This document shows, one piece after another, positions 1 to 64,000 of a DNA stretch of 64,000 bases (position 1 is the first letter of the stretch; each line of letters starts with the position of its first letter). Under the pieces are notes generated by a model. The model searched no databases. It saw nothing but the letters and a program-made list of their open reading frames with translations, and was not told the origin of the DNA. The translations under genes and the position numbers were made by a program. The DNA comes from Gamsiella multidivaricata (Eukaryota; Mortierellomycota; Mortierellomycetes; Mortierellales; Mortierellaceae): contig NW_026251830.1 of the NCBI RefSeq assembly GCF_025024155.1, positions 1 through 64,000 of the forward strand. Reading direction: 5' to 3'.

Positions 1-1385
1 CGTTTGTCGACGATACCACTTGGCTGGCGCCTAACTGAGAATGTTTACAAGAGATCATTGATATTGCGGGGAGTTTTTTTTCACTGAATTCTATCGAGAT
101 CAACCCAAGAAAGATAGAACTCCTGGTCATTAACCCCGCCTCCGAGAATCGCAGCGTCATGCTTGGTGGCGACACCATTGGGGCACTCCCGTCAGCGACG
201 GCTGCCCGGGTGCTCGGAGCTTGGCTCTTTGCCGACGGCAAGGGCGCCCACACTCGCCAGCTGATACAACAGGAAATTAAGTCCATTTACTCTCTGCTGG
301 CCAGGAGAGCTATTACAGATAAACAGGCAATTTTCATCGCTAATAACATGCTCATCCTTCGCATTCTGTACTGCCTCGCGACAACCATTCTTACTGACCA
401 AGAGATTATCAGGACCATCGGTCAGTATACCGGGACGGTTCGACAGAAGGTGGGTCTGGCGAAAGGCACGCCTAACAGCATCCTTTTTCATTGTCGGCTT
501 TAGGCTCCGGCACTTGGAGATGTGCAAGAGGAAGAGCAGATATCACTGCGTTGCTACGATTCAGCGACCCAGGTCTGGTGGGTCAAGTCATGACCGCTAG
601 ATCAGATGCACACCAGGCTAAGTGCCGCTTGCCGATTCCGCCGTGTCAAGTCCCTGCTATTGGAGCCCAGTTCTCCAAACACAACTTTCTCGGCCATGTG
701 TGTCGCCTTATGCACAAGCGGCAGATCGCCTTCCGTGAACCATCCGCCGCTACTGCGTCCAACCCATTGGTGGCCCTCCTTCTGCCACCAAAGGTGTACC
801 GCAAGTCGCCGCCAACCCGCGAAGGACAATGTGTCACGTCTGCGAGATGTCACCGCTGCAGATGGTACTGAACTGGCAAGCTGGGACGAGCTATGCCGGC
901 GTCTGCACATCAAAGGTCGGCAGCGTCAGTGGTACGTCGCACTGAGACGCCATGCCTGTGTTCCACCTGTCGACGATACGCCGAGTACTGGTGTTGAAGA
1001 GAACTCGGACGAATACACTGATGACTCCGACAACATTCAAACGCAACCTGGCGAGAATGCAGCTGCTGGTGTGCTATCGGACGATATCCCTCGGTCATAC
1101 TTGTCTATTACTCCCAGCAGTGGGTCCGAGGATGAGCCTCTTGTTGACCCCCGAGCTAGGCGACGCGCAGAAGCCCAGGCCCGAGTGGCTGCTGCTGGCG
1201 CAGAGGAAAACAATTTTTCTAAACCTCCTAGTGCCATTTCTGCATGCTATGACAGTAACGGAGGTGATGAGGAGGTTTGTTTGTTTGTGAAAAAAGACAA
1301 AGGAAAGCAGCCTGTGCACGCTGCGCTGCGCACGGACATTGACCCCGCAGAAAATTTCTTCACGCAAACACCGACACAATCAAGC
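1..1385 (+). mobile_element. Decayed Tad-like LINE ORF2 (RT end to C-terminal part), 5' end outside window
   Basis: Non-LTR retrotransposon remnant entering from the left edge. Frame 3 opens with the reverse transcriptase catalytic box FVDDTTWLA (positions 3-29), the same box seen in the second LINE near 4977. After a stop at 33-35, the stretch 159-503 reads as the RT thumb/connection region; RVLGAWLFADGKG and AITDKQAIFIANNMLILRIL align with VRILGVWVNERGT and AVTDRQVIYAINNVLIPKVV of that LINE. 491-871 (NFLGHVCRLMHKRQIAF) and about 870-1385 (acidic linker, Arg/Ala-rich stretch, HAALRT) follow the same order as 5600-6265. Stops and frame changes show it is dead. The open frame 606-2039 is therefore a chimera of LINE remnant and pogo transposase, not a host gene. 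No endonuclease or RNase H part is left. Confidence 0.75.
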
Positions 1386-2023
1386 ACACTATTGTTGACT
1401 GACATGGGGGCCGTCGAGCAAGATCCACCTATGTACTATTGGATCCTCCTGTTCCAGAAGCACATCGTCGCAAAGGATCCCCTGCGGCAAGTCCTGTTGC
1501 TCGTGGATAATTGCTCCTGCCATCAAAAAGCAGCGGATATTGCAAAGAGTAAAGGTCACATTCCCAACATCACCGTCGATTATCTGCCCAAGAACTCGAC
1601 GTCAGTAACGCAGCCACTCGATGCTGGAATCATTGCTGTTTTTAAAATGCGCCACAAGGAGCTCCTTACAGTGAATCTGGTAACCAAGTTCCTCTGCAAT
1701 GACGTCGACGATGCCGATGATACCCACGATGCCGACGATGCCGATGATGCCGACGATTCTGAAGAACAGCCGCAAGCACAATTTTCCAAAGGCAAAGCAC
1801 CAAAAAAAGCGTCAGGACCGAAAAAAAAAAGGCACCAACCAAAATCAACAACCTCGAAGGCTGGAAATATGTCGTTAAAGCCTGGGGCACTGTCAAGGAA
1901 GAATCTATTCGCCACTGTTTCCACCACGTTCCAATCATCAGCAAAGACCAAAAGATTCTACTCGACAGCCTTGGCCATAATGCAGAAGTCGCCAGCGCAC
2001 TCCAAGTCACCTATCCTTCCTAA
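1386..2023 (+). pseudogene. Pogo/Tigger-type DDE_1 transposase remnant, frameshifted
   Basis: Part of a DDE_1 (CENP-B/pogo/jerky) transposase catalytic domain. In the frame of the 606-2039 open frame, LLLVDNCSCH (about 1495-1525) is the second-Asp strand. LPKNSTSVTQPLDAGII followed by FKMRHKELL (about 1585-1665) is the typical third-carboxylate region. An acidic linker rich in DDAD follows. The domain's last block, WKYVVKAWGTVKEESIRHCF, lies in another frame (about 1829-2023), and the switch falls on a run of ten A at 1821-1830, so a one-base indel there explains it. The helix-turn-helix DNA-binding half and the first Asp are missing; instead the open frame upstream is LINE-derived. The left border near 1385 is estimated from where LINE similarity ends. 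No terminal inverted repeats were identified. Confidence 0.75.
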
Positions 2024-2031
2024 TCTCGAAA

Positions 2032-2682
2032 ATGCTTGATGGCATGCCCTACTTGGAGAAGGTGGTCCTCAAGGAAAGCGAAGGCGACCCGTTTTTTGCA
2101 CGAAAGTTCAAAGCAGTAAAGTCAGGGTCGCTGGTCTTGGATTCGGATGACCTCCCTGAGGATGATAGTAGCGACGAGGACTACGTTGCATCGCCACTCA
2201 AGGCACATCTTTTTCTGACAAGCAAAAGAGGGTCCCCCCTAAAACAGGACGTTTTCAGGTCGACCAGAGCCTTGAGCTTTGAAGCCAGACTCATTCTTGC
2301 AGAGTCGTCTTGCGATTCTGGAACTGATTCCAAAGACAAAAAAACCGCGAACACGATGGACTCATCAACGGAGCACTTTATTCGAGGCCAAATCCACGAA
2401 AAGCTGATGGACGCAGCCAAGCTGATGGGAATGCTTCCACAGCCATCAAGTGACGCAGTGAACACCATCGACCTACTTGCCGATTCGTTGTTGACTCAAG
2501 ACTACACAGATGCCGCCAGTAACTCATACTTCAAGAAGTTCATCGGCATCCAGGCTAAGATACTCGCGGACCATCAGTTAAAACGGGCCCAGATTCGTGA
2601 AAAACGCCGAATGGAAAAAATGAAACTGGCCGAGGAAAAAGAGAAAGTCGAGTCATACATCCCAGGCAGAAAGCGCGGTTGA
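2032..2682 (+). CDS. Unrecognised 216-aa acidic/coiled-coil ORF next to the pogo remnant
   Basis: Open frame beginning MLDGMPYLEKVVLKESEGD, just after the pogo transposase frame stops at 2023. The N-terminal half is acidic (DLPEDDSSDEDY). The C-terminal third is a charged, helix-prone stretch of Lys, Glu and Arg (IREKRRMEKMKLAEEKEK), likely a coiled coil, and the protein ends in PGRKRG. I recognise no domain. Its position suggests either the C-terminal extension of the transposase in a third frame (another indel or a lost intron) or a second protein of the same element. With no clear promoter and decayed neighbours on both sides, it may not be expressed. Confidence 0.4.
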   Translation: MLDGMPYLEKVVLKESEGDPFFARKFKAVKSGSLVLDSDDLPEDDSSDEDYVASPLKAHLFLTSKRGSPLKQDVFRSTRALSFEARLILAESSCDSGTDSKDKKTANTMDSSTEHFIRGQIHEKLMDAAKLMGMLPQPSSDAVNTIDLLADSLLTQDYTDAASNSYFKKFIGIQAKILADHQLKRAQIREKRRMEKMKLAEEKEKVESYIPGRKRG

Positions 2683-3848
2683 TATCTGCCCCCTTGTGAT
2701 TTTACGGAGGTTGAGGAATGAATAGGGAAAAAGAGCAGAAAGCAGAATTGACCAATAAAAATGCAGGATTACATATGAGGTTCGCATCGTCTGAAAAATT
2801 TCAGAGGATGCGAACACGGACTGTATTAGGTTTTGGGGTTGTGCCTGTATAAAAGGAGGATTGAAGCCAGGGGTCTTTTGTTCCTTGTTCCAGTTGAACA
2901 AGAAGACCGTTGTGCTGATCACTCGCTACAGTGTGCGTAGTTGTGCGTTAGGCCCTTGTATTCAGTGTGGAACACAAATTATTCGAGCATTCAGATTGGG
3001 AGTTTCCTTACTCCATACAACTGTAAAAGAACTATCTCCAAGCGCAACACCGCAAATCCAAGCCTTAACTCTAAACTTTATTACCCCACATTCAGTTCCC
3101 TCCGTATCCAGAACGCCCTGAAATCAAATGCGCGTCAATGGAAGCCCTGGACTTGTGCACTTATAAGGTAATATGTACAACGCTTACGACTGTCTCACTT
3201 ATACGTTATATGGTCTGTGCCAAACACGTTGTCGCATAGATTAGGATTTGAAATTGAAGTCTGGCCTTAGAACTTAAAGACTAGTCTCATAATCCGCCTG
3301 GGCCAACCTATAATAGATTACTTAATAGCCACATACATATAACTCAAATATAAACTTCTTCCTTTTCTAGAATATTGTCTTACTCTTTCTTTGGATCTAA
3401 AGAACCTTAAACGCGTGTATGCGTGTGTAGCACAGCAAAAACGTGGTGCGTCTTATTTAACGCTCTTAGACGCGCTTACAGTATTCAAGGGCATGTGAGC
3501 GATCTGCTAGTGAATCAGAGCAGTGCCAGACAACCGCTCCAATCGATTACGGATACCATAGTGCACACCAAGAGTTCAGACAGGTTTAGTCAAGAAGTGT
3601 GCGATCATACAACTATCATATCCTTTTTTGTAGGCCAACAGTCACGCGCGTATAGCTCAGCAGAAAGATATTATTTCGTTTCTTTGAAAATTGGTTTGAT
3701 CTATTCTAAGTGCAGTAGCAGCAAAGTCAAGGGATCAAGGGCAGTGGTCAGTTAGGAATGCGTATAAATGAATGCTGCTTAATGGTCATAAGCGGGGTCT
3801 ACATATTCGTGTCTGTGGCCTATTGTACAGTGTCGTGACGGTGTTGTC
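2683..3848. other. AT-rich spacer between the pogo and second LINE remnants
   Basis: No open frame longer than about 110 codons and no recognisable protein similarity. Apart from the hairpin at 2780-2815 I see no element ends, RNA gene or repeat that I can support. Confidence 0.5.
2780..2815. repeat. 17-bp inverted repeat forming a tight hairpin
   Basis: Arms GTTCGCATCGTCTGAAA and TTTCAGAGGATGCGAAC pair over 17 bp with one mismatch and a loop of about two bases. It lies about 100 bp after the 216-aa ORF and before a TATAAAA-like stretch near 2849. It may be an element terminus, a foldback MITE remnant or a transcript 3' hairpin. Confidence 0.6.
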
Positions 3849-6800
3849 ATGGTGCCGGGTTCCATCCTGGTTCTGCGTGCCGTAACCGTGCAGCTTGGTA
3901 ACCGAGTGGTAATCCTGTTGCAGCTGATTGAAAAAAGGTGCAGTCAGCTGGCGATGCAACCAAGGATAATGTTGGATAAGATTCTGGGACGAGGAAGCGG
4001 CAAGATGGTAATCGGTAGGATCCAGAGAGAAGTCGACGGTAGGTCAGTCAACATTCTGGAACTGGGTGAGATCAAGAAGCATGTCCGTGGTTGGTTCGAT
4101 GAATGGTACGGATACCTCGGCCTTCAAAACCGCTGGAGCCAGGGTCGAGATGGGAGAGACAGCACGAGCCGCGGAGCTGGATCAGGGAGAAATGGTATGA
4201 CGGCATAATGGATCCACCGACCAAGGAAGAACTTGCGAAATGCATCTCAGATGCACCCAAGCTAAAGGCTCCAGGGGTATCCAGGATCACAAACAACATG
4301 CTGAAACATCAAGGACCACTAGGAAGTCACATCCTTTTCCAGATCGTAGGTGCAGCTATCATTCAGGAGGAGGTACCCAAGGACTGGAGCACAGGGCTCC
4401 TTTACTGTATCCCAAAGGCACCAGAATGGCCGGGTAACATGGCAGAAGTTCGACCAATTGCGCTTTTGGAACATGCACGAAAAACTATGTTTGCGATCCT
4501 CACGAACAGACTCAGCGCGATCCTCAGCCGGCATAGCATCTTGAGGGGTCCGAACTTCTCAGCGCTCAAGGGCACCACCACGAAGGACCCATTTCACATT
4601 TTACAGGCTGCCATGGATGATGCTATGTAATTTAAAAAGGAACAATAAATTGCCTTCCAGGACATGAAGAGATGCTTCGACTCAGTTAATTGCACTCCGG
4701 ACAGCATGTTATCACGAGGCCTGCGTCGGCTCCGAGTTCCAGAAGCGTTCATCCGTCTATGCGAGAATATCGCGGTAAGCAAGGTCAAAAAGGTCATCAC
4801 AGAGTATGGGACCACGGAAGAATACCACCCATAGTGCGGACTAGATCAGGGCGGAGTGGAATGTCCGTTAATGTGGCGGGTCGCATACGACGCACTACTT
4901 TGCGAAATCATGGACAACATGGAAGGCTATATGATGCAAGGACCACCAGGGATGCCGAAAATAGGAATGCTGGCTTTTGTGGATGACACAACATGGCTCG
5001 CTGGGTCAAAACAGAACATGCAGGACATCCTGGACGTAGTGACGTTTTTCTTTATCTTGAGCGGAGTCGAGATCAATGCCAAAAAGACCAAAGTCATTAC
5101 ACACAACAGCAAACGTACAGGGCAGGAGACCCTCATGTTTGGAACACCCGCGGAGGAAATCAGGCCGGTCGAAAAGAACGAGGAGGTGCGGATTCTCGGC
5201 GTCTGGGTTAACGAAAGAGGAACATCAACGCCAACACAATCACTGGAACGGGAGGTCGACACTATTTGCAGCATCCTCAAACCGAAAGCCGTGACAGACC
5301 GACAAGTCATTTATGCCATCAACAACGTCCTCATCCCGAAAGTGGTATACAGAATCTCAGCACAAATTATGTCGCCAACTTCTGTACGCAGAATGACAGG
5401 AAAATATTTGAGACTGTGGAAGATGAAATGCTAGATGCCATCAACAACACCCAATAGTATCATGCATCACCATCGGCTTTATGCGGTCAAAAGTTTGACA
5501 GACGCTCAAGCTAAGGCGTAGATCTCGACACGCTACTTACAACTGAACTACAAGGGACTATTAGGGACAGCATGCCGAGCACGGATATTGATGTTGCAAC
5601 GAAGGTGCGTCATGGAGATTGTGCCCACTCTGGACCCAGGACGAGTGAAACGGCGTCGACAAAATTTTACCTCCGACGTATGCCAACTCATGGAGGAACG
5701 TAACATATCGTTTGACATACAGCTCGCAGGCGACTTTGGGTTACCAGACAATACTATCAGCACCCGAGAGTGGTTCATAAGAGATACAGATGCTCAAGTC
5801 TGGAGGGAGCTGGTCAAGAGAACAACTCTTTTACAATGATCAATTATTCTCGCATACATCGGATCTGATTCCATGGAGTGATTTTCGAAACGCACTGACC
5901 CATTACTACCTCCTGCATGATTTAATGATATTCACATTATACTGATAGGTATATTGACAAGTGGTGCAAGGGTCGTCGGGCTACCTTGGACAACGAGAGT
6001 GATGGTGCTGTCGACGGTGCGGAGGAGAACTACCTCTGCCCTGTCGAAGGCGAGACAGAGGACGAAGAGGCGATGATTGCAGACGAAGAAGCAGCACTGG
6101 CTCCTCAAGTGAAAAGCGGAGAAGACGATGAGAGGGTGCCAAACGAACAAATTGCACCTCCCCCATCAATCATCGTACGCCCTAGACTGGAGGAAACAGT
6201 GGAAGAGCGTCGGCAACGAAAAAAAAAAAAAAAAAAAAAACATTTGTGGATGCCGCCTTGAGGACCGTTAGCAACCATCCAGTACAGCGAGATGTGGAAC
6301 GCGAGCGCTGGGAGGTCGAGTTCGAACGTGCCGAGAAACAGAAGGACAAAGAGTGGCTAGTAAAGGAGCAGAAGCAAGTTCAGCGAATCCAAAAGGCTCA
6401 GGGAAAAATAATGACAATCAGGAGACGTCAAGCGACCCAAGCAAGACAGATAGCCCGGCGGCGAAGAACTCGAGAGCTCATGGATCAAGCAGGGGCGGCA
6501 GTGCAGGCACGCAACGGGACGCGGAGACGACTTCAGCAGGACGCGGAAAGGCGCTGGAGGAAGAGGGATCAAGCGAAACGGAAGCGAGCCGAGAAGCGAA
6601 GGAGAGTGAGAGCAAAGGCGAAATTGACATTCGCATGAGAATAGAGGCCAGAAAGGAGATGGACAAACGCCAGACGCCGAGGAGGACGCCACTGCCACGT
6701 CAGAGAAATCCAGTCATCGACACGAACGGGCTTAATCTCTCACAGGAGACGCTCCAGTACATTTACGACCAGAGGGGGCAATACTTTGGTCAGGCTACCG

Positions 6801-8168
6801 TTACATTGTACTCTTATGGCTCCTTGATGGAAGCAGGAACAGGAACGGTTAGTATAGCATTTGGAGTGGTAGTCTAGAAGCCAGCAGGATCATACCGGAG
6901 CGTCATCAAGGGAAAAGTCTCGGGTTACGCATCACCAACGAAGGCGGAGCTGGCGGGTTTGCTGACAAGCATTCTAGTCAGTCCACGAGACAAACCAATG
7001 ACCATTAAGATCGACAACTCAGCTGTGGTCACTCAGTTTAACGCACTGGTGAAGCGACGGTCGGATTGCACCGAGACACAGAGGCTCAGGTCACCGTACG
7101 TAGTGTGGTGGGCGGCTGTCCACAACGCCTATGTTCAACAGGAGAGTAAATCACAGTGGAATAGATAAGAGGCCACGCAGGGAACAAAGGGAACGAAGCA
7201 GCGGACAAGGAGGCCAAGTCAGGCCACACTGGTACGCTATGGGAACTCCGACCGAACCAGCACAACGACATGCAGTGCCAGGTTGAATGACGGCCTTCAC
7301 TCGACATCATTCACAGTTGTAACGCACCGAAAGGCTATTTCACCAGCCCTGCGGACCATTGGAAGAGAGATCAAGAAAGCGCATGGCATGCTACCTACGC
7401 TGCCATACATGAGGGGCTGGCTTCCGCACCTGTATCAGACGGATGTGTGTAGGATGTGTGAACAGGAACGTGAGGATACTCGACATTTGTGGCACTGTCC
7501 AGCAAAAATGGAGACGCAGCAGGAACTGTGATCAGGAACGATCGAGGAAGTGAATGCAGTTGGAGGACGAGCATGGAGGAGCGCAAGGGAGACTTGGGAA
7601 GAGGAGACAAAGAAAGAGAAAGAGAAGGGACGCGACATCAGCAAACGCAAATCACCGACGTTCAAAAAGGCCAGGTTGGACGCAATTTGGGACGCGCTTG
7701 AGGTCACAGTCAGGGGCATGGGAGAAATACGACGGGGAGAGGTAGCGGCAGGATCTGGACCACGGTCTAACACCCAAGTGCATGGCTTAGTCTTGGAGAC
7801 GCGTTTTTAACACTACAGAACGGATCGAAACATACATGATCAGCCGCTTTGTGAAGGCCATTGAGGAGACCGGCAGAACAGAGATCTGGAACAGAAGGCG
7901 TAAAGTCACCGTCGACTGGGAACGAGAACATGGGATCACTGCTGTGAGCGAACGCGCTCGGGGGCGCAACTGTGTTGGAGAGCATAGACGTAGCAGTAAT
8001 GATTTTATGGGATCTACCCTGAGGCAACGACAAGTACCCGATGTGAAAGAGATCAACGACGCTGCAGATGAACGGGTGCAAGGGCACTATCTGGGACAGC
8101 TGAGACTCGATGTGATGGAGCGATTAGGAGGATGTCAATCTCTTAAAATGTCGGAGGACCGTGGCTAA
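3849..8168 (+). mobile_element. Decayed Tad-like LINE ORF2 (linker, RT, RNase H, C-terminal zinc knuckle)
   Basis: Broken ORF2 of a non-LTR retrotransposon, readable in order across frames. 3849-4208 is the region before the RT (GEIKKHVRGWFDEWYGYLG). 4200-4630 holds RT motifs (LKAPGVSRITNNMLKH, VPKDWSTGLLYCIPK, VRPIALLEHARKTMF). 4660-4850 reads FQDMKRCFDSVN and LDQGGVECPLMW, with stops. 4856-5434 carries the catalytic FVDDTTWLA and the thumb. 5588-5839 and 5986-6638 are the charged linker. 6800-7170 is RNase H, with the first Asp box mutated (YSYGS instead of YSDGS) but TKAELAGL and IKIDNSAV kept. 7430-7531 is a C-x2-C...H...C knuckle (CRMCEQEREDTRHLWHC). 7836-8168 is the C-terminal tail. Many stops, frameshifts and an internal A-run at about 6220-6240 show it is inactive. 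No 5' endonuclease domain or target duplication was found. Confidence 0.85.
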
Positions 8169-9096
8169 AGGATGACTTTCGCGCACAACAGACCACGTAG
8201 GAAGCAGGGGCCATCGGTTCACGACTCATGCGGTCATTGATTATGTTATATGGATCCGTTGCGACATAGTCGGAGCGGGCAGCTTGCTGTTTGTTTTCTG
8301 TCCCACCTGTAGGTTTCCTTCAGACCGCAGTTATAAATCCCATGTCTTTGAGGGTTCTCGTTAATTTTTTTTCAGAGTTAGTTGACTCGACTTTGAACTT
8401 GCGGCTTGAATATCACTGTAACAATTTTCTATATTTTTGACTAGTAGAGAAGATACATCAAGACTAGAACCCTCTATTTAAATTCAATAAAGAATTATAG
8501 GCCCCTTCCAAATGACTTAATCTAGCAAGGCCATTGGGCCGTTACGAATTTTGATCCTCAGCATGAAGACGCGCACAGAAGGTGTCTATGCATTAGTATT
8601 ACTGTACAAGCAGCAAAAATGCCGAATCATGCTAGACTGTTGACTTAAAGCGGAAAGAAAGAGTTTACTATTGAGTGCTATTGGACCCAGACATCCAGCT
8701 GGAATTAAGATGAGATGGAATTGTCTTCTATTATTAAGACAATTATAAAATGAGGCGCTGAACCTCCGTATTGAAGATCATGCCGACGCTTCTAATTATT
8801 TAAGCGACTACGACTCTGAAACAAAAATATCGGAAGACTCGACCCTGCGCTGGCGACTCACCCAAGGACACGAGTATTTATATGGCGAAGGGTTCGATGT
8901 ACTGATGAGACCTAGAAAAGGGTTGGTCATCTCGTGCACTATTTATGCCCACGAGGGAAAGAAACAAAGAAAATGGGAAAACGAGAATGCAATGCTCGAG
9001 AAGGGGTTGGCGGACAGAATAACAAAATTGTGGAAAGCCCTAGTATTTGTCGGCCATGGATACACTTTTTTTATTTGCATTACAGACTGACCCTTT
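8169..9096. other. Intergenic, AT-rich; probably LINE 3' flank and 3' side of the splicing-factor gene
   Basis: About 930 bases without a supportable gene. The open frames here are short and unlike any family I know. No poly-A tail or target duplication marking the end of the LINE remnant could be recognised. Confidence 0.5.
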
Positions 9097-10837
9097 TTAC
9101 GACGCATTCTTTTCCTTGACGGATTTGAGCACACGTTCCCGAAGTAGCTTTTCACGCAATTCATTCTCCAATGTCCTCGAATCAACTGCAGCTGAAGCAG
9201 GAGCAGGAGCAGGAGCGGAGGTTGCCTCTGCTGCAGCCGCGTTCCTGGCCTTGTCCTTCACATCTTTGCTATCCTTGGGATCACGTCCATTTCTATCCGC
9301 AGTCCTCTCCACTGGGCTCGTCGATCTTGACTTTGCATTGACGGATTCAATCCTTGATCGGTCTGCAGACTTACTTCTGGATCGACTCCTAGATCGGCTC
9401 GTCGAACGCAAACGTCTCCGCTTGGTCTCGTCACGATTCCGTGCATTGTCGCGATCCTGATAATTCTCCCTGTCGCGATCCTGATAATTCTCCCTGTCCC
9501 GACCCTTACTCCTGTCCTCTCGTCCATAGTGCTCTTGGCGATGACTTTTTCGGTCCCGACTGTAGTCCCTGCGAGAGCCGCGGTTACGGCTTCGACTGCG
9601 ACTGCGACTGCGACTGCGACGACGAGAGCTGGTCGTCCGTTGGTAATGGTCATCCTGCTTATAATGATCGCGACGATCGCTGCTGCGATCTCTTCGACGT
9701 CGGTCATCATATCGTCTACTGGCTTCATGTCTCCTGCCGCTATCATATGGCGGTGCATCTCTGCTTCTGGAACGAGGGCGGCGTCTATCCCGTCTTGAAT
9801 CATAGTCTTTGGAATGACGATCTTCGCGTGGTCTGTCCTGCAGTGGCGCTTTGCCGTCTGCGGAATTTTCAAACGATGACGCTTTGGGGCGCGTAGCATC
9901 ACGGATCGCCTGTGCCTTCTTTCGGACCTCCTCCAAAACTGCACGCTCCTTTTCTTCCTGCTCCCTGACCTTGGCCAACTCGCCCTCTTTGAGACGCTAT
10001 GAATGAAAGTGTAACGAAAGAAACCGCGTTGTGAGCATGCGCTTTCTATACAATGGCACTTTTAGTTGACAGATGAAGACTGGTTCATGATGATGGTACC
10101 TTGGCCTGCAGGAGCTCTTCCTTTGTCTGGTCCAGGAATTGCTGTGGGATTCCCCCAAGGCTGTTTTGTGCGCTAAGCAAGAGTTTCCAGAGTTCAAGCA
10201 TGAAAACCTGAGAATTCTTGTCGAGGAATCCCTGGAGGTTGATCTGCATCATCTTTGGGTCTGGTAACTTTAAGTGAGAGAATGCGTAGAAAGTTGTTTG
10301 TAAGATTGAAGGGTAGATGTTCGGCAGTACCATGCTTTTGCGACCAGAAAGAGAACAAGAGTTTCTAGGACTTACAGGTTCTTCCAGCATGCCAAAGGCG
10401 TATTCTACGACGACTTCGTCCTCGATGCCGAGCAATTGACTGACGCGCTGGGCCATCCATCCCTTAATGACTTTCATGTTGACCTTTTTCATATCCACCT
10501 AGTTTCAGAAAACAGGACGTAAGCATTAGTCGACAAAGGACGTTAGAAAGGTTGTCCATCTTCAACTGCTCCTCCTGTCCCCACAAAATAGATCAGACCC
10601 CAGTCAAGATGCGTACCTTTTGGCTAAACTCTGATGGAAAGTTCATCGACCGAAGTAGTTTCTTTTGCTTGTCGCTGAAACGTGCATCCTGATCGGCACT
10701 TGTGCCCTGCGAAAAGAATAAAAGAAAACAAGTCCATGGTGATGATTAGATTCGCTATGTTCCATTGGTGTTTCCATCCTGATCGGATGAATGTACGTCC
10801 TTGGCTGTGGTACCTTGAAGAATCCTGCGTCTCCCAT
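9097..10837 (-). CDS. SRRM1/SRm160-like PWI-domain splicing coactivator
   Basis: Predicted nuclear RNA-binding protein of about 434 aa, homologous to SRRM1 (SRm160), which bridges the spliceosome and exon-junction factors. Five exons with in-frame GT-AG joins: 10837-10814, 10706-10617, 10498-10376, 10267-10100 and 9996-9097. The start MGDAGFFK, then GTSADQDARFSDKQKKLL, matches the family's conserved N-terminus. The PWI domain covers roughly residues 39-135: VIKGWMAQRVSQLLGIEDEV, with LPDPKMMQINLQGFL and FMLELWKLLLSAQNSLGGIP after the third intron. The last exon encodes an Arg/Ser/Asp-rich RS-like tail with RSRSRSRSRSRN and DRENYQ repeats, expected to be phosphorylated and nuclear. The tail is shorter than in animal SRRM1, as is usual in fungi. 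The next gene upstream is divergent, over 1 kb away. Confidence 0.9.
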
Positions 10838-11947
10838 GGTTGATTTGAGTTATCTGGTTGATCGTCCGTCCGCGCGAGTTGGGGCTGTGTGTGGGGGACA
10901 CCTTCAGTTCAGTGCACCGAAAAGGTCATTTCTGTGGCTTATCCTGTTCTCCCTCATACGGTTACATTCAGGGGGAGGGTATCAAGAAGAAGCTCCCAGG
11001 TGTTGTCAAGTAGCTCCAGAGAGCCTATATCGTCATTGCGCTCTCACAGAGATCTAATGACAGGAAGCCCCCCCATCCTTTCATCTTCGAAATGCCCGGG
11101 ATTCTCGTATGTATCCGAATTGGCTTATCCCAGAACGACCGAATAGACTTAGATGGAAGCCATTAATAAAATTCACGAGACCGAGAGAACAAAAGATTGG
11201 AAACAGCGATGGAGCGATAATACTTGTCTCCGTTGGTCATTTTCGTTGGTTGGATATGGGCGCTTGCATGAATGCCATGTCTGCAGTCCGCAGTAGGTAA
11301 AAAAAAGAAAGAAAAGCCCACTGCTGCGGCAGAGCAGGAAGGGTCTGTGTGAGGGACGGGGGCAAACTACCCAACCCTTGGAGATGAGACTTGATAACGG
11401 AGATAACTCTTCTTTCATGATAAGAACCATAGGGTTCTAGACAACCAGGATGGGGAAGCAGCTTTCTGCTCAAGTGGATGTGCCGTCATTTCAACCGTTC
11501 CTGGCATCTTAAGTGGAGTACAAATACAGGAGCGCTGCAGCATGTAAAGTGAAGAAGGTACTTCCTACATTCTCATTCAGGCCAGGCCGCAGTTACTCAG
11601 CTGCTTTTGTTTTTGTCGTCATGCAGAAGAGGAAGAGGAGGATGAAAACAAACTACTACGGCGCACATACATTTCAGGTTCAAGGAGGAGGACGAAGGGG
11701 CCCAGGATGTTACCTCACACATCCAATGACGACAAAAAAAGGGACAGGAGCACGAGGTATTACTAGTCTACGCGGCCATGATCCTAATTAAATATCTGAC
11801 ATAATGGATGGTGCCCCACACCAACTACTGCGCCCACTCGTCAGAGACATAAATAACACATCCCTTTCCCCGCATCCTCGATTACACACCAACAACCACT
11901 TCCCACCTTCAAAATACACATTCACTCACCACAAACGACCCACATCC
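10838..11947. other. Divergent intergenic region, no gene seen
   Basis: Lies between the start of the PWI gene (minus) and the next gene (plus). It holds only short frames without recognisable similarity (for example 11513-11791). Promoters of both neighbours must lie here, but I cannot point to a specific box. Confidence 0.45.
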
Positions 11948-12613
11948 ATGTCGATCATCCTCCCCCATAACCCACTCGAGCTGCGCAACCCGTACTCTGT
12001 CCTCCTCGAACCAGAGCAGCAAGACTCAACCACCGACATCTGCCATGTCTACACCGCCTCAAAGGCCCTTCTCATTCGGGCCATGAGCGACGACGATTTC
12101 GACCGACTCAGTGTCTCCTCTTGGTCCGTCGTCAACTCGACCTACGCCTCCGATGACGACGACGACGACATGGTCAATGATGAGATCTACATCGACGTCT
12201 CTGCTAGCCACCTCGCCCCCCTCACAGTCTCGGCCCTCAGCGACGGATTCACAAACATTTCCAAGACCATGACGGCAGCGAGCATCAACAGCTCCATCGC
12301 GGTATCTGCACGGCCAGATACCTGGGTTGTCAAAGTCTCGAAGAAACAGCGTCAAGGTCCCTCTTCACAGCATCGGAGACCCAAGACTTCGACTGCAACT
12401 GCGCCTTCGCTTTATGATGTGGTCGAGGGCGGATCCGAGGAAGAAAAGAGCGATGAGGAAGAGGTGTATATGGATATGACGGAACATGAGCTGTCAAAGT
12501 CGGCAAAGGCGGTCAATTTGAAGAACGTGAGACTGGCGACGGCACACGATCGCGAGTTGTGCAAGGCTCTTCGGTTGACCAGCCTCCCCAAGCGTCCAAG
12601 GCGGAAGAACTAG
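11948..12613 (+). CDS. Unknown acidic protein, about 221 aa
   Basis: Intron-less frame with no domain I recognise. I chose the ATG at 11948 (MSIILPHNPLELRNPYSVLL) because it follows a long C/A-rich leader typical of this genome; an in-frame ATG at 11804 would add 48 residues of unremarkable sequence. Features seen are an acidic patch with six consecutive Asp, an aromatic motif SSWSVV preceded by DDDFDRLS, a Ser/Thr-rich centre, a second acidic block (EEEKSDEEEVYMDM) and a basic end (LPKRPRRKN) that could act as a nuclear signal. The W-x-x-V motif with acidic residues upstream resembles an Atg8-interacting motif, but that is only a pattern match. Composition suggests a largely disordered protein. 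Confidence 0.65.
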   Translation: MSIILPHNPLELRNPYSVLLEPEQQDSTTDICHVYTASKALLIRAMSDDDFDRLSVSSWSVVNSTYASDDDDDDMVNDEIYIDVSASHLAPLTVSALSDGFTNISKTMTAASINSSIAVSARPDTWVVKVSKKQRQGPSSQHRRPKTSTATAPSLYDVVEGGSEEEKSDEEEVYMDMTEHELSKSAKAVNLKNVRLATAHDRELCKALRLTSLPKRPRRKN

Positions 12614-12745
12614 GGACGACTGGTTGTTAACCTAGGCTTTTTCCTCCATGCCTTGTATATGTATTGTACTTACCACTCATAATAATAATAACAAAAGAAT
12701 GCGCGCTATGTTATGTATTGTATCAATCTTATCTACTATTGTCAT

Positions 12746-13414
12746 TCATGAATGTCCTTTGGAGACAACACTGTACGTGGATTGATCTCTATGAACCGCA
12801 TAACAACAAACAATGCGATGCTGCTGCAACTTTGGGATAAACGCCGTTGTGGCCTCGACCTCACATCGCATCCCCGTCGCCTCCATGATCTTTCGACTTG
12901 ACCGGTTCTCGACATAGGCCTCCGCACGCACGATATCGCATCCAAACTCCTTGAACAAGATCTCGTGGGTCACGAACTTTGCAGAACGAACTGCGTATCC
13001 TTTGCCGACATACTCGGGACTGACCCAGTACCCGATCTCGGCGACCTTGAGTTCTCGACCGGTTTCGGGGTGGACTTCTTGGGGGTCCGGAAGGATATAG
13101 GCGTGGACCCAGCCTATGAGAGGTCCATCAGGAGAGGTGCGCATGGCCCAATGGGTGTTGTAGCCACGTTGGGTGGTATAGTCAACGGCGCGGGAGATGC
13201 GGGCGTGGGCATGGGATTCGAGGTAGGGATATTGGAAGGTAGCAGTGCCATTGTAGATATCTTTATTGATGTTGAGAACCCTGACCATCTCGGGAATGTC
13301 GCTGAGATCGACGGCGGAGAGGTAGTGAGGCGGATCCTCTGAGACTAGGTACGGTCCCATGGCTGTTGCTGTCTCGCGATCAAATTTGTGTTCTTTTTCC
13401 TGCTCCGTGGACAT
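12746..13414 (-). CDS. GNAT-family N-acetyltransferase (RimJ/RimL-like)
   Basis: About 222 aa, a single Acetyltransf_3-type domain transferring acetyl from acetyl-CoA to an amine; the substrate is unknown. The N-terminal strand-helix part reads DLSDIPEMVRVLNINKDIYN. The core shows AMRTSPDGPLIGWVHAYI and then VAEIGYWVSPEYVGKGYAVR, which is the acetyl-CoA pyrophosphate loop (Q/R-x-x-G-x-G/A type, here YVGKGYA). The end has VRAEAYVENRSSRKIMEATG, the typical final helix of small-molecule and ribosomal-protein acetyltransferases. I chose the ATG at 13414 (MSTEQEKEHKFD). An in-frame ATG at 13579 would add 55 mostly hydrophobic residues that do not look like a real targeting peptide, though this is not excluded. 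Convergent with the preceding gene, with about 130 bp between them. Confidence 0.88.
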   Translation of the reverse strand: MSTEQEKEHKFDRETATAMGPYLVSEDPPHYLSAVDLSDIPEMVRVLNINKDIYNGTATFQYPYLESHAHARISRAVDYTTQRGYNTHWAMRTSPDGPLIGWVHAYILPDPQEVHPETGRELKVAEIGYWVSPEYVGKGYAVRSAKFVTHEILFKEFGCDIVRAEAYVENRSSRKIMEATGMRCEVEATTAFIPKLQQHRIVCCYAVHRDQSTYSVVSKGHS

Positions 13415-14320
13415 TGGTGACGAAGGAGGAAGGGTGTTATAGAGATAAGAAGAAGAGGGAAGAACTCTTATTGCAGAAGTATTTATGGGAGTCCTATCCA
13501 GGTAAACAAAGGTGAGAAAAAGTGAGATTAGCACAAGAGAGGGATTTGCATGCAAATGAGTACAGATGAATGGATACATGGTGACACACCTTCTGGAGAG
13601 CGGCGTACAATCTCATTGTCCCTGTTCACATGGGGAGGAAGAGAGAGTACAGGACGTCGATCGATGAACGGCCACCCGTAGATGATGTCCATCCTACCCG
13701 TGCATCTGCGCAACGCATCCTCTGCATCCAAGGACTAATGGAAACGTGGATGCAGGATATGATATGCTGAATTAAGCAGCCATGCACCACACATAAATTA
13801 TTCTTGCTGTGATCCATCTCTCACTCCCACACTGCAGACATTCATACAAAAGACTCTTTCGTTTTGTTTCGTCCACGAAAAGAAAGGGAGCGTGGTTTGA
13901 CCATTGTCCCCCTCTTTTGCCCCACGCAGATCCGCTGCAGCACTTCATGTTTTCATTTTCATCCTTTTCGGATCTCTGGTCCCGTGTGTGTTGGAATTTC
14001 GAACAGAACAAAGACAGAAAAAATGAAAAAGAGAAAGGGAGGAGAAAAGAGGTGAGGAGGACAGCTTGCAGACCAGGTTTCTAAGGAGGAAAAAATACTG
14101 TTAAACGTCTCATTATGTATGACATTAACGGCAGTGTCTCTCCCTCCGTCCGATCCACTTTCATTCTCTTGACTCCTCTTCTTCTATTTTCTCCTCCTCC
14201 TTTTAATCTACCACTCACGCCCAGGCTAAGCAAATATCCCAGCAGAAATAAACTACCCTCAACAGTCCATCCTTCACACACACCCTTCCCTCCTTCCACC
14301 CTTCCCTTCCCTTCGCAGCA
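13415..14320. other. Divergent intergenic region between acetyltransferase and protease genes
   Basis: No supportable gene. The last 200 bases before 14321 are strongly pyrimidine-rich (CT leader), as is common upstream of highly expressed fungal genes. Other frames here are shadows. Confidence 0.45.
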
Positions 14321-16189
14321 ATGAAAGTCGCCTGCCTCTTGCCACTCCCCCTCCTGCTCGTCCCCTTTACCCATGCAGCCGACTACCTCGTCCGCTTCAA
14401 GGAAGGCCCCATCTCCACCACCACTACCAGTTCCCCCGAAGGTGTCTCTCGGATCCAATCCATCCATTCTCAGGATAATAGTGCGCACCCAAAATTCGAT
14501 TACGATGCCAAGGAGCTCTCGCTTACGGTCCTGTCGCTCTCCCAGGCCAAGGCCCTAGCGGAACCACATCACAAAGCCCACCATGGCAAATCCAAGGCCC
14601 AGGTTGAGACCTCTGAGACCAAAAGCGAAGAAGGAGCGCAACAGCAGCAGCAGCAAGGAGCTAAGATGGAGATCAAGTCAAAGGGACGTTGGTTCACGTT
14701 TGACGACTCTCAGTTCCATGTGTGGCATGGAGATTTTTCGGAGGAGGAGGCTGAGTTGTTGGTGGATGATGTCGGTGTGGAGTTAATGGAGAAGGATATC
14801 GAGATCCGGTTCGCGGAGCTCGAGAGGTATGCAAATGTGACAGCCAGAACCTTGACACTCGAACAGGCATTTGAGCAGCTGGGCCCACAGGAGATCGGAC
14901 TCAAGACTGGGAGTAAGATCAAGAGGAAGGAGCTTGTGGAGGATGAGGTCAGTATCCCGCACTCAACGGACGATGAACAGGACGAGAGCGAGGACGAGGG
15001 CGGGCAGGGCAAGGATGGTACGCCGCCCCATGAGAGTGGCAAGAAGACTCATGAGGCCAAGGAGTATGTGTCCCCGGTGACGGCAAGCGATCTTCCGGGA
15101 CCGAGCGGTGCGTACATGATCCAGCAGCACGCACCCAGCTGGGTAAGTTTCATTGGTGGCCCCATCGCAGGCTGTGTGTTAGAATTGTGCGAAAAACTGG
15201 CACTGAGACAAAAAAAAAAAAAAGAGCTGGTTCAGTATATATCATATCACCTTACCAACCTTCCCCACCTTCATTCTTCACAGGGCCTGTCTAGGGTCTC
15301 GCAGCGCAAACTGCCGCTAGTCACTGACTACAACTACCCGACCTCAGCGGGCACGGGCGTGGATGTCTACGTGATCGACACGGGCATCAACATCAACCAC
15401 GTTGATTTCGAGGGCCGTGCGCGCTGGGGCACGAACACCGTCCCGGGGGCGCCCAACACCGACGACAACGGCCACGGCACCTTCGTCGCAGGCGTGATCG
15501 GTTCCCGAACCTTCGGCGTCGCCAAGAAGGTGAACCTCATCGCCGTCAAGGGTCTCAACCGTGAGGGCACCAGCACCCTCTCCCAGATCCTCGCGGCACT
15601 GGACTGGGTCATCAAACAGAACGCCCAATCCCCAAACCATCGAAACGTCGTCAACCTCTCCCTTGGAGCAGGTTATTCCAAGGTCTTGAACTCTGCCGTC
15701 GATACCTTGGTCCAGTCCGGGATGTTTATTATCGCGGCCGCCGGGAACGGGAATGAGAAGAACATAGGCCAGAACGCATGCAATTATTCTCCGGCCTCGA
15801 CTCCGACGGCCTTCACGGTCGGGTCGACGAATATTAATGACCAGATGTCGTCATTTTCGAATTACGGATCCTGCGTGAATATCTACGCGCCCGGTGAGCG
15901 TGTTCGATCGACCTGGATCGGACCCACGAACAGAGAAGTCTATACCGATAGCGGCACCTCCTTCTCAGCCCCAAACGTCGCGGGCATTGCGGCGTTGATC
16001 ATGGCCGCCGAGCGTGGCGATCGTGCCGATGGCTCGTGGTCACCCAGAAATATTGGGAACAAGATCTTGCAGCTCGGTACCAGGAATGTCGTCAGGAATT
16101 TTAAGGGCCCTTCGAGCACGAACCTCCTGGCCTTCAATGGTGCCGGTGTCATCGGCCTTGGCAATAGTAGTAATAATAATAATAATAGC

Positions 16190-16249
<60 letters not shown>

Positions 16250-16528
16250 GACAGCAGCAGCAGCAGCAACAACAACAATGACAACAATAGCAACAGCAAT
16301 AATAATAACAACAACAATGGCTCAAATGGTGGAGACGATGGAGACGGCGAAAACAACAACAATGGTAACGATGGTACCAACGACAACTTGACTCACCCGG
16401 GTCAGGTCAATGGCTCGCCTTCTATCAGTAGCTTCTCCAACCATGGACCCAGTCTGAATGTTGTCCAGGTCTTGACCGTACTCTCGACCGTCGGTGCCAC
16501 CATCGCCGTTTTTTTCTCTTCATTCTAG
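14321..16528 (+). CDS. Secreted subtilisin-like serine protease (S8) with poly-Asn stalk and probable GPI tail
   Basis: About 688 aa after removal of one intron at 15143-15283 (141 nt, GTAAGT...CAG). The intron length is a multiple of three without stops, so the unspliced frame stays open. A signal peptide is visible (KVACLLPLPLLLVPFTHAA). The long propeptide region holds an I9-like start (ADYLVRFKEGPI) and an acidic/His-rich insert. The peptidase domain has the full triad: Asp in YVIDTGININ, His in DDNGHGTFVAGV, Ser in SGTSFSAPNVAG, plus the oxyanion Asn in IIAAAGNGNE. It is of the proteinase K/cerevisin type. A stretch of about 50 Asn/Ser/Asp residues follows the catalytic domain. The protein ends in a hydrophobic segment (VLTVLSTVGATIAVFFSSF) that fits a GPI-attachment signal or a tail anchor. 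Inference: a wall- or membrane-tethered extracellular protease. Confidence 0.92.
16163..16320 (+). repeat. AAC/AAT trinucleotide repeat coding for poly-Asn
   Basis: Imperfect AAC-type microsatellite inside the protease gene, interrupted by AGC and GAC codons, encoding the Asn/Ser/Asp stalk. Its length is likely variable between strains. Confidence 0.9.
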
Positions 16529-16798
16529 GAAACAAAAAACTTGACAGATGAGTGACTAGAAACCAGCCGTAGTTTGTAGTCTATGTACATAATATTTGAC
16601 TTTCTAACTAGTTGTATTTAAAATCGAACTAAAGCATCATATCACATTGTCCGCGATTGTTGTCTATATTATATAGTATATATATTTCCAATGCACTGTT
16701 GGAGATTCTCTTAAGATGGCAGATGTGGTCGGATGTATGTATAGAAGGTGAGTGAGGATGAGTGAGGGCGGTGGAGCATGGTGATCTGTATGCAGCAA

Positions 16799-18936
16799 CT
16801 ACAGCAACATATCCCCGATGCGCATGCCGCAAATTTCGATCGGCGAGGCGGCCTTTTCGATCACCTCGAAACGAAGAAACTGGATCCCCCGCGTATCTAG
16901 CTGGAGTCCGACCTTCTTTCCCTCATCCGCGCAATTTACATCCGTAAACCGTACCGAACCCTGTGTCCGTTCCGCCTCTCCTGAACATGTCATCTAAGAT
17001 AGTACAGCATTCACAAACGCGTCAAGTTCGCATTCAAAATCGAATCACATAAGCGAGAAAAGGGACAAAAAGCAACCACTTACCCATGCATCGCCATCGA
17101 CACTGGCCTTAATGACCACACTGTTTTGGAGAACCTGAAGTGTCGAGGCCAGGGTCGACCAGATTTCAATCGACTTGGTGTTCACGCCCAAGTCGAGGAC
17201 TGGAAGCACAAACTGTACGCCAAAGTAATTACTCTTGCCCAGGGCAAGGTAGCTGCGCCAGCAGGTCGAGAGATCCTGATCAACTGCGTAGTGATAGGTA
17301 TGCATGGCCACGAATTCGGCGCTTGGGTAGTCCAACGCTCTGAAGCGGGCCTCATGTGCGTGGATGTCCCGGCCGTAAGGATCTGCCGGCCATTTGACCG
17401 AGTCCGGTGCTGGGAACATGTCCACATCTGTCTGGAACAGGCACTTGTCGTTTGTACAGCTCGACCTGTATAAAATAATAAAAAATAACGATCCAAGAGT
17501 AATGATTAGATATTGAGTGCTCAATAGCTGCCTCCCCGACCGCGAGAGTAACAGTGCGAGAAAGAGGTCAAGGAGACTGACCTGGTGTGGCGATCCTTGA
17601 AGAGTGGTTTTTCTTCCTCTGCAGCAAAGTCAGCCTTGGCCCCGGCTCGGTGAGGCGATCCCTGTACCAATCCCAGTCCAGACAATACCGTGGTGATACG
17701 GACCATCGCATCCGTCTATTCCAAAAGGCCAGAAAAAAAAAATACCGATTTCAAAAAAAAGGTCAGTTAGTATAGCGTCCAAGCATTTGAGAGCAACAGA
17801 GGCTCGCTCGCGCTTCATACCATGTGCTCATAGACGACGCTCCATTGATCGATCCTGCCACTCCAGCTCGAACTCTGATCTAGTGGTGCAAGAGCATGAC
17901 TGAGAACGACGGGATACTGGTTCCTCCATAGCGAGAAGAACAGATCCGAGAGCTGAACACGCTCCTTCCACAGATTGCTTCCACCAAGTTGCATTAGAAA
18001 CTTGAAAATGGCCTTCTTAGGCATGAACGAGCCAGCGCCGAGCCAAGAGAATCCTGTGTGGAGATCAAACTGTGGGTTCTGGAACATCCAGGTCCGTTGC
18101 TGTGCGTACATGGCCGGGACGGTGCTGGTGACGAGACTCTCGGGTTGGTCCACAAAGACGGTGTAGAGCGAGTCGAGCGAGAGGTTGATCCAGTCGTCGT
18201 CCTGGAGATAGCAGTAGTCATACTTGGCGAGAGAGCAGGTCGTGTACTTTGAGAAGTCGTGGAGGTTCGCGACCGAGTTGAAGACGGTTACGGATGGCCA
18301 GACGTTCTTGGTCGTGTTGAGGTTGCTGTCGTGATCCGCAAAGTCGGCGGCATAGAGTTCGATCTCGGGGTTGTTGTTCCAGATAAGGATCTCTTGGATG
18401 AAGGGGTATCGTCGCAGGTGGGCGACGACCGCCTTCGTGCCCTCCTTGCGCTTCCAGGAGAGGATCACGGCCGTGACAGGAACGTACTTTGATGTCGAGG
18501 GTTGATCTGATGATGACAAGGAATTGAAGAGACTGGCTGGGTATGAGCTGATGCGGCCGGGTCCGACTTCTGAGAGATCTGTCCGGTAGTTGGCGCGCGA
18601 GTCCCACTCGAGCATCATCCGCTCCCGTTCCTGCTGGATCTTTCTCTCCTTCAATGACAGCCCTAGCATAGACGGATCTTCATTGTTGTTGCTGAAATTG
18701 CTGCCACTCCTGTTCCCGCTGGATGATTTTGAATCGGACGAGGACGAGAGCGAGTTGGCGACGACATAGAAGGCAACAATTGAGAGGAAGGCGAGGATGG
18801 CACGCGAGGGCGAGATCCGCCGGGTGAGGTTTCGGAGGTACGAGCGCAGTGTGCTTGTCCATTGTGCTATGGATCCGCTTGCTGGATGTCCGTGTCTGTG
18901 CAGAGGCAAGACCTCTGCTTGACCTACCGAGGACAT
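16799..18936 (-). CDS. Type II membrane glycosyltransferase-like protein with discoidin-like C-terminus
   Basis: About 608 aa from four exons: 18936-17821, 17715-17582, 17465-17084 and 16993-16799, all joins in frame. After a short cytosolic N-terminus there is one membrane segment (AILAFLSIVAFYVVANSL, about residues 50-68) and a Ser/Asn-rich stem. The lumenal part contains VPVTAVILSWKRKEGTKAVV, then IQEILIWNNNPEIEL, and later YCYLQDDDWIN. This is the pattern of a GT-A fold glycosyltransferase with a DDD/DxD metal site, comparable to GT64-like enzymes. The last third (DLSTCWRSYLALGKSNYFGV and later Cys-containing strands) resembles an F5/8-type C (discoidin/galactose-binding) domain. Donor and acceptor are unknown. 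I chose the ATG at 18936 (MSSVGQAEVLPLHRHG); an upstream in-frame ATG at 19146 would put an unlikely His/Ser-rich extension before it. Inference: a Golgi enzyme of cell-wall or protein glycosylation. Confidence 0.75.
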
Positions 18937-19680
18937 GGCTGTGTATTTGTCTTGATGCTGATGGAATGAAAGAAGGTGTCTAGATGCCTGGAGAGAGGGT
19001 GTCTTGATTGGCTGTAGAGAAGAAAGGTCAGAGGACGAGTGCGAAGGATGAAGATGGTGATGATGAGAAGGAGGGGAGAAGGAAGGGGAGAAGGTGTAGT
19101 AATAGACCAATTGACCAATAAGGATGGAGCACCAGGCAGGGACCAAGGAGCACGTTCCTGAGGTGTACTCCGCTGTCGGGGTAATATTCAGGCGAATGGA
19201 ATATTCGTCCCATTGTTATCAGGAAGACTTGTCCTATGAAGAAGTACGCTGACGGGATATCGATAACCATACGACAACCATGGAGTAGCCATCCTGGCTC
19301 CTTTGGATATTTTCTATACACTGCAAGCAGAAGAAACAAGGGTCGTGATTGGGCGGGCTGAGTGAAACCAACAAGGTCTTGTTGCTTATACTCTCTTCAC
19401 AAGTAGGAGCACCCACTCCCTATGGACAGCGGACCAAACTGAAGCTGCGACATAACGCATAGCTTACTCTTTGGTGGATTATCAATAGCAATTTTCCTAT
19501 CCATCTCGAATAGTGTTGACGATGGCATTCTCTTCACCATGGAATCTTACTACTGTGCAGGTAGGCAGTAAAAATGATAATTGCGAGGGGACATGGCATA
19601 GAATACATGGAAACGTGTTTATTAGATAATTTAGATAATGAATGAATGCATGGGTTAGATATGGATACTATAAAATATAA
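18937..19680. other. Intergenic, no gene seen
   Basis: About 740 bases between the start of the glycosyltransferase-like gene and the 3' end of homoaconitase. Short frames only; no repeat or RNA gene recognised. Confidence 0.45.
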
Positions 19681-22155
19681 TCAGCCCTGGCGGATACGCT
19701 CCTTAACCCAGCCTTCCAGACCACCGGCGACCCACAGCTCCTGGATACTCTTGCCCAAACCGCCAACCCTATACATGCGATCCTCCTTTCCCTCACGACT
19801 CACAACGACCTTGCCGCTCGCCAAAGACACAGTCGCCTTCCAGCCCGTGCGATCCGTCAACTGGTCCTTCCCACGCTCTTTGGCCAGGTCGTGGACCAAC
19901 TCTGGACTCTCCATCAGCAAGAGTCCATTGTTAATCGAGTTGCGCTTGAATGTCTCCGAGAACGATCCTGCGATCAACAGCTTGATGCCTGCAGACAGCA
20001 GTGCGGTCGCAGCCTGCTCACGACTTGATCCTGTGCCAAAGTTGAATCCTCCGATCAGGATGTCGCTGGGACGGACAATGCTAGCAAAGTTGGTGTCGTA
20101 GTTCTCCATCACGACCTTGCGCATGGTCTCAGGTCCGATGTCGTCCTGGTATGTGTACTTGCCGGGATAGATACCATCTGTGTTCAGGTTGTCGGCGGGG
20201 CAGAACAAGAGCTCGCCAGTCATCTGGGAAGGAAAGTTGGGGATTGTCTCGTCCGAGGCTGCATTATCGTCAGAGGACTGGGTCTGACCGCCCTGAGCCG
20301 TAGTGATGCTGGTAACAGGGGTCAGCACAGAGCCAAGGGTCATGGATCCAGGAGAGACAATCTTGCCCGAGATAGCTGAGGCAGCAACGACGGCTGGAGA
20401 AGCAAGGTAGGCGAGGGCCTTGGGAGAACCCATACGGCCCTTGAAGTTGCGGTTCGTGGCAGAAATACCAATCTCACCATCCTCCAATAGTCCTGTACCC
20501 AGACCTAATTCGCCAAAGCAAAGAAGTAGCAAGAGAAAGAGAGTCAGAGGGTGCTTCGATGCGACAAAATGGTGCTTGTTTAGCCAGAGAGACGACTCAT
20601 TCTCAACTCTTACCAACACATGGTCCACAGCCGGCGGGCAGGGGGGTGGCACCGGCGTCCATGAGAGCTTGCCAATCGCCGGTTTGCTCAACCTCGGCCT
20701 GAACTTCGCTACTGGCAGCAGCAACGTAGAATTGAACTCCGTCTGCAATCTTCTTTCCGCGCACGACAGCTGCAGCCTGGCGCAGGTCACTTGCGCGCGA
20801 GTTGACACAAGAGACCAGATAGGCCTTGTTGATCTTGACATCCTTTAGGTCCTGGACTGACTGCGCAACCTTGACAGAGTTGGGTCCAGAGATGTACGGG
20901 GAAACCGTGGCCAGATCGAGGGTCAGGTGCTTGTGATAGAATGCACCTTCGTCAGGGGCGACCTCATTCTTCAGAACCTGTTCGATCCTCTCCCCGTTGA
21001 CGCGAGGGTGAACAAACTCCTGGCCAACAGGGACCTTCTTCAGGTTCTTGTTCGTAAACCGTGTGCGCTCCAGAACCTTGATGCGCTTTTCATAATAGGC
21101 GCGGGTCTCCTCGTCGATGGGGAAGACACCTGCAAGAGCGCCCCATTCCGTGGTCATGTTGGCGATGGCGAGTCGGTCCTCGATTCCGAGGGATTTGACA
21201 CCTTCGCCTGTGAATTCGATGGCGGTGTTGAGGACCTCGTCCTTGTTGAAGACGGAGCAGAGGGTGATGATGACGTCCTTTCCGGTGACACCGGGGGCCA
21301 GCTTGTTCTTAAGCTCGACCTTGACAACTGGTGGGACTTGCCACCAGGTCTGGCCCGTGGCCCAGATCGCGGCTGCATCGGTTCTGACGATCGGTGTGCC
21401 GAGGGCTCCGATGCCGCCGTACATGTTGGAGTGGGAGTCCGAGGCAACGGTGAGAGTTCCTGGGAATGCGTAGCCCTCCTCGACCATGACCTGGTGTCCA
21501 ATGCCGCGGCCTGCAGGGTAAAAGTCGACCTTGTTCTCGTCTGCAAATGCCTCGATCGTGGCGTACTTTGTAAGGTTCTGTACTCATGCGAAAGTAATAA
21601 AGCGAGTTTAGTCATGATAATCTATAGATGTGGATCTCTTTGTGCGCATTAATGAGTTGGCGATCGTTTGCACCTTTTCGGTCTTGTTCTGGACATCATG
21701 ATCCAATGCAAAGACTGGTTGAGTGGGGTTCTTGAACTGTGCGGCACCGATGCTCTTGAATCTATTTGAGAGGCAATGTTTCCAGCAAAAGAGATCGAGC
21801 GAGTTAGCAATCGATTGATCGTAGATCTGTTTTCATCAAACAAATAGCTGTTGCGATGGCTTTCTTACTTGGAGATGACAGCACCGGTGTTGTCATGGGT
21901 GAGGACGTGTTCGGGACGGATGGTGACAAAGTCGCCACTCTTGACCGTGTGGTTTGGGGCGAGATCGACTGCATAACGCTGGGCAATCTTTTCGATCATG
22001 TTCTGGGGCAGGAAAGCGGTGGTTGTGGCGAGCATCCTCCTGTAGATCAGACTGTTGCTGTTGGTGTAGGTGTTGTAGAAGGAGGCTGTCCTTGAGCGGA
22101 TTCCTGGGGCTGAGGAGGAGCTCCTCAGGATATTGTGTGCGTTGATCCTCAGCAT
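19681..22155 (-). CDS. LYS4: Mitochondrial homoaconitase (alpha-aminoadipate lysine pathway)
   Basis: About 720 aa from four exons: 22155-21869, 21761-21674, 21577-20614 and 20504-19681. Introns of 96-109 nt join in frame. It catalyses homocitrate/homoaconitate to homoisocitrate conversion in fungal lysine synthesis. The N-terminus ([20 protein letters not shown]) is a typical mitochondrial presequence. Family motifs follow in order: [45 protein letters not shown], and the iron-sulfur cysteines in [11 protein letters not shown] and [10 protein letters not shown] (the third intron splits the latter). The swivel domain carries [18 protein letters not shown]. An Asp/Ser-rich linker ([16 protein letters not shown]) separates the core from the swivel domain. 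The length agrees with yeast Lys4 (about 690 aa), and the serine-loop sequence argues for homoaconitase rather than TCA aconitase. Confidence 0.93.
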
Positions 22156-22255
22156 AGTAACAAAGGCCGTCCTGAAGTTGAGATGGTGGGAAGCGAAGTG
22201 ATCGTCAGCGGCAGTTTAGGAAGAGAGCGGGGAAAGCGAAGGAAGAAGGGGATGT

Positions 22256-22306
22256 GAAGAAGAAAAAGAAGAAGAAAGAAGAAGAAAGAAGAAGAAAGAA
22301 GAAGAG
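22256..22306. repeat. GAA/GAAA purine-rich microsatellite
   Basis: Repeats of AAGAAG/AAGAAA about 100-150 bp upstream of the homoaconitase start, i.e. a CT-rich tract on the coding strand. Likely part of its promoter/leader. Confidence 0.7.
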
Positions 22307-23149
22307 GGAGTGGGTTGTTCGGACTAGAAAGACCCTTTATGGGAGTTCCTTGAGGTGATACTCCGAGATCGCATCTTGATACGATATCGCATAAAAAGAT
22401 CGCATGTGCCATTCCATATCATAAAACCCCATCTTATGTGACGACTTTTCTGTCTCTTTCTGGCCTTTGTTCTGGCAGGTAGCCTACCAGGCACTGCTGC
22501 ACCCAGTGCCGACCTAAGTGTCGACCTCAGTCCTCGCTCCAGTACGGCCCTTCCGGCCTGCGCTGTTCCTGTCATCGTATATACATATATACATATGTAT
22601 ATACTGTTCGCCAGGGGTTGAATGGGTTGGCTCCTGTGGTGTGCATTGGACTAGTCTATGTAGTAAGTGCTTGTGTTTATGTCCGAAGAAGGAGTGAAAG
22701 AGCGTCTTTTTCCACCACGTCGATCCTAGTCTTTGACTCCATCCCATTCCGTGTCCATCTCCATGTCAATGTATGGATATAGACCGTGTACCTCTGGATG
22801 TGTGTGGAGTACACAGAGGTAGACTATGCGTGTTGATGGTTTGGTGCAGCTGTTTGGATGAGAGCAATAAGAGTGGGTTCCAACTGAGTGGTTTCCCGAA
22901 AGAAAGAGATGCAATATATCTCTGGTTGCACAGACACCTTTTGTGCATCCTCTCATTCTTCATGTTTCTCCTCAACGGCGTGGCGCTGATAGCTCTTCCT
23001 TCATGAACCTACCCCTGGACGCACACCTCACACTCCCGTTTTCTATTTGGCACACCCTTATTCGTCTTGCTTCCTCCTTAGACAGCGAACTGACCCCATC
23101 CATCTCTTTACATTCACTCATCTCTCTTCATTCTCACTCCCATTCCCAT

Positions 23150-23186
<37 letters not shown>

Positions 23187-23661
23187 CTCACTCTCACTCT
23201 CTTTCAACGGAGGAACCGATTCAAGTCATGATCCTTTGAGTCCATCCCCCTTCGTCATTCTTCATTTCTTCATTTCTTCATTTCTTCATTCTCGCTTTGG
23301 CATACCACACTCACACTCCCGCTCTCTTCTCAACCCACTGCTCTTCACTCCCGAGAGACACAGCGAGCGCGAATTGTAACTGCACCCTTCCTCTCCCTCT
23401 ACTGTCCTTTCCCTTTACTGTCCTTTTCCCTCTCATACCCAACCACAGTCGACTTTGTTATCTCCACCATATCCCACCATTTCACTTCCTTCCTTTTTTC
23501 AGCAGACATCAGCATCTTCCTCCCGCTTCCTCACACACCCACCCCCTCCAACTCAACCGGACAGCCCCGACCGCTTGACACGATACATCACACTGCTGCA
23601 CCACTATCGCCCTTTCACGAACCCTTCCCCTCCCACACAAAGGATACTGACGCATCACACA
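22307..23661. other. Divergent intergenic region with CT/CA-rich leader
   Basis: Lies between homoaconitase (minus) and the next gene (plus). It has no supportable gene. It contains a palindromic TATACATATATACATATGTATA-like patch near 22580-22602 and the microsatellite at 23130-23206. The last 500 bases are strongly pyrimidine-rich and probably form the 5' leader of the following gene. Confidence 0.5.
23130..23206. repeat. CTCACT microsatellite
   Basis: Imperfect tandem array of CTCACT/CCCATT hexamers in the leader region of the gene starting at 23662. Confidence 0.85.
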
Positions 23662-25880
23662 ATGACCCCCGACACAGTGCCACCGTCATTAATGCAGCCC
23701 AGTCTGGGTCTCGGATCTCAAACCCCGATGCACCTAGTCCACATCTCGAACCTAAAACTGAATGCCCAGATCTTCTCTTCACGGTCCCTGTCGATCGAGC
23801 GACGGATTCTGATCAAGAACTTCCTGACGGCACTCTACCAGATGCATCCGATCGAATGGATCGAGGAGAGCCCCGTGGATGACCAAGACGAATGGATGGA
23901 GCAGACACTCTCTGCGGCGGGGATTGAGGGCCAGGCAGAGGCCTCCTCCTCTGCTCAGGTAAGCGAACTCTATAGTACTTCAGCACACAGCTCTCGCATT
24001 GAGTTTGTTCCATACCCAATTGCCACGCATCTGCAACACACCATAATTAACCTTGCGTGAAATGCAATTTTAATCAGGAATGCGAATACGATTATTATGG
24101 CCATGGCAACTACAGCCCCTCAGAGCACAGCATCCACAGCACTGGTCGAGGAGGACCTGATGAACCCATTCTATCGCCAGCAGCTGCAGCGGCTGCCTCG
24201 GTTGTCACTTCACGACGGAGGCCCCAGTCTCTACGGTCCAGCAACGTACCACTTCCGCGCCCGGTCTCGATGGATCTGCCCGTAGCGTTACAGTCCTACC
24301 TCTCAACAGTCTTTGATGTCAACTGGTCCGTCGGATTGTCTAGCACAGAGGATTCGTTGTACACGGCTAAACCAGGATCGCACTCGCCCTTGCGCTCGCC
24401 AGCGCCAGCCGCCTCGGCTTTGTCATCTGTTCCACCAGTCTCTGCGGGCAACTCTTTTTCTCAGGACCGAGCCTGGAGAACACAGGCAGGAAAGAACAAC
24501 AGTCATCATCAGCCTCAGATGTATCAGACGCCCGAGGGACCGGACAACGCAAATGGATGGGGTCTAAGCAGATATGGCAAAACCGAGTACGATGAAGGCG
24601 ACAACAACATCTCTTCTCCACAGAACCAAGACGGCAATCATGGCTATCACCGTCATCAGGCTGGACCTGATAATACAGTTCAACAAAAACAGTACTGCCA
24701 GGTACCATCAGGGAAACCGGCTCGACTTTCACCTGTGCCTTTACCATCTACCGCCTATACCTCTGCTCATTCTCAGGCGCACAACCATGGTCAGGACAAT
24801 GGACACTACGATCAGGGACAGGAATCTCAGACGCATATTCATAATCATATTCATATCCATATTCACAATTATCCAACCGGCATCAACCAACCGCAGAGCA
24901 GTAGTGCGAGCACAGGCAGCAGCAGCAGCATTAATAGTAATGAAAGAGGTTATCCTGTTCCGGTCTGTCGATCGAGTCGATACCCTAAGTCGGAACCACT
25001 GCAGACTCTGCAGCAACAGCTGATAGCGGTATCAAGAGGAGAAGGATCGACATCAACATATGTGGGACCAATTAACCATGACCCAGTTTCATCGGATTTT
25101 CCGCTGCCACCGACGACGAAGCCATACTGCTCTGCACCAATTGCGATTGCAGCGGCAGGACCACTTGCACCCTTCCCTTTGCTTTCGCCCTCGCCTTCAA
25201 ATAATTCGTCCGCACTATTAAGATCGGGATCGGAAGCATACCCACCCGAGAAGTCGACTGGGTGTTTGTCACTGGGTCAAGAAGAGGAGCAACTCTATCT
25301 GGCGACGGCACCACCAGTAGTCCCGGTGTCATCGAAATATACGCGTTCGCTGCCACCACCACCCTATACCCAGTCGGCTGAGGAGGAACAGCAGCAAAGA
25401 CAGCGGCAGGAGCAACAGGAGATGTCGTATCCGCGGGCGATGACACAGCTATCGATATCGCCGTATCATTCATCGGCCCTGACGACGAAACCACAGCCGA
25501 CGCTGCCATCGAGTGTGAGTTTTGTAATTTCAGGGTCAGGATCTTCTGTTTCGTCTTCATCGACAGCGAGCGGGAAGAACCAGAAACTGATCGAGTACCA
25601 GCAGTACGAGGAGCGGCAGAAAATGTTCTTGCGGGATGATGATGCGAAGGGGGAGCACTCGAGAGACGGATTGGGGTTCATTAAGCAACTGTTTCGACAG
25701 GGGTCGAAGAAGAAGGCGATGACGACGACGATGGCGGGGGCGGTGATTAGTGCCCCGTTGTCGTCGAGTGCGAGTTCAGGCACGGTGATTGTGAACTCGA
25801 GGACACCGTTTATGCTGCAGGACCTGGTGAAGCAGGATCTGGCAAAGCGTCTTGTGCCGCGCCGGTCTAGAGCTGGATAG
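23662..25880 (+). CDS. Unknown long low-complexity protein, about 699 aa
   Basis: Two exons, 23662-23958 and 24078-25880; the intron 23959-24077 (GTAAGC...CAG) joins in phase 0. The only ordered-looking part is the N-terminus: HISNLKLNAQIFSSRSLSIE followed by RRILIKNFLTALYQMHPIEW, predicted helical. The rest is Ser-, Gln-, Pro- and His-rich, with a HIHNHIHIHIHNY patch, poly-Ser runs and many proline motifs. A conserved-looking C-terminus (GFIKQLFRQGSKKKAM and FMLQDLVKQDLAKRLVPRRS) is basic. I do not recognise a family; it could be a regulatory scaffold or transcription cofactor. The start was chosen as the first ATG giving the helical block after a CT-rich leader; an in-frame ATG at 23455 is in the leader itself. 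Confidence 0.7.
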
Positions 25881-26246
25881 GAACTAGACGAGTTTATATT
25901 TTTATATATGATAAAGGCGATCTAGATAAGAAATAAAAAAAACAGCGCGTTTTTTGGTTTCTGTAACAGCTGCTGTTTGCAGCTCGCGAAACGTGTATTG
26001 AAAGAGATTTCCTGTGGAGGAGATGGGGTGGGTGCGAAGTAGCTGAAGACGAAAAGGAGCTGTAGAACACGCGATTGCGCGAGCGTTTAATTGATTTGCA
26101 CAACAAAGACTTTGCGACGACGACGACGAAAAAAAATTCACACATGAGCAACATCACCATCGCATCCATCGAGCACGCTCACTCATTCATCCTCTCCACC
26201 ATTCATCATCACCCCCCCAAGCCCCTCAACACTTCAACCAAAACAT
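25881..26246. other. Short intergenic region
   Basis: Holds the 3' end of the previous gene (AATAAA-like signal near 25931) and the promoter of the first FAD monooxygenase. No further gene seen. Confidence 0.5.
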
Positions 26247-28322
26247 ATGTCCATGGAGAAAGTTGTTATTGTCGGGGCAGGTCTCGGCGGAGTACTACTC
26301 GGGATCCTACTAGAGAGGGCGTCCATAGACTATGTGATCCTCGAAAGCATGCCCGTCGCAAAGATGCCGCTCGAGGGCGGTGGGGTGATCTTTATGACCC
26401 CGCAAATCCAACCGCTTCTGCGGCAGTTAGGTCTTTTGGATCAATTGAAGCAATTGGCCAAACCGGTCAATCGTATCACGGTTTTGGCGATTGAGCAGGG
26501 GCGAGGCATGCAGCCGGAAGTTCTTGGTGAGATCGAGAGCGGGTTCTTGTGTTCAAGGTAAATGGCGAACCAAAGTTTAAAAAAAAAGTTGAACAGGAAA
26601 AAGATGGTTGAGGTCTCAAATGCTGCTTTGAAATCGTTTCTTTCCTCGTAGATTCGGTTACGACGCACTGGCGATCTCCCGTCCAGAGCTCTATAACTCT
26701 CTCATATCCCACATCCCTCCTTCAAAACTCCATCTCGGGAAACAGGTCGCTGACGTATCCTTTCGACATTTCCAGGAGCATGACGAAGATATCTCCAAAG
26801 CAGCTGCGTGTGTCTGCACGGACGGGTCGACGTACGAAGGGATCATCATCGGCGCTGATGGCGCTTACAGCAGCGTGCGCCGGAGTCTGTACCGGCAATT
26901 GAAAGACCGGAACATGCTAACTGCGCAGGATCGTGAGCCGATGAGGTTTGCATCCCAGGCCCTCGTGGGGATGACTCGACCCTTGGACCCGGAGAGGTTC
27001 GCGTGGCTTCGGAAAGAGCATTCGGAGGTGAGGGTGCTGGTCTCTGATGGGGGCGGGCATGCCTTTACGGTAAGCACACGGTGGGCGATGAACTGAGTAT
27101 CATATAAAATGGGTGTATATGATGCGTGTAATTGCATGCGCAGCTCATTTTCATTTTCATCTTGGCACCGAGGACAGGAGAGGAGGAGTTCTTGTTATGG
27201 ATATTAACCAGGATTGGTTCATATGGGCGTTTTTCGTGTCGGGTTCTCTAGTTATGGTGTGTTCCCATGACGGAGAATAGGCTGTGCTGGATGCTGGACG
27301 AGCCCTTGGCAGAGTACCATGACTGTCCAGAGGTCGAGGACTGGAGCTTCATGGTACAGACGATCACTGACACGTGTAATCGGCACCGAATGATGCAGTC
27401 TCCGTTGGAGGGAACGCTATTGGGCGAATTGTTTGAATGGACGCCCGAGGGGACCATGCTGTCGATCCCACGCGAGGAGGGCTTCTTTTCAAGGTGGACC
27501 TATGGCAAGATTGCACTCATGGGTGATGGTAAGGAGTATAGATCTGGCTCTGAAGAATGAGTGCGTCTATCCGAGGATACCTTCGAGGTTGCTCACTGTA
27601 CATGTGCGCTGTAGACTATGTACGAAATGTGTGTGCAATGTGTAGAAAGACTGACCCCGCGCGGTTTTTTTTTTTTTTTTGCTCACCCGATCGGGGAATG
27701 GATGATGGTAGCGTGTCATAAGGTAAGGTTCATTCTCTTCCATGGCTCCTCCCCTTGATTAAACAAAAGCCCAAATCTCCGACATGGAACCTTTCTTTCA
27801 ATTGAATCTGCGCTTATACTTTTTTCTTCGCTCTCTTTCTGATGCTATGCCATGTGTACATATGGATGTATCTCCATGGGCAAATGTGGGCACCTAAAAA
27901 AAAATTCCATATCGAAATATCGATAGGCACTACCATATGGCGGTCAGCCGTTTGCTCAAGCTGGCTACGATGCGGTCAAGCTCGCCAACGCACTCTACGC
28001 CCACGCCCATGCGCATAGACTCGGACAGGGGACACAGACGCAGGCAGGAACACAAGTTTTGAATTGGTTTCAGCAAGGGATTAATGATGGCATGGCCGCA
28101 AGACTCCGCTCGTACGAAACCGAGCGGCGCGCCAAGGCCAGGGCAGCAGTCGCAGGATCACATCGGCTTGGGGAACTGCTGAGTCGGCAGGACTGGATCG
28201 GGAAGGTTGTGCGGTACATAGTCCTGGGTTATGTGCCCCAGTTTCTGCTGCATTGGATCATTGCAGGCCGATTTAATCGAGATCTATTTCCACAGGCTGC
28301 ATTTTTACCCAAGGTGATATAG
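26247..28322 (+). CDS. FAD-dependent monooxygenase, copy 1 (five exons, 11-nt microexon)
   Basis: About 470 aa, aromatic-ring-hydroxylase-type flavin monooxygenase (FAD_binding_3). Exons: 26247-26557, 26652-27069, 27252-27528, 27712-27722 and 27927-28322. The N-terminal Rossmann fold reads VVIVGAGLGGVLLGILLERA (GxGxxG). The Asp-Gly box is IIIGADGAYSSVRRSLYRQL. The second FAD motif is split: exon 3 ends in IALMGDG (the first base of the next codon), the 11-nt microexon supplies ACHK, and exon 5 opens ALPYGGQPFAQAGYDAVKLA. Without the microexon the frame is broken, which supports the model. The C-terminus (IVLGYVPQFLLHWIIAGRF) is hydrophobic and may contact a membrane. The substrate is unknown. 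It is paralogous to the gene at 29899, in the same direction. Confidence 0.85.
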
Positions 28323-29898
28323 AGAAGACAGGGGAGGGGAGGAAGGAAGTTTCGGCGTAAAGAATAGTAAAGGTGATGAGTATGGGGCAGGAACAGATGC
28401 AGGTGCAGGTACAGGAACAGGATTGAATAGAACCTTGATGGATCGCAGGCGGGTAAGCGGCGTACAGAGATGGCAGGTAGACTTTTTCCCTGTCTGGTAC
28501 CCCTTTCAACCGATTGTCTGGGGCAGATCTTCAGTATTGTTCTTACATCGATAAATGTTAAACACAGACAGGAATACGAACGCGAACAGGAACAGGGACA
28601 TGGACATGGACATATCGTTTATTGCAAATGGCGTAAAAAGACGTGCCCAGCATGCATCACTCCACCACTAACGTTGTCAAGGAACACTTTCTTGCACTAG
28701 CCTGGTGAAGGCAACAGAGTAAACACGGTGAACACGATGGAGATAGTGAAGAGAGTAAACATGGTAAAGTGGGGCATGCACTGTGTGGTCATTCCCGCTT
28801 CGCAAAGCGAACGAACCCTGCAAAAGCGCAATGGTGAACACAAACAACAAACTGTACCTGTACCTGAATCCGGATGTGGTGGTAATGAAATGGAATAACA
28901 AATCATGTATGCATGATGGTCGCTGTGTTTATCTGGGTGCGAAAAAAAAGGACGTTCGAATTATGCGTTGGTGTAGCAAGCAAGCGTGGCCGACCAGAAC
29001 CTTGAACAAAGACATGATGTGATATGGGTACACATGGTCAAACAAATACAAACGAGAAGGTTGCTGCAATGGTTGCAATGGCTGTAATGGCTCAACGGCT
29101 CAAATCCAAATCCAAATTCCAAATGCAAATTCGAAATCCACAGATCGATATGCTAATGCTGCCATTAAATCGATTTCGAGGTGCAGCATGTCCGATATAT
29201 AATTACTTTCGCAGCAGCAGCATGTAAAAGAGCACCAATGGAAGTATGAAATAGGGGATAACGGAGGCAGGGGGGATAACACACAGATGGAATTCATCTC
29301 ATCAATGTTGCTCGTATTCTATGCCCATTCTATTCTTATTCTCTTATCCTTGTATGATAATAATAATAATCCCACTCGCATTCTGATTCGTGGACAGTGT
29401 TCGTATACGTTTTACCGTTTTTGTCTCTCCTCTCCATGCGGCACTTTGCGGATCGTCCCCTTTGGCCGTTGATGGCACCCCTAAACTACTCACACATGCA
29501 CAATAATAATGCAGCTCAAATCCTCATAAAGAGAGACATGACAGAGCATTCTTCCTTCTTCCTTGGTAACTCTTACTTATATCACACTCCTCCTCCCGCG
29601 CTGCTGCTCACCACTACCACCACCACCACTACTTCTCTTCCTTCTTCCCCTCCTCCTTCCCTTTCTCGTCGTTGTATTCAAACCACTTCGCTCATTTTGA
29701 AAAAGCATCTCTTTACTTCACCATCGTCAATTAGCAATTAACACACAACCACCTCAATCCTGTAACTGAACACAAGGGTCTTCGCCCAAACATCCCTCTC
29801 CTCATATCCCACACTCAACTTCCACTCCCCTGTACACGCTCACACCTTCTCACTACCCACTACTCCCCACACCCTCCTCCTCCCCTCCCCCTCCCGAT
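28323..29898. other. Intergenic region between the two monooxygenase genes
   Basis: About 1.6 kb with no supportable gene. There are short purine repeats of the GGAACA/GGACAT kind near 28380-28430 and 28570-28610. The 300 bases before 29899 are strongly C/T-rich and look like the leader of the second copy. Confidence 0.5.
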
Positions 29899-32370
29899 AT
29901 GTCTCAACCTCAGAACCTGCGCGTTATCATCATCGGAGGTGGCCTGGCTGGCTTAGTGATGGGCATCATGCTCGACCGGGCCGGGATCGACTACCACATT
30001 CTTGAACAGGCCTCGAGGCTGCGACCCCTCGGCACCTCGATCTCCCTTCACCCAGTCATCGTGGATATCATGGATCAACTGGGCTTGCTCGAGGGCATGA
30101 GAAAGATGTCAAAACCCCTCCGGGGGATCACTGTCCTCTCCGCAAATGGACGGAAAAAGGGCCGCATTGATGCCCGAAGCAACAAGCGAAAGTAAGTTAC
30201 CATGTACCCATTTCAGGCAACTAGGATCAGGAAAAATAAAAATAAAAAAAGGTTTGCATGCTAATCAATGATCTTTGCGGCGCCTTTTTTCAGGAACGGA
30301 CACCAAGCGATGGTGATGAGCAGGTAAATACATCAAAGAAAGGGGTTTTTTTCTGTCTAGTGCTCTTGACCCAGCTGAATGGGTTCCCCAGGTCTCTAAC
30401 CATGCCGTGTCCATCTACGTCGTACCCTATCGCCTCTGCTTCCGTTACAACTTGACTCAAACCAAACCCTAGACCGGATCTACACGAATTTCTGCTGTCG
30501 AAGATCCCAGCCGGGAAGCTGACGACCGGCAAGCGCGTCATAGATATTAGCGAGACCCAATCAGATGTGACGGTGACCTGTATGGATGAGACCACCTACG
30601 CCGGTCATCTAGTTGTTGGTGCCGACGGCGCCTACAGTGCCACTCGCCAGATCATCTACCAGAGGCTGACCGATCAGGGGCTCCTCCCCGAGTCAGATAA
30701 GATGCCGCTGCACTTTGACAAGCAGTGCGTTGTCGGTAACGTGTTTCGTTTCGTTTCGCTTCGATTTGTTTGTTCACGTATGACCCTGAATTGCTCTTGT
30801 TATGCGATGCACTGATGCTGGTGTGGTATTTTTGCCGATCATTTTTAGGAATGACATGTCCCTTGGACCCCGCAAAGTATCCGGTCCTCCAGGATGAGTC
30901 GTGTGAGGTCAAGGTGCTCCTTGGCAAGGACCAGCACACGTCTGTAAGTGAGCTTTGCCTCCCTCATCGTTTAGTGAACTTTCTTTTGCACGTCCTACTT
31001 GTTCCCCAGACCTGTAATCGGATGTGCTTAAAACAGTCCATTACGCACATTATATCATTGTGTTTGTGCGGTGCATTTGTTTCTTCTCGGGGATCCACCC
31101 AACGGCTTTTTTTGTGTCATTTTGTCTGACAAAAAAGAAAAGAAATCCCCTCGTTGCTCAGACGTACGCCGACTCGTCTGACATGCTGAGCAGGAGCTGA
31201 GGTGCCATGTTCCGGCCAAGAAGTCATCGCAATAGTGGCATGGGTTTTGTGCCAGCATCCATAACTGCAAACACAGCAACACATATCAATCCAGTAGAAC
31301 TCAACCTTAACCATAAGAATCACCGCACCTCATTCTTTAACAAAAAAAACCTTTTGTTTGTTTGTTTACTTGTTGTTTGTGTACGTCTCCCATAGATGTG
31401 GATCCTTCCTTTGCAGGGCAATAGGATGGCCTGGTGTGTCGGAGGTCCTGATCCTCATCTCATCCACAATGACGAGGACCATGATAGCGATGGTAGCCAC
31501 AGCTCCCGAGGTCGCGATTGGTACCCTGAGACAGCGGTCGAGATCTGCGAGGACGTGCGTAACTTCAAGTGTCCCTATGGAGGATCGGTCATGGATCTGA
31601 TTGAGGCCACGCCCAAGGGACTAGTGTCGAAGGTGCTGCTTGAAGAAAAAATGTACCGTACCTGGTACAATGGACGCGTTGTGTTAGTTGGCGATGGTAA
31701 GCACAATAATGGTTTTGGGAGCGCTACTCGCGGGATGTATGCGTCATTGTACTATGTGCATTTGGTACTCACAGCTCTTATTTCTCCCGTTTTCTTTTCT
31801 GCCCATCCTTGCCGTGTCATAGCCTGCCACAAGGTATGTTTATATTTCCTTTTTTTTTTATTGTAATTTGAAGACTACAATCGGTGAAAATCGGCAGCTT
31901 CCTAACCACTGCAAATGTACCTTGTTCATCATTAGATCGTCCCTTTCTTTGGCCAGGGTGCCTCTCAGGCAATTCTTGACTGCGCATGTCTTGTCAACAT
32001 GCTCAACGAGCTGCAGTCTTTCGCGGTACAGGACCTGGCAAACGTCTTCGAAAAGTATGTCGACATGCGATCCGAGACCGCCAGAGTTGCCTCGGACAGC
32101 TCCCGAGAGTTTGCCGACCTTATTTATGAACAGGTAAGAAGACCTTTGATTCCACTGCCTTTGTGCCGTATTGTCATTCCAATCCGTGTTCCATGTTCAT
32201 CTTTTTGTAAATTTTGTGAATAACAGGGTTTCAAGGCAGATATGGCGAGGAATATCGTCCTTCGCTTCACGCCGGCCTGGCTCCTGCGAATGATCACTGG
32301 CAATGTCAATACGGATCGCCCCAGTCTGAACTTCTTGCCACCCCCGAAGAGTTCCTTTAACAAGCCCTAA
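29899..32370 (+). CDS. FAD-dependent monooxygenase, copy 2 (eight exons, 11-nt microexon)
   Basis: About 444 aa. Exons: 29899-30191, 30294-30323, 30473-30735, 30849-30943, 31396-31696, 31823-31833, 31936-32133 and 32227-32370; every join is in frame. Motifs are VIIIGGGLAGLVMGIMLDRA (GxGxxG variant GGGLAG), VVGADGAYSATRQIIYQRL (DG box), and VVLVGDG + ACHK + IVPFFGQGASQAILDCACLV (second FAD motif), with ACHK from an 11-nt microexon as in copy 1. A second tiny exon of 30 nt (30294-30323) encodes NGHQAMVMS. Intron 4 is 452 nt, long for this genome. Compared with copy 1 the C-terminal hydrophobic segment is shorter (VLRFTPAWLLRMITG). It is probably an old tandem duplicate that has diverged in sequence and in intron number. 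The substrate is unknown. Confidence 0.85.
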
Positions 32371-33270
32371 ACATTCCTATACGTTCCTCTAATATCGCTC
32401 TCCGTCTTTTTTTACATCCAGCTGCACATAATCCATCGCATTTCTGTTCTTTCCTTTTCTTTTCTTTTGTTTCATTCAAAGTCCATCAAAGCATAGCATC
32501 CCTTTTTCTTAAAAAAAGGCACATAGACATTTTTTTACACATGTAAACATAACATAGGGCGACAAGCACTTGCATCTGGTTTTTCTTTATTATGATTATT
32601 ATTACTATTATTAAAATACATAATGCGAGATTCGAGCTTCTTGAGGTCGTTTGGCATCTTGGCTTGTCGTGAAGATCCATCACCACCTGATTTCAATACC
32701 TGTTAACCAGGAATGCGCCTGTGGTCCATAGTCCCAGTTGCTGTGTTCACTGCTCCTGGAGGGAGGTATCAATAGTGTCTTTTTTCGATGCTGCAGTATA
32801 GGATACAAATGATTTCGTAGAATGAAGGACCCAAAGAATGCGATATTTCATATTTGTAGAGTGCAAAAGGCCGGTGATCATTCTGTAGTAAGGTGTATCA
32901 TCACTATATGCCATATCGCACTAAAAGACATCCAGGCTCGCTGAGCGCAACGTACTATTAGATAAGAAAGCATCGCTGCGAGGGAAGAGTAGATCAATCG
33001 GTAGATCAATAAACGGCATCAAACTGTAAACTATGATCATCGGCTATACAATACGCCACAGCTCCGATTGCTCTCACTGCCCTCTTATGTCGGTTGCACA
33101 AAAAAGAAAAACATGGGGATCCAGTTATTTCCAAAGCGTTTAATCTCCGCCCGGGGCCTTTTGAATTTCCCAGGAAGAGGACGCCCACATGCCGGTTCAT
33201 TCGATTTATTGTCGCAACACATGCTACTTGCAGCCCGCATCAAATTTATGTTTATTAGGAGAGAGCCTGT
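32371..33270. other. Convergent intergenic region, no gene seen
   Basis: 3' sides of the monooxygenase (plus) and the membrane protein (minus). AT-rich, with short ATT runs near 32590-32612. No feature beyond the expected 3' ends. Confidence 0.45.
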
Positions 33271-34395
33271 CTAACATGTACAGAGTCGAGAAGCGGAGAA
33301 ACAGGGATTGGTGCATTTGCTTCTCGCAAATCCACAGTCGACCTTGCACGAAAAGTTGTCTCCACACTTGTTCTCGCAGGCATTCTCCTCGGCCGTGCAT
33401 CCATCCAAGCATTTGGAAAACTTGGTGCTGCAGTTGCGCATACATGTTGCTGCATCAGGAGTCGGTGAGGGTGGGGGCTGTGTCGCTGTCGAGATCGAGA
33501 TTGAGGCTGAGCTCGAGGTCGTTGTTGGGGTTGCTGTTGCGCCGCTACTGCTGCTGGTGCTGCTAGAGAGGCTAGGTTTAGCGGTGGATGCGGTCTTGGG
33601 TCCAAAAGTGAATGTAGAGTTATCGGTCTCGCTTTGGTCCTTGTTCTTGACGACCACGCCCAATACAACACCGAGGATAATGGCGATAAGGACGACACAG
33701 ATGCAGCATCCCCAGAACGCTCGGCGACGCTTCTGGCCCGGAGATTTCACGTAAGCGATGGCATTGGTGCTGGTCGTGGAAGCATAGACGGTATCGACGG
33801 CAGGTTTACCATTGTTGGTCGTAGGCGATGAGCCGGTAATGTTGGGACCATAGTTTACGGCTTGGAATTGTTCAGGGTGGTGGAGTGAGGGCGTGATCGC
33901 TGTTATAGGATTGGTGAGCGTGGTGCTGGATTGCAATAGCGTCGTTGAGGGCACTGGATATGGCTGTAAAGTTGAAGGGGGTCGAACATATGGTTGCTGG
34001 TAGGACAGGGAGGCGATGTGTAGATTAGTGGTGCCGTCATTGGCTGGATATGGGTATGAGTATGGGCATGGTGTGTATGCTGGTGCTGGAACCAATGTGT
34101 TCGTGTCATAAGGTGTCTGGATGCTGGTTCTCATCTCTTGCAGAAGTTCCTGCTGCTGCTGTCTTGGACAGAATTCGGCATAGGCATCTTCATTTGCGGA
34201 TGGGAAGACGGCCGTTGTGTGGGGTCCACGGCTATCGGTACTCGTGGTGTGAGGAGACCGGCCATTGGGGCCTGTTGTATGCGGGAGCCGCCCATCTGTG
34301 GATTCTGCCGAGAAGGACTCGTAGCAGATGGGACTGAGAGTATGTGGGTTGCCGCGGGGCGTTTGTGAGGGTGAGGAGTGCGAAGAGTAGTCCAT
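33271..34395 (-). CDS. Single-pass membrane protein with Cys-rich ectodomain (five CxxxC pairs)
   Basis: About 374 aa, one exon. The first 220 residues are Pro/Ser/Thr/Tyr/Gln-rich and probably disordered (PYSYPYPANDG, SYQQPYVRPPSTLQPYPVP). A basic stop-transfer motif, KSPGQKRRR, precedes one membrane segment (CCICVVLIAIILGVVLGVVV, about residues 225-248). A Ser/Thr-rich stem follows and then a compact domain with 12 Cys arranged mainly as CxxxC: CMRNC, CLDGC, CENKC, CKVDC and CTNPC, ending in LCTC. The family is unknown to me; the layout suggests a wall sensor or an adhesion/receptor-like surface protein with its N-terminus in the cytosol. I chose the ATG at 34395 (MDYSSHSS); an in-frame ATG at 34551 adds 52 residues without support. 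A truncated pseudogene copy lies at 49067-49519. Confidence 0.75.
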   Translation of the reverse strand: MDYSSHSSPSQTPRGNPHTLSPICYESFSAESTDGRLPHTTGPNGRSPHTTSTDSRGPHTTAVFPSANEDAYAEFCPRQQQQELLQEMRTSIQTPYDTNTLVPAPAYTPCPYSYPYPANDGTTNLHIASLSYQQPYVRPPSTLQPYPVPSTTLLQSSTTLTNPITAITPSLHHPEQFQAVNYGPNITGSSPTTNNGKPAVDTVYASTTSTNAIAYVKSPGQKRRRAFWGCCICVVLIAIILGVVLGVVVKNKDQSETDNSTFTFGPKTASTAKPSLSSSTSSSSGATATPTTTSSSASISISTATQPPPSPTPDAATCMRNCSTKFSKCLDGCTAEENACENKCGDNFSCKVDCGFARSKCTNPCFSASRLCTC

Positions 34396-36545
34396 GTCGC
34401 CGAAGTGAAGAAGTTCAAAGGAAATGGAAGTATGAGTGATCGTAGGTAGGAAAAGAAAGAGTGTTTTCTCAGTGAGATAAATAAAAAGATCAGCCAAAGA
34501 TATTTGCTGGCTTTCTTTGATGATTACCGCAAGAAAGCAAGGCTCACTCACTCAATGTTCATCAATGCTCATAAGGTATGAGCCTTCGATGGTTACCGCA
34601 GCTGAACGCCGCCCCCATGCCCTCGCGCCCTCTTTCTTCTTTATTTGCTAGTTCTGATGGGTTTCGAAGCGCACACGCGATACCATTCCCTCTCGACATG
34701 GATTGAAACGAGCAGCATGCGTGTCGACTTCAAGCACTCTGCACCCCACATTGTAGGCAATCCTTGACGCGCTCTTTGTAACTATAGCAAAAGGGGACGT
34801 GTCGTAAATATCCTTATTTCTTATTGAGCTCAACTCAGCGAGCAGACAATCTCAGGCACACAATCACCAAGACGCGTCCTCTTTGTCATCCAGCGCCTTT
34901 GCAAGCAAAACAGAATAATGGCTCAGCGAATGCTCGTATCGTGAAAGTCGTGGCATAAATCGTGTTAGAAGTTGTAAGGAATAGCAGGTCAGCGCGTTTG
35001 CTCAGGTCTGTCGAACGGTTGCTTGCGCTGCTATGATCATAAAAGAGATACTGTCGCCGTAGTCGTGAGTACTTTTCATTTGGGCGCAACCAATGATACA
35101 AATACACTCCACGATATCTTTCGTTGTCGTGCTGCAGCTACTTTAATTCCCTCATTTCATCATCTTGTCCTCTCATCACATTACCAGTATTCATTTTGAG
35201 GGCTTTCAATCCTGACAGCAGATATGGATTTATTTTATAATGTAGTGCTTATTCAACCGGTCCTATCGATCCTGCCGTCCTTCAGTCATAGTGACACATT
35301 GCTGCTTGGCTGCTTGCTTGTTCGTTTACTGGCCCACTTGACCGGTTGTAAAACTCTTCGGCAGTTTAGGTCGTTACACCTGGATTTTCAGGGCGCACAA
35401 CATGGAGGTGGTCAGGCACCGTGTCCCACATATCGTTTTTTTTGTTGCAGTTGTGAAGAGGATGATTGTACTAAGTACTCAATGCTGCAATGACTACTTC
35501 TGACACTGCTCCCGCGCAGGTTTGCAGTTCACCCTTTGCAATTTCATCAATACTTGACGTGCTTTCATCTGGTTCGCCCTAATTTCTCGTTGCCATTGAT
35601 TGAAAGACTCATCGGCTTCCTACTGGTACACATGAGCTCTGTCATACGCGCGTTATTATTTTGAATTGTCGATCACTATGCTCTTTCTTCCAGTTTAAAT
35701 GCGCTTCATCTTGTCTTCGCATGGCGAAGCCGACCCACTATCGCTGGACCACACGAGTTTTTATTGGGTCTTCATAACCTTTTCGAGTACCTGAACTCTA
35801 GCTTCTTTAATGCTTTTGGTCATAATCTGCTGTCCACTAGCCTCATATTTCGCTCTTGACTTTCGAGTCCTTGTAAGCAGTATACGCCTTATTGGATGCA
35901 AAGCTGGACAAAGGCGGATTACAGAAGGGAGTGGAATGCGAGAAGGAGCAAAAGACGGTGAAAGAGGAGAGGGCGGAAAGGAAGAGGAGGTAACCGGTTG
36001 TCCTTAAACTGCGGTCTATTCCACGACTGTAGAATTGTGCTGTGCTATATTGACATTGGTTGCGCATGATGAAATGGTTGTCGCCTTTACGAATCCAATG
36101 AGGACAGAGAGTGTGGAGTATGGAGGCTGTTTAGAAATAATGGGGCTACTTCAGCACTAGAATAGAAGACGGAGGGGATGAAGATGCGGAGGGTGGCTGC
36201 AACGATTAGGGGACTTCAAACTTTGACATTCGAAAATCAAACGCGTACTCATTAGTCAAACATGCAGCACACAAACGCGCCATATAACCCGCCCTTTCAA
36301 ACCTCGTCACTATGGCAGATTTCATTTGCCTCTGCGGCGCATTTGCCCACAAATAGTATGCGCGTGCTCTTCTGATTTTTCAGCTTTGCGATTGCATCCT
36401 CTGTTACTTCATCGTCATCGCTGAGGATCGTGAGAATGATGAGCTGCTCCAGGTCGGATAGTAGCTGTTAGTGTTCTAACTTGAATGGCATGGGGATCGG
36501 GTTGATAGTTGACTTCGCTCGTCTTGATTGTGCCCATCATTTTTA
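34396..36545. other. Gene-poor region, nothing supportable
   Basis: About 2.1 kb with only short, non-conserved frames. The motif CACAAACGCGCCA occurs here near 36272 and again near 36752, outside and inside the flank of the Fanzor gene; its meaning is unclear. No RNA gene or element end could be recognised. Confidence 0.45.
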
Positions 36546-36566
36546 GCTCCCGAGGTGATGTGTTTT

Positions 36567-36715
36567 TTTTTTTTTATTGACGCCAGATCCCCCCAGACGC
36601 GCAGGCGTGCCACAGGCTGCATTGTCCAAGCCTCGGCTTGGACTGCCAGCCGGCCGATAGTTACCGAAAGATAGCTAACAAAAGGCCCCCACTAAACTAA
36701 TGTAAAATGAGGGAC
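36567..36715 (-). mobile_element. Severely 5'-truncated LINE 3' end with target-site duplication
   Basis: On the minus strand this is the last about 135 bases of the same LINE 3' untranslated region that ends at 43242: the stretch from the CATTTTACATTAGTTTAGTG motif to GGCGTCAATAAA and an A-run is shared. It is flanked by an exact repeat, GCTCCCGAGGTGATGTG, at 36546-36562 and 36716-36732, extendable into the T-run. This is direct evidence of target-primed insertion. It lies about 370 bp beyond the stop of the Fanzor frame. Confidence 0.88.
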
Positions 36716-36736
36716 GCTCCCGAGGTGATGTGTTTT

Positions 36737-37087
36737 GCAAACGCGTTTTGGTCACAAACGCGCCACGTGCCCACAAAAAATTTATTACGCGCCGCAAAAT
36801 GTCAGGGTTTGAAACCCCCTAATAGAGCCAAAAGGGTTGGAGAGCACGACGCGCAAATGCTCACTTATATTGGCCTGTGCGTGACCTTGCAGTTGAAGAA
36901 TGTGTTGAGATACAGACTCTGGTGAACATACGACTACGGTATATGTCTACTGGTTAGAATTCAGAATAGGTTGGATGTTCATGCACGCCATTTTTGCATG
37001 TTGAACTTACAAATTTTAAAAGAAGGCTCCGACCCCCTATGATTATGTTGATGGCATGAACTTGGCAGGCCGGCACTGGTTCTGGAT
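36737..37087. other. 3' flank of the XPG-Fanzor gene
   Basis: Contains repeated AAACGCG motifs near 36740 and 36760 and GGGTTTGAAACCCCC (palindromic GGGTTTGAAACCC) near 36811. If the Fanzor gene is carried by an element, its end could lie here, but I find no matching terminal repeat upstream of 43771. Confidence 0.4.
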
Positions 37088-38731
37088 CTACAACAGACAC
37101 ACGGTGGCAATGTTCTCAGAACCGACAATATCGCGATCAAAGTACATTTGACAGCTTCGGCAGTACTTTGACCGCCTCTTGTCGGACTCCAAGAATGCCA
37201 TACACTGGTCACGAGGGCATCGAGCACTGGCGTAGTACTCGTGCACCCCGACCATAGTGTGTCCCATAGCCTTTGCCTATCAGCAGCGTCAAGGAACAAA
37301 TAAACAGATGAGAAAAAGTTGCAGTGCGGATGAGAGATGGTATACCGCCCTTTTTTTTTTTCTTCTTACCTTGCCGACAAATTTTTTCTCGAGTGCGCTA
37401 TGCTTGCTTGGCAGGCCAGTTTGCGAATCAAAAGAGCCCAATCTTATCGCAAACACCACTTTTACACCATCCTGCGAGCTCAGCGGCTGGCCAACAAAGT
37501 CCTTGCTAACGGCAAGGTCAAGCAAGGCCGCAGCTGCGTAGTCATACATTGCCTGTTGAGCCTTTTGAAGATCCCAGCGCTTCCTTAGCATCCACTGACT
37601 GTTGTAAAAGCTAAAAAGGTGGACTCTCGTGGTGGGCGCGGCGGTGCCATCCGTGCCAGACGCCTCCAGATATTCCTCGATCTTCTCCGCGGCAAATGAG
37701 GGCAGTCTTGCCTCAAGAACATCAATGTGTGCTGCGGCTTTCTGCTTTTCTAGGGGACGCTTGAAGAGCATGTAAGGCCTGTAGAGGAATGCCCTGCGGA
37801 TTCGTAAAGATTCTCTTTTCGTAGGTAAGGCGGGGTCAATTCTTGTCGCTGTCATTGTGTAAACCTCACCCGGGTCAATACCGATGACCACAGTATCGCC
37901 AGGTGGACAAGTACCAGGAGAGTTGAAGCGCACCTCCACCTTTTTTAGAATCTTTGAACTTCGCTTCCAGTTAATGGTGTTGCGTGTGACATCGATCGTA
38001 TCTGCGCCCGACGTTGGACCAGATGAGGCTTGTGAGCTGGATGAGGACGAAGCAGCCGTAGTAGGGTCTGCGGGTGGCAGTTGGTGTATCGGCAGTCTCT
38101 GCCGCTTTGAACTTTCTGGCGTCGAAGATGGGAGCGTGATGCATTTCTCCTTGGCGGGTCCTGCCGCTGCTGCGACCGGATCTGTGCCAGTTTCGTCCCC
38201 TCCACTTTCAAGAAACGCGTCGTCGAGGTCATAGTCACCGTCAACATCGTGGAACAGGGTCAAATCCTCGTCGCCATCGCCCCTGATGCTTTGACGGGGT
38301 GCTCGGCGTCGCGCTGTCGTTGTGTCATGCGCAAGAAGATGCAACACCAGTCCGTTCGTGCAGATGATGTCCCGAAGCTTGAACCTTGTGTGGTGCTGTC
38401 TGTCACTCTGAAGCGAAACCTTCCTGTAATACCCGTCAAAGCGCGTCGCCGGGTCCAGTCTGTATAGCAGCTTCTCGATGAGGATCCCTTCCTTGCCGAC
38501 GATCTTGGCTTCCGCAGTGTGGGCTGCTATATCGCTCAGCAATCGGACTATAATCGGCCGTGTCTTATCGCCTGTATAGAATAAATGGACAAGGTCTGCC
38601 TCTGATAAGAACACGAAGCCAGCTGCAAACTTTGCCTTGACAAAGTGTGCAAACATGCGCTTCTCGGTATTCTTTTCGAAGAAGTAGTCAATCGGATTGA
38701 CAGCTTCGGGGCGCTCTTCGTTCTCGGAAAA
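37088..38731 (-). CDS. Fanzor / TnpB-like RuvC nuclease module with zinc ribbon (C-terminal part)
   Basis: Two exons, 38731-37370 and 37276-37088. RuvC-I: VVIGIDPGEVYTMTATRID, with the catalytic Asp in GIDPG. The central helices read FYNSQWMLRKRWDLQKAQQA, the Fanzor-like 'FYxSxW...KxRWD' pattern. LPSKHSALEKKFVGK, spliced to AKAMGHTMVGVHEYYASARC, leads into the ribbon: CPRDQC (CxxxxC), then YCRSCQMYFDRDIVGSENIA, where CxxC is followed by the RuvC-III Asp in DRD. The Glu just before YYASARC is where Fanzors commonly keep their relocated acidic residue. Stop at 37088-37090. All expected active-site and metal residues are present, so the nuclease half looks intact. Fanzors act in the nucleus with a guide RNA transcribed from the 3' side of the gene, so 36737-37087 is where one would look for it. 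Confidence 0.82.
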
Positions 38732-38823
38732 CTATTAAAGAAATTTGAAGAGCTAATGGTCAACACTAGTGCTCCGAAAAGCAAGGAACATAACGGCTAT
38801 ATCTTGCACACTATCTAATATAC

Positions 38824-39697
38824 CTTTGCCCCATAGTAATGGAATCGCACTGCATTGTAGACTGCCGCAACAGCAAGCCTCGAGACCGTCGAAGGGAACA
38901 TCTCTGGTTCTTGTTGGCGAAAGGGGACAAATCCAGTGAGCGTTATGTACGCATCAAAGGCACGTCGGGCATGGGTGCCTGTTGGTTATGCTTGTGCTTG
39001 TGCCTGTGCTTGCGGTTGCGGGGCACCAGATACCAATGGCGTATTTCGAGTGCTCATCCTGCGCGCAGGGGCAATCGATACTTGAATAGCCTGGGAACCT
39101 CGTCCTTCTTGACCGCTGCACAAGAGTATGTTGAGTGCAAAGTAGAAAGCCTTGCTGTCGAGGATGTCTGCAATGTCCTCCTTCCGCTGTGCCATATCTG
39201 TCGCTATGTCTTTAGAACTAACAAGCCGCGCGATATCCAGTGCAATGGCCTCGTACATATGTATCTGGATCGCGCTAAGGATCGTAACCGCTAAACGTAG
39301 CCTGTCTGAAAGGAGCTTGCTTTCTGCAACCGAGGTCTGATCCATTCGCTTTATGTTGGCCTGGATACTCCCCACAGTGAGTGCCTTGGTTATATGCAGC
39401 TTGCGGAGGCGACGGTCCGCTGCGGTTGCAGAAGTGGGCCTTGGGTTCGATGGGTCGGCGGAGCCCACTCCTTTCCGTTTCCTCGGCAGTGTCCCCTTCT
39501 TCTTCTTTTTCTTGCTCTTCTTCTTCACGACCGCCTTCTGAGCCTTGACGGGGGGTTTTGCTTTTGACTGCGGGCGACCGTGAGATACGGTAGTCGAGAA
39601 GTCAATTGATTGTCGTGGTAGGATCAATTTCTTGTCTGAAAAGATCGGCCGGAACTGGTTGCGCTTTGAGTTCCTCACAACGTAGAAGGGAACCGCA
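38824..39697 (-). CDS. Middle helical/basic region of the fusion gene, with one in-frame TAA
   Basis: Begins AVPFYVVRNSKRNQFRPIF, then a Lys-rich stretch (KKKSKKKKKKGTLPRKRKG) that fits a nuclear signal or nucleic-acid-binding linker. A helical block follows, SIQANIKRMDQTSVAESKLL to SAIQIHMYEAIALDIARLV. It resembles the N-terminal wedge/REC-like helices that precede RuvC in Fanzors, but the match is only by pattern. A Gln-Ala repeat QAQAQAQA leads to TAA at 38986-38988. The frame then resumes as HARRAFDAYITLTGFVPFRQ and RLAVAAVYNAVRFHYYGAK, ending at a splice donor, GTATAT. Continuity on both sides argues for a recent stop mutation or a 48-nt intron (GTGCCC...AACAG) rather than two genes. Confidence 0.65.
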
Positions 39698-39795
39698 CTA
39701 ATAAGTACACGCATGTATCGCCATGCAAAAGGTGTTAGAGAACGTGTTGTTTGTACAGCACGTGCGTGAATGAAGCGGTGTTGCACTTGAATTAC

Positions 39796-40309
39796 CTTCT
39801 ACTCGCATGCTGATATGCAGCGGCGGCAAATCGTTGCACCTTGACGTGCCAGAACTGCGGCAATGCAATGTTGAAATCAAAGCCGAGCATGTCCTCATCG
39901 GCGGCCTCATCTCCTGGCTGCAGTTGAAGCACTTTCTCCTTGAGATCCAAAAAAGTGTCTTCCGATGGCTTGAATCGAGACTGGTCCATAGTCTCGCGGG
40001 GTTTGATGGCTGCCATGAATCTGTAAGCACTGAGCATCTGGCGGATATCGGGCGACTGACGAAGAGCGTGGATGGTCTCCAGGTTGCGAATTATTCCAAG
40101 GCCGGGAATGTTCTCGGTATAGTCATTCTTGGACACGATGCCCAGCAATGTCACATAGTCTGCACTGGGAACCTGACGTGCATTGGTAACACTCTCCTTG
40201 GTGTACAACGCATAGGCCAGGCCGTGGAAGATCGGCCGCAAAACCTTGGTGATCGACGGATATATCAATAGATCGGAATCGGCTGACACCACGAAGTGAC
40301 CGGTTGCCA
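39796..40309 (-). CDS. XPG-I / helix-three-turn-helix part of the fusion gene (partial)
   Basis: Continues the XPG fold beyond the two insertions. HFVVSADSDLLIY gives the paired Asp residues of the active site, and VTLLGIVSKNDYTENIPGLG followed by IIRNLETI is the H3TH DNA-binding motif with its catalytic Asp (NDYT). With the preceding block this completes the XPG set of carboxylates (D, D, E, D, D, D). The block ends YQHASR at a splice donor, GTAATT (39795-39794). Splicing to 39697 gives RSAVPFYVVRNSKRN, in frame with the middle region. Confidence 0.8.
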
Positions 40310-40648
40310 TGGTCAGTGTAAGACTTGTGGGAGAGCGAGGAACAACGAGGTGGAAACGAGGGGAGACGAGTGAACAAGGTGAGTCAACAAAGACGAATGT
40401 ATGAAGACGATTGTTTATTGACTAGACTGTTGTGAGTATATGAACTGGGGTTCAACTACATAGTCTGTCCTTCCTTATATACATCAGACGAATAAAGGTC
40501 CTGATTAGTGATCCATGGTTCTAGACGTTTCGGTGCTGCCTTTGCTCATCTTTACATCATGGAGCTTTCTGTGATGAGGGCGACGTTGATCCTTTCTTAG
40601 ACGCGTCTAGCGTCACATGACAATACCAATCAGAGCTAAACTCTGACA
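40310..40648 (-). mobile_element. Probable solo LTR inserted in the XPG exon
   Basis: 339 bp beginning TGTCAGAG and ending CACTGACCA on the minus strand, so TG...CA with TGTCAG/CTGAC inverted ends. Inside, in LTR order, are a TATATAAG box (about 40480) and an AATAAA signal (about 40413). It sits exactly between the XPG glutamate box and the HFVVSADSD box. Removing it restores one frame. A 5-bp flanking repeat is imperfect (TTGCA/TGGCA), so the call rests on ends, signals and frame. Confidence 0.6.
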
Positions 40649-40666
40649 GTGCAATGCAGGTGTCGG

Positions 40667-43242
40667 CATGCTGACGCTCTCGGCGTCCCTCCGACAGCAC
40701 GGAGCATCATGGACTGGCGCACGCAGCCGTCAGGGGAAATCGCACGAGGATTTGCGAGTGTTGGTCTTTTTTCAACAGATCAGATCATGGGTGAAGGATT
40801 GGAGGTGCGGTCGTGGTCCTTCCTTCGCAAGCAGCAACGAGTCAAAGGGCCATCCAGACAATGGTTTCATGATTTCCAGTCCTGGATCACAGGCGACGAT
40901 CACCGGCGTAGCTTTATCAGCCAGTGGATTGCAGCAGAACGATGCAGGATAGGCGAGTGCGCACACGACTGCCCTCGCTGTGTTGACCAAGTTGTACCCC
41001 CGCCACAACAAGAAATCCTGCGAGAGGTGATAGGGCCCCTCACGGAGACCGAGGACAGACAAGCGAGGCGTACTGCTGAGGATGCTTTGCATACGTACAA
41101 TATCGCGGTCCGACTCAAGGAATATAGACAGCGACAGCGACGTGAAAAATATAATGGCATGGATGAGGACCAGAAGGTACATGAAATGGAAAAAGCAGCA
41201 CTCAAGGACATGGATTCACAGCCAACTACCATTCAGGATGCGGCAGCGCTCGCGTCCTTGGCTCCACCAGCACAAATGATCGATTTCCCATGGGTTGATA
41301 TTGACCAGGAGACATGGCAAACGATCCGTGAGACTCGATGGAGGATCCCGCCTGGGCTGGAGGCAATTGTCCTTTATTCGGATGGATCAGTGAAGAACGC
41401 TGGCTCGGACACAGTCAGCCAATCGTTCGGTAGTGCCTATAGATGCGTCGACGGCTCATTTCAGACGGCTATCTGTGGTACAACGACGGATTACGCATCA
41501 TCCACCAAAGCAGAACTGGTGGGTCTGCTCGCGACAATTCTGTGCTGTCCCCGGGATCGCAACGCCATTATTCATATCGACAATAGAGCAGCGGTCCAAC
41601 AGTTTGCGGCGTTAGTTAAGAATCGACATACAACTACTCCACGACGGCGGTTGAGAGCAGCATATGCCAACTGGTGGGCTGTGATCTACGAGGCGTACGC
41701 GCAGCAGGGCAGCAAAGTAAATGTTCAGTGGGTTAAAGGACACAGTGGCGATACTGGAAATGAGGCCGCCGACGAACTGGCGGACAACGCACACGACAGT
41801 GGGCGACGGCCATGGCAACTGAACACACAATATTTCACGAGCATGAAGACACATACGACTTTCTGTGGTCAGCCAGCGGAGGACGACATTCGACAATTGA
41901 TCAAGCATCAGTCTGCAGCCAGAAACCATCATGCATGGACTTGTCAACAACGAACGAAACAATTTATTCAGCAGTGGGAAGAAGTGGAGTGGCGATCCAG
42001 CCTTGCTATAATACATGAGAAAAATCCGCCAGGGAGTTTTTTCACCAGCCTTGCGGATTGCAACCATCGATCCCACAGGATCAAGAAAATCCATGGTATG
42101 CTGCCAACCATGCAGTACATGCACAGGTGGAAGCCGAATCTGTATACCACAGACAGATGCCAAGTGTGCCTTACCATGGTGGAGGATGCCCAGCACCTCT
42201 GGGTCTGCAGAGTCACACAGAACAGACGACAGGAAGAATGAAGAAAGACACTAGATGGGGTTCTAAGTCTTGGACGCACCTTGGTAGATAAGGCGAGGAA
42301 AAAGTGGTTGTGCGACATGGAGGAGGCAATCAAGGATGGTCGACAATTCACACGCACCGAACCGAGTTTTACCCCGTGCGAGTTAGACACCCTTTGGTGG
42401 AGTCTGCGTGATATCCGGGGAGTGGAAACGATGGTGGATACGCGAGATGATGACTGGATAAGGCTGCTGGAGGAGCGGCGAGACAGGGACAATGGTGGCG
42501 AGGACAGAGAGAATGTCCATGAGGAAGAAGGAGAAGGAGTGAGCAGTCAAGAAAACGTACAGCAGGCAGCACCGCCTACCAGGCTATGGACAACGACAGA
42601 CATATACCACGGGCTCGTACCAAAGTTCCTGACAACGGATTGGGCGCTACTCTTGAAGACGTCGAAGAGCATCGCGGCTTACCTGGTTGGACGTTTTGTA
42701 GAACGAGTTGAGGCTTTTGGCCGAGAGGAGTTATGGAAAGAGCGATGTAGTGCCACAGTGGCATGGGAAAAGTCCGAGGGCATATGCACGAGGATGAAGA
42801 AAGCCGGGGTCCAGGTAGGAGGTGAGGCCCAGGGCTTTGTGAGACAACAGCCCCAAGAGGAGGTTACGACAGCGGCGAGGAGGAGAGCAGACAGCCGCTT
42901 GGTGGACCATCTCCAGGGAAAGGTGGTGTTGAACGAGATGGAGAGAGGAAGGAGGATAAAATTCATATTGGCCCGTGATCTTGACTAGGAGAGGACCCAT
43001 CGGACCCGACAGGTTGCGTAGCGGTTTTGGGCCCCGGCTCAAGTATTAGAAACCATACGACTCAGAATGTGCACCATAGGTATATGGTTCCTCATTTTAC
43101 ATTAGTTTAGTGGGGGCCTCTTGATAGCTATCTTTAGGTAACTATCGGCCGGCTGACAGTCCAAGCCGAGGCTTGGACAATGCAGCCTGTGGCACGCCTG
43201 CACGCCTGGGGGGATCTGGCGTCAATAAAAAAAAAAAAAAAA
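40667..43242 (+). mobile_element. 5'-truncated Tad-like LINE with RNase H, poly-A tail and 18-bp target duplication
   Basis: Insertion flanked by the exact repeat GTGCAATGCAGGTGTCGG at 40649-40666 and 43243-43260. Its open frame runs from the truncated 5' end to 42241. RNase H motifs are intact: LYSDGSVKN, STKAELVGL, IHIDNRAAV and VQWVKGHSGDTGNEAADEL. A zinc knuckle, CQVCLTMVEDAQHLWVC, follows. One in-frame TGA (42239-42241) separates the knuckle from the remaining C-terminal 250 residues (to 42988), which stay in the same frame. A 3' untranslated region follows (42989-43224), shared with the fragment at 36567-36715, ending GGCGTCAATAAA(A)n. The RT domain was lost by 5' truncation. The open frames and clean duplication suggest a young insertion. 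Confidence 0.92.
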
Positions 43243-43771
43243 GTGCAATGCAGGTGTCGGCCTCGGTCCTGCAAGTGCAGACATAAAACCCTTTTTCTTG
43301 TAAGGCATCCCGGAGTGTCAGCTTGGCAGCCTTATCAAATCTATATAAATCACGGAGGCCCTTCTTGATCTTCGTTACCACGCTCTTCGAGGTCCATTGG
43401 CGGTTCGACGACTTCGTGCTCATGACTTTCAAGTTCGCCTGCAACTTCTTGAAGTCCGCTGTCAGTCTGTTCTTTCGCCTGATGTGCTCGCTCCGCTTCT
43501 GCTGTGATGGCTTCTGCTGGGATGGAGCACCATCGATGTGAATCGTACATTGCGCAAGGGTAAAGTCCTTTGCCAAATGCGCTGCCACTGCGAGACCGAC
43601 AGTTCGGACCTTGCTTGGGTCGTAATCATCCGTGATCTGGCGAACGAGGGATCCATAAAACGCGCCGAAGAGGTCAACCTCAATAGCTTGGTTCTGGTAA
43701 TCTTGAGGATCCGCGGCAACTGGATCCAAACCGCGCTTCTTCAGAGTACTGTAAAAGCCTCTTATGCCCAT
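43243..43771 (-). CDS. XPG N-terminal region of the fusion gene (partial)
   Basis: Starts MGIRGFYSTLKKRGLDP, the hallmark beginning of XPG/FEN1/Mkt1-type nucleases, where the N-terminal Gly contacts DNA. AIEVDLFGAFYGSLVRQ supplies the first catalytic Asp, and CTIHIDGAPSQQKPSQQKRS the second Asp followed by the basic helical-arch region. The part ends at CRTEADTCIA, the XPG-I glutamate box, where the LINE target duplication begins. In sequence the open frame runs on into the LINE poly-A to 43142; that tail is not part of the protein. It lacks the usual FEN1 sequence signature and is highly diverged, so it is not the host FEN1. Confidence 0.82.
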
Positions 43772-45461
43772 GCTGTGATCACTATGGTGGGTTGATAGCT
43801 TAGCAGTGTTAGTGAAGCTCTCTCGTAAGGACGCTGAAGATATGGAAGGATAGGCTTGGAGGGTACATTACCTTTTCTACAGACGTATGGTATCTAGTGT
43901 GAAGGTGTATATGGATGGCGAACTGCGGGCGAAGAGCGATGAGGAGAAAGGATGATGAACGAAAGGTAGAAAAAGGTAGGAAAAGGTGCGAGAAGATGGT
44001 TGTGAACTGTGTGGCAGGCTGAAAAGGTGAAAGAAAAGTGTGGCGAAGAGAACTGTGAAGTGTGTGGCAGAATACTTATAGGCGAGAAGCAATATCTGCT
44101 TTCCACAATAAAAAAGGATTTACCACAATAAAAAAAGGCTTTACTACAATAAAAAAAGGCTTTACTACAATAAAAAATGGCTTTACTACAATAAAAAAAG
44201 GCTTTACCACAATAAAAAATGCTTTGATAAAGAGCCATCGCACTGATGGATGTTGGTTGCTTGACACGAAGCGCGATCAGTGTTGTACAAGTAGCTTTGC
44301 CACGGCCTGACACAGATGTTCACCCACATCGCCATCATCGCTGTTTCCAACGTACGCGAGGCAGGCGCAAATCCAGATAGGTCGCTAGGGATGCAATGGA
44401 GGGTAGGGAAACCAGTCAGGTAGTGCGGTCAACCTTCAAAGTTTGAAGGACTAAAGCCTATGGAAACTTTTGCTCGATGGTGGTCTGGGATTGTGATATG
44501 GTAAACTTGAATCATTTAGCTGGTCTCGTAAAATTGCTATTAAATTACGGGGAAAAGCATCGCCCCAGAATAAAAGAATAAACGGTCTGGTTCGAACCAG
44601 TTTCTTCTTCACATATATATCTTGTATCGCATCTTGCATTCGTCCAGATTGTCCGGGTAACACCGCATTATCGACAGGTATTGACTACCGTCGTCAGCAA
44701 CCCACACAACGAGATACAATCAACAGGGACTGCCAAGCTTGATTATTCGCCACCTTTGCACTGTCAATTGCAACGTTTCCCCGACCCCCCGTCGTCTCAT
44801 TGAGCATCCGTCATCGGCGTACCATCGTCAAACGGCATTATCCCTTACTCTGTAAACCGGGCAAAAATGTGGTCTAAATTTATACGTGAATAGTACGAAA
44901 ACACCTTTCTCTCCTTATTTACAAAAAAAAACATTGATGTTGACCCCCCTCCCCCCTGTTAACATGAAAAAGAGAAACTAGACGGAGATCGTTATCGACA
45001 TCTACTTTTTTCCCCATCCCTTCATCATTCGCATTAAGTGGATGCAACAATGAAAAATGTCTCATCAATTCAGACGCCTCCCACTCATTCAAGCGTGGGA
45101 TTAGTGACAATGTTGTCGGAACCCACAAAAAACAAAGATGGGCAAATTCCTCATTCTGATCCCTCTCTTTTGCACTCAGAAGTGATAACAGAGGGCAAAT
45201 ATCGTGAATAAGAGAGGTTAAGGAGCAACCTTCATAAATAAAATTGTCTCCAAAAATGCCCCATTTAGCTAAACAGATCCTCATATTTATTTCCTTCCAT
45301 TTTCGTCTAGTTTATTTTACTTTTGTGTTAATACATTCCGATCTAAAGGACCCTGCACAGCGAACCAGTAAGTGACCGAAGCACGCCCTCGCCGAAGTCC
45401 TATTCGCGTGATATCTTCTATTGTAAATAGAACTAACTAGCAGAACTGCGCGTGGCATACG
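43772..45461. other. Upstream flank of the XPG-Fanzor gene and Helitron 3' side
   Basis: No supportable gene. It contains the minisatellite at 44103-44226 and small palindromes CTTCAAAGTTTGAAG (near 44433) and CTGGTTCGAACCAG (near 44590). No terminal repeat matching the 3' flank of the fusion gene was found by eye. Confidence 0.4.
44103..44226. repeat. Minisatellite of about 20-bp units upstream of the fusion gene
   Basis: Six imperfect tandem units of the type CAATAAAAAAAGGCTTTACTA, differing in A-run length and at CCA/CTA. Located 330-460 bp upstream of the XPG-Fanzor start codon on the minus strand, where the units read as TTTTTTTATTG with AAAGCC. Confidence 0.9.
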
Positions 45462-47690
45462 TCACGGGTCCGAGACGAAAAATCCATTTTCGACCAAAAC
45501 CTTGAGGTTGTCTCGGTGTTTGCAACGCGAGAAGCTGACATACAGCTGCCCGGCGCCAAAGTCGTGCTGAGGAAGGTAAACACCAACGTGGTCAAGTGTT
45601 TGTCCTCGCGCCTTGTTAATGGTCATGGCAAACGCAGGCTTGACAAGAAACTGGATCCTAATGAACTTGATTGGCGTAGATCCGTCGCCCAGGGTTGTGA
45701 GAGGTATGTGCGGAATAAGCACCGTTCGATTCTTGAAGTCACCCTTAAGAATCCCGGCATTGATGTATTTCCGATGGAGTGCTCGAACAATCAGACGGGC
45801 CCCATTGCAGAGACCGGATTTGCCGTCCATGGTTCGAAGGAGAATGATAGGCTGGTCCACCTTTAACAGCAACTCGTGGGGAGGCATACCTGGAGGATTG
45901 AGAGAATCCAGGTATTCTACAGGATACGCGGCGCCGTTGACATCATCCGCTACTTTATCCTGGCTGCGGTAAACCTGTCTCTCCCCTTGACCCCCACTAA
46001 AAACCATCTGGGTTGCCATGGCATTGACTCTGTCAACGTTGGCATTCAGTGTCGTCAGTATAGCCCGACCTTCCAAAAGGGCTGGCTGCAAGGGGGCGGT
46101 CTCACTGTCGAGGTAAATCTCCCTGATGAACTGCTTTTCGGGAGGGTTGTCCTTGGTGACGGGGCCGGGTGGGTTGAAGACAAACTGGTCTGGAATCATG
46201 ACCAAATCATCGTAGAGTCCTGGAGTCACTGTTGACTCCGTGCCATTGCCAATGTTGAGCAGCCATTGTGCAAAAGGCTGGTTGAGCGGATATCCCCCTA
46301 CTCGCATGTTCTCTCTAAGGGACAATGTCTGTACGTGCGACCAGATCTTTCGAAAGCTCTTGAAGCAGGCATCTTCGATTTGGCTAAGGATTCTTCGAGG
46401 TACTACAGGCAAGACTTGAAGAAAGTCTCCTCCAAACACAATGACTTTGCCACCAAATGGGATGGTTAGCTTCCGCATGATGTCTCGGAATGTGGCATCC
46501 ATTACTTCGAGGATATGTCGGTGGTGCATCGGCGCCTCCTCTCAAAAGATGGCTTCTGCTTTTTGAATCCTTTTTGCCATTCTTGACTCCACAGGAATAC
46601 TGCACGTTGAGCTTTCCATGATCTGGAACGGGATTTTGAAAGTCGAGCGGGCTGCGTGACTTCCTGTCAGGACCTGAGCAGCAATTCCACATGAGGGCAA
46701 CTACGATCACGTCCTTCTCGCGCCTTCCTCGAATGCAGGCAATCAAAATGTTGCACAAAAAAGACTTGCCCGTCCTTCATGGTCTATCAATAAAGAACAT
46801 CTTTATCGCACCTTCGTCCTTGTTACCCAGCGCTGCTGTGATTGCAGCGTACAGCGCCTATTGATCGTCGTTGCAGAGGTCCAAGTCATGAGCCGCCTTA
46901 GTTGCAAGTGCCTCAGTGTCGATTTCTGCATATTATCCAAGCTCGTCATTGTTGGGTTGGCGATTGATGAGGTTGCGAAAGTCTCGAGGCATCTCTTTGT
47001 ATACAGCCAGACTGGTCCCAGCTCCTTTCAAAACCCTGTTGACGTGAAACAGTGCAGTACTCCTGGCGTCCTCTTCACCGTTCGGGCGATCCCCAGCATG
47101 ATACAGAGAACCCTCAGGAAGGTCTTTGGCAAAAGCTTGCCACAGTTCAAGAGGGTTGGACGGGCTGCAAAGATGCAAAATCATGGTAAAAAGACATCGC
47201 AACGCCGCCGGACTTTGGTGACCTGCAGCCTCCTCAGGGCATCGGCGCCATTCTAAACCATCCTCCAGCAACCCACGCGCATTGGCGGCCCCCCAGTAAG
47301 TGGCGTAAATCTCTCCTGTGTACAGGTTCTTGCGAAGATTTTTGGAACTGGTTGCTCCTCTAACGTGCTAACGTGCAGGAGCAAAAGGCGTAAGCAGTAC
47401 CGACCGCGATCGACTTTATTCGCGAAGTTCGGGGTCGCATAGTGCAGTCAGCCGATAGTATTCGAGACTCCGTTTCATCTGGCGATCCAAGCATGACCGC
47501 TATTACCCCATGTGTAGTGCTTGGAGATCTCGGAGTAGAAGCACTGTCTGGCCTCCGAATGGCACCTGTTCAACTTAAACCATGCCATGAGGCTCGTACC
47601 GTTGTTTCTTTCCTCCAATATTGTCGCTGGAGGCTGCCGACCGTTGAAAATAATATTGTGCCTGTCCTCAACGTGAACCTGCAATCGTAC
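45462..47690 (-). pseudogene. Decayed Helitron Pif1-like helicase
   Basis: The best-preserved piece, 46529-45462 (355 aa), has VIVFGGDFLQVLPVVP (motif III-like), LSLRENMRVG, GRAILTTLNANVDRVN, QPIILLRTMDGKSGLCNGAR and FAMTINKARGQTLDHVGVYL, ending in LYVSFSRCKHRDNLKVLV. These are the typical C-terminal motifs of eukaryotic Helitron helicases. Upstream on the same strand the Walker A region reads MFFIDRP-stop-RTGKSFL, with TGA at 46777-46779 where a Gly belongs. The DEAPM box (here EEAPM) is preceded by a stop and frameshift near 46540. Further pieces at 46933-47271 and 47475-47684 (LTAWF-like SLMAWFKLNRC, HYTW) match the region between Rep and helicase. The Rep (HUH) domain is not seen. Inactive. 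Confidence 0.85.
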
Positions 47691-49066
47691 GATGTTTGAG
47701 GCGTGACCTTGCAGTGGGGAGGCAAAAAATCCTCAAGAGAGCCTCACAGGCGGATATGCATCTGGAATTGCAAATATGTATCTAGAATTGCGGAATTCTA
47801 GGATTTCGTCCACGTCTTTCGAGGCATCGCCATTCTCGGGAGCGATAGCCATGTTGGCTCGGTCAGGAGGTATTTTACTACCGATATGGACGTGCAGATC
47901 TCCACATTATTTAAAGTTTAAGGTTTGAAGGAAAGAGAGACAAGCGAGCATGCGACAGAGAGACAAGCGAGCATGCGACAGAGAGACAAGCGAGCATGCG
48001 ACAGAGAGAAAGAACGTATACATATTTAGGCTACCGGGATCTAGAGAAAAAGAGAGTGAGGATACAGTGCGAAGCGTAAATCCATTAGGGGTGTGCTTAA
48101 TGCTAATCTTCATGACATGGGAAAATACTTTGCCTTCAACTTATTCAGTCTTATAGTGTGGATAATATGGTTCACAGTTTGGTAAAATAGTTTTATTGTG
48201 CAGTACTTTTGTATTCTTGCTTCTTGCACCGCCGACTCTTGCTTCATGCATCAAAAACTGGGTTCGTCAGCAATTATGATACATCTTAGGCGTTCAGGAT
48301 CTCTTCCTGGTACGCCGATTCGATTAATGCAATGGCCTTAAGGCGTGACCGATCCTGAACATACAACGTCGAACATCCATGTCTGTGTATGGGGGGCAGA
48401 GGTAGTGAAGTTTGGAATGAGATCAGTTAAATCAGTGTGCACCCGAGCAAGCACGCGTTGTAGTCATTGCGATGCGATGCGACGCGACATAAGAGAGGAG
48501 ACTAGAACCAACAGGTAGTAATTCAGGGGCATGATACTTTCAAAAGACAACTGACACCGAATTGTAGCAGGTTTAGGGGCTAACACACATAGAATACCAG
48601 ACACGATACTGTAGTCGCGGATAATGTATGCGGGTGCAGAATGCTTGAAGACGACACGCGTGCTGCTCGCTTCGATCCATGTCGATAGGAAATGGTGCCA
48701 TACGCGCTCACACCAACCGAAGGAGACAAAAAAACAGGCCTCTATAATTTTTGTTCATGGCTTCATATCCTGCCGACATAAACATGCGTCTGAAGATTGT
48801 ACGCACTATAAATTACAATCCAGTCCTTCCAAGTGCAGTAATGCGCCATCAAAGGCAGCCGGCGATACCTTCGTCAGATATATTTACTCTTCTAATTCTT
48901 TATCACAAGGAAGCGTCCTTCCTTGTTATCCTCTAGCTTTGCTATTCGTTTTTCATGCATCTCTATATCCGCCCAAACAACCTACCTTAGTAGAGACGAA
49001 CATCGTCCCAAACACTGCACTTTCATAACCTCCGACGGCAACGCACATATTCACTCACACATCAGC
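47691..49066. other. Intergenic, contains a 23-bp minisatellite
   Basis: No supportable gene over about 1.4 kb. The small open frame at 48624-49028 has no recognisable similarity. Confidence 0.45.
47935..48009. repeat. Three tandem 23-bp units
   Basis: Three near-perfect copies of AGAGAGACAAGCGAGCATGC followed by GAC, plus a partial fourth. There is no spacer between units. Confidence 0.9.
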
Positions 49067-49519
49067 TATGGGACCCCAGCAGACTCAAATGATGGGCGAC
49101 CCTCGGGCACAGAATACTCAGCGGACAATGGCGGCACCAGTCCCTACATCATCCCTGTGTCTTATCAACAGCCATATGTTCAAAGCTCTCATCTACACCC
49201 AGTGCCCTCAGAGACGCCATTGAAACCTGAAATACAGTTTGTCAACCCTGTAACGATCATCGCTGCCGCGTCTCAGAACCCTGGACAGCTCTAAGCCGTG
49301 CACTACAGCTCTGGGGCCGTCGACTCGACGGCCACAACAAGCAATGATCAAGCGGCTGTCCAAATAGTTCATGCTTCCGCTATCGATACTGAAGCTGCCG
49401 CGACTATGAGGAAGAGACGCTGTGTGATGATAATATGTGTCCTCTGTGTCGCACTGACCCCCACTGTATTTATTCTCGGTGTTGTCTTTGGAGCTGTGCT
49501 AAAGAACCGACGACAGTAA
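49067..49519 (+). pseudogene. Truncated pseudogene of the Cys-rich membrane protein at 33271
   Basis: The frame reads SYQQPYVQSSHLHPVPSETP and NPVTIIAAASQNPGQL, then TAA (49292-49294), then AVHYSSGAVDSTATTSNDQA, MRKRRCVMIICVLCVALTP and LGVVFGAVLKNRRQ-stop. This follows the order of the minus-strand gene at 33271-34395 (SYQQPYVRPPSTLQPYPVP, NPITAITPSLHHPEQF, KRRRAFWGCCICVV, LGVVLGVVVKNKDQ). It has an internal stop and ends just after the membrane segment, so the ectodomain is missing. It is in opposite orientation, about 15 kb away. Confidence 0.75.
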
Positions 49520-51007
49520 AATCCATATGATGGATATTCGCCATCTCGGACTGAAGGCTGGCATATGTGCTGAGCAGCAGCAGTAGTAGCATAACAACAG
49601 GACAACAGGAGCAGCAATAAAGTAACATCCTTATGAGAGGCGAATACAGCTTGATGCACTGCAAATGTGGCGATGATATGGTATGTAACACTCATTGGAC
49701 GTCCAGCTGCGCTCTATGCGTTCTAGACCCAAGATCTCCATTTGGTTCAGCAAAAAAAAAAAACCTCAAGACGACAGGAACAAAAAACTGTGAATTGAGC
49801 GCTTAATAGCGTTAAGAGTAGATGTAGCCCCTTTTTGTGAAACCCAATGCATGAGATGAGTGGGTGGCCATAGCCCACATGTGTTAAGGCGGTGCCTTCT
49901 AGGACACTCCAGATGTTTTGCTCAGAGCAAGGGACCTTGTTTTTCTTGCCGTACAATTGGCTCTCAGTAGCCGACGATGTCACTATATCGCGTACTACAG
50001 TCGATTAGAGTCATGGTACACTTTCTAGACTGGTCGTTACAAATAAACCAATACAAAAGCTAGGGGCTCATCCGCACGGTAAACCGGATGTAGCGGCGGA
50101 ATCAACGAGAAAAAGATGTGGAGGCACGACTTCATACCTGGAAAGTATGTTAGAGGGACTAGAGGAAGCTCTTTTTACTCTGAATCGACTTCCTCAACGG
50201 TGTTGTGTACCTGAAAAAACGCACTCGCACAACGCGGGAAATCACCTTTCATTGAAATAGCAACAGGAGTCGCCATTTACGGTTACCAACGCCCTTACAA
50301 CATCCATTATCCCTGAGAACTGGGGAACCCTGGTTTCTTCTCCAGTCCAGTCTTTCTAGTGAAAGTTGAATAAGTTTAATTGAAAAATATGTCTGCATGT
50401 AGCACCGCCACTGTCTGTACGCCTTGGCCTATCTAGCGAGGAGGAGTTTACGGGAGGAACCGTGGAGCCACGAGGCCAAGGGATGCACTGCTAAGAATAA
50501 GGTTGAGACTATTGGCTTTATTCACTGGCATGGGACGCACGTCAAAATACCATTGTTGACAGTCTGCAAAACCGATGTATAAATGATGTCTTTTGGGTTC
50601 ACTCCACTGGTAACTGAAATATAAATTCCTATTCGTCCTGAAGTCGGATTAGAGAGCATGAAGATAAGATGAAGAAATAAAACGAGTAGGGCAGCAGAAA
50701 AAGTACAGGTTAATCGTTAATGAATGGAATTAATGCTAAATACAATGAGGTCTTAGTACAAATGCCACTACACACCCAACTGGGCGAAGCAACTACTGAA
50801 TCAGGAAAGTGCCTACACTCCTTTTTGCGAAAAAAATGCAAACTCATTGATCATGCTTATATGTGTACGAATATGCCGCGAAAGTTCGACATACTTATTA
50901 ATCGACGCAACGGAGGATGGAGCAAAAGATATTAAGAGATATCGAAAAAGAAGAGGAAGACGGAATGAGGGCAAACAAACCCAGGGAAGGTGGTATTAGA
51001 AAAAAGA
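49520..51007. other. Intergenic, nothing supportable
   Basis: About 1.5 kb of AT-rich sequence with short frames only. No repeat, RNA gene or element end recognised. Confidence 0.4.
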
Positions 51008-51045
51008 ACATGGCCTCCGAGAGGGAACAGCGTCTACCTGGCCCA
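51008..51045 (-). mobile_element. Short degenerate fragment of the tRNA-headed element 3' end
   Basis: ACATGGCCTCCGAGAGGGAACAG and TCTACCTGGCCC match the poly-A-proximal end of the elements at 52018 and 52858 (ACATGGCCTCCGAGAGAGAACA...TCTATCTGGCCC) with an internal deletion. Old fragment. Confidence 0.45.
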
Positions 51046-51178
51046 AGCACGTGCATATAAAGATCCTTTTTTATAACGATCTGTCCCTCGAGTCAATTGA
51101 CTCTGCGAATCTATCAGACTAACTAGCAATGGTCTACTATCGCTGTCCTCACCACCAAAACGGAACCGATCCACAGTC

Positions 51179-51209
51179 TTTTTTTTTTATTAACATAAGT
51201 CCACATTGC
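51179..51209 (-). mobile_element. 31-bp retro-insertion with 15-bp target duplication
   Basis: T-run plus ATTAACATAAGTCCACATTGC, flanked exactly by AACCGATCCACAGTC at 51164-51178 and 51210-51224. On the minus strand it is a short sequence ending AATAAAAAA, an extremely 5'-truncated poly-A insertion. Confidence 0.85.
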
Positions 51210-51224
51210 AACCGATCCACAGTC

Positions 51225-51636
51225 GCCAGTTGACAGGTCACATTCCCCGGGCCTGCCCCTAGGGCCTGCGCAACAATTGCCACACCTCATCAGTGTGTTA
51301 AAAGCTGAAAACACCTTGTTACAAGAAGGGTATCTTCCCCATCCCCTCCATAGTTGTCAACCGCCTCCTCCCTTGCAGGCAATCCAGCAGCGTCCGATCC
51401 GCTGCGTCTGGGTCAAGCACGGGGCCAGGGCAGCTCCCGTTTACATGGTCAGCGAGTAATGCACCACACGGACATTGGTCATCGTCGCTGTCGCATATTT
51501 CACCAGAGTTCACTGTATATTTAGTTTAACAAGTGTACCTCCAGCTCACTATTATATTTAATACAAATAAATACCTAATCGGTGTGGTGTGTGGAGCCAC
51601 ATCTCTTTCTCACTTATTCTGAATCCCAAAAATATC
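51225..51636. other. Spacer between retro-insertions
   Basis: No gene supported. The minus-strand frame 51319-51513 (Asp/Cys-containing) may be the 3' continuation of the LINE fragment, but it has no recognisable motif. Confidence 0.35.
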
Positions 51637-51957
51637 TCAGTCGCTAATGTATCCATACCCATCACTCCAGTCCCCTCTCGGTCCCTTGTATGGAGTTCGT
51701 TTCATCTTGGCTGTGATCCCCCATTCTCGCTCTCGAGCAATGGTGGCCTTGCAGCGTGGTTTCCAGATCAGCTCCGTAGCTTTCTCCTCAATAAAGCCGA
51801 CGAACTTGTGAATGGCCTGGCGCGCAATCGACGATGGCGAGGTAAATAGACTGCCCCACTCCTTGATAAGGCTGACGGGTGTGATGCCACGGCATAAATC
51901 GCTGATGCTCCAGGTCAGATCCGGAGAGCGGTCATAATACTCGTCGCCTTTGAGCAT
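51637..51957 (-). mobile_element. LINE ORF2 C-terminal fragment
   Basis: Frame with YDRSPDLTWSISDLCRGITP, SIARQAIHKFVGFIEEKATE and CKATIAREREWGITAKMKR. It aligns with the C-terminal tail of the other LINEs (SIAAYLVGRFVERVEAFGRE and CSATVAWEKSEGICTRMKKA at about 42670-42800; MISRFVKAIEETGRTEIWN and TVDWEREHGITA at 7836-7938). Neither RNase H nor the 5' parts are present. Confidence 0.7.
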
Positions 51958-52017
51958 TGATCGGGTCCCGGCGATACAGGATAGACCTCGGATGTGGGTG
52001 CTGCCATATGCACTTAA

Positions 52018-52854
52018 TTTTTTTTTTTTTTATTCAACATGGCCTCCGAGAGAGAACAATCAGTGCTGGTTTCCTAGTGAATAGTCTCTGAGACTTGTGT
52101 CTATCTGGCCCTAAATCTTCTAGTGTGGCAGTCGCACCATCTCCAACAACTTTCACTGTAACCTCCCTAAGCGTCCCGAGGTCTTTCTCCTGCGATCCGC
52201 TCGGCTAGCTGGCAGGCTCCTCACCTGCAAATCTGCCAAGACCATCTCTCCAATTGTAACCTGTACATCTGGGAGATGGTCTTGGTTTCTTGAGAGCACG
52301 GAATCCGTTCTACTGGCTTGCGAGCCGACTCCTCTACTATTGTAACATTTCCTCCTCCTCCTCGTCCCGTCTTTCCTCCACCTGAGGTCACTGGATGTGA
52401 GCTCAGATTAGCCTATTATAAAGTGGGCCTACTCACTTTTGAACTTATACCTGTAACCCCGGCAGGGGTAGCTAAGACGCATGCTGCCAGTGCAGTGGAA
52501 TAACTTGTACACCCTGGTGTATAGCTGGGAAGTTCTGAACCAGCGCCTCTCGAAGTCCGGAGGCTAGCGCAAGGGCGAAATTTATTCTGAGCATTTTGTC
52601 AAGCGTTAAGGAAGGGGAAAGGAAACCCACAACGATTACATGGGGTAGTGCCACTCAATGTGGGGGTCGCCGGGGAAAGGAAACCCACATAACTGAAGTG
52701 GGGTAGTACGCCCGACTCATGCTCCAAATAAATTTCTATGCGTAGCACATATTACTGTGCTTTAACCAGGGCTCGAACCTGGTCCCTTCGCGTTACAAGG
52801 GAGGCGCCCTGACCAGTATGCTAACTGAGCCATCGGGCCTGCATATAAGGACCG
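52018..52854 (-). mobile_element. tRNA-headed poly-A retroelement (SINE-like), copy 1
   Basis: 837 bp. On the minus strand it starts with a tRNA-Thr(UGU)-like head (GGCCCGATGGCTCAGTTAGC ... CCTTGTAAC ... GGTTCGAGCCCTGG) holding Pol III A and B boxes. A body of about 750 bp without a coding frame follows, ending GTTGAATAAA(A)n. The 9-bp repeat TGCACTTAA at 52009-52017 and 53705-53713 flanks this copy plus the second copy nested at its 5' end. It is longer than typical SINEs. Confidence 0.8.
52769..52832 (-). promoter_or_regulatory. Internal Pol III promoter (A and B boxes) of copy 1
   Basis: A box TGGCTCAGTTAGC at 52832-52820 and B box GGTTCGAGCCC at 52779-52769 on the minus strand, spaced as in a tRNA gene. 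Confidence 0.7.
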
Positions 52855-52857
52855 TGC

Positions 52858-53692
52858 TTTTTTTTTTTTTTTTTTTTTTTATTCAACATGGCCTCCGAGA
52901 GAGAACAATCAGTGCTGGTTTCCTAGTGAATAGTCTCTGAGACTTGTGTCTATCTGGCCCTAAATCTTCTAGTGTGGCAGTCGCACCATCTCCAACAACT
53001 TTCACTGTAACCTCCCTAAGCGTCCCGAGGTCTTTCTCCTGCGATCCGCTCGGCTAGCTGGCAGGCTCCTCACCTGCAAATCTGCCAAGACCATCTCTCC
53101 AATTGCAACCTGTACATCTGGGAGATGGTCTTGGTTTCTTGAGAGCACGGAATCCGTTCTACTGGCTTGCGAGCCGAATCCTCTACTATTGTAACATTTC
53201 CTCCTCCTCCTCGTCCCGTCTTTCCTCCACCTGAGGTCACTGGATGTGAGCTCAGATTAGCCTATTATAAAGTGGGCCTACTCACTTTTTGAACTTATAC
53301 CTGTAACCCCGGCAGGGGTAGCTAAGACGCATGCTGCCAGTGCAGTGGAATAACTTGTACACCCTGGTGTATAGCTGGGAAGTTCTGAACCAGCGCCTCT
53401 CGAAGTCCGGAGGCTAGCGCAAGGGCGAAATTTATTCTGAGCATTTTGTCGAGCGTTAAGGAAGGGGAAAGGAAACCCACAACGATTACATGGGGTAGTG
53501 CCACTCAATGTGGGGGTCGCCGGGGAAAGGAAACCCACATAACTGAAGTGGGGTAGTACGCCCGACTCATGCTCCAAATAAATTTCTATGCGTAGCACAT
53601 ATTACTGTGCTTTAACCAGGGCTCGAACCTGGTCCCTTCGCGTTACAAGGGAGGTGCCCTGACCAGTATGCTAACTGAGCCATCGGGCCTAT
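52858..53692 (-). mobile_element. tRNA-headed poly-A retroelement (SINE-like), copy 2, nested
   Basis: 835 bp, nearly identical to copy 1 (a handful of single-base differences seen). Flanked by an exact 15-bp repeat ATATAAGGACCGTGC at 52843-52857 and 53693-53707, so it inserted independently at the 5' end of copy 1 rather than arising by tandem duplication. Its T-run (A tail) is about 23 bases, longer than the 14 of copy 1. Confidence 0.85.
53619..53682 (-). promoter_or_regulatory. Internal Pol III promoter (A and B boxes) of copy 2
   Basis: Same boxes as copy 1: A box at 53682-53670, B box at 53629-53619. The head differs by one base (GGCGCC versus GGCACC on the minus strand). Confidence 0.7.
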
Positions 53693-53791
53693 ATATAAGG
53701 ACCGTGCACTTAAAGAACGTGCACTTATAGAGCTAGCATGCAATCCAGATACTAGATATATAATAAATATATTTTGATATGAATCTCAATT

Positions 53792-53874
53792 GGAGAGATG
53801 GCCGAGTTGGTCTAAGGCGCCGCGTTAAGGCCGCGGTCTATTCGTAGGCGTGGGTTCAAATCCCACTCTCTTCA
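53792..53874 (+). tRNA. tRNA-Leu (anticodon AAG)
   Basis: 83-nt class II tRNA. Acceptor GGAGAGA pairs with TCTCTTC (one G-U), followed by discriminator A. Anticodon stem CCGCG/CGCGG has loop TTAAGGC (AAG). There is a long variable arm (TCTATTCGTAGGC), and the T arm GTGGGTTCAAATCCCAC is perfect. A box GGCCGAGTTGG and B box GGTTCAAATCC are intact, and there is no intron. It lies 80 bp from the nested SINE-like pair. Confidence 0.95.
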
Positions 53875-55343
53875 CTCAACTTTTGCTGCAGCAGCTGCAT
53901 ACCATATGCAATCCTTTTGGATGGATAATTTGTTTGTTTTCTACGCATGTAGAGAGTTGCAGAATACGAAGTCAAAGAAGAAGAAAAGGTATGCTACGGT
54001 GTTTAGCATTTGGATTGGGGTGAAAGAATGATAAAAAAAAGGAGTGGAGTTATAGAGCTAAGAGGAAAGGAAGAAGGGAAAGAGCTGGAGGAAGCAAAAG
54101 ATAGAAGCGAAGAAAAGAGAAGCAATTGATCCCTGAGGGATGATGCTACGGAGAAGAATAGATAGGTAAAGGTTCGACGGGGTAGGAACGATAAGTAGTG
54201 TGAACATTACACAACGTCCACAGCTGAAAAGCGACTTTCAGTCTTTGTCTGCCTAAGATTCCCTTTCTTTTTTCTGTCTTTTCTTCTTTCTTTCTTCTTT
54301 CTTTCTTTCTTTCCGATATCTTTCCTCTACACGCACACATCACATCCCTTTCAACTCATCTCAAACTCGCATCGGACTATTCGTTCTTTCTCACCCCTTC
54401 ACTTGTCACCATCACTCCTCACTCCTCACTCTTCATCACCAGTATCATCCTCATCTTCCATCTGACCCCGCCCCTTTCTTAATCCACGCACCCTTCCTCT
54501 TCAACAGCATCAGAAAAAGGTGAGGAAATGAATGGATTACACACTGCTCTGCACTGGTCTGGTCACCTCACTTCCCCCTACTCACCCACCCACAGGATGA
54601 AACCAACAAACAGCAGTAGCCAAATCAGCTTTAACCAACACCCCTTTTTTCACACCCATTTTGCAACTGGTGCCACCAGGCTGCAATACCCACCCCGAGG
54701 GCGTAGTCCTATTCCACCTGTAGTCCCACACGCGGGTAACCAGTTCAGAAGAGAAGGGAGAGGGGGGAGGATCCCTTTTCCCTCTCTTTTCTTTTTCCTC
54801 GCTCCATCCAGTATTCAATAACTTATACGCATATCGTTTCTATCATTTCCATAATCGGGAGGCAACACCCTTGAATGAAAGAGTGTGACAACAGACCCAA
54901 CCAAGTCTTTCTTCCTCTTTCATCCCATCTATCCCTTTCCTTGTCAACCTACTCATCTCATCAACCTCCCAAAGGAGCGGCTGTCAGCGGTGCGTCTCTA
55001 TCCTTTTCCTTTCAATTGCCTCCGCTCGCTCCTCCCTCCCTTTTCTCACACCTGCGTCCCTACCCCCGCCCCCTCACCCACAACTGCAGCAGCGGCATAC
55101 GCACATGATCAAAACTTGCAGACCACATCTCTCTGTCGCTTTTACACCTCAGCTGATGAACGGATGAACGGATGAACTGATTCCTTCCTTCTCTCTCCCC
55201 ACTTCATTTTGCTCTTTTCTGTCCCGAATTTATTTTGCAACTGGGTCGTCATTCTTCGTTCAACAAAGAACAGCGCCCTCATTCGCACCTGCAATCAACT
55301 TCAGCCTCACTAATCACACAGCACAGCACAGCACAGCACAGTC
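53875..55343. other. Long CT-rich upstream region of the Rho gene
   Basis: No supportable gene over about 1.5 kb. From 54240 on the sequence is strongly pyrimidine-rich (TTTCTTTC runs near 54270-54312) and ends in tandem CACAG pentamers at about 55319-55341 directly before the Rho start codon; probably promoter and leader. Confidence 0.5.
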
Positions 55344-57069
55344 ATGTCCAGTACCAAAGACAAGGATATCGTCCGCAGGAAGCTGGTCATTGTCGGCGAC
55401 GGAGCTTGTGGAAAGACCTCGTTATTGTCCGTCTTCACCCTTGGCTATTTTCCCAAGGTGAGTTCGTCTTTTTTTTTTTTTTTTACTGTCGCTGCCTTCT
55501 TTTTACTTCTTACTTTTCCTTTGTATTGTTTCTGCTTTCCGGTACTTGTTCTGCTTTGTACGTTAGCACATGGCATCTTGCATGGTTTCGTATTGTTGCT
55601 GTTATTATTGTTGTTATTATTGTGTTTTCTATGATGGCACGCCGGTGACCTAATTATCCAGCCCAACAGCCAACATGGAAACTAGTCTACCGACCTCGCG
55701 GAACAAAAAAGCACAACAAAAAACAACAATACGCAGGAGATGGAGTTTGTGCCTGGATTGAGTTGAATTGAATTAGGCTGGATTGGATGTAATGGACCGC
55801 ACTTGCAATATAAACGCCTAATGTGGTAGTCGTTTACGACATTTGTCCCCCGCTTCCTTGTGTGCCCTAGGAGGGAAGGGCGTACTGTCGTGGAACCGCA
55901 TAGAGGCTACAGGAATAGACGAAGATGAGGACAAAAAAAAAAAGGCGGTGCTGCAAACTGGGCTGTTGTCAATTTACCGATTTTTTCTTTTCTTTTCTTG
56001 CAAACCGTTTGGAGCACCGCCCCATCTTTTTTTTTCTTGGAGTTTATGAACAGGTCAAACGACAGGGAGTGGCATGAGCATGTGTGGGCTAAAAAAATAA
56101 AGACGATAAAATACACCGATGAAATCGTCGAAGGGAAAAGAAAAAAAGGGTGCTTTCCTCAGGCTGAGCAGGGCATGTGTTCTGCCATGCCTTTTCGTAA
56201 TGTGATGCGGTTGGGGGAAGGAGGGGGTTTATGTAAGCCCAAGCCAAAAAAAAAAAAAAAAAGCAATATTCCCCCTAGGCCACTCACGATCAATTGATAA
56301 CGGCTGGTGTGGGATGGGTCTGAAGTTGAATATGATGTGCATGTGGGCGGATCCATCCCTCCGTTTGATTGTGCAACGGATTGTTCGACTGTTCCACGGA
56401 TCCAAGTCGAAGGACCGACAACCATTGAGGGAGCGGGTGTCTATATATACACGGTGCAGGATTCATATTTATAGAAATTTGTTGTATCGAGCTGCAGACG
56501 GGACGCGTGCGCGAAAACGAAACGGACATGGCACTCATGGACGAAATTGGGACTTTATTTTGATTGCATTTATGGGTTGGGCCAAATATGTACTCGATTG
56601 ACGACTGACTAACCGCATGATCCGTGCCTACTCTCCTTGTTTGTGTTTTTTTTTGCTCATTTATTCAAACGCACTACGTTGTCGATTCGGAAACCTGGTT
56701 TCTGCTTTCGCGTGTGTGTGCATAAACGTCCTTATTAACTCCCCTGTCCACTTGAACCTGATGCCGTATTTTGTGGCCTCAAGGACTATGTAAGTAACGA
56801 TGAATGTTGCACTGTAATAACGTCCATATACTTGTTGCACCATACTGACTTCTTTCTTTCTCATTCCTTTTTTTTTGTGCGCCCATTGCATTTCTGTTTT
56901 TTATCTATAACTATAGAACCCAACGGTGTTTGAAAACTTTGTAACGGATGTCAAGATTGATGGCAAGCCTGTGCAGCTCGCACTATGGGATACAGCGTAC
57001 GTGCCAGAACGAAGTTCACGTTAAGATGAAAAGGCGTCCATACTTTTAATGCTAATGGCGCTAACTTAC

Positions 57070-57105
<36 letters not shown>

Positions 57106-57868
57106 TTTGCATAGTGGGCAGGAGGCATATGAGGTATGGATCGACTGTTAACATATTGCGGAGCAAATTCATGGAAGAAAATCGGTGCTGACACTGAAAT
57201 ACTTATTTAATTCCTTCTTCATCTTGTATTGGGAATCAATTAGCGACTTCGACCACTTTCTTATACCAAGGCTCATGTTATCCTGATCGGATACTCTGTC
57301 GACACACCGGATTCCCTCGATAACGTTACATCGAAGGTATGTCTTTGTACTGCACCGAGTTAACTCGAGGAGATTTGTTGAATGCCCTTTGGAAGATGAG
57401 GACTGACTGATTCTTTGAATTGGTGTAATGGTATGTATATTGCTGAGTAGTGGATTCAAGAGGTTCAAGATCATTGTCCTGATACGCCTGTGATCTTGGT
57501 CGGAATGAAGAAGGATTTGAGGGATGATCAGGCATCATCGACGGGACAACCGAAGGTTGCCCGCTTCGTAACAACAGCCGAGGTATGTCTTCTTTTCATC
57601 ACTCCCATCTCCATTAGAAGATAAAGCGTAGGCTTTTTTATTATTATTTCTTTATTGTATTTTTGAGATACTAAACTACCGCCCGTTCTTTTTATTTATG
57701 AAAACGACCTAGGCGGAGCGAGTGGCACAAGAGATTGGAGCGCGAAATCATTTGGAGTGCAGTGCATTGACGGGCGACGGAGTTGACGATGTGTTTGAGG
57801 CGGCGACGCGTGGAGCGTTGACGCAAGGAAATCAATCCCAGGAAAGCGGATGCTGTATTATTCTCTAA
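55344..57868 (+). CDS. Rho-family small GTPase (Rho3/RhoA-like)
   Basis: About 197 aa from six exons: 55344-55457, 56917-56996, 57115-57133 (19 nt), 57244-57336, 57451-57582 and 57713-57868. G1 is [11 protein letters not shown]; switch I reads [14 protein letters not shown]3 is WDTAGQEAYERLRPLSY, split over three exons; G4 is VGMKKD (TKxD/NKxD variant MKKD); G5 is CSALTGDG. The C-terminus CCIIL ends in a CaaX box (CIIL), a geranylgeranylation signal, so it is membrane-anchored. It regulates polarity, actin and wall synthesis by family knowledge. The G4 Met in place of Thr/Asn is normal in some Rho proteins (e.g. GNKKD/GMKKD). The first intron (55458-56916, 1,459 nt) is by far the longest here and full of T-runs. 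The convergent neighbour is a CNH-domain protein. Confidence 0.93.
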
Positions 57869-58105
57869 CAGAAAACCTCGTCGAACCATACACACGCGAA
57901 AACAGGACGCGGCTTGCACGATGGCTCGATTCGTGGAGGAAATTAAAAAAGAGCAGAATGGAAGCGGCAAGACTGAGAAGGAAGCAAGAAGGCGACGAAG
58001 CGGGACGAGGATAAAAAGCATGATTTGTCAGTGTCTTTGGTGGTGGATGAAGCATCGACGGAAAAGAAAAAAACAAAGAGTCGCTATTACCTTTTTTTCT
58101 TTTCC

Positions 58106-58106
<1 letters not shown>

Positions 58107-58144
<38 letters not shown>
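58107..58144. repeat. (TCA)n microsatellite
   Basis: About 12 perfect TCA/CAT units. Confidence 0.95.
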
Positions 58145-58156
58145 TCTTCCTTCGTC

Positions 58157-58194
<38 letters not shown>
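58157..58194. repeat. (TTA)n microsatellite
   Basis: About 12 perfect TTA/ATT units, 12 bp after the TCA array. Confidence 0.95.
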
Positions 58195-58474
58195 GTTTTG
58201 GAGAAGTAATCTTACCTCATGCTTTCTGCCCCATTTTTGCGTTTCTTTTCTTGCGCATATGTAGCAACATATATATCTCCATATACAATTCATCCTCATC
58301 ACATTGCTGTTTCAATAGTAATGCCTCTTGTCCCTCTTTTTCTCCATGCTTCAATTCGTTCGTGTATCTTTGCGTTGTATATGATTGAAACTGGAAGGTA
58401 ATCGCTATAGGTTTGACGTTATTTATTTTAACTAGTATACATGTAGTGATGCATAACATGGTAGAACGCTGGGG

Positions 58475-61400
58475 TCATGGATAATAGCCGACGAGTTCGA
58501 GATCATCGTGCGGGAGAGGAACAATCCCCAATTTGCAGATCGAAGTACCGTTACGTGGATGAAGGTAGCTGAAAAAGATACCGAGCGAGTCGACCGCAAT
58601 GTTGTCACGTCCCAGGAATTTAATCGATGAGCTGTTTGCTGCAGCGGTAGCAGCAGCTATCGCGCTTGCTGTTAGGGCCGACAGTGACGAAGAGGTCGGT
58701 GATGGTGTTTGGCCAGCGATGTTCGAGGGTGAGGCTGAAGTTGATGTCAAAGTTGAAGTCGAAGTCAAAATTGATGTCATAGCCAAAGCCGCGGATGCGT
58801 TGTTGCCGCTGATGTCGCCAAGAGAAGTCCTGGTTCCTGAGTTGGTGATTTCGTTACCTCCGGCTGCGGCGGCTATTTTAGTTGACGTTGATGTCAGAGT
58901 CGAGAAAGATGCATCTGCAGCGTGGACAAGATCCTTCTTGAGGATACGTTTGACCTTGCAAGCCCTTGTGAGTGAGAAGATCGTTATAGAGGATTTCTGG
59001 AACCCGACAACATAGATGTCCTGGGGGGCCTTCAGGAACTCAACTTTTTGAGGTGGGGAGGCCTCCCAGTCAAGGACGAGTGGTGATTGGGGTTTGCCAT
59101 GCAAGTTCACGATCCGGGAATGGGAGCCGTTAGTCGAGAGGAAGAGGCGGGTGGCCGTCCGCTGGCATAGGGCCTGGTTCAGAACCTCCTCCGAGGTGAC
59201 CATGCGGGTTGTAGGTGCCTTGTTATTGATGGAGTGGTGAGAAGAGGTTTGATGATGGTAGTGCTGATGCTGGTGAGGTTGAGGCGGTGATGTGGTGGAG
59301 GGTAACGATATTGACGAGGAAGATGAGGATGAGGCCGGGGAGTAAGAGATCATGGGGACTTGCAGGCTGCTTTGGCGGAGTGTTTGGCATTGGAGTTTCA
59401 AGGCCAGAGCTTCAGCTTCAGCGCGGTCCTGTTCCTCGAGTTCCTGCTGGTGTATGCTCTGTTGATCCGCTGGCCGCTGGATAATGTCGTCGCGCGAGCG
59501 TCGGTTGTTGCTGGCACCCGCGTCAAGTTGCGGGGGATCGACGACGTATACAGGAGATGGTTGGTCCCGTTGTGGATGCCCCGAGTATTGTTCTTTCCGA
59601 TCCCGTCCGTTGCCAAACAATGCAGCCGCGGCTTCAGGGTAGAGGATGTGGGGTGGGACGTCGAAGGGAATCTTTTCGAAAGAATGCCATAGTGGTCCAT
59701 ACTTGAAGCCCAATTTCTTGCCGAGTCCATGCATCACGCCATTGCCGCTGCCACTACTGCTACTGCTTCCATTGCTGTTGCTGTTGCTGTTGCTGTTGTT
59801 GTTGTTGCTGTTGTTGTTGTTGTTGTTATGGTTGGAGCCACTACTGTTACCACTACTGCCGTCCGTGTGGTCGGGTCGATGAAGGTCTGTGACAGACATA
59901 GTTTCAACATTAATGATGCACGCCCGAGAGCCCTTGCCGAGGATAATGTCCGTTACTTCCTGGGGACTTTTGACAACGGTCATAAAGCTGGGCGCTTCGG
60001 GATGGTAGAACTGTTTGTAGGGTTTCCATTCGTAAAGGCTGCTCATACTATTGTCGATGTCGCTGTTGGTACTGCTGGGAAATGCTGCAGAGGCCATTCC
60101 TCCAATCGTGCTCGTATTCAATCGTCCTGAGATCTCTGGACCAGCCGTAGGACTTCCGTTTAATTCGCTGTTTTCTGAAGAAGAGGCCTGGGATAATGTC
60201 CCAGGTTTGCGTCCACGGGCAGATCGTGACCTGCAATAGATGTCGATGCCGTTCTTAGAGAGGATGGTCATGAAGACAGTGGTCATGGTGTAGTGAAAGT
60301 CGAGGCTGAGGACGTCCTTAGTCTGCTTCAGTTTCGTGAACTCCCATGCCCAGGCGACAGCTTCTTCTGAGGGCGCGGTAGCGGCAGTGGCCATGTTGGC
60401 GTTGGCGGCTGCTTGGCTCAGGTACGAGGCCATTTGTGTGAGCCGCTTGCTTTTGAGGCCACCGCTCGCGTTAGTATTGGAGTTAGCAGTGTTTGAGTTG
60501 CTGGAGCCCGGGGAGGTCAGTGTTGAGAAGGGAGATAGAGGTGCTGTCCTGTTCTGGACCTGGGGTTGAGTTTGGGCTTGCTGCTGTTGCTGCTGTTGCC
60601 CCCTGTTTTTCATGACGTGCTCATGCGCCAATGAAGCCAGACCGGCGAAGCTCAACGGCCTTTGCTTGCTTCTCTTGCTCGTTGGTGAAGTTGGTGCAGA
60701 AAACATTGTTGGCAGTATATCATGCTCCTGGCAAGCCTCGTCTATGGTATCAACAACATGGTTTTTCGGAGGACTATCCGAGCGCACAGGGGGTGACAAC
60801 AGCGCTCGATCGATGCTCCTGGTATGCTGGTGTTGGTGAGGGCGAGTCGGCAGTGGTGTGGATGGAGAAGAGACCTTCAGGATCCGACTTGCGATGGATA
60901 GTTGAGGACCAGGACTTGACTGTGGACCGTCTAGTGCTCTTCCTCCTGTCGTTCCCTGATTGCTGCTGTTGTCTTCTCTCAGGAACGCGGTCTCAACGCG
61001 CAGCTGGATCATATTCTTCATGGCCCCAAGTTTGCCGCCCTCGATGACTCTACCCTGACCCTCCCTGGAATGTCCATACGAGACGAGTCGTTTGATGGCG
61101 TCGTAGTCGTAGCATCGTACTCGGGAATTGCGTCCTGCAATCACGATAACAAGCCCGACATCCTCAAGGCAGTGAATCTCCTTGAAGGCAAGGCCCTGGA
61201 TATGAGTCCGGATGGATTGTTGGTCGGAGGGGAGAGTCAAGTCGATGGAGTGCAGTGCGTTATTGGAGCCTAGAAGGAGATATTGTTGGTCGTGCATAGG
61301 GTTTGCACAAATGAAGGTCTGCTGCTGACTCGAGATCGAGGCGCTACTTATTGTGTTAGAAGAAGCAGAAGTACCGGCCGATCCAGTCAAATTGCTGGGA

Positions 61401-62540
61401 CGTGTGAGGAGTTCTTGGATTTGGAAGAGATGTTCTTCTGTTGGAGGTGGTGCGACCGCCATCAGCGTGGAGCCGTGAGTCCCTGCAGAGTAGGAGTATG
61501 GAGGTGGTTGATGTTGATAGTGCTGATGCTGCTGGTAGTCTAGTGAAGATCTTGAGTGGTCGCTATCATCCTGCTGGCGGTGGTGTTCTCCGCGATAGGG
61601 CGAGGACGACGGCGTGGGAATGCGACGGGTATCTGGGTCTGGAGATGCTGAGAGATATGGGTGTTGTTGGTGGTCCATTGACAGGCGGGGTTCCGCTGAA
61701 GTCAAGGCCAATGGCGGATGGGTATAATCATGGACAGTCGGGGCCATTGCGGCGCAGGGTGGAACTGGGCCCTGGGACTGTGATGGAGGCGGTTTCTCCT
61801 AAAGACGAGAATAGACGCGGGTATAAGAGAGAGAGCCGTTTTTTTTAAAGAGGAAAGAAAGAGTAAGAAAGATAAAAAAGAGCCAACAGGTTAGATTGTC
61901 ATCTCCTTGAAGAGATTTTTCTTTTTCGAAGAGGTGTTATGCAGACAATCGATGCAGACAGAAACCATGCAACCTCGATAGCACACAACAAACGATGTGC
62001 TGTTTGATCGATTGATAGCAGATGGCATATAGCACATATGTCTGAATGGACGATGCGGATGCAATGTACACTCAGGGCTGGTTTATTTACCGAGGACAGG
62101 GACGACAAAGAGGAGAGGGAATGTATGCTTGGCTCCGAGCCCTCGAGTGATCCCCTGAAAAGAGCCGGCTCCGCTGTATGCCCCTGGTGATGGTGAGGGA
62201 GTTGATGCTGTTGGTGCAATTGATCTGGTGGCAAGGGTGTGCCTTGCTTGTGTATCGAGACTAACGAAGCCAGGGCGCCAGATGGATTCTGTTGCTGCTG
62301 GTGATACTGGTACTGGTCCTGATGCTGTCGATCGTTGGTAGTAGCCTCCATGTGGCTTGCAGTAGAAGGAGACATGACAGGGCCAGGGACAGGGCCCCCG
62401 AGACTGAGGTGTGGATCTGGACCGAGGACAGAGATAGAGACGGAGACTAGTGGCATCAAAGGTCGAGGAGGGAGGTTGGTTGTTGGTGACGGAGCATGGG
62501 AAGGAGCAGAGGCAGTGCTGAGGAGTGCATTAACAGACAT
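58475..62540 (-). CDS. CNH (citron homology) domain protein, about 1,250 aa
   Basis: Two exons, 62540-62091 and 61777-58475; the 313-nt intron joins SLSSLSS to SQGPVPPCAAMAPTV in frame. A long Gln/His/Ser/Pro-rich N-terminus is followed by a split CNH beta-propeller. The N-terminal blades are FICANPMHDQQYLLLGSNNA and LEDVGLVIVIAGRNSRVRCY. Middle pieces are DVLSLDFHYTMTTVFMTILS, EVTDIILGKGSRACIINVET and RTATRLFLSTNGSHSRIVNL. The last blades are APQDIYVVGFQKSSITIFSL and FFSYLHPRNGTSICKLGIVP. Long insertions (poly-Asn, Ala/Thr/Ser) sit between the blades. There is no DH/PH RhoGEF or kinase domain, so unlike Rom2 or citron it is a standalone CNH protein, probably a scaffold binding a small GTPase or vesicle tether (Vps39/TRAP1 proteins also carry CNH). 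The upstream start is inferred; an alternative start is the ATG at 61747. Confidence 0.78.
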
Positions 62541-62933
62541 GAGGCAGGAGTAAAGAAAGAAGAAGAGGGATGGGGTAGGAGGAAGGAATGGAAGAAGAAG
62601 GAGAGGGATGGGGATGTCGTAGGGCAGAAAAGGTACATGCAAACGGACGCTGCTGTCGCTCGAAGAACTACCACTGCAAACAGGTCGAAGGAGAAGGGAG
62701 AGGAGTGAGGAGAAGAAACAGGGACGAGTCGAAATAAAACCTCAATCTCTTTTGGTGGCAACTTCTTAGTGCGGGGAAAAGTGAACACCTTCTCCCACAC
62801 CCACCCGGTCCAAAGGTGCCATGCAATTGCGGGTTCTCTTTTTCTCCTTTTTTTCTTATGATTCCCTCCCTCGAATCATACCCCATCTCTCATTACTTGC
62901 ATCCTTCCTCTCTCTCCAGTCAATCCCATCACC
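62541..62933. promoter_or_regulatory. Shared divergent promoter region
   Basis: 393 bp between the divergent CNH and MMAA-type genes, pyrimidine-rich toward both starts. No specific factor site can be named. Confidence 0.45.
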
Positions 62934-64000
62934 ATGGCACTCTCCTCAGCAGCCAGGGCCAGGATGACTTTCCCCAGGGGTCCTGTCTTGACCCTGGCAG
63001 GACGCCTGCGTCCCCTTCCTGCGACACCTCCCTTGACCTGTGAGTTTACTTCAGCACACCTTCCGGGGAGTCTGCTAACCTCGATTCGACCCTGCAGCAA
63101 TAGCGACGACAACAACAAAAACGCATCCACCGGCTTGTTTGTTTCTGACACCTGTTTATCTCTCTCAACCCCCTTCATTCTCTTGTCCAGACACGCGACC
63201 CCTCGCACAAAGAAGCTTTGTCACCACCTCACCAGAAACCCTGTCCGAGGATCAGCGGCAGCCAGTCAAGCAGCGCGATGATTCTGTAGAGGGACTCCTT
63301 GCGGGTCTTCTCGAGGACGACCGATATGCATTGGCAAGGGCCATTACACTCGGTAAGTCTAGTTTCACTCTTAAATGACTTCAACGACAGAATAAAGTGC
63401 ACGCTCTCCCACACACCAAACCCACGGCAACAAGAACCGTGGGAGAAAATTAGGAAAAACAACAAAATATGAGTGTGGGCAGTTATAAGAAATACAGGTA
63501 GATCGAGATCTCCGATCCGAAGAAGTCAAAAAAAGACAAAAGGTCAACGGATAATGACTGTGAACGGTTCTCATAGCGCTGCTAATCACGTCTTTCTTAT
63601 CTATACTATCTGGATAGTTGAGTCCTCAAATCCAAAGCACCGTGTTCAGGCACAAAAACTACTGTCCAAGATTCTTGAACGGGAGTCTAATCTAGCCTCT
63701 CAGCAAAGCACCTCCCTTGCCAATGTGACTCCTTCGTTCGATAAACCCATTGAGGGTTCGACCGCGACAATGTTGACAACAGGGTCCCAAGACGGACCGC
63801 GGCCGACATCCGGTTCAGGAGCCCAGATGGTGTCGGAGCAGCAACAGGAACAGCCAATTAGGCTGGGTAAAAGTTTTAGGATTGGACTGTCTGGTCCTCC
63901 TGGAGTGGGGAAGTCCACATTCATCGAGGCCTTTGGAATGTATCTCTTGTCAAAGGGACATCGTGTTTCGGTCCTGGTAGGGAAGGGCAGGCGATCGACA
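62934..64000 (+). CDS. MMAA/ArgK-type G3E GTPase, 5' part (runs off the window)
   Basis: Exons 62934-63039, 63191-63352 and 63618-63976; a GTAGGG donor follows and the rest lies beyond 64000. A mitochondrial presequence is likely ([20 protein letters not shown]). [20 protein letters not shown] and [20 protein letters not shown] are the N-terminal helical region of the family. After a variable Ser/Gln-rich insert comes [20 protein letters not shown], the P-loop, followed by [11 protein letters not shown], where homologues continue with VDPSS. By family, it guards and reloads adenosylcobalamin on methylmalonyl-CoA mutase in mitochondria. The insert between helices and P-loop looks longer than in human MMAA. 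The start has a good context (ATCACCATGG). Confidence 0.88.

Follow-up and report, generated by a model that had tools for sequence, protein, structure and literature searches.

Most Fanzor1 (Fz1) proteins comprise 600–700 aa (PMC11423790), what Fanzors do biologically is still an open question (PMC10432273), and they are recognized by a DPG at RuvC-I together with a glutamate that precedes the zinc ribbon by six residues (PMC10711439). In the window analysed here, a 64,000-nucleotide stretch of the Gamsiella multidivaricata genome, an initial annotation had proposed an XPG/FEN1-like nuclease fused in frame to a Fanzor. Our analysis leaves hardly any doubt that Mortierellaceae-like fungi harbour a mobile, multi-copy gene family whose product is one protein with an N-terminal 5′-nuclease and a C-terminal Fanzor. 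A literature search conducted without most subscription papers returned no report linking Fanzor to XPG, no Fanzor report for Mortierellomycota, no TnpB report for Mortierella, and no Mortierella XPG-transposon report; the one match for TnpB with XPG concerned Cas12a.

Gene structure and decay of the window copy

As read from the window frames, the gene starts at 43771 on the minus strand with the N-terminus MGIRGFYSTLKKRG, and XPG boxes followed by Fanzor boxes lie along one frame, in the order originally claimed. The first part of exon 1 (43244..43771) runs from the start codon to the EAD box of an XPG/FEN1/EXO1-type nuclease, as indicated by the frame, the spliced model, and a PDB profile match to RAD2/XPG/FEN1, and the second part (39796..40319) encodes the SADSD and NDYT boxes, the H3TH region, and the end of the nuclease domain (spliced model, homology searches). 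Behind intron 1 (39698..39795), exon 2 (38824..39697, spliced model) contributes a basic linker and a helical region towards the Fanzor part. Intron 2 (38732..38823) is followed by exon 3 (37370..38731), the Fanzor core with RuvC-I (IDPGE; spliced model, motif test), and intron 3 (37277..37369) by exon 4 (37088..37276), in which Pfam and the family alignment place the TNB zinc ribbon, the alternative RuvC-II glutamate (HEYYASARC), and RuvC-III (DRD). The three in-frame introns of the initial annotation are borne out: all are GT-AG introns on the minus strand, found in the spliced model and the family alignment, they join 43771-43244 + 40319-39796, 39697-38824, 38731-37370, and 37276-37091 into one frame, and at their donor and acceptor sites, 10 to 12 of the 12 family copies in the alignment keep the dinucleotide.

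The initial count of 3,468 nt (1,156 codons) had to be corrected. The spliced model comprises 1,158 residues, its reading frame is interrupted by a stop at codon 588 in exon 2 (38988-38986), and its C-terminus at the exon 4 stop is about 16 residues short compared with relatives; the window thus holds a broken copy of the gene. An intact window gene was rejected on the grounds of this stop and of the state of the family, in which all 12 aligned copies are broken, with the first stop between codon 2 and codon 761, and no open copy was found.

Two adjoining insertions interrupt the XPG exon, as previously described, and none of the 11 further copies that carry both halves has them. Together (40320..43243, no strand assigned) they comprise a poly-A-ended retroelement piece, whose plus-strand ORF reads as RNase H-like, beside a 320-bp repeat (about 40326-40645) with 35 genome matches, window included. 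A 20-base duplication, GCCGACACCTGCATTGCACT, recorded for this insertion, was read directly in the window sequence.

A mobile family with a common 3′ terminus

Comparison of copies delimits a stretch (36942..45445, minus strand) common to other members of the window's mobile family. The window copy ends in ...ATACCGTA and most other copies in ATACTGTA; a sharp 3′ terminus is shared by 12 of 15 compared sequences, and three copies exceed the window copy on the 5′ side by about 1 kb. With 12 loci carrying both the XPG and the Fanzor half in the genome search and a common 3′ terminus, the Fanzor is carried by a mobile element. In the frame list of the window, no further frame >170 aa lies between 45445 and 36942 outside the insertion. 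No convincing terminal inverted repeats or target-site duplications were found in five extended copies of this family, nor at the element ends of a second family.

The identity of the 3′ noncoding region (0.883 over 927 gap-rich alignment columns) does not exceed that of the introns (0.917–0.947) and so does not speak for a specially conserved omega-RNA in this region; folding the element 3′ end as a single sequence showed nothing specific. In the 12-row family alignment (without the partial copies C93, C50, and C25), dN/dS in the XPG exon is 0.48, matching the low values of the Fanzor exons, on a codon grid taken from the window since the majority frame of the family is broken in a repeat tract; on this grid, decayed copies shift values towards 1.

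The XPG half

The boxes IEVD, HIDG, EAD, SADSD, and NDYT are present in the order first reported. In the exons of the window copy, Pfam detected no XPG domain, and in P0001–P0005 none above cut-off; among seven relatives scanned, XPG_I was above cut-off only in P0016 and P0028 and below it in P0021 and P0018, with no XPG match in P0013, P0046, and P0032. As Pfam alone did not suffice to recognize this domain in the window exons and most relatives scanned, profiles and structure were needed. A profile built from alignment A2 matched XPG/RAD2/FEN1 entries of the PDB (best E 1.5e-11), and the structure model has the XPG/FEN1/EXO1 fold, with EXO1- and FEN1-DNA complexes among the best fold matches, at an identity to EXO1/FEN1/XPG structures of only 14–19%. 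These profile and fold matches led us to reject chance motifs as the source of the XPG label.

The seven active-site carboxylates and two basic residues of the superfamily are conserved in alignment A4 (56 rows, 27 of 83 proteins excluded; gaps in 1 to 25 of the 56 rows at active-site columns). The D179 equivalent is altered in 5 of 47 non-gap rows, whereas each of the remaining six carboxylates is missing from at most one non-gap row; the two basic residues, the counterparts of FEN1 K93 and R100, are kept in all non-gap rows at the same spacing. Within the window family, 10–12 of 12 rows retain the carboxylates.

The Fanzor half

The GIDPG motif, the zinc ribbon, and the continuation into a Fanzor RuvC domain were confirmed. 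TNB (PF07282) is above the Pfam cut-off on exon 4 (E 7.5e-8), the four cysteines of the C4 zinc ribbon are conserved in 11–12 of 12 family copies, and a profile match (E 3.4e-5) links this half to L79, a protein of mimivirus origin. The window model contains both the DPG and the alternative glutamate, with relaxed zinc spacing. Among 83 relatives, 11 have both and 30 more have the glutamate with another residue at P, so that most of the wider family lacks the P; in A4, RuvC-I is mostly D-L-G instead of D-P-G, and the alternative glutamate is found in 41 of 44 non-gap rows.

Structure prediction, one of the checks proposed initially, yielded a confident model that matches EXO1/FEN1 and Fanzor in one chain; an earlier AlphaFold model of P0001, built on 8 sequences, reached only a pLDDT of 58.6 and was set aside. 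The predicted structure has the Fanzor fold (REC/WED/RuvC/TNB). Single superpositions of the whole AF2 model in Foldseek were loose (rmsd 9–20 Å, target TM 0.39–0.55 for Fanzors), and the model, predicted without nucleic acid, gives little information on the relative placement of the two domains.

Fusion of both nucleases in related fungi

With all aligned copies of the window family broken, the case for the fusion is made by further families and species, in which full-length fused proteins, the intact homologues originally sought, are present. Thus, the two-nuclease design looks real despite the broken window copy. We collected 83 relative proteins (24 named 'partial'), and a profile search found both domains in 36 of them, with an XPG match of <170 residues in 9; the seed of the XPG HMM contains parts of P0001 and P0002. 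Proteins with both domains measure 912–1,502 aa, mostly 1,000–1,500. Their domain order is virtually certain: an EXO1/FEN1/XPG-type 5′-nuclease at about residues 1–300, a basic and helical linker, and the C-terminal Fanzor. The presence of both in one protein is upheld by the profiles (the similarity searched for was found for both halves), Pfam in two relatives, the one-chain structure model, genome-wide pairing, co-divergence, and the conservation of both active sites.

Genome-wide, 57 of 109 TNB matches lack an XPG match at 1.5–6 kb; at least 3 of them run into contig ends, and the remainder may be XPG-less or too divergent. Conversely, for 48 of 101 XPG loci, the 6 kb downstream contain no TNB match. 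The count pooled all 24 matches of a first search, 101 of 102 of a second (a long host-like XPG gene on C16 was excluded), and the new places from two further searches (13 of 115 and 3 of 64); only pairs at least 1.5 kb apart were counted. Two viral-contig scans and one GTDB genome scan gave 49, 56, and 31 pattern matches, and subsequent tblastn identified no fusion relative in prokaryotic (GTDB) or viral contigs, a search that distant relatives could escape.

Alternative readings and a possible function

The initial annotation had named separate genes with their own stop and start codons near 38986-39697 as the outcome contrary to a fusion. It is very improbable that gene predictors merged an XPG-like nuclease gene with an adjacent Fanzor gene of the same mobile element, even though the unspliced XPG frame of the window family meets a TAA within the donor of intron 1 and the frame of exon 2 stays open across intron 1 on its upstream side, with a Met. 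The stop at 38988-38986 is a defect of the window copy; full-length relatives read straight through the junction, and their alignment has conserved residues on both sides and no conserved Met. In addition, the intron 1 donor GT is conserved in 12/12 copies and the acceptor AG in 10/12, only 98 bases apart, NCBI gene models in several genera show the fusion, and P0007 (lgn source, 4,910-base contig, 1,183 aa) is probably one uninterrupted frame. We give equally little credence to an inactive, DNA-holding XPG module: the changes at the D179 equivalent would fit it, but the other six carboxylates and both basic residues are maintained, and dN/dS is low in both halves.

Two further readings concern the substrate of an active XPG half, and both seem unlikely. 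Some nucleases or nuclease-like proteins with XPG/PIN-type folds have RNA as their substrate, and a Fanzor's omega-RNA, which overlaps the 3′ region of the Fanzor itself, requires defined ends; a PIN-like nuclease could thus trim omega-RNA or the element transcript and leave target DNA untouched. Against this stand the retained DNA-branch residues of FEN1/EXO1 and the DNA complexes among the best fold matches. Alternatively, the XPG half could be a transposition nuclease for excision or joining at element ends, merely kept together with a Fanzor in its usual role, which would be in line with the sharp common 3′ terminus and the lack of another long frame in the window copy. However, the three copies reaching further 5′ may hold further genes, a transposase may act in trans, and no 5′-nuclease is known to be an established transposase.

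Taken as a whole, a two-nuclease protein whose XPG half serves the guided cut is the best explanation, and we consider it probable; processing by the XPG half of the very DNA that the Fanzor half has cut is slightly favoured. The Fanzor half, loaded with omega-RNA from the element's 3′ end, would open an R-loop at an empty site and cut. The fused 5′-nuclease could then attack the kinds of sites typical of its superfamily, namely the displaced strand at its 5′ flap or the R-loop at its 3′ flank, together with the 5′ ends left by the break, turning a ligatable cut into trimmed or resected, 3′-tailed ends. Such ends would favour repair from the element-bearing chromosome and, thereby, homing or retention of the element. 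The chances are about even that the protein is a natural RNA-guided cut-and-resect enzyme in this full sense, from guided break through R-loop flap processing and 5′ resection to a commitment to homologous copying of the element. Fanzor ends vary among proteins: in one published study, NlovFz2 leaves blunt ends and MmeFz2 leaves 3′ overhangs, so that a 5′ overhang for the XPG-Fanzor protein is an assumption.

If true, this would, to our knowledge, be the first guided nuclease naturally fused to a 5′ DNA-end processor, found across many genera of one fungal family, and the fused enzyme would hint directly at the element's gain, namely break repair or homing. Engineers couple guided nucleases to end-processing enzymes to steer repair; evolution seems to have made the same pairing, with both sites kept in many species. 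The Fanzor architecture thus appears more modular than published structures suggest, and the full-length relatives open this natural two-nuclease design to laboratory testing.

Comparison with known systems

Compared with the EXO1, FEN1, and XPG (RAD2) 5′-nucleases, the XPG half is mobile-element-borne, fused to a guided nuclease, and distant (14–19% identity). No XPG domain is known in TnpB of IS607 or in Fanzor2. The Fanzor half resembles TnpB of IS607 and Fanzor2 (L79) in its RuvC-TNB with the alternative glutamate, as described in PMC10711439. In contrast to Fanzor1 (SpuFz1, GtFz1, and PpFz1; Saito 2023, PMC10432273, and Xu 2024, PMC11423790), the fusion proteins are longer (912–1,502 aa), carry an extra N-terminal nuclease, and in most of the family have D-L-G instead of D-P-G at RuvC-I.

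Gene model and coding constraint

The minus-strand frame opens at 43771, beginning MGIRGFYSTLKKRG, and the spliced model joins the two parts of exon 1 (43771-43244 and 40319-39796) to exon 2 (39697-38824), exon 3 (38731-37370), and exon 4 (37276-37091). Read through, these five blocks encode 1,158 residues; the nuclease exon accounts for the first 350, and the rest is linker and Fanzor. The in-frame XPG-Fanzor join proposed in the initial annotation is borne out, as one frame runs through all spliced blocks. The window copy is a broken gene: its XPG exon carries an insertion, codon 588 is an in-frame stop, and the frame closes approximately 16 residues early. All 12 aligned copies of the family, the window copy and 11 more that have both halves, are broken, the first stop falling between codons 2 and 761. 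At each of the three introns, the donor and acceptor sites persist in 10 to 12 of the 12 copies, over which dN/dS is 0.48 for XPG, 0.53 for exon 2, 0.50 for exon 3, and 0.56 for exon 4. As decay of the copies shifts dN/dS towards 1, these values indicate a constrained shared history, about equally so in both halves. The catalytic positions of XPG and RuvC are conserved in 10-12 of the 12 rows. The family is coding and not a chance product.

The two nuclease halves

An XPG/FEN1/EXO1-type nuclease makes up the N-terminal half. A profile of this domain, built from nine sequences (two relatives and seven translations from the G. multidivaricata genome), matched only 5'-nucleases of this superfamily in the PDB down to E 0.1, namely an XPG/FEN1 chimera (1.5e-11), RAD2 (2.9e-11), FEN1 (1.5e-10), EXO1 (1.5e-5), and GEN1 (0.009), confirming the XPG similarity expected from the first reading. 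The Pfam XPG_I domain scored above cut-off in two of seven relatives in one scan (P0016 and P0028), and not in P0001-P0005 or the window's own exons. In the non-gap rows of 56 aligned relatives, the seven XPG carboxylates are conserved in 30/31, 40/40, 46/46, 47/47, 42/47, 48/48, and 48/48 sequences. Two basic residues, which we take to be equivalent to FEN1 K93 and R100, are conserved in 41/41 rows each and spaced seven residues apart, as in FEN1.

The other half, at the C-terminus, is a Fanzor. Exon 4 scores above the Pfam cut-off for the zinc-ribbon domain TNB (PF07282), and the window model matches, with zinc spacing relaxed in the search, the Fanzor fingerprint described in PMC10711439, in which RuvC-I reads DPG and a glutamate stands six residues ahead of the zinc ribbon. 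This glutamate is conserved in 41 of 44 rows of aligned relatives. RuvC-I reads D-L-G in 34 of 55 relatives and D-P-G in only 8, and the window clade is therefore the more typical Fanzor.

Genome-wide pairing

The pairing of XPG and TNB is genome-wide. In the 37.5 Mb searched (180 contigs), we found 109 TNB matches and, after merging the matches from four queries, 101 XPG loci. For 52 of the TNB matches, the same strand carries an XPG locus 1.5-6 kb upstream (2.7-3.4 kb in 42 of these pairs), compared with four placements downstream and five on the opposite strand. The three unpaired TNB copies inspected (C12, C33, and C121) each run off a contig end, and 48 of the 101 XPG loci are unpaired as well. 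The same exon order was found in both divergent families read through (C98 and C24/C19). The divergent family on contigs C24, C19, C113, and C134 (loci L072, L083-L085) additionally has an alanine/serine/threonine-rich stretch and a candidate intron within the nuclease domain.

Element ends and the insertion

Similarity to other element copies extends from window position 45445 to 36942. The 3' terminus, ATACTGTA or ATACCGTA, is common to 12 of 15 compared sequences, and the flanks past it are unlike among copies, except that C139 and C171 have theirs in common. Three copies reach about 1 kb further 5' than the window copy. Neither inverted repeats nor target-site duplications were established in the extended copies compared, and no element class was assigned. 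Directly upstream of the common stretch, a 359-aa open frame (45462-46541, minus strand) resembles, by sequence reading, the C-terminal part of a putative PIF1-type (Helitron-like) helicase; eight compared copies have different sequence at this position. In another XPG-Fanzor family, the copies at C98:64208, C93:972473, and C140:232641 (loci L080, L086-L088) have an identical 3' end that includes a hairpin-like stretch; on its 5' side, the C98:64208 copy breaks off abruptly within the coding region. This sharp 3' end and 5' truncation hint at an unusual way of moving.

The insertion (43243-40320) interrupts the XPG exon, where other family copies go from 43243 directly to 40319. One component is a retroelement piece ending in poly-A, with a putative RNase H-like frame (labelled from its sequence) and bordered by the 20-base duplication GCCGACACCTGCATTGCACT. 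Its 3' end occurs twice, at 43066-43242 (plus strand) and, just past the 3' end of the XPG-Fanzor element, at 36563-36715 (minus strand), both similar to one flank of the C93:1033 copy. The other component is a 320-bp repeat (40326-40645, minus strand) with 35 genomic matches, counting the window and some split copies. At eight further sites (C134, C19, C118, C126, C97, C131, C111, and C146), the repeat is found in the opposite orientation, approximately 180-560 bp (calculated by hand) upstream of where XPG begins in another XPG-Fanzor family. Possibly it is a terminal piece that carries a promoter, or else a small element of separate origin absorbed into that family.

Possible function and comparison with known systems

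One element-borne protein combines two nuclease folds, and the active sites of both are conserved. The substrates of EXO1 and FEN1 are 5' ends and flaps. In the most likely mechanism, the displaced strand of the R-loop made by the Fanzor half would present the XPG half with a flank or flap, and the Fanzor cut would supply 5' ends. The XPG half would then trim or resect them, which would block simple re-ligation, and the processed break would favour homologous copying of the element, a role proposed for TnpB in the discussion of PMC10432273. In the same paper, Fanzors are described as cutting under omega-RNA (guide RNA) direction, SpuFz1 leaving 5' overhangs and others blunt ends or 3' overhangs; purified XPG was reported to cleave the R-loop 3' flank (Tian and Alt 2000, as related in PMC7286691).

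The XPG half could instead process RNA, which seems unlikely, or act as a transposition nuclease, to which we give the same low probability. That it is an inactive module is very improbable. Equally remote is the reading of XPG and Fanzor as two separate gene products.

Our keyword searches of the literature found no paper describing an XPG-Fanzor fusion, and protein databases hold it as hypothetical proteins, some named for one or other domain. The fusion is a new combination of known kinds, and most of the aligned XPG-Fanzor proteins, with D-L-G and the alternative glutamate, blend TnpB-like and Fanzor-like signatures.
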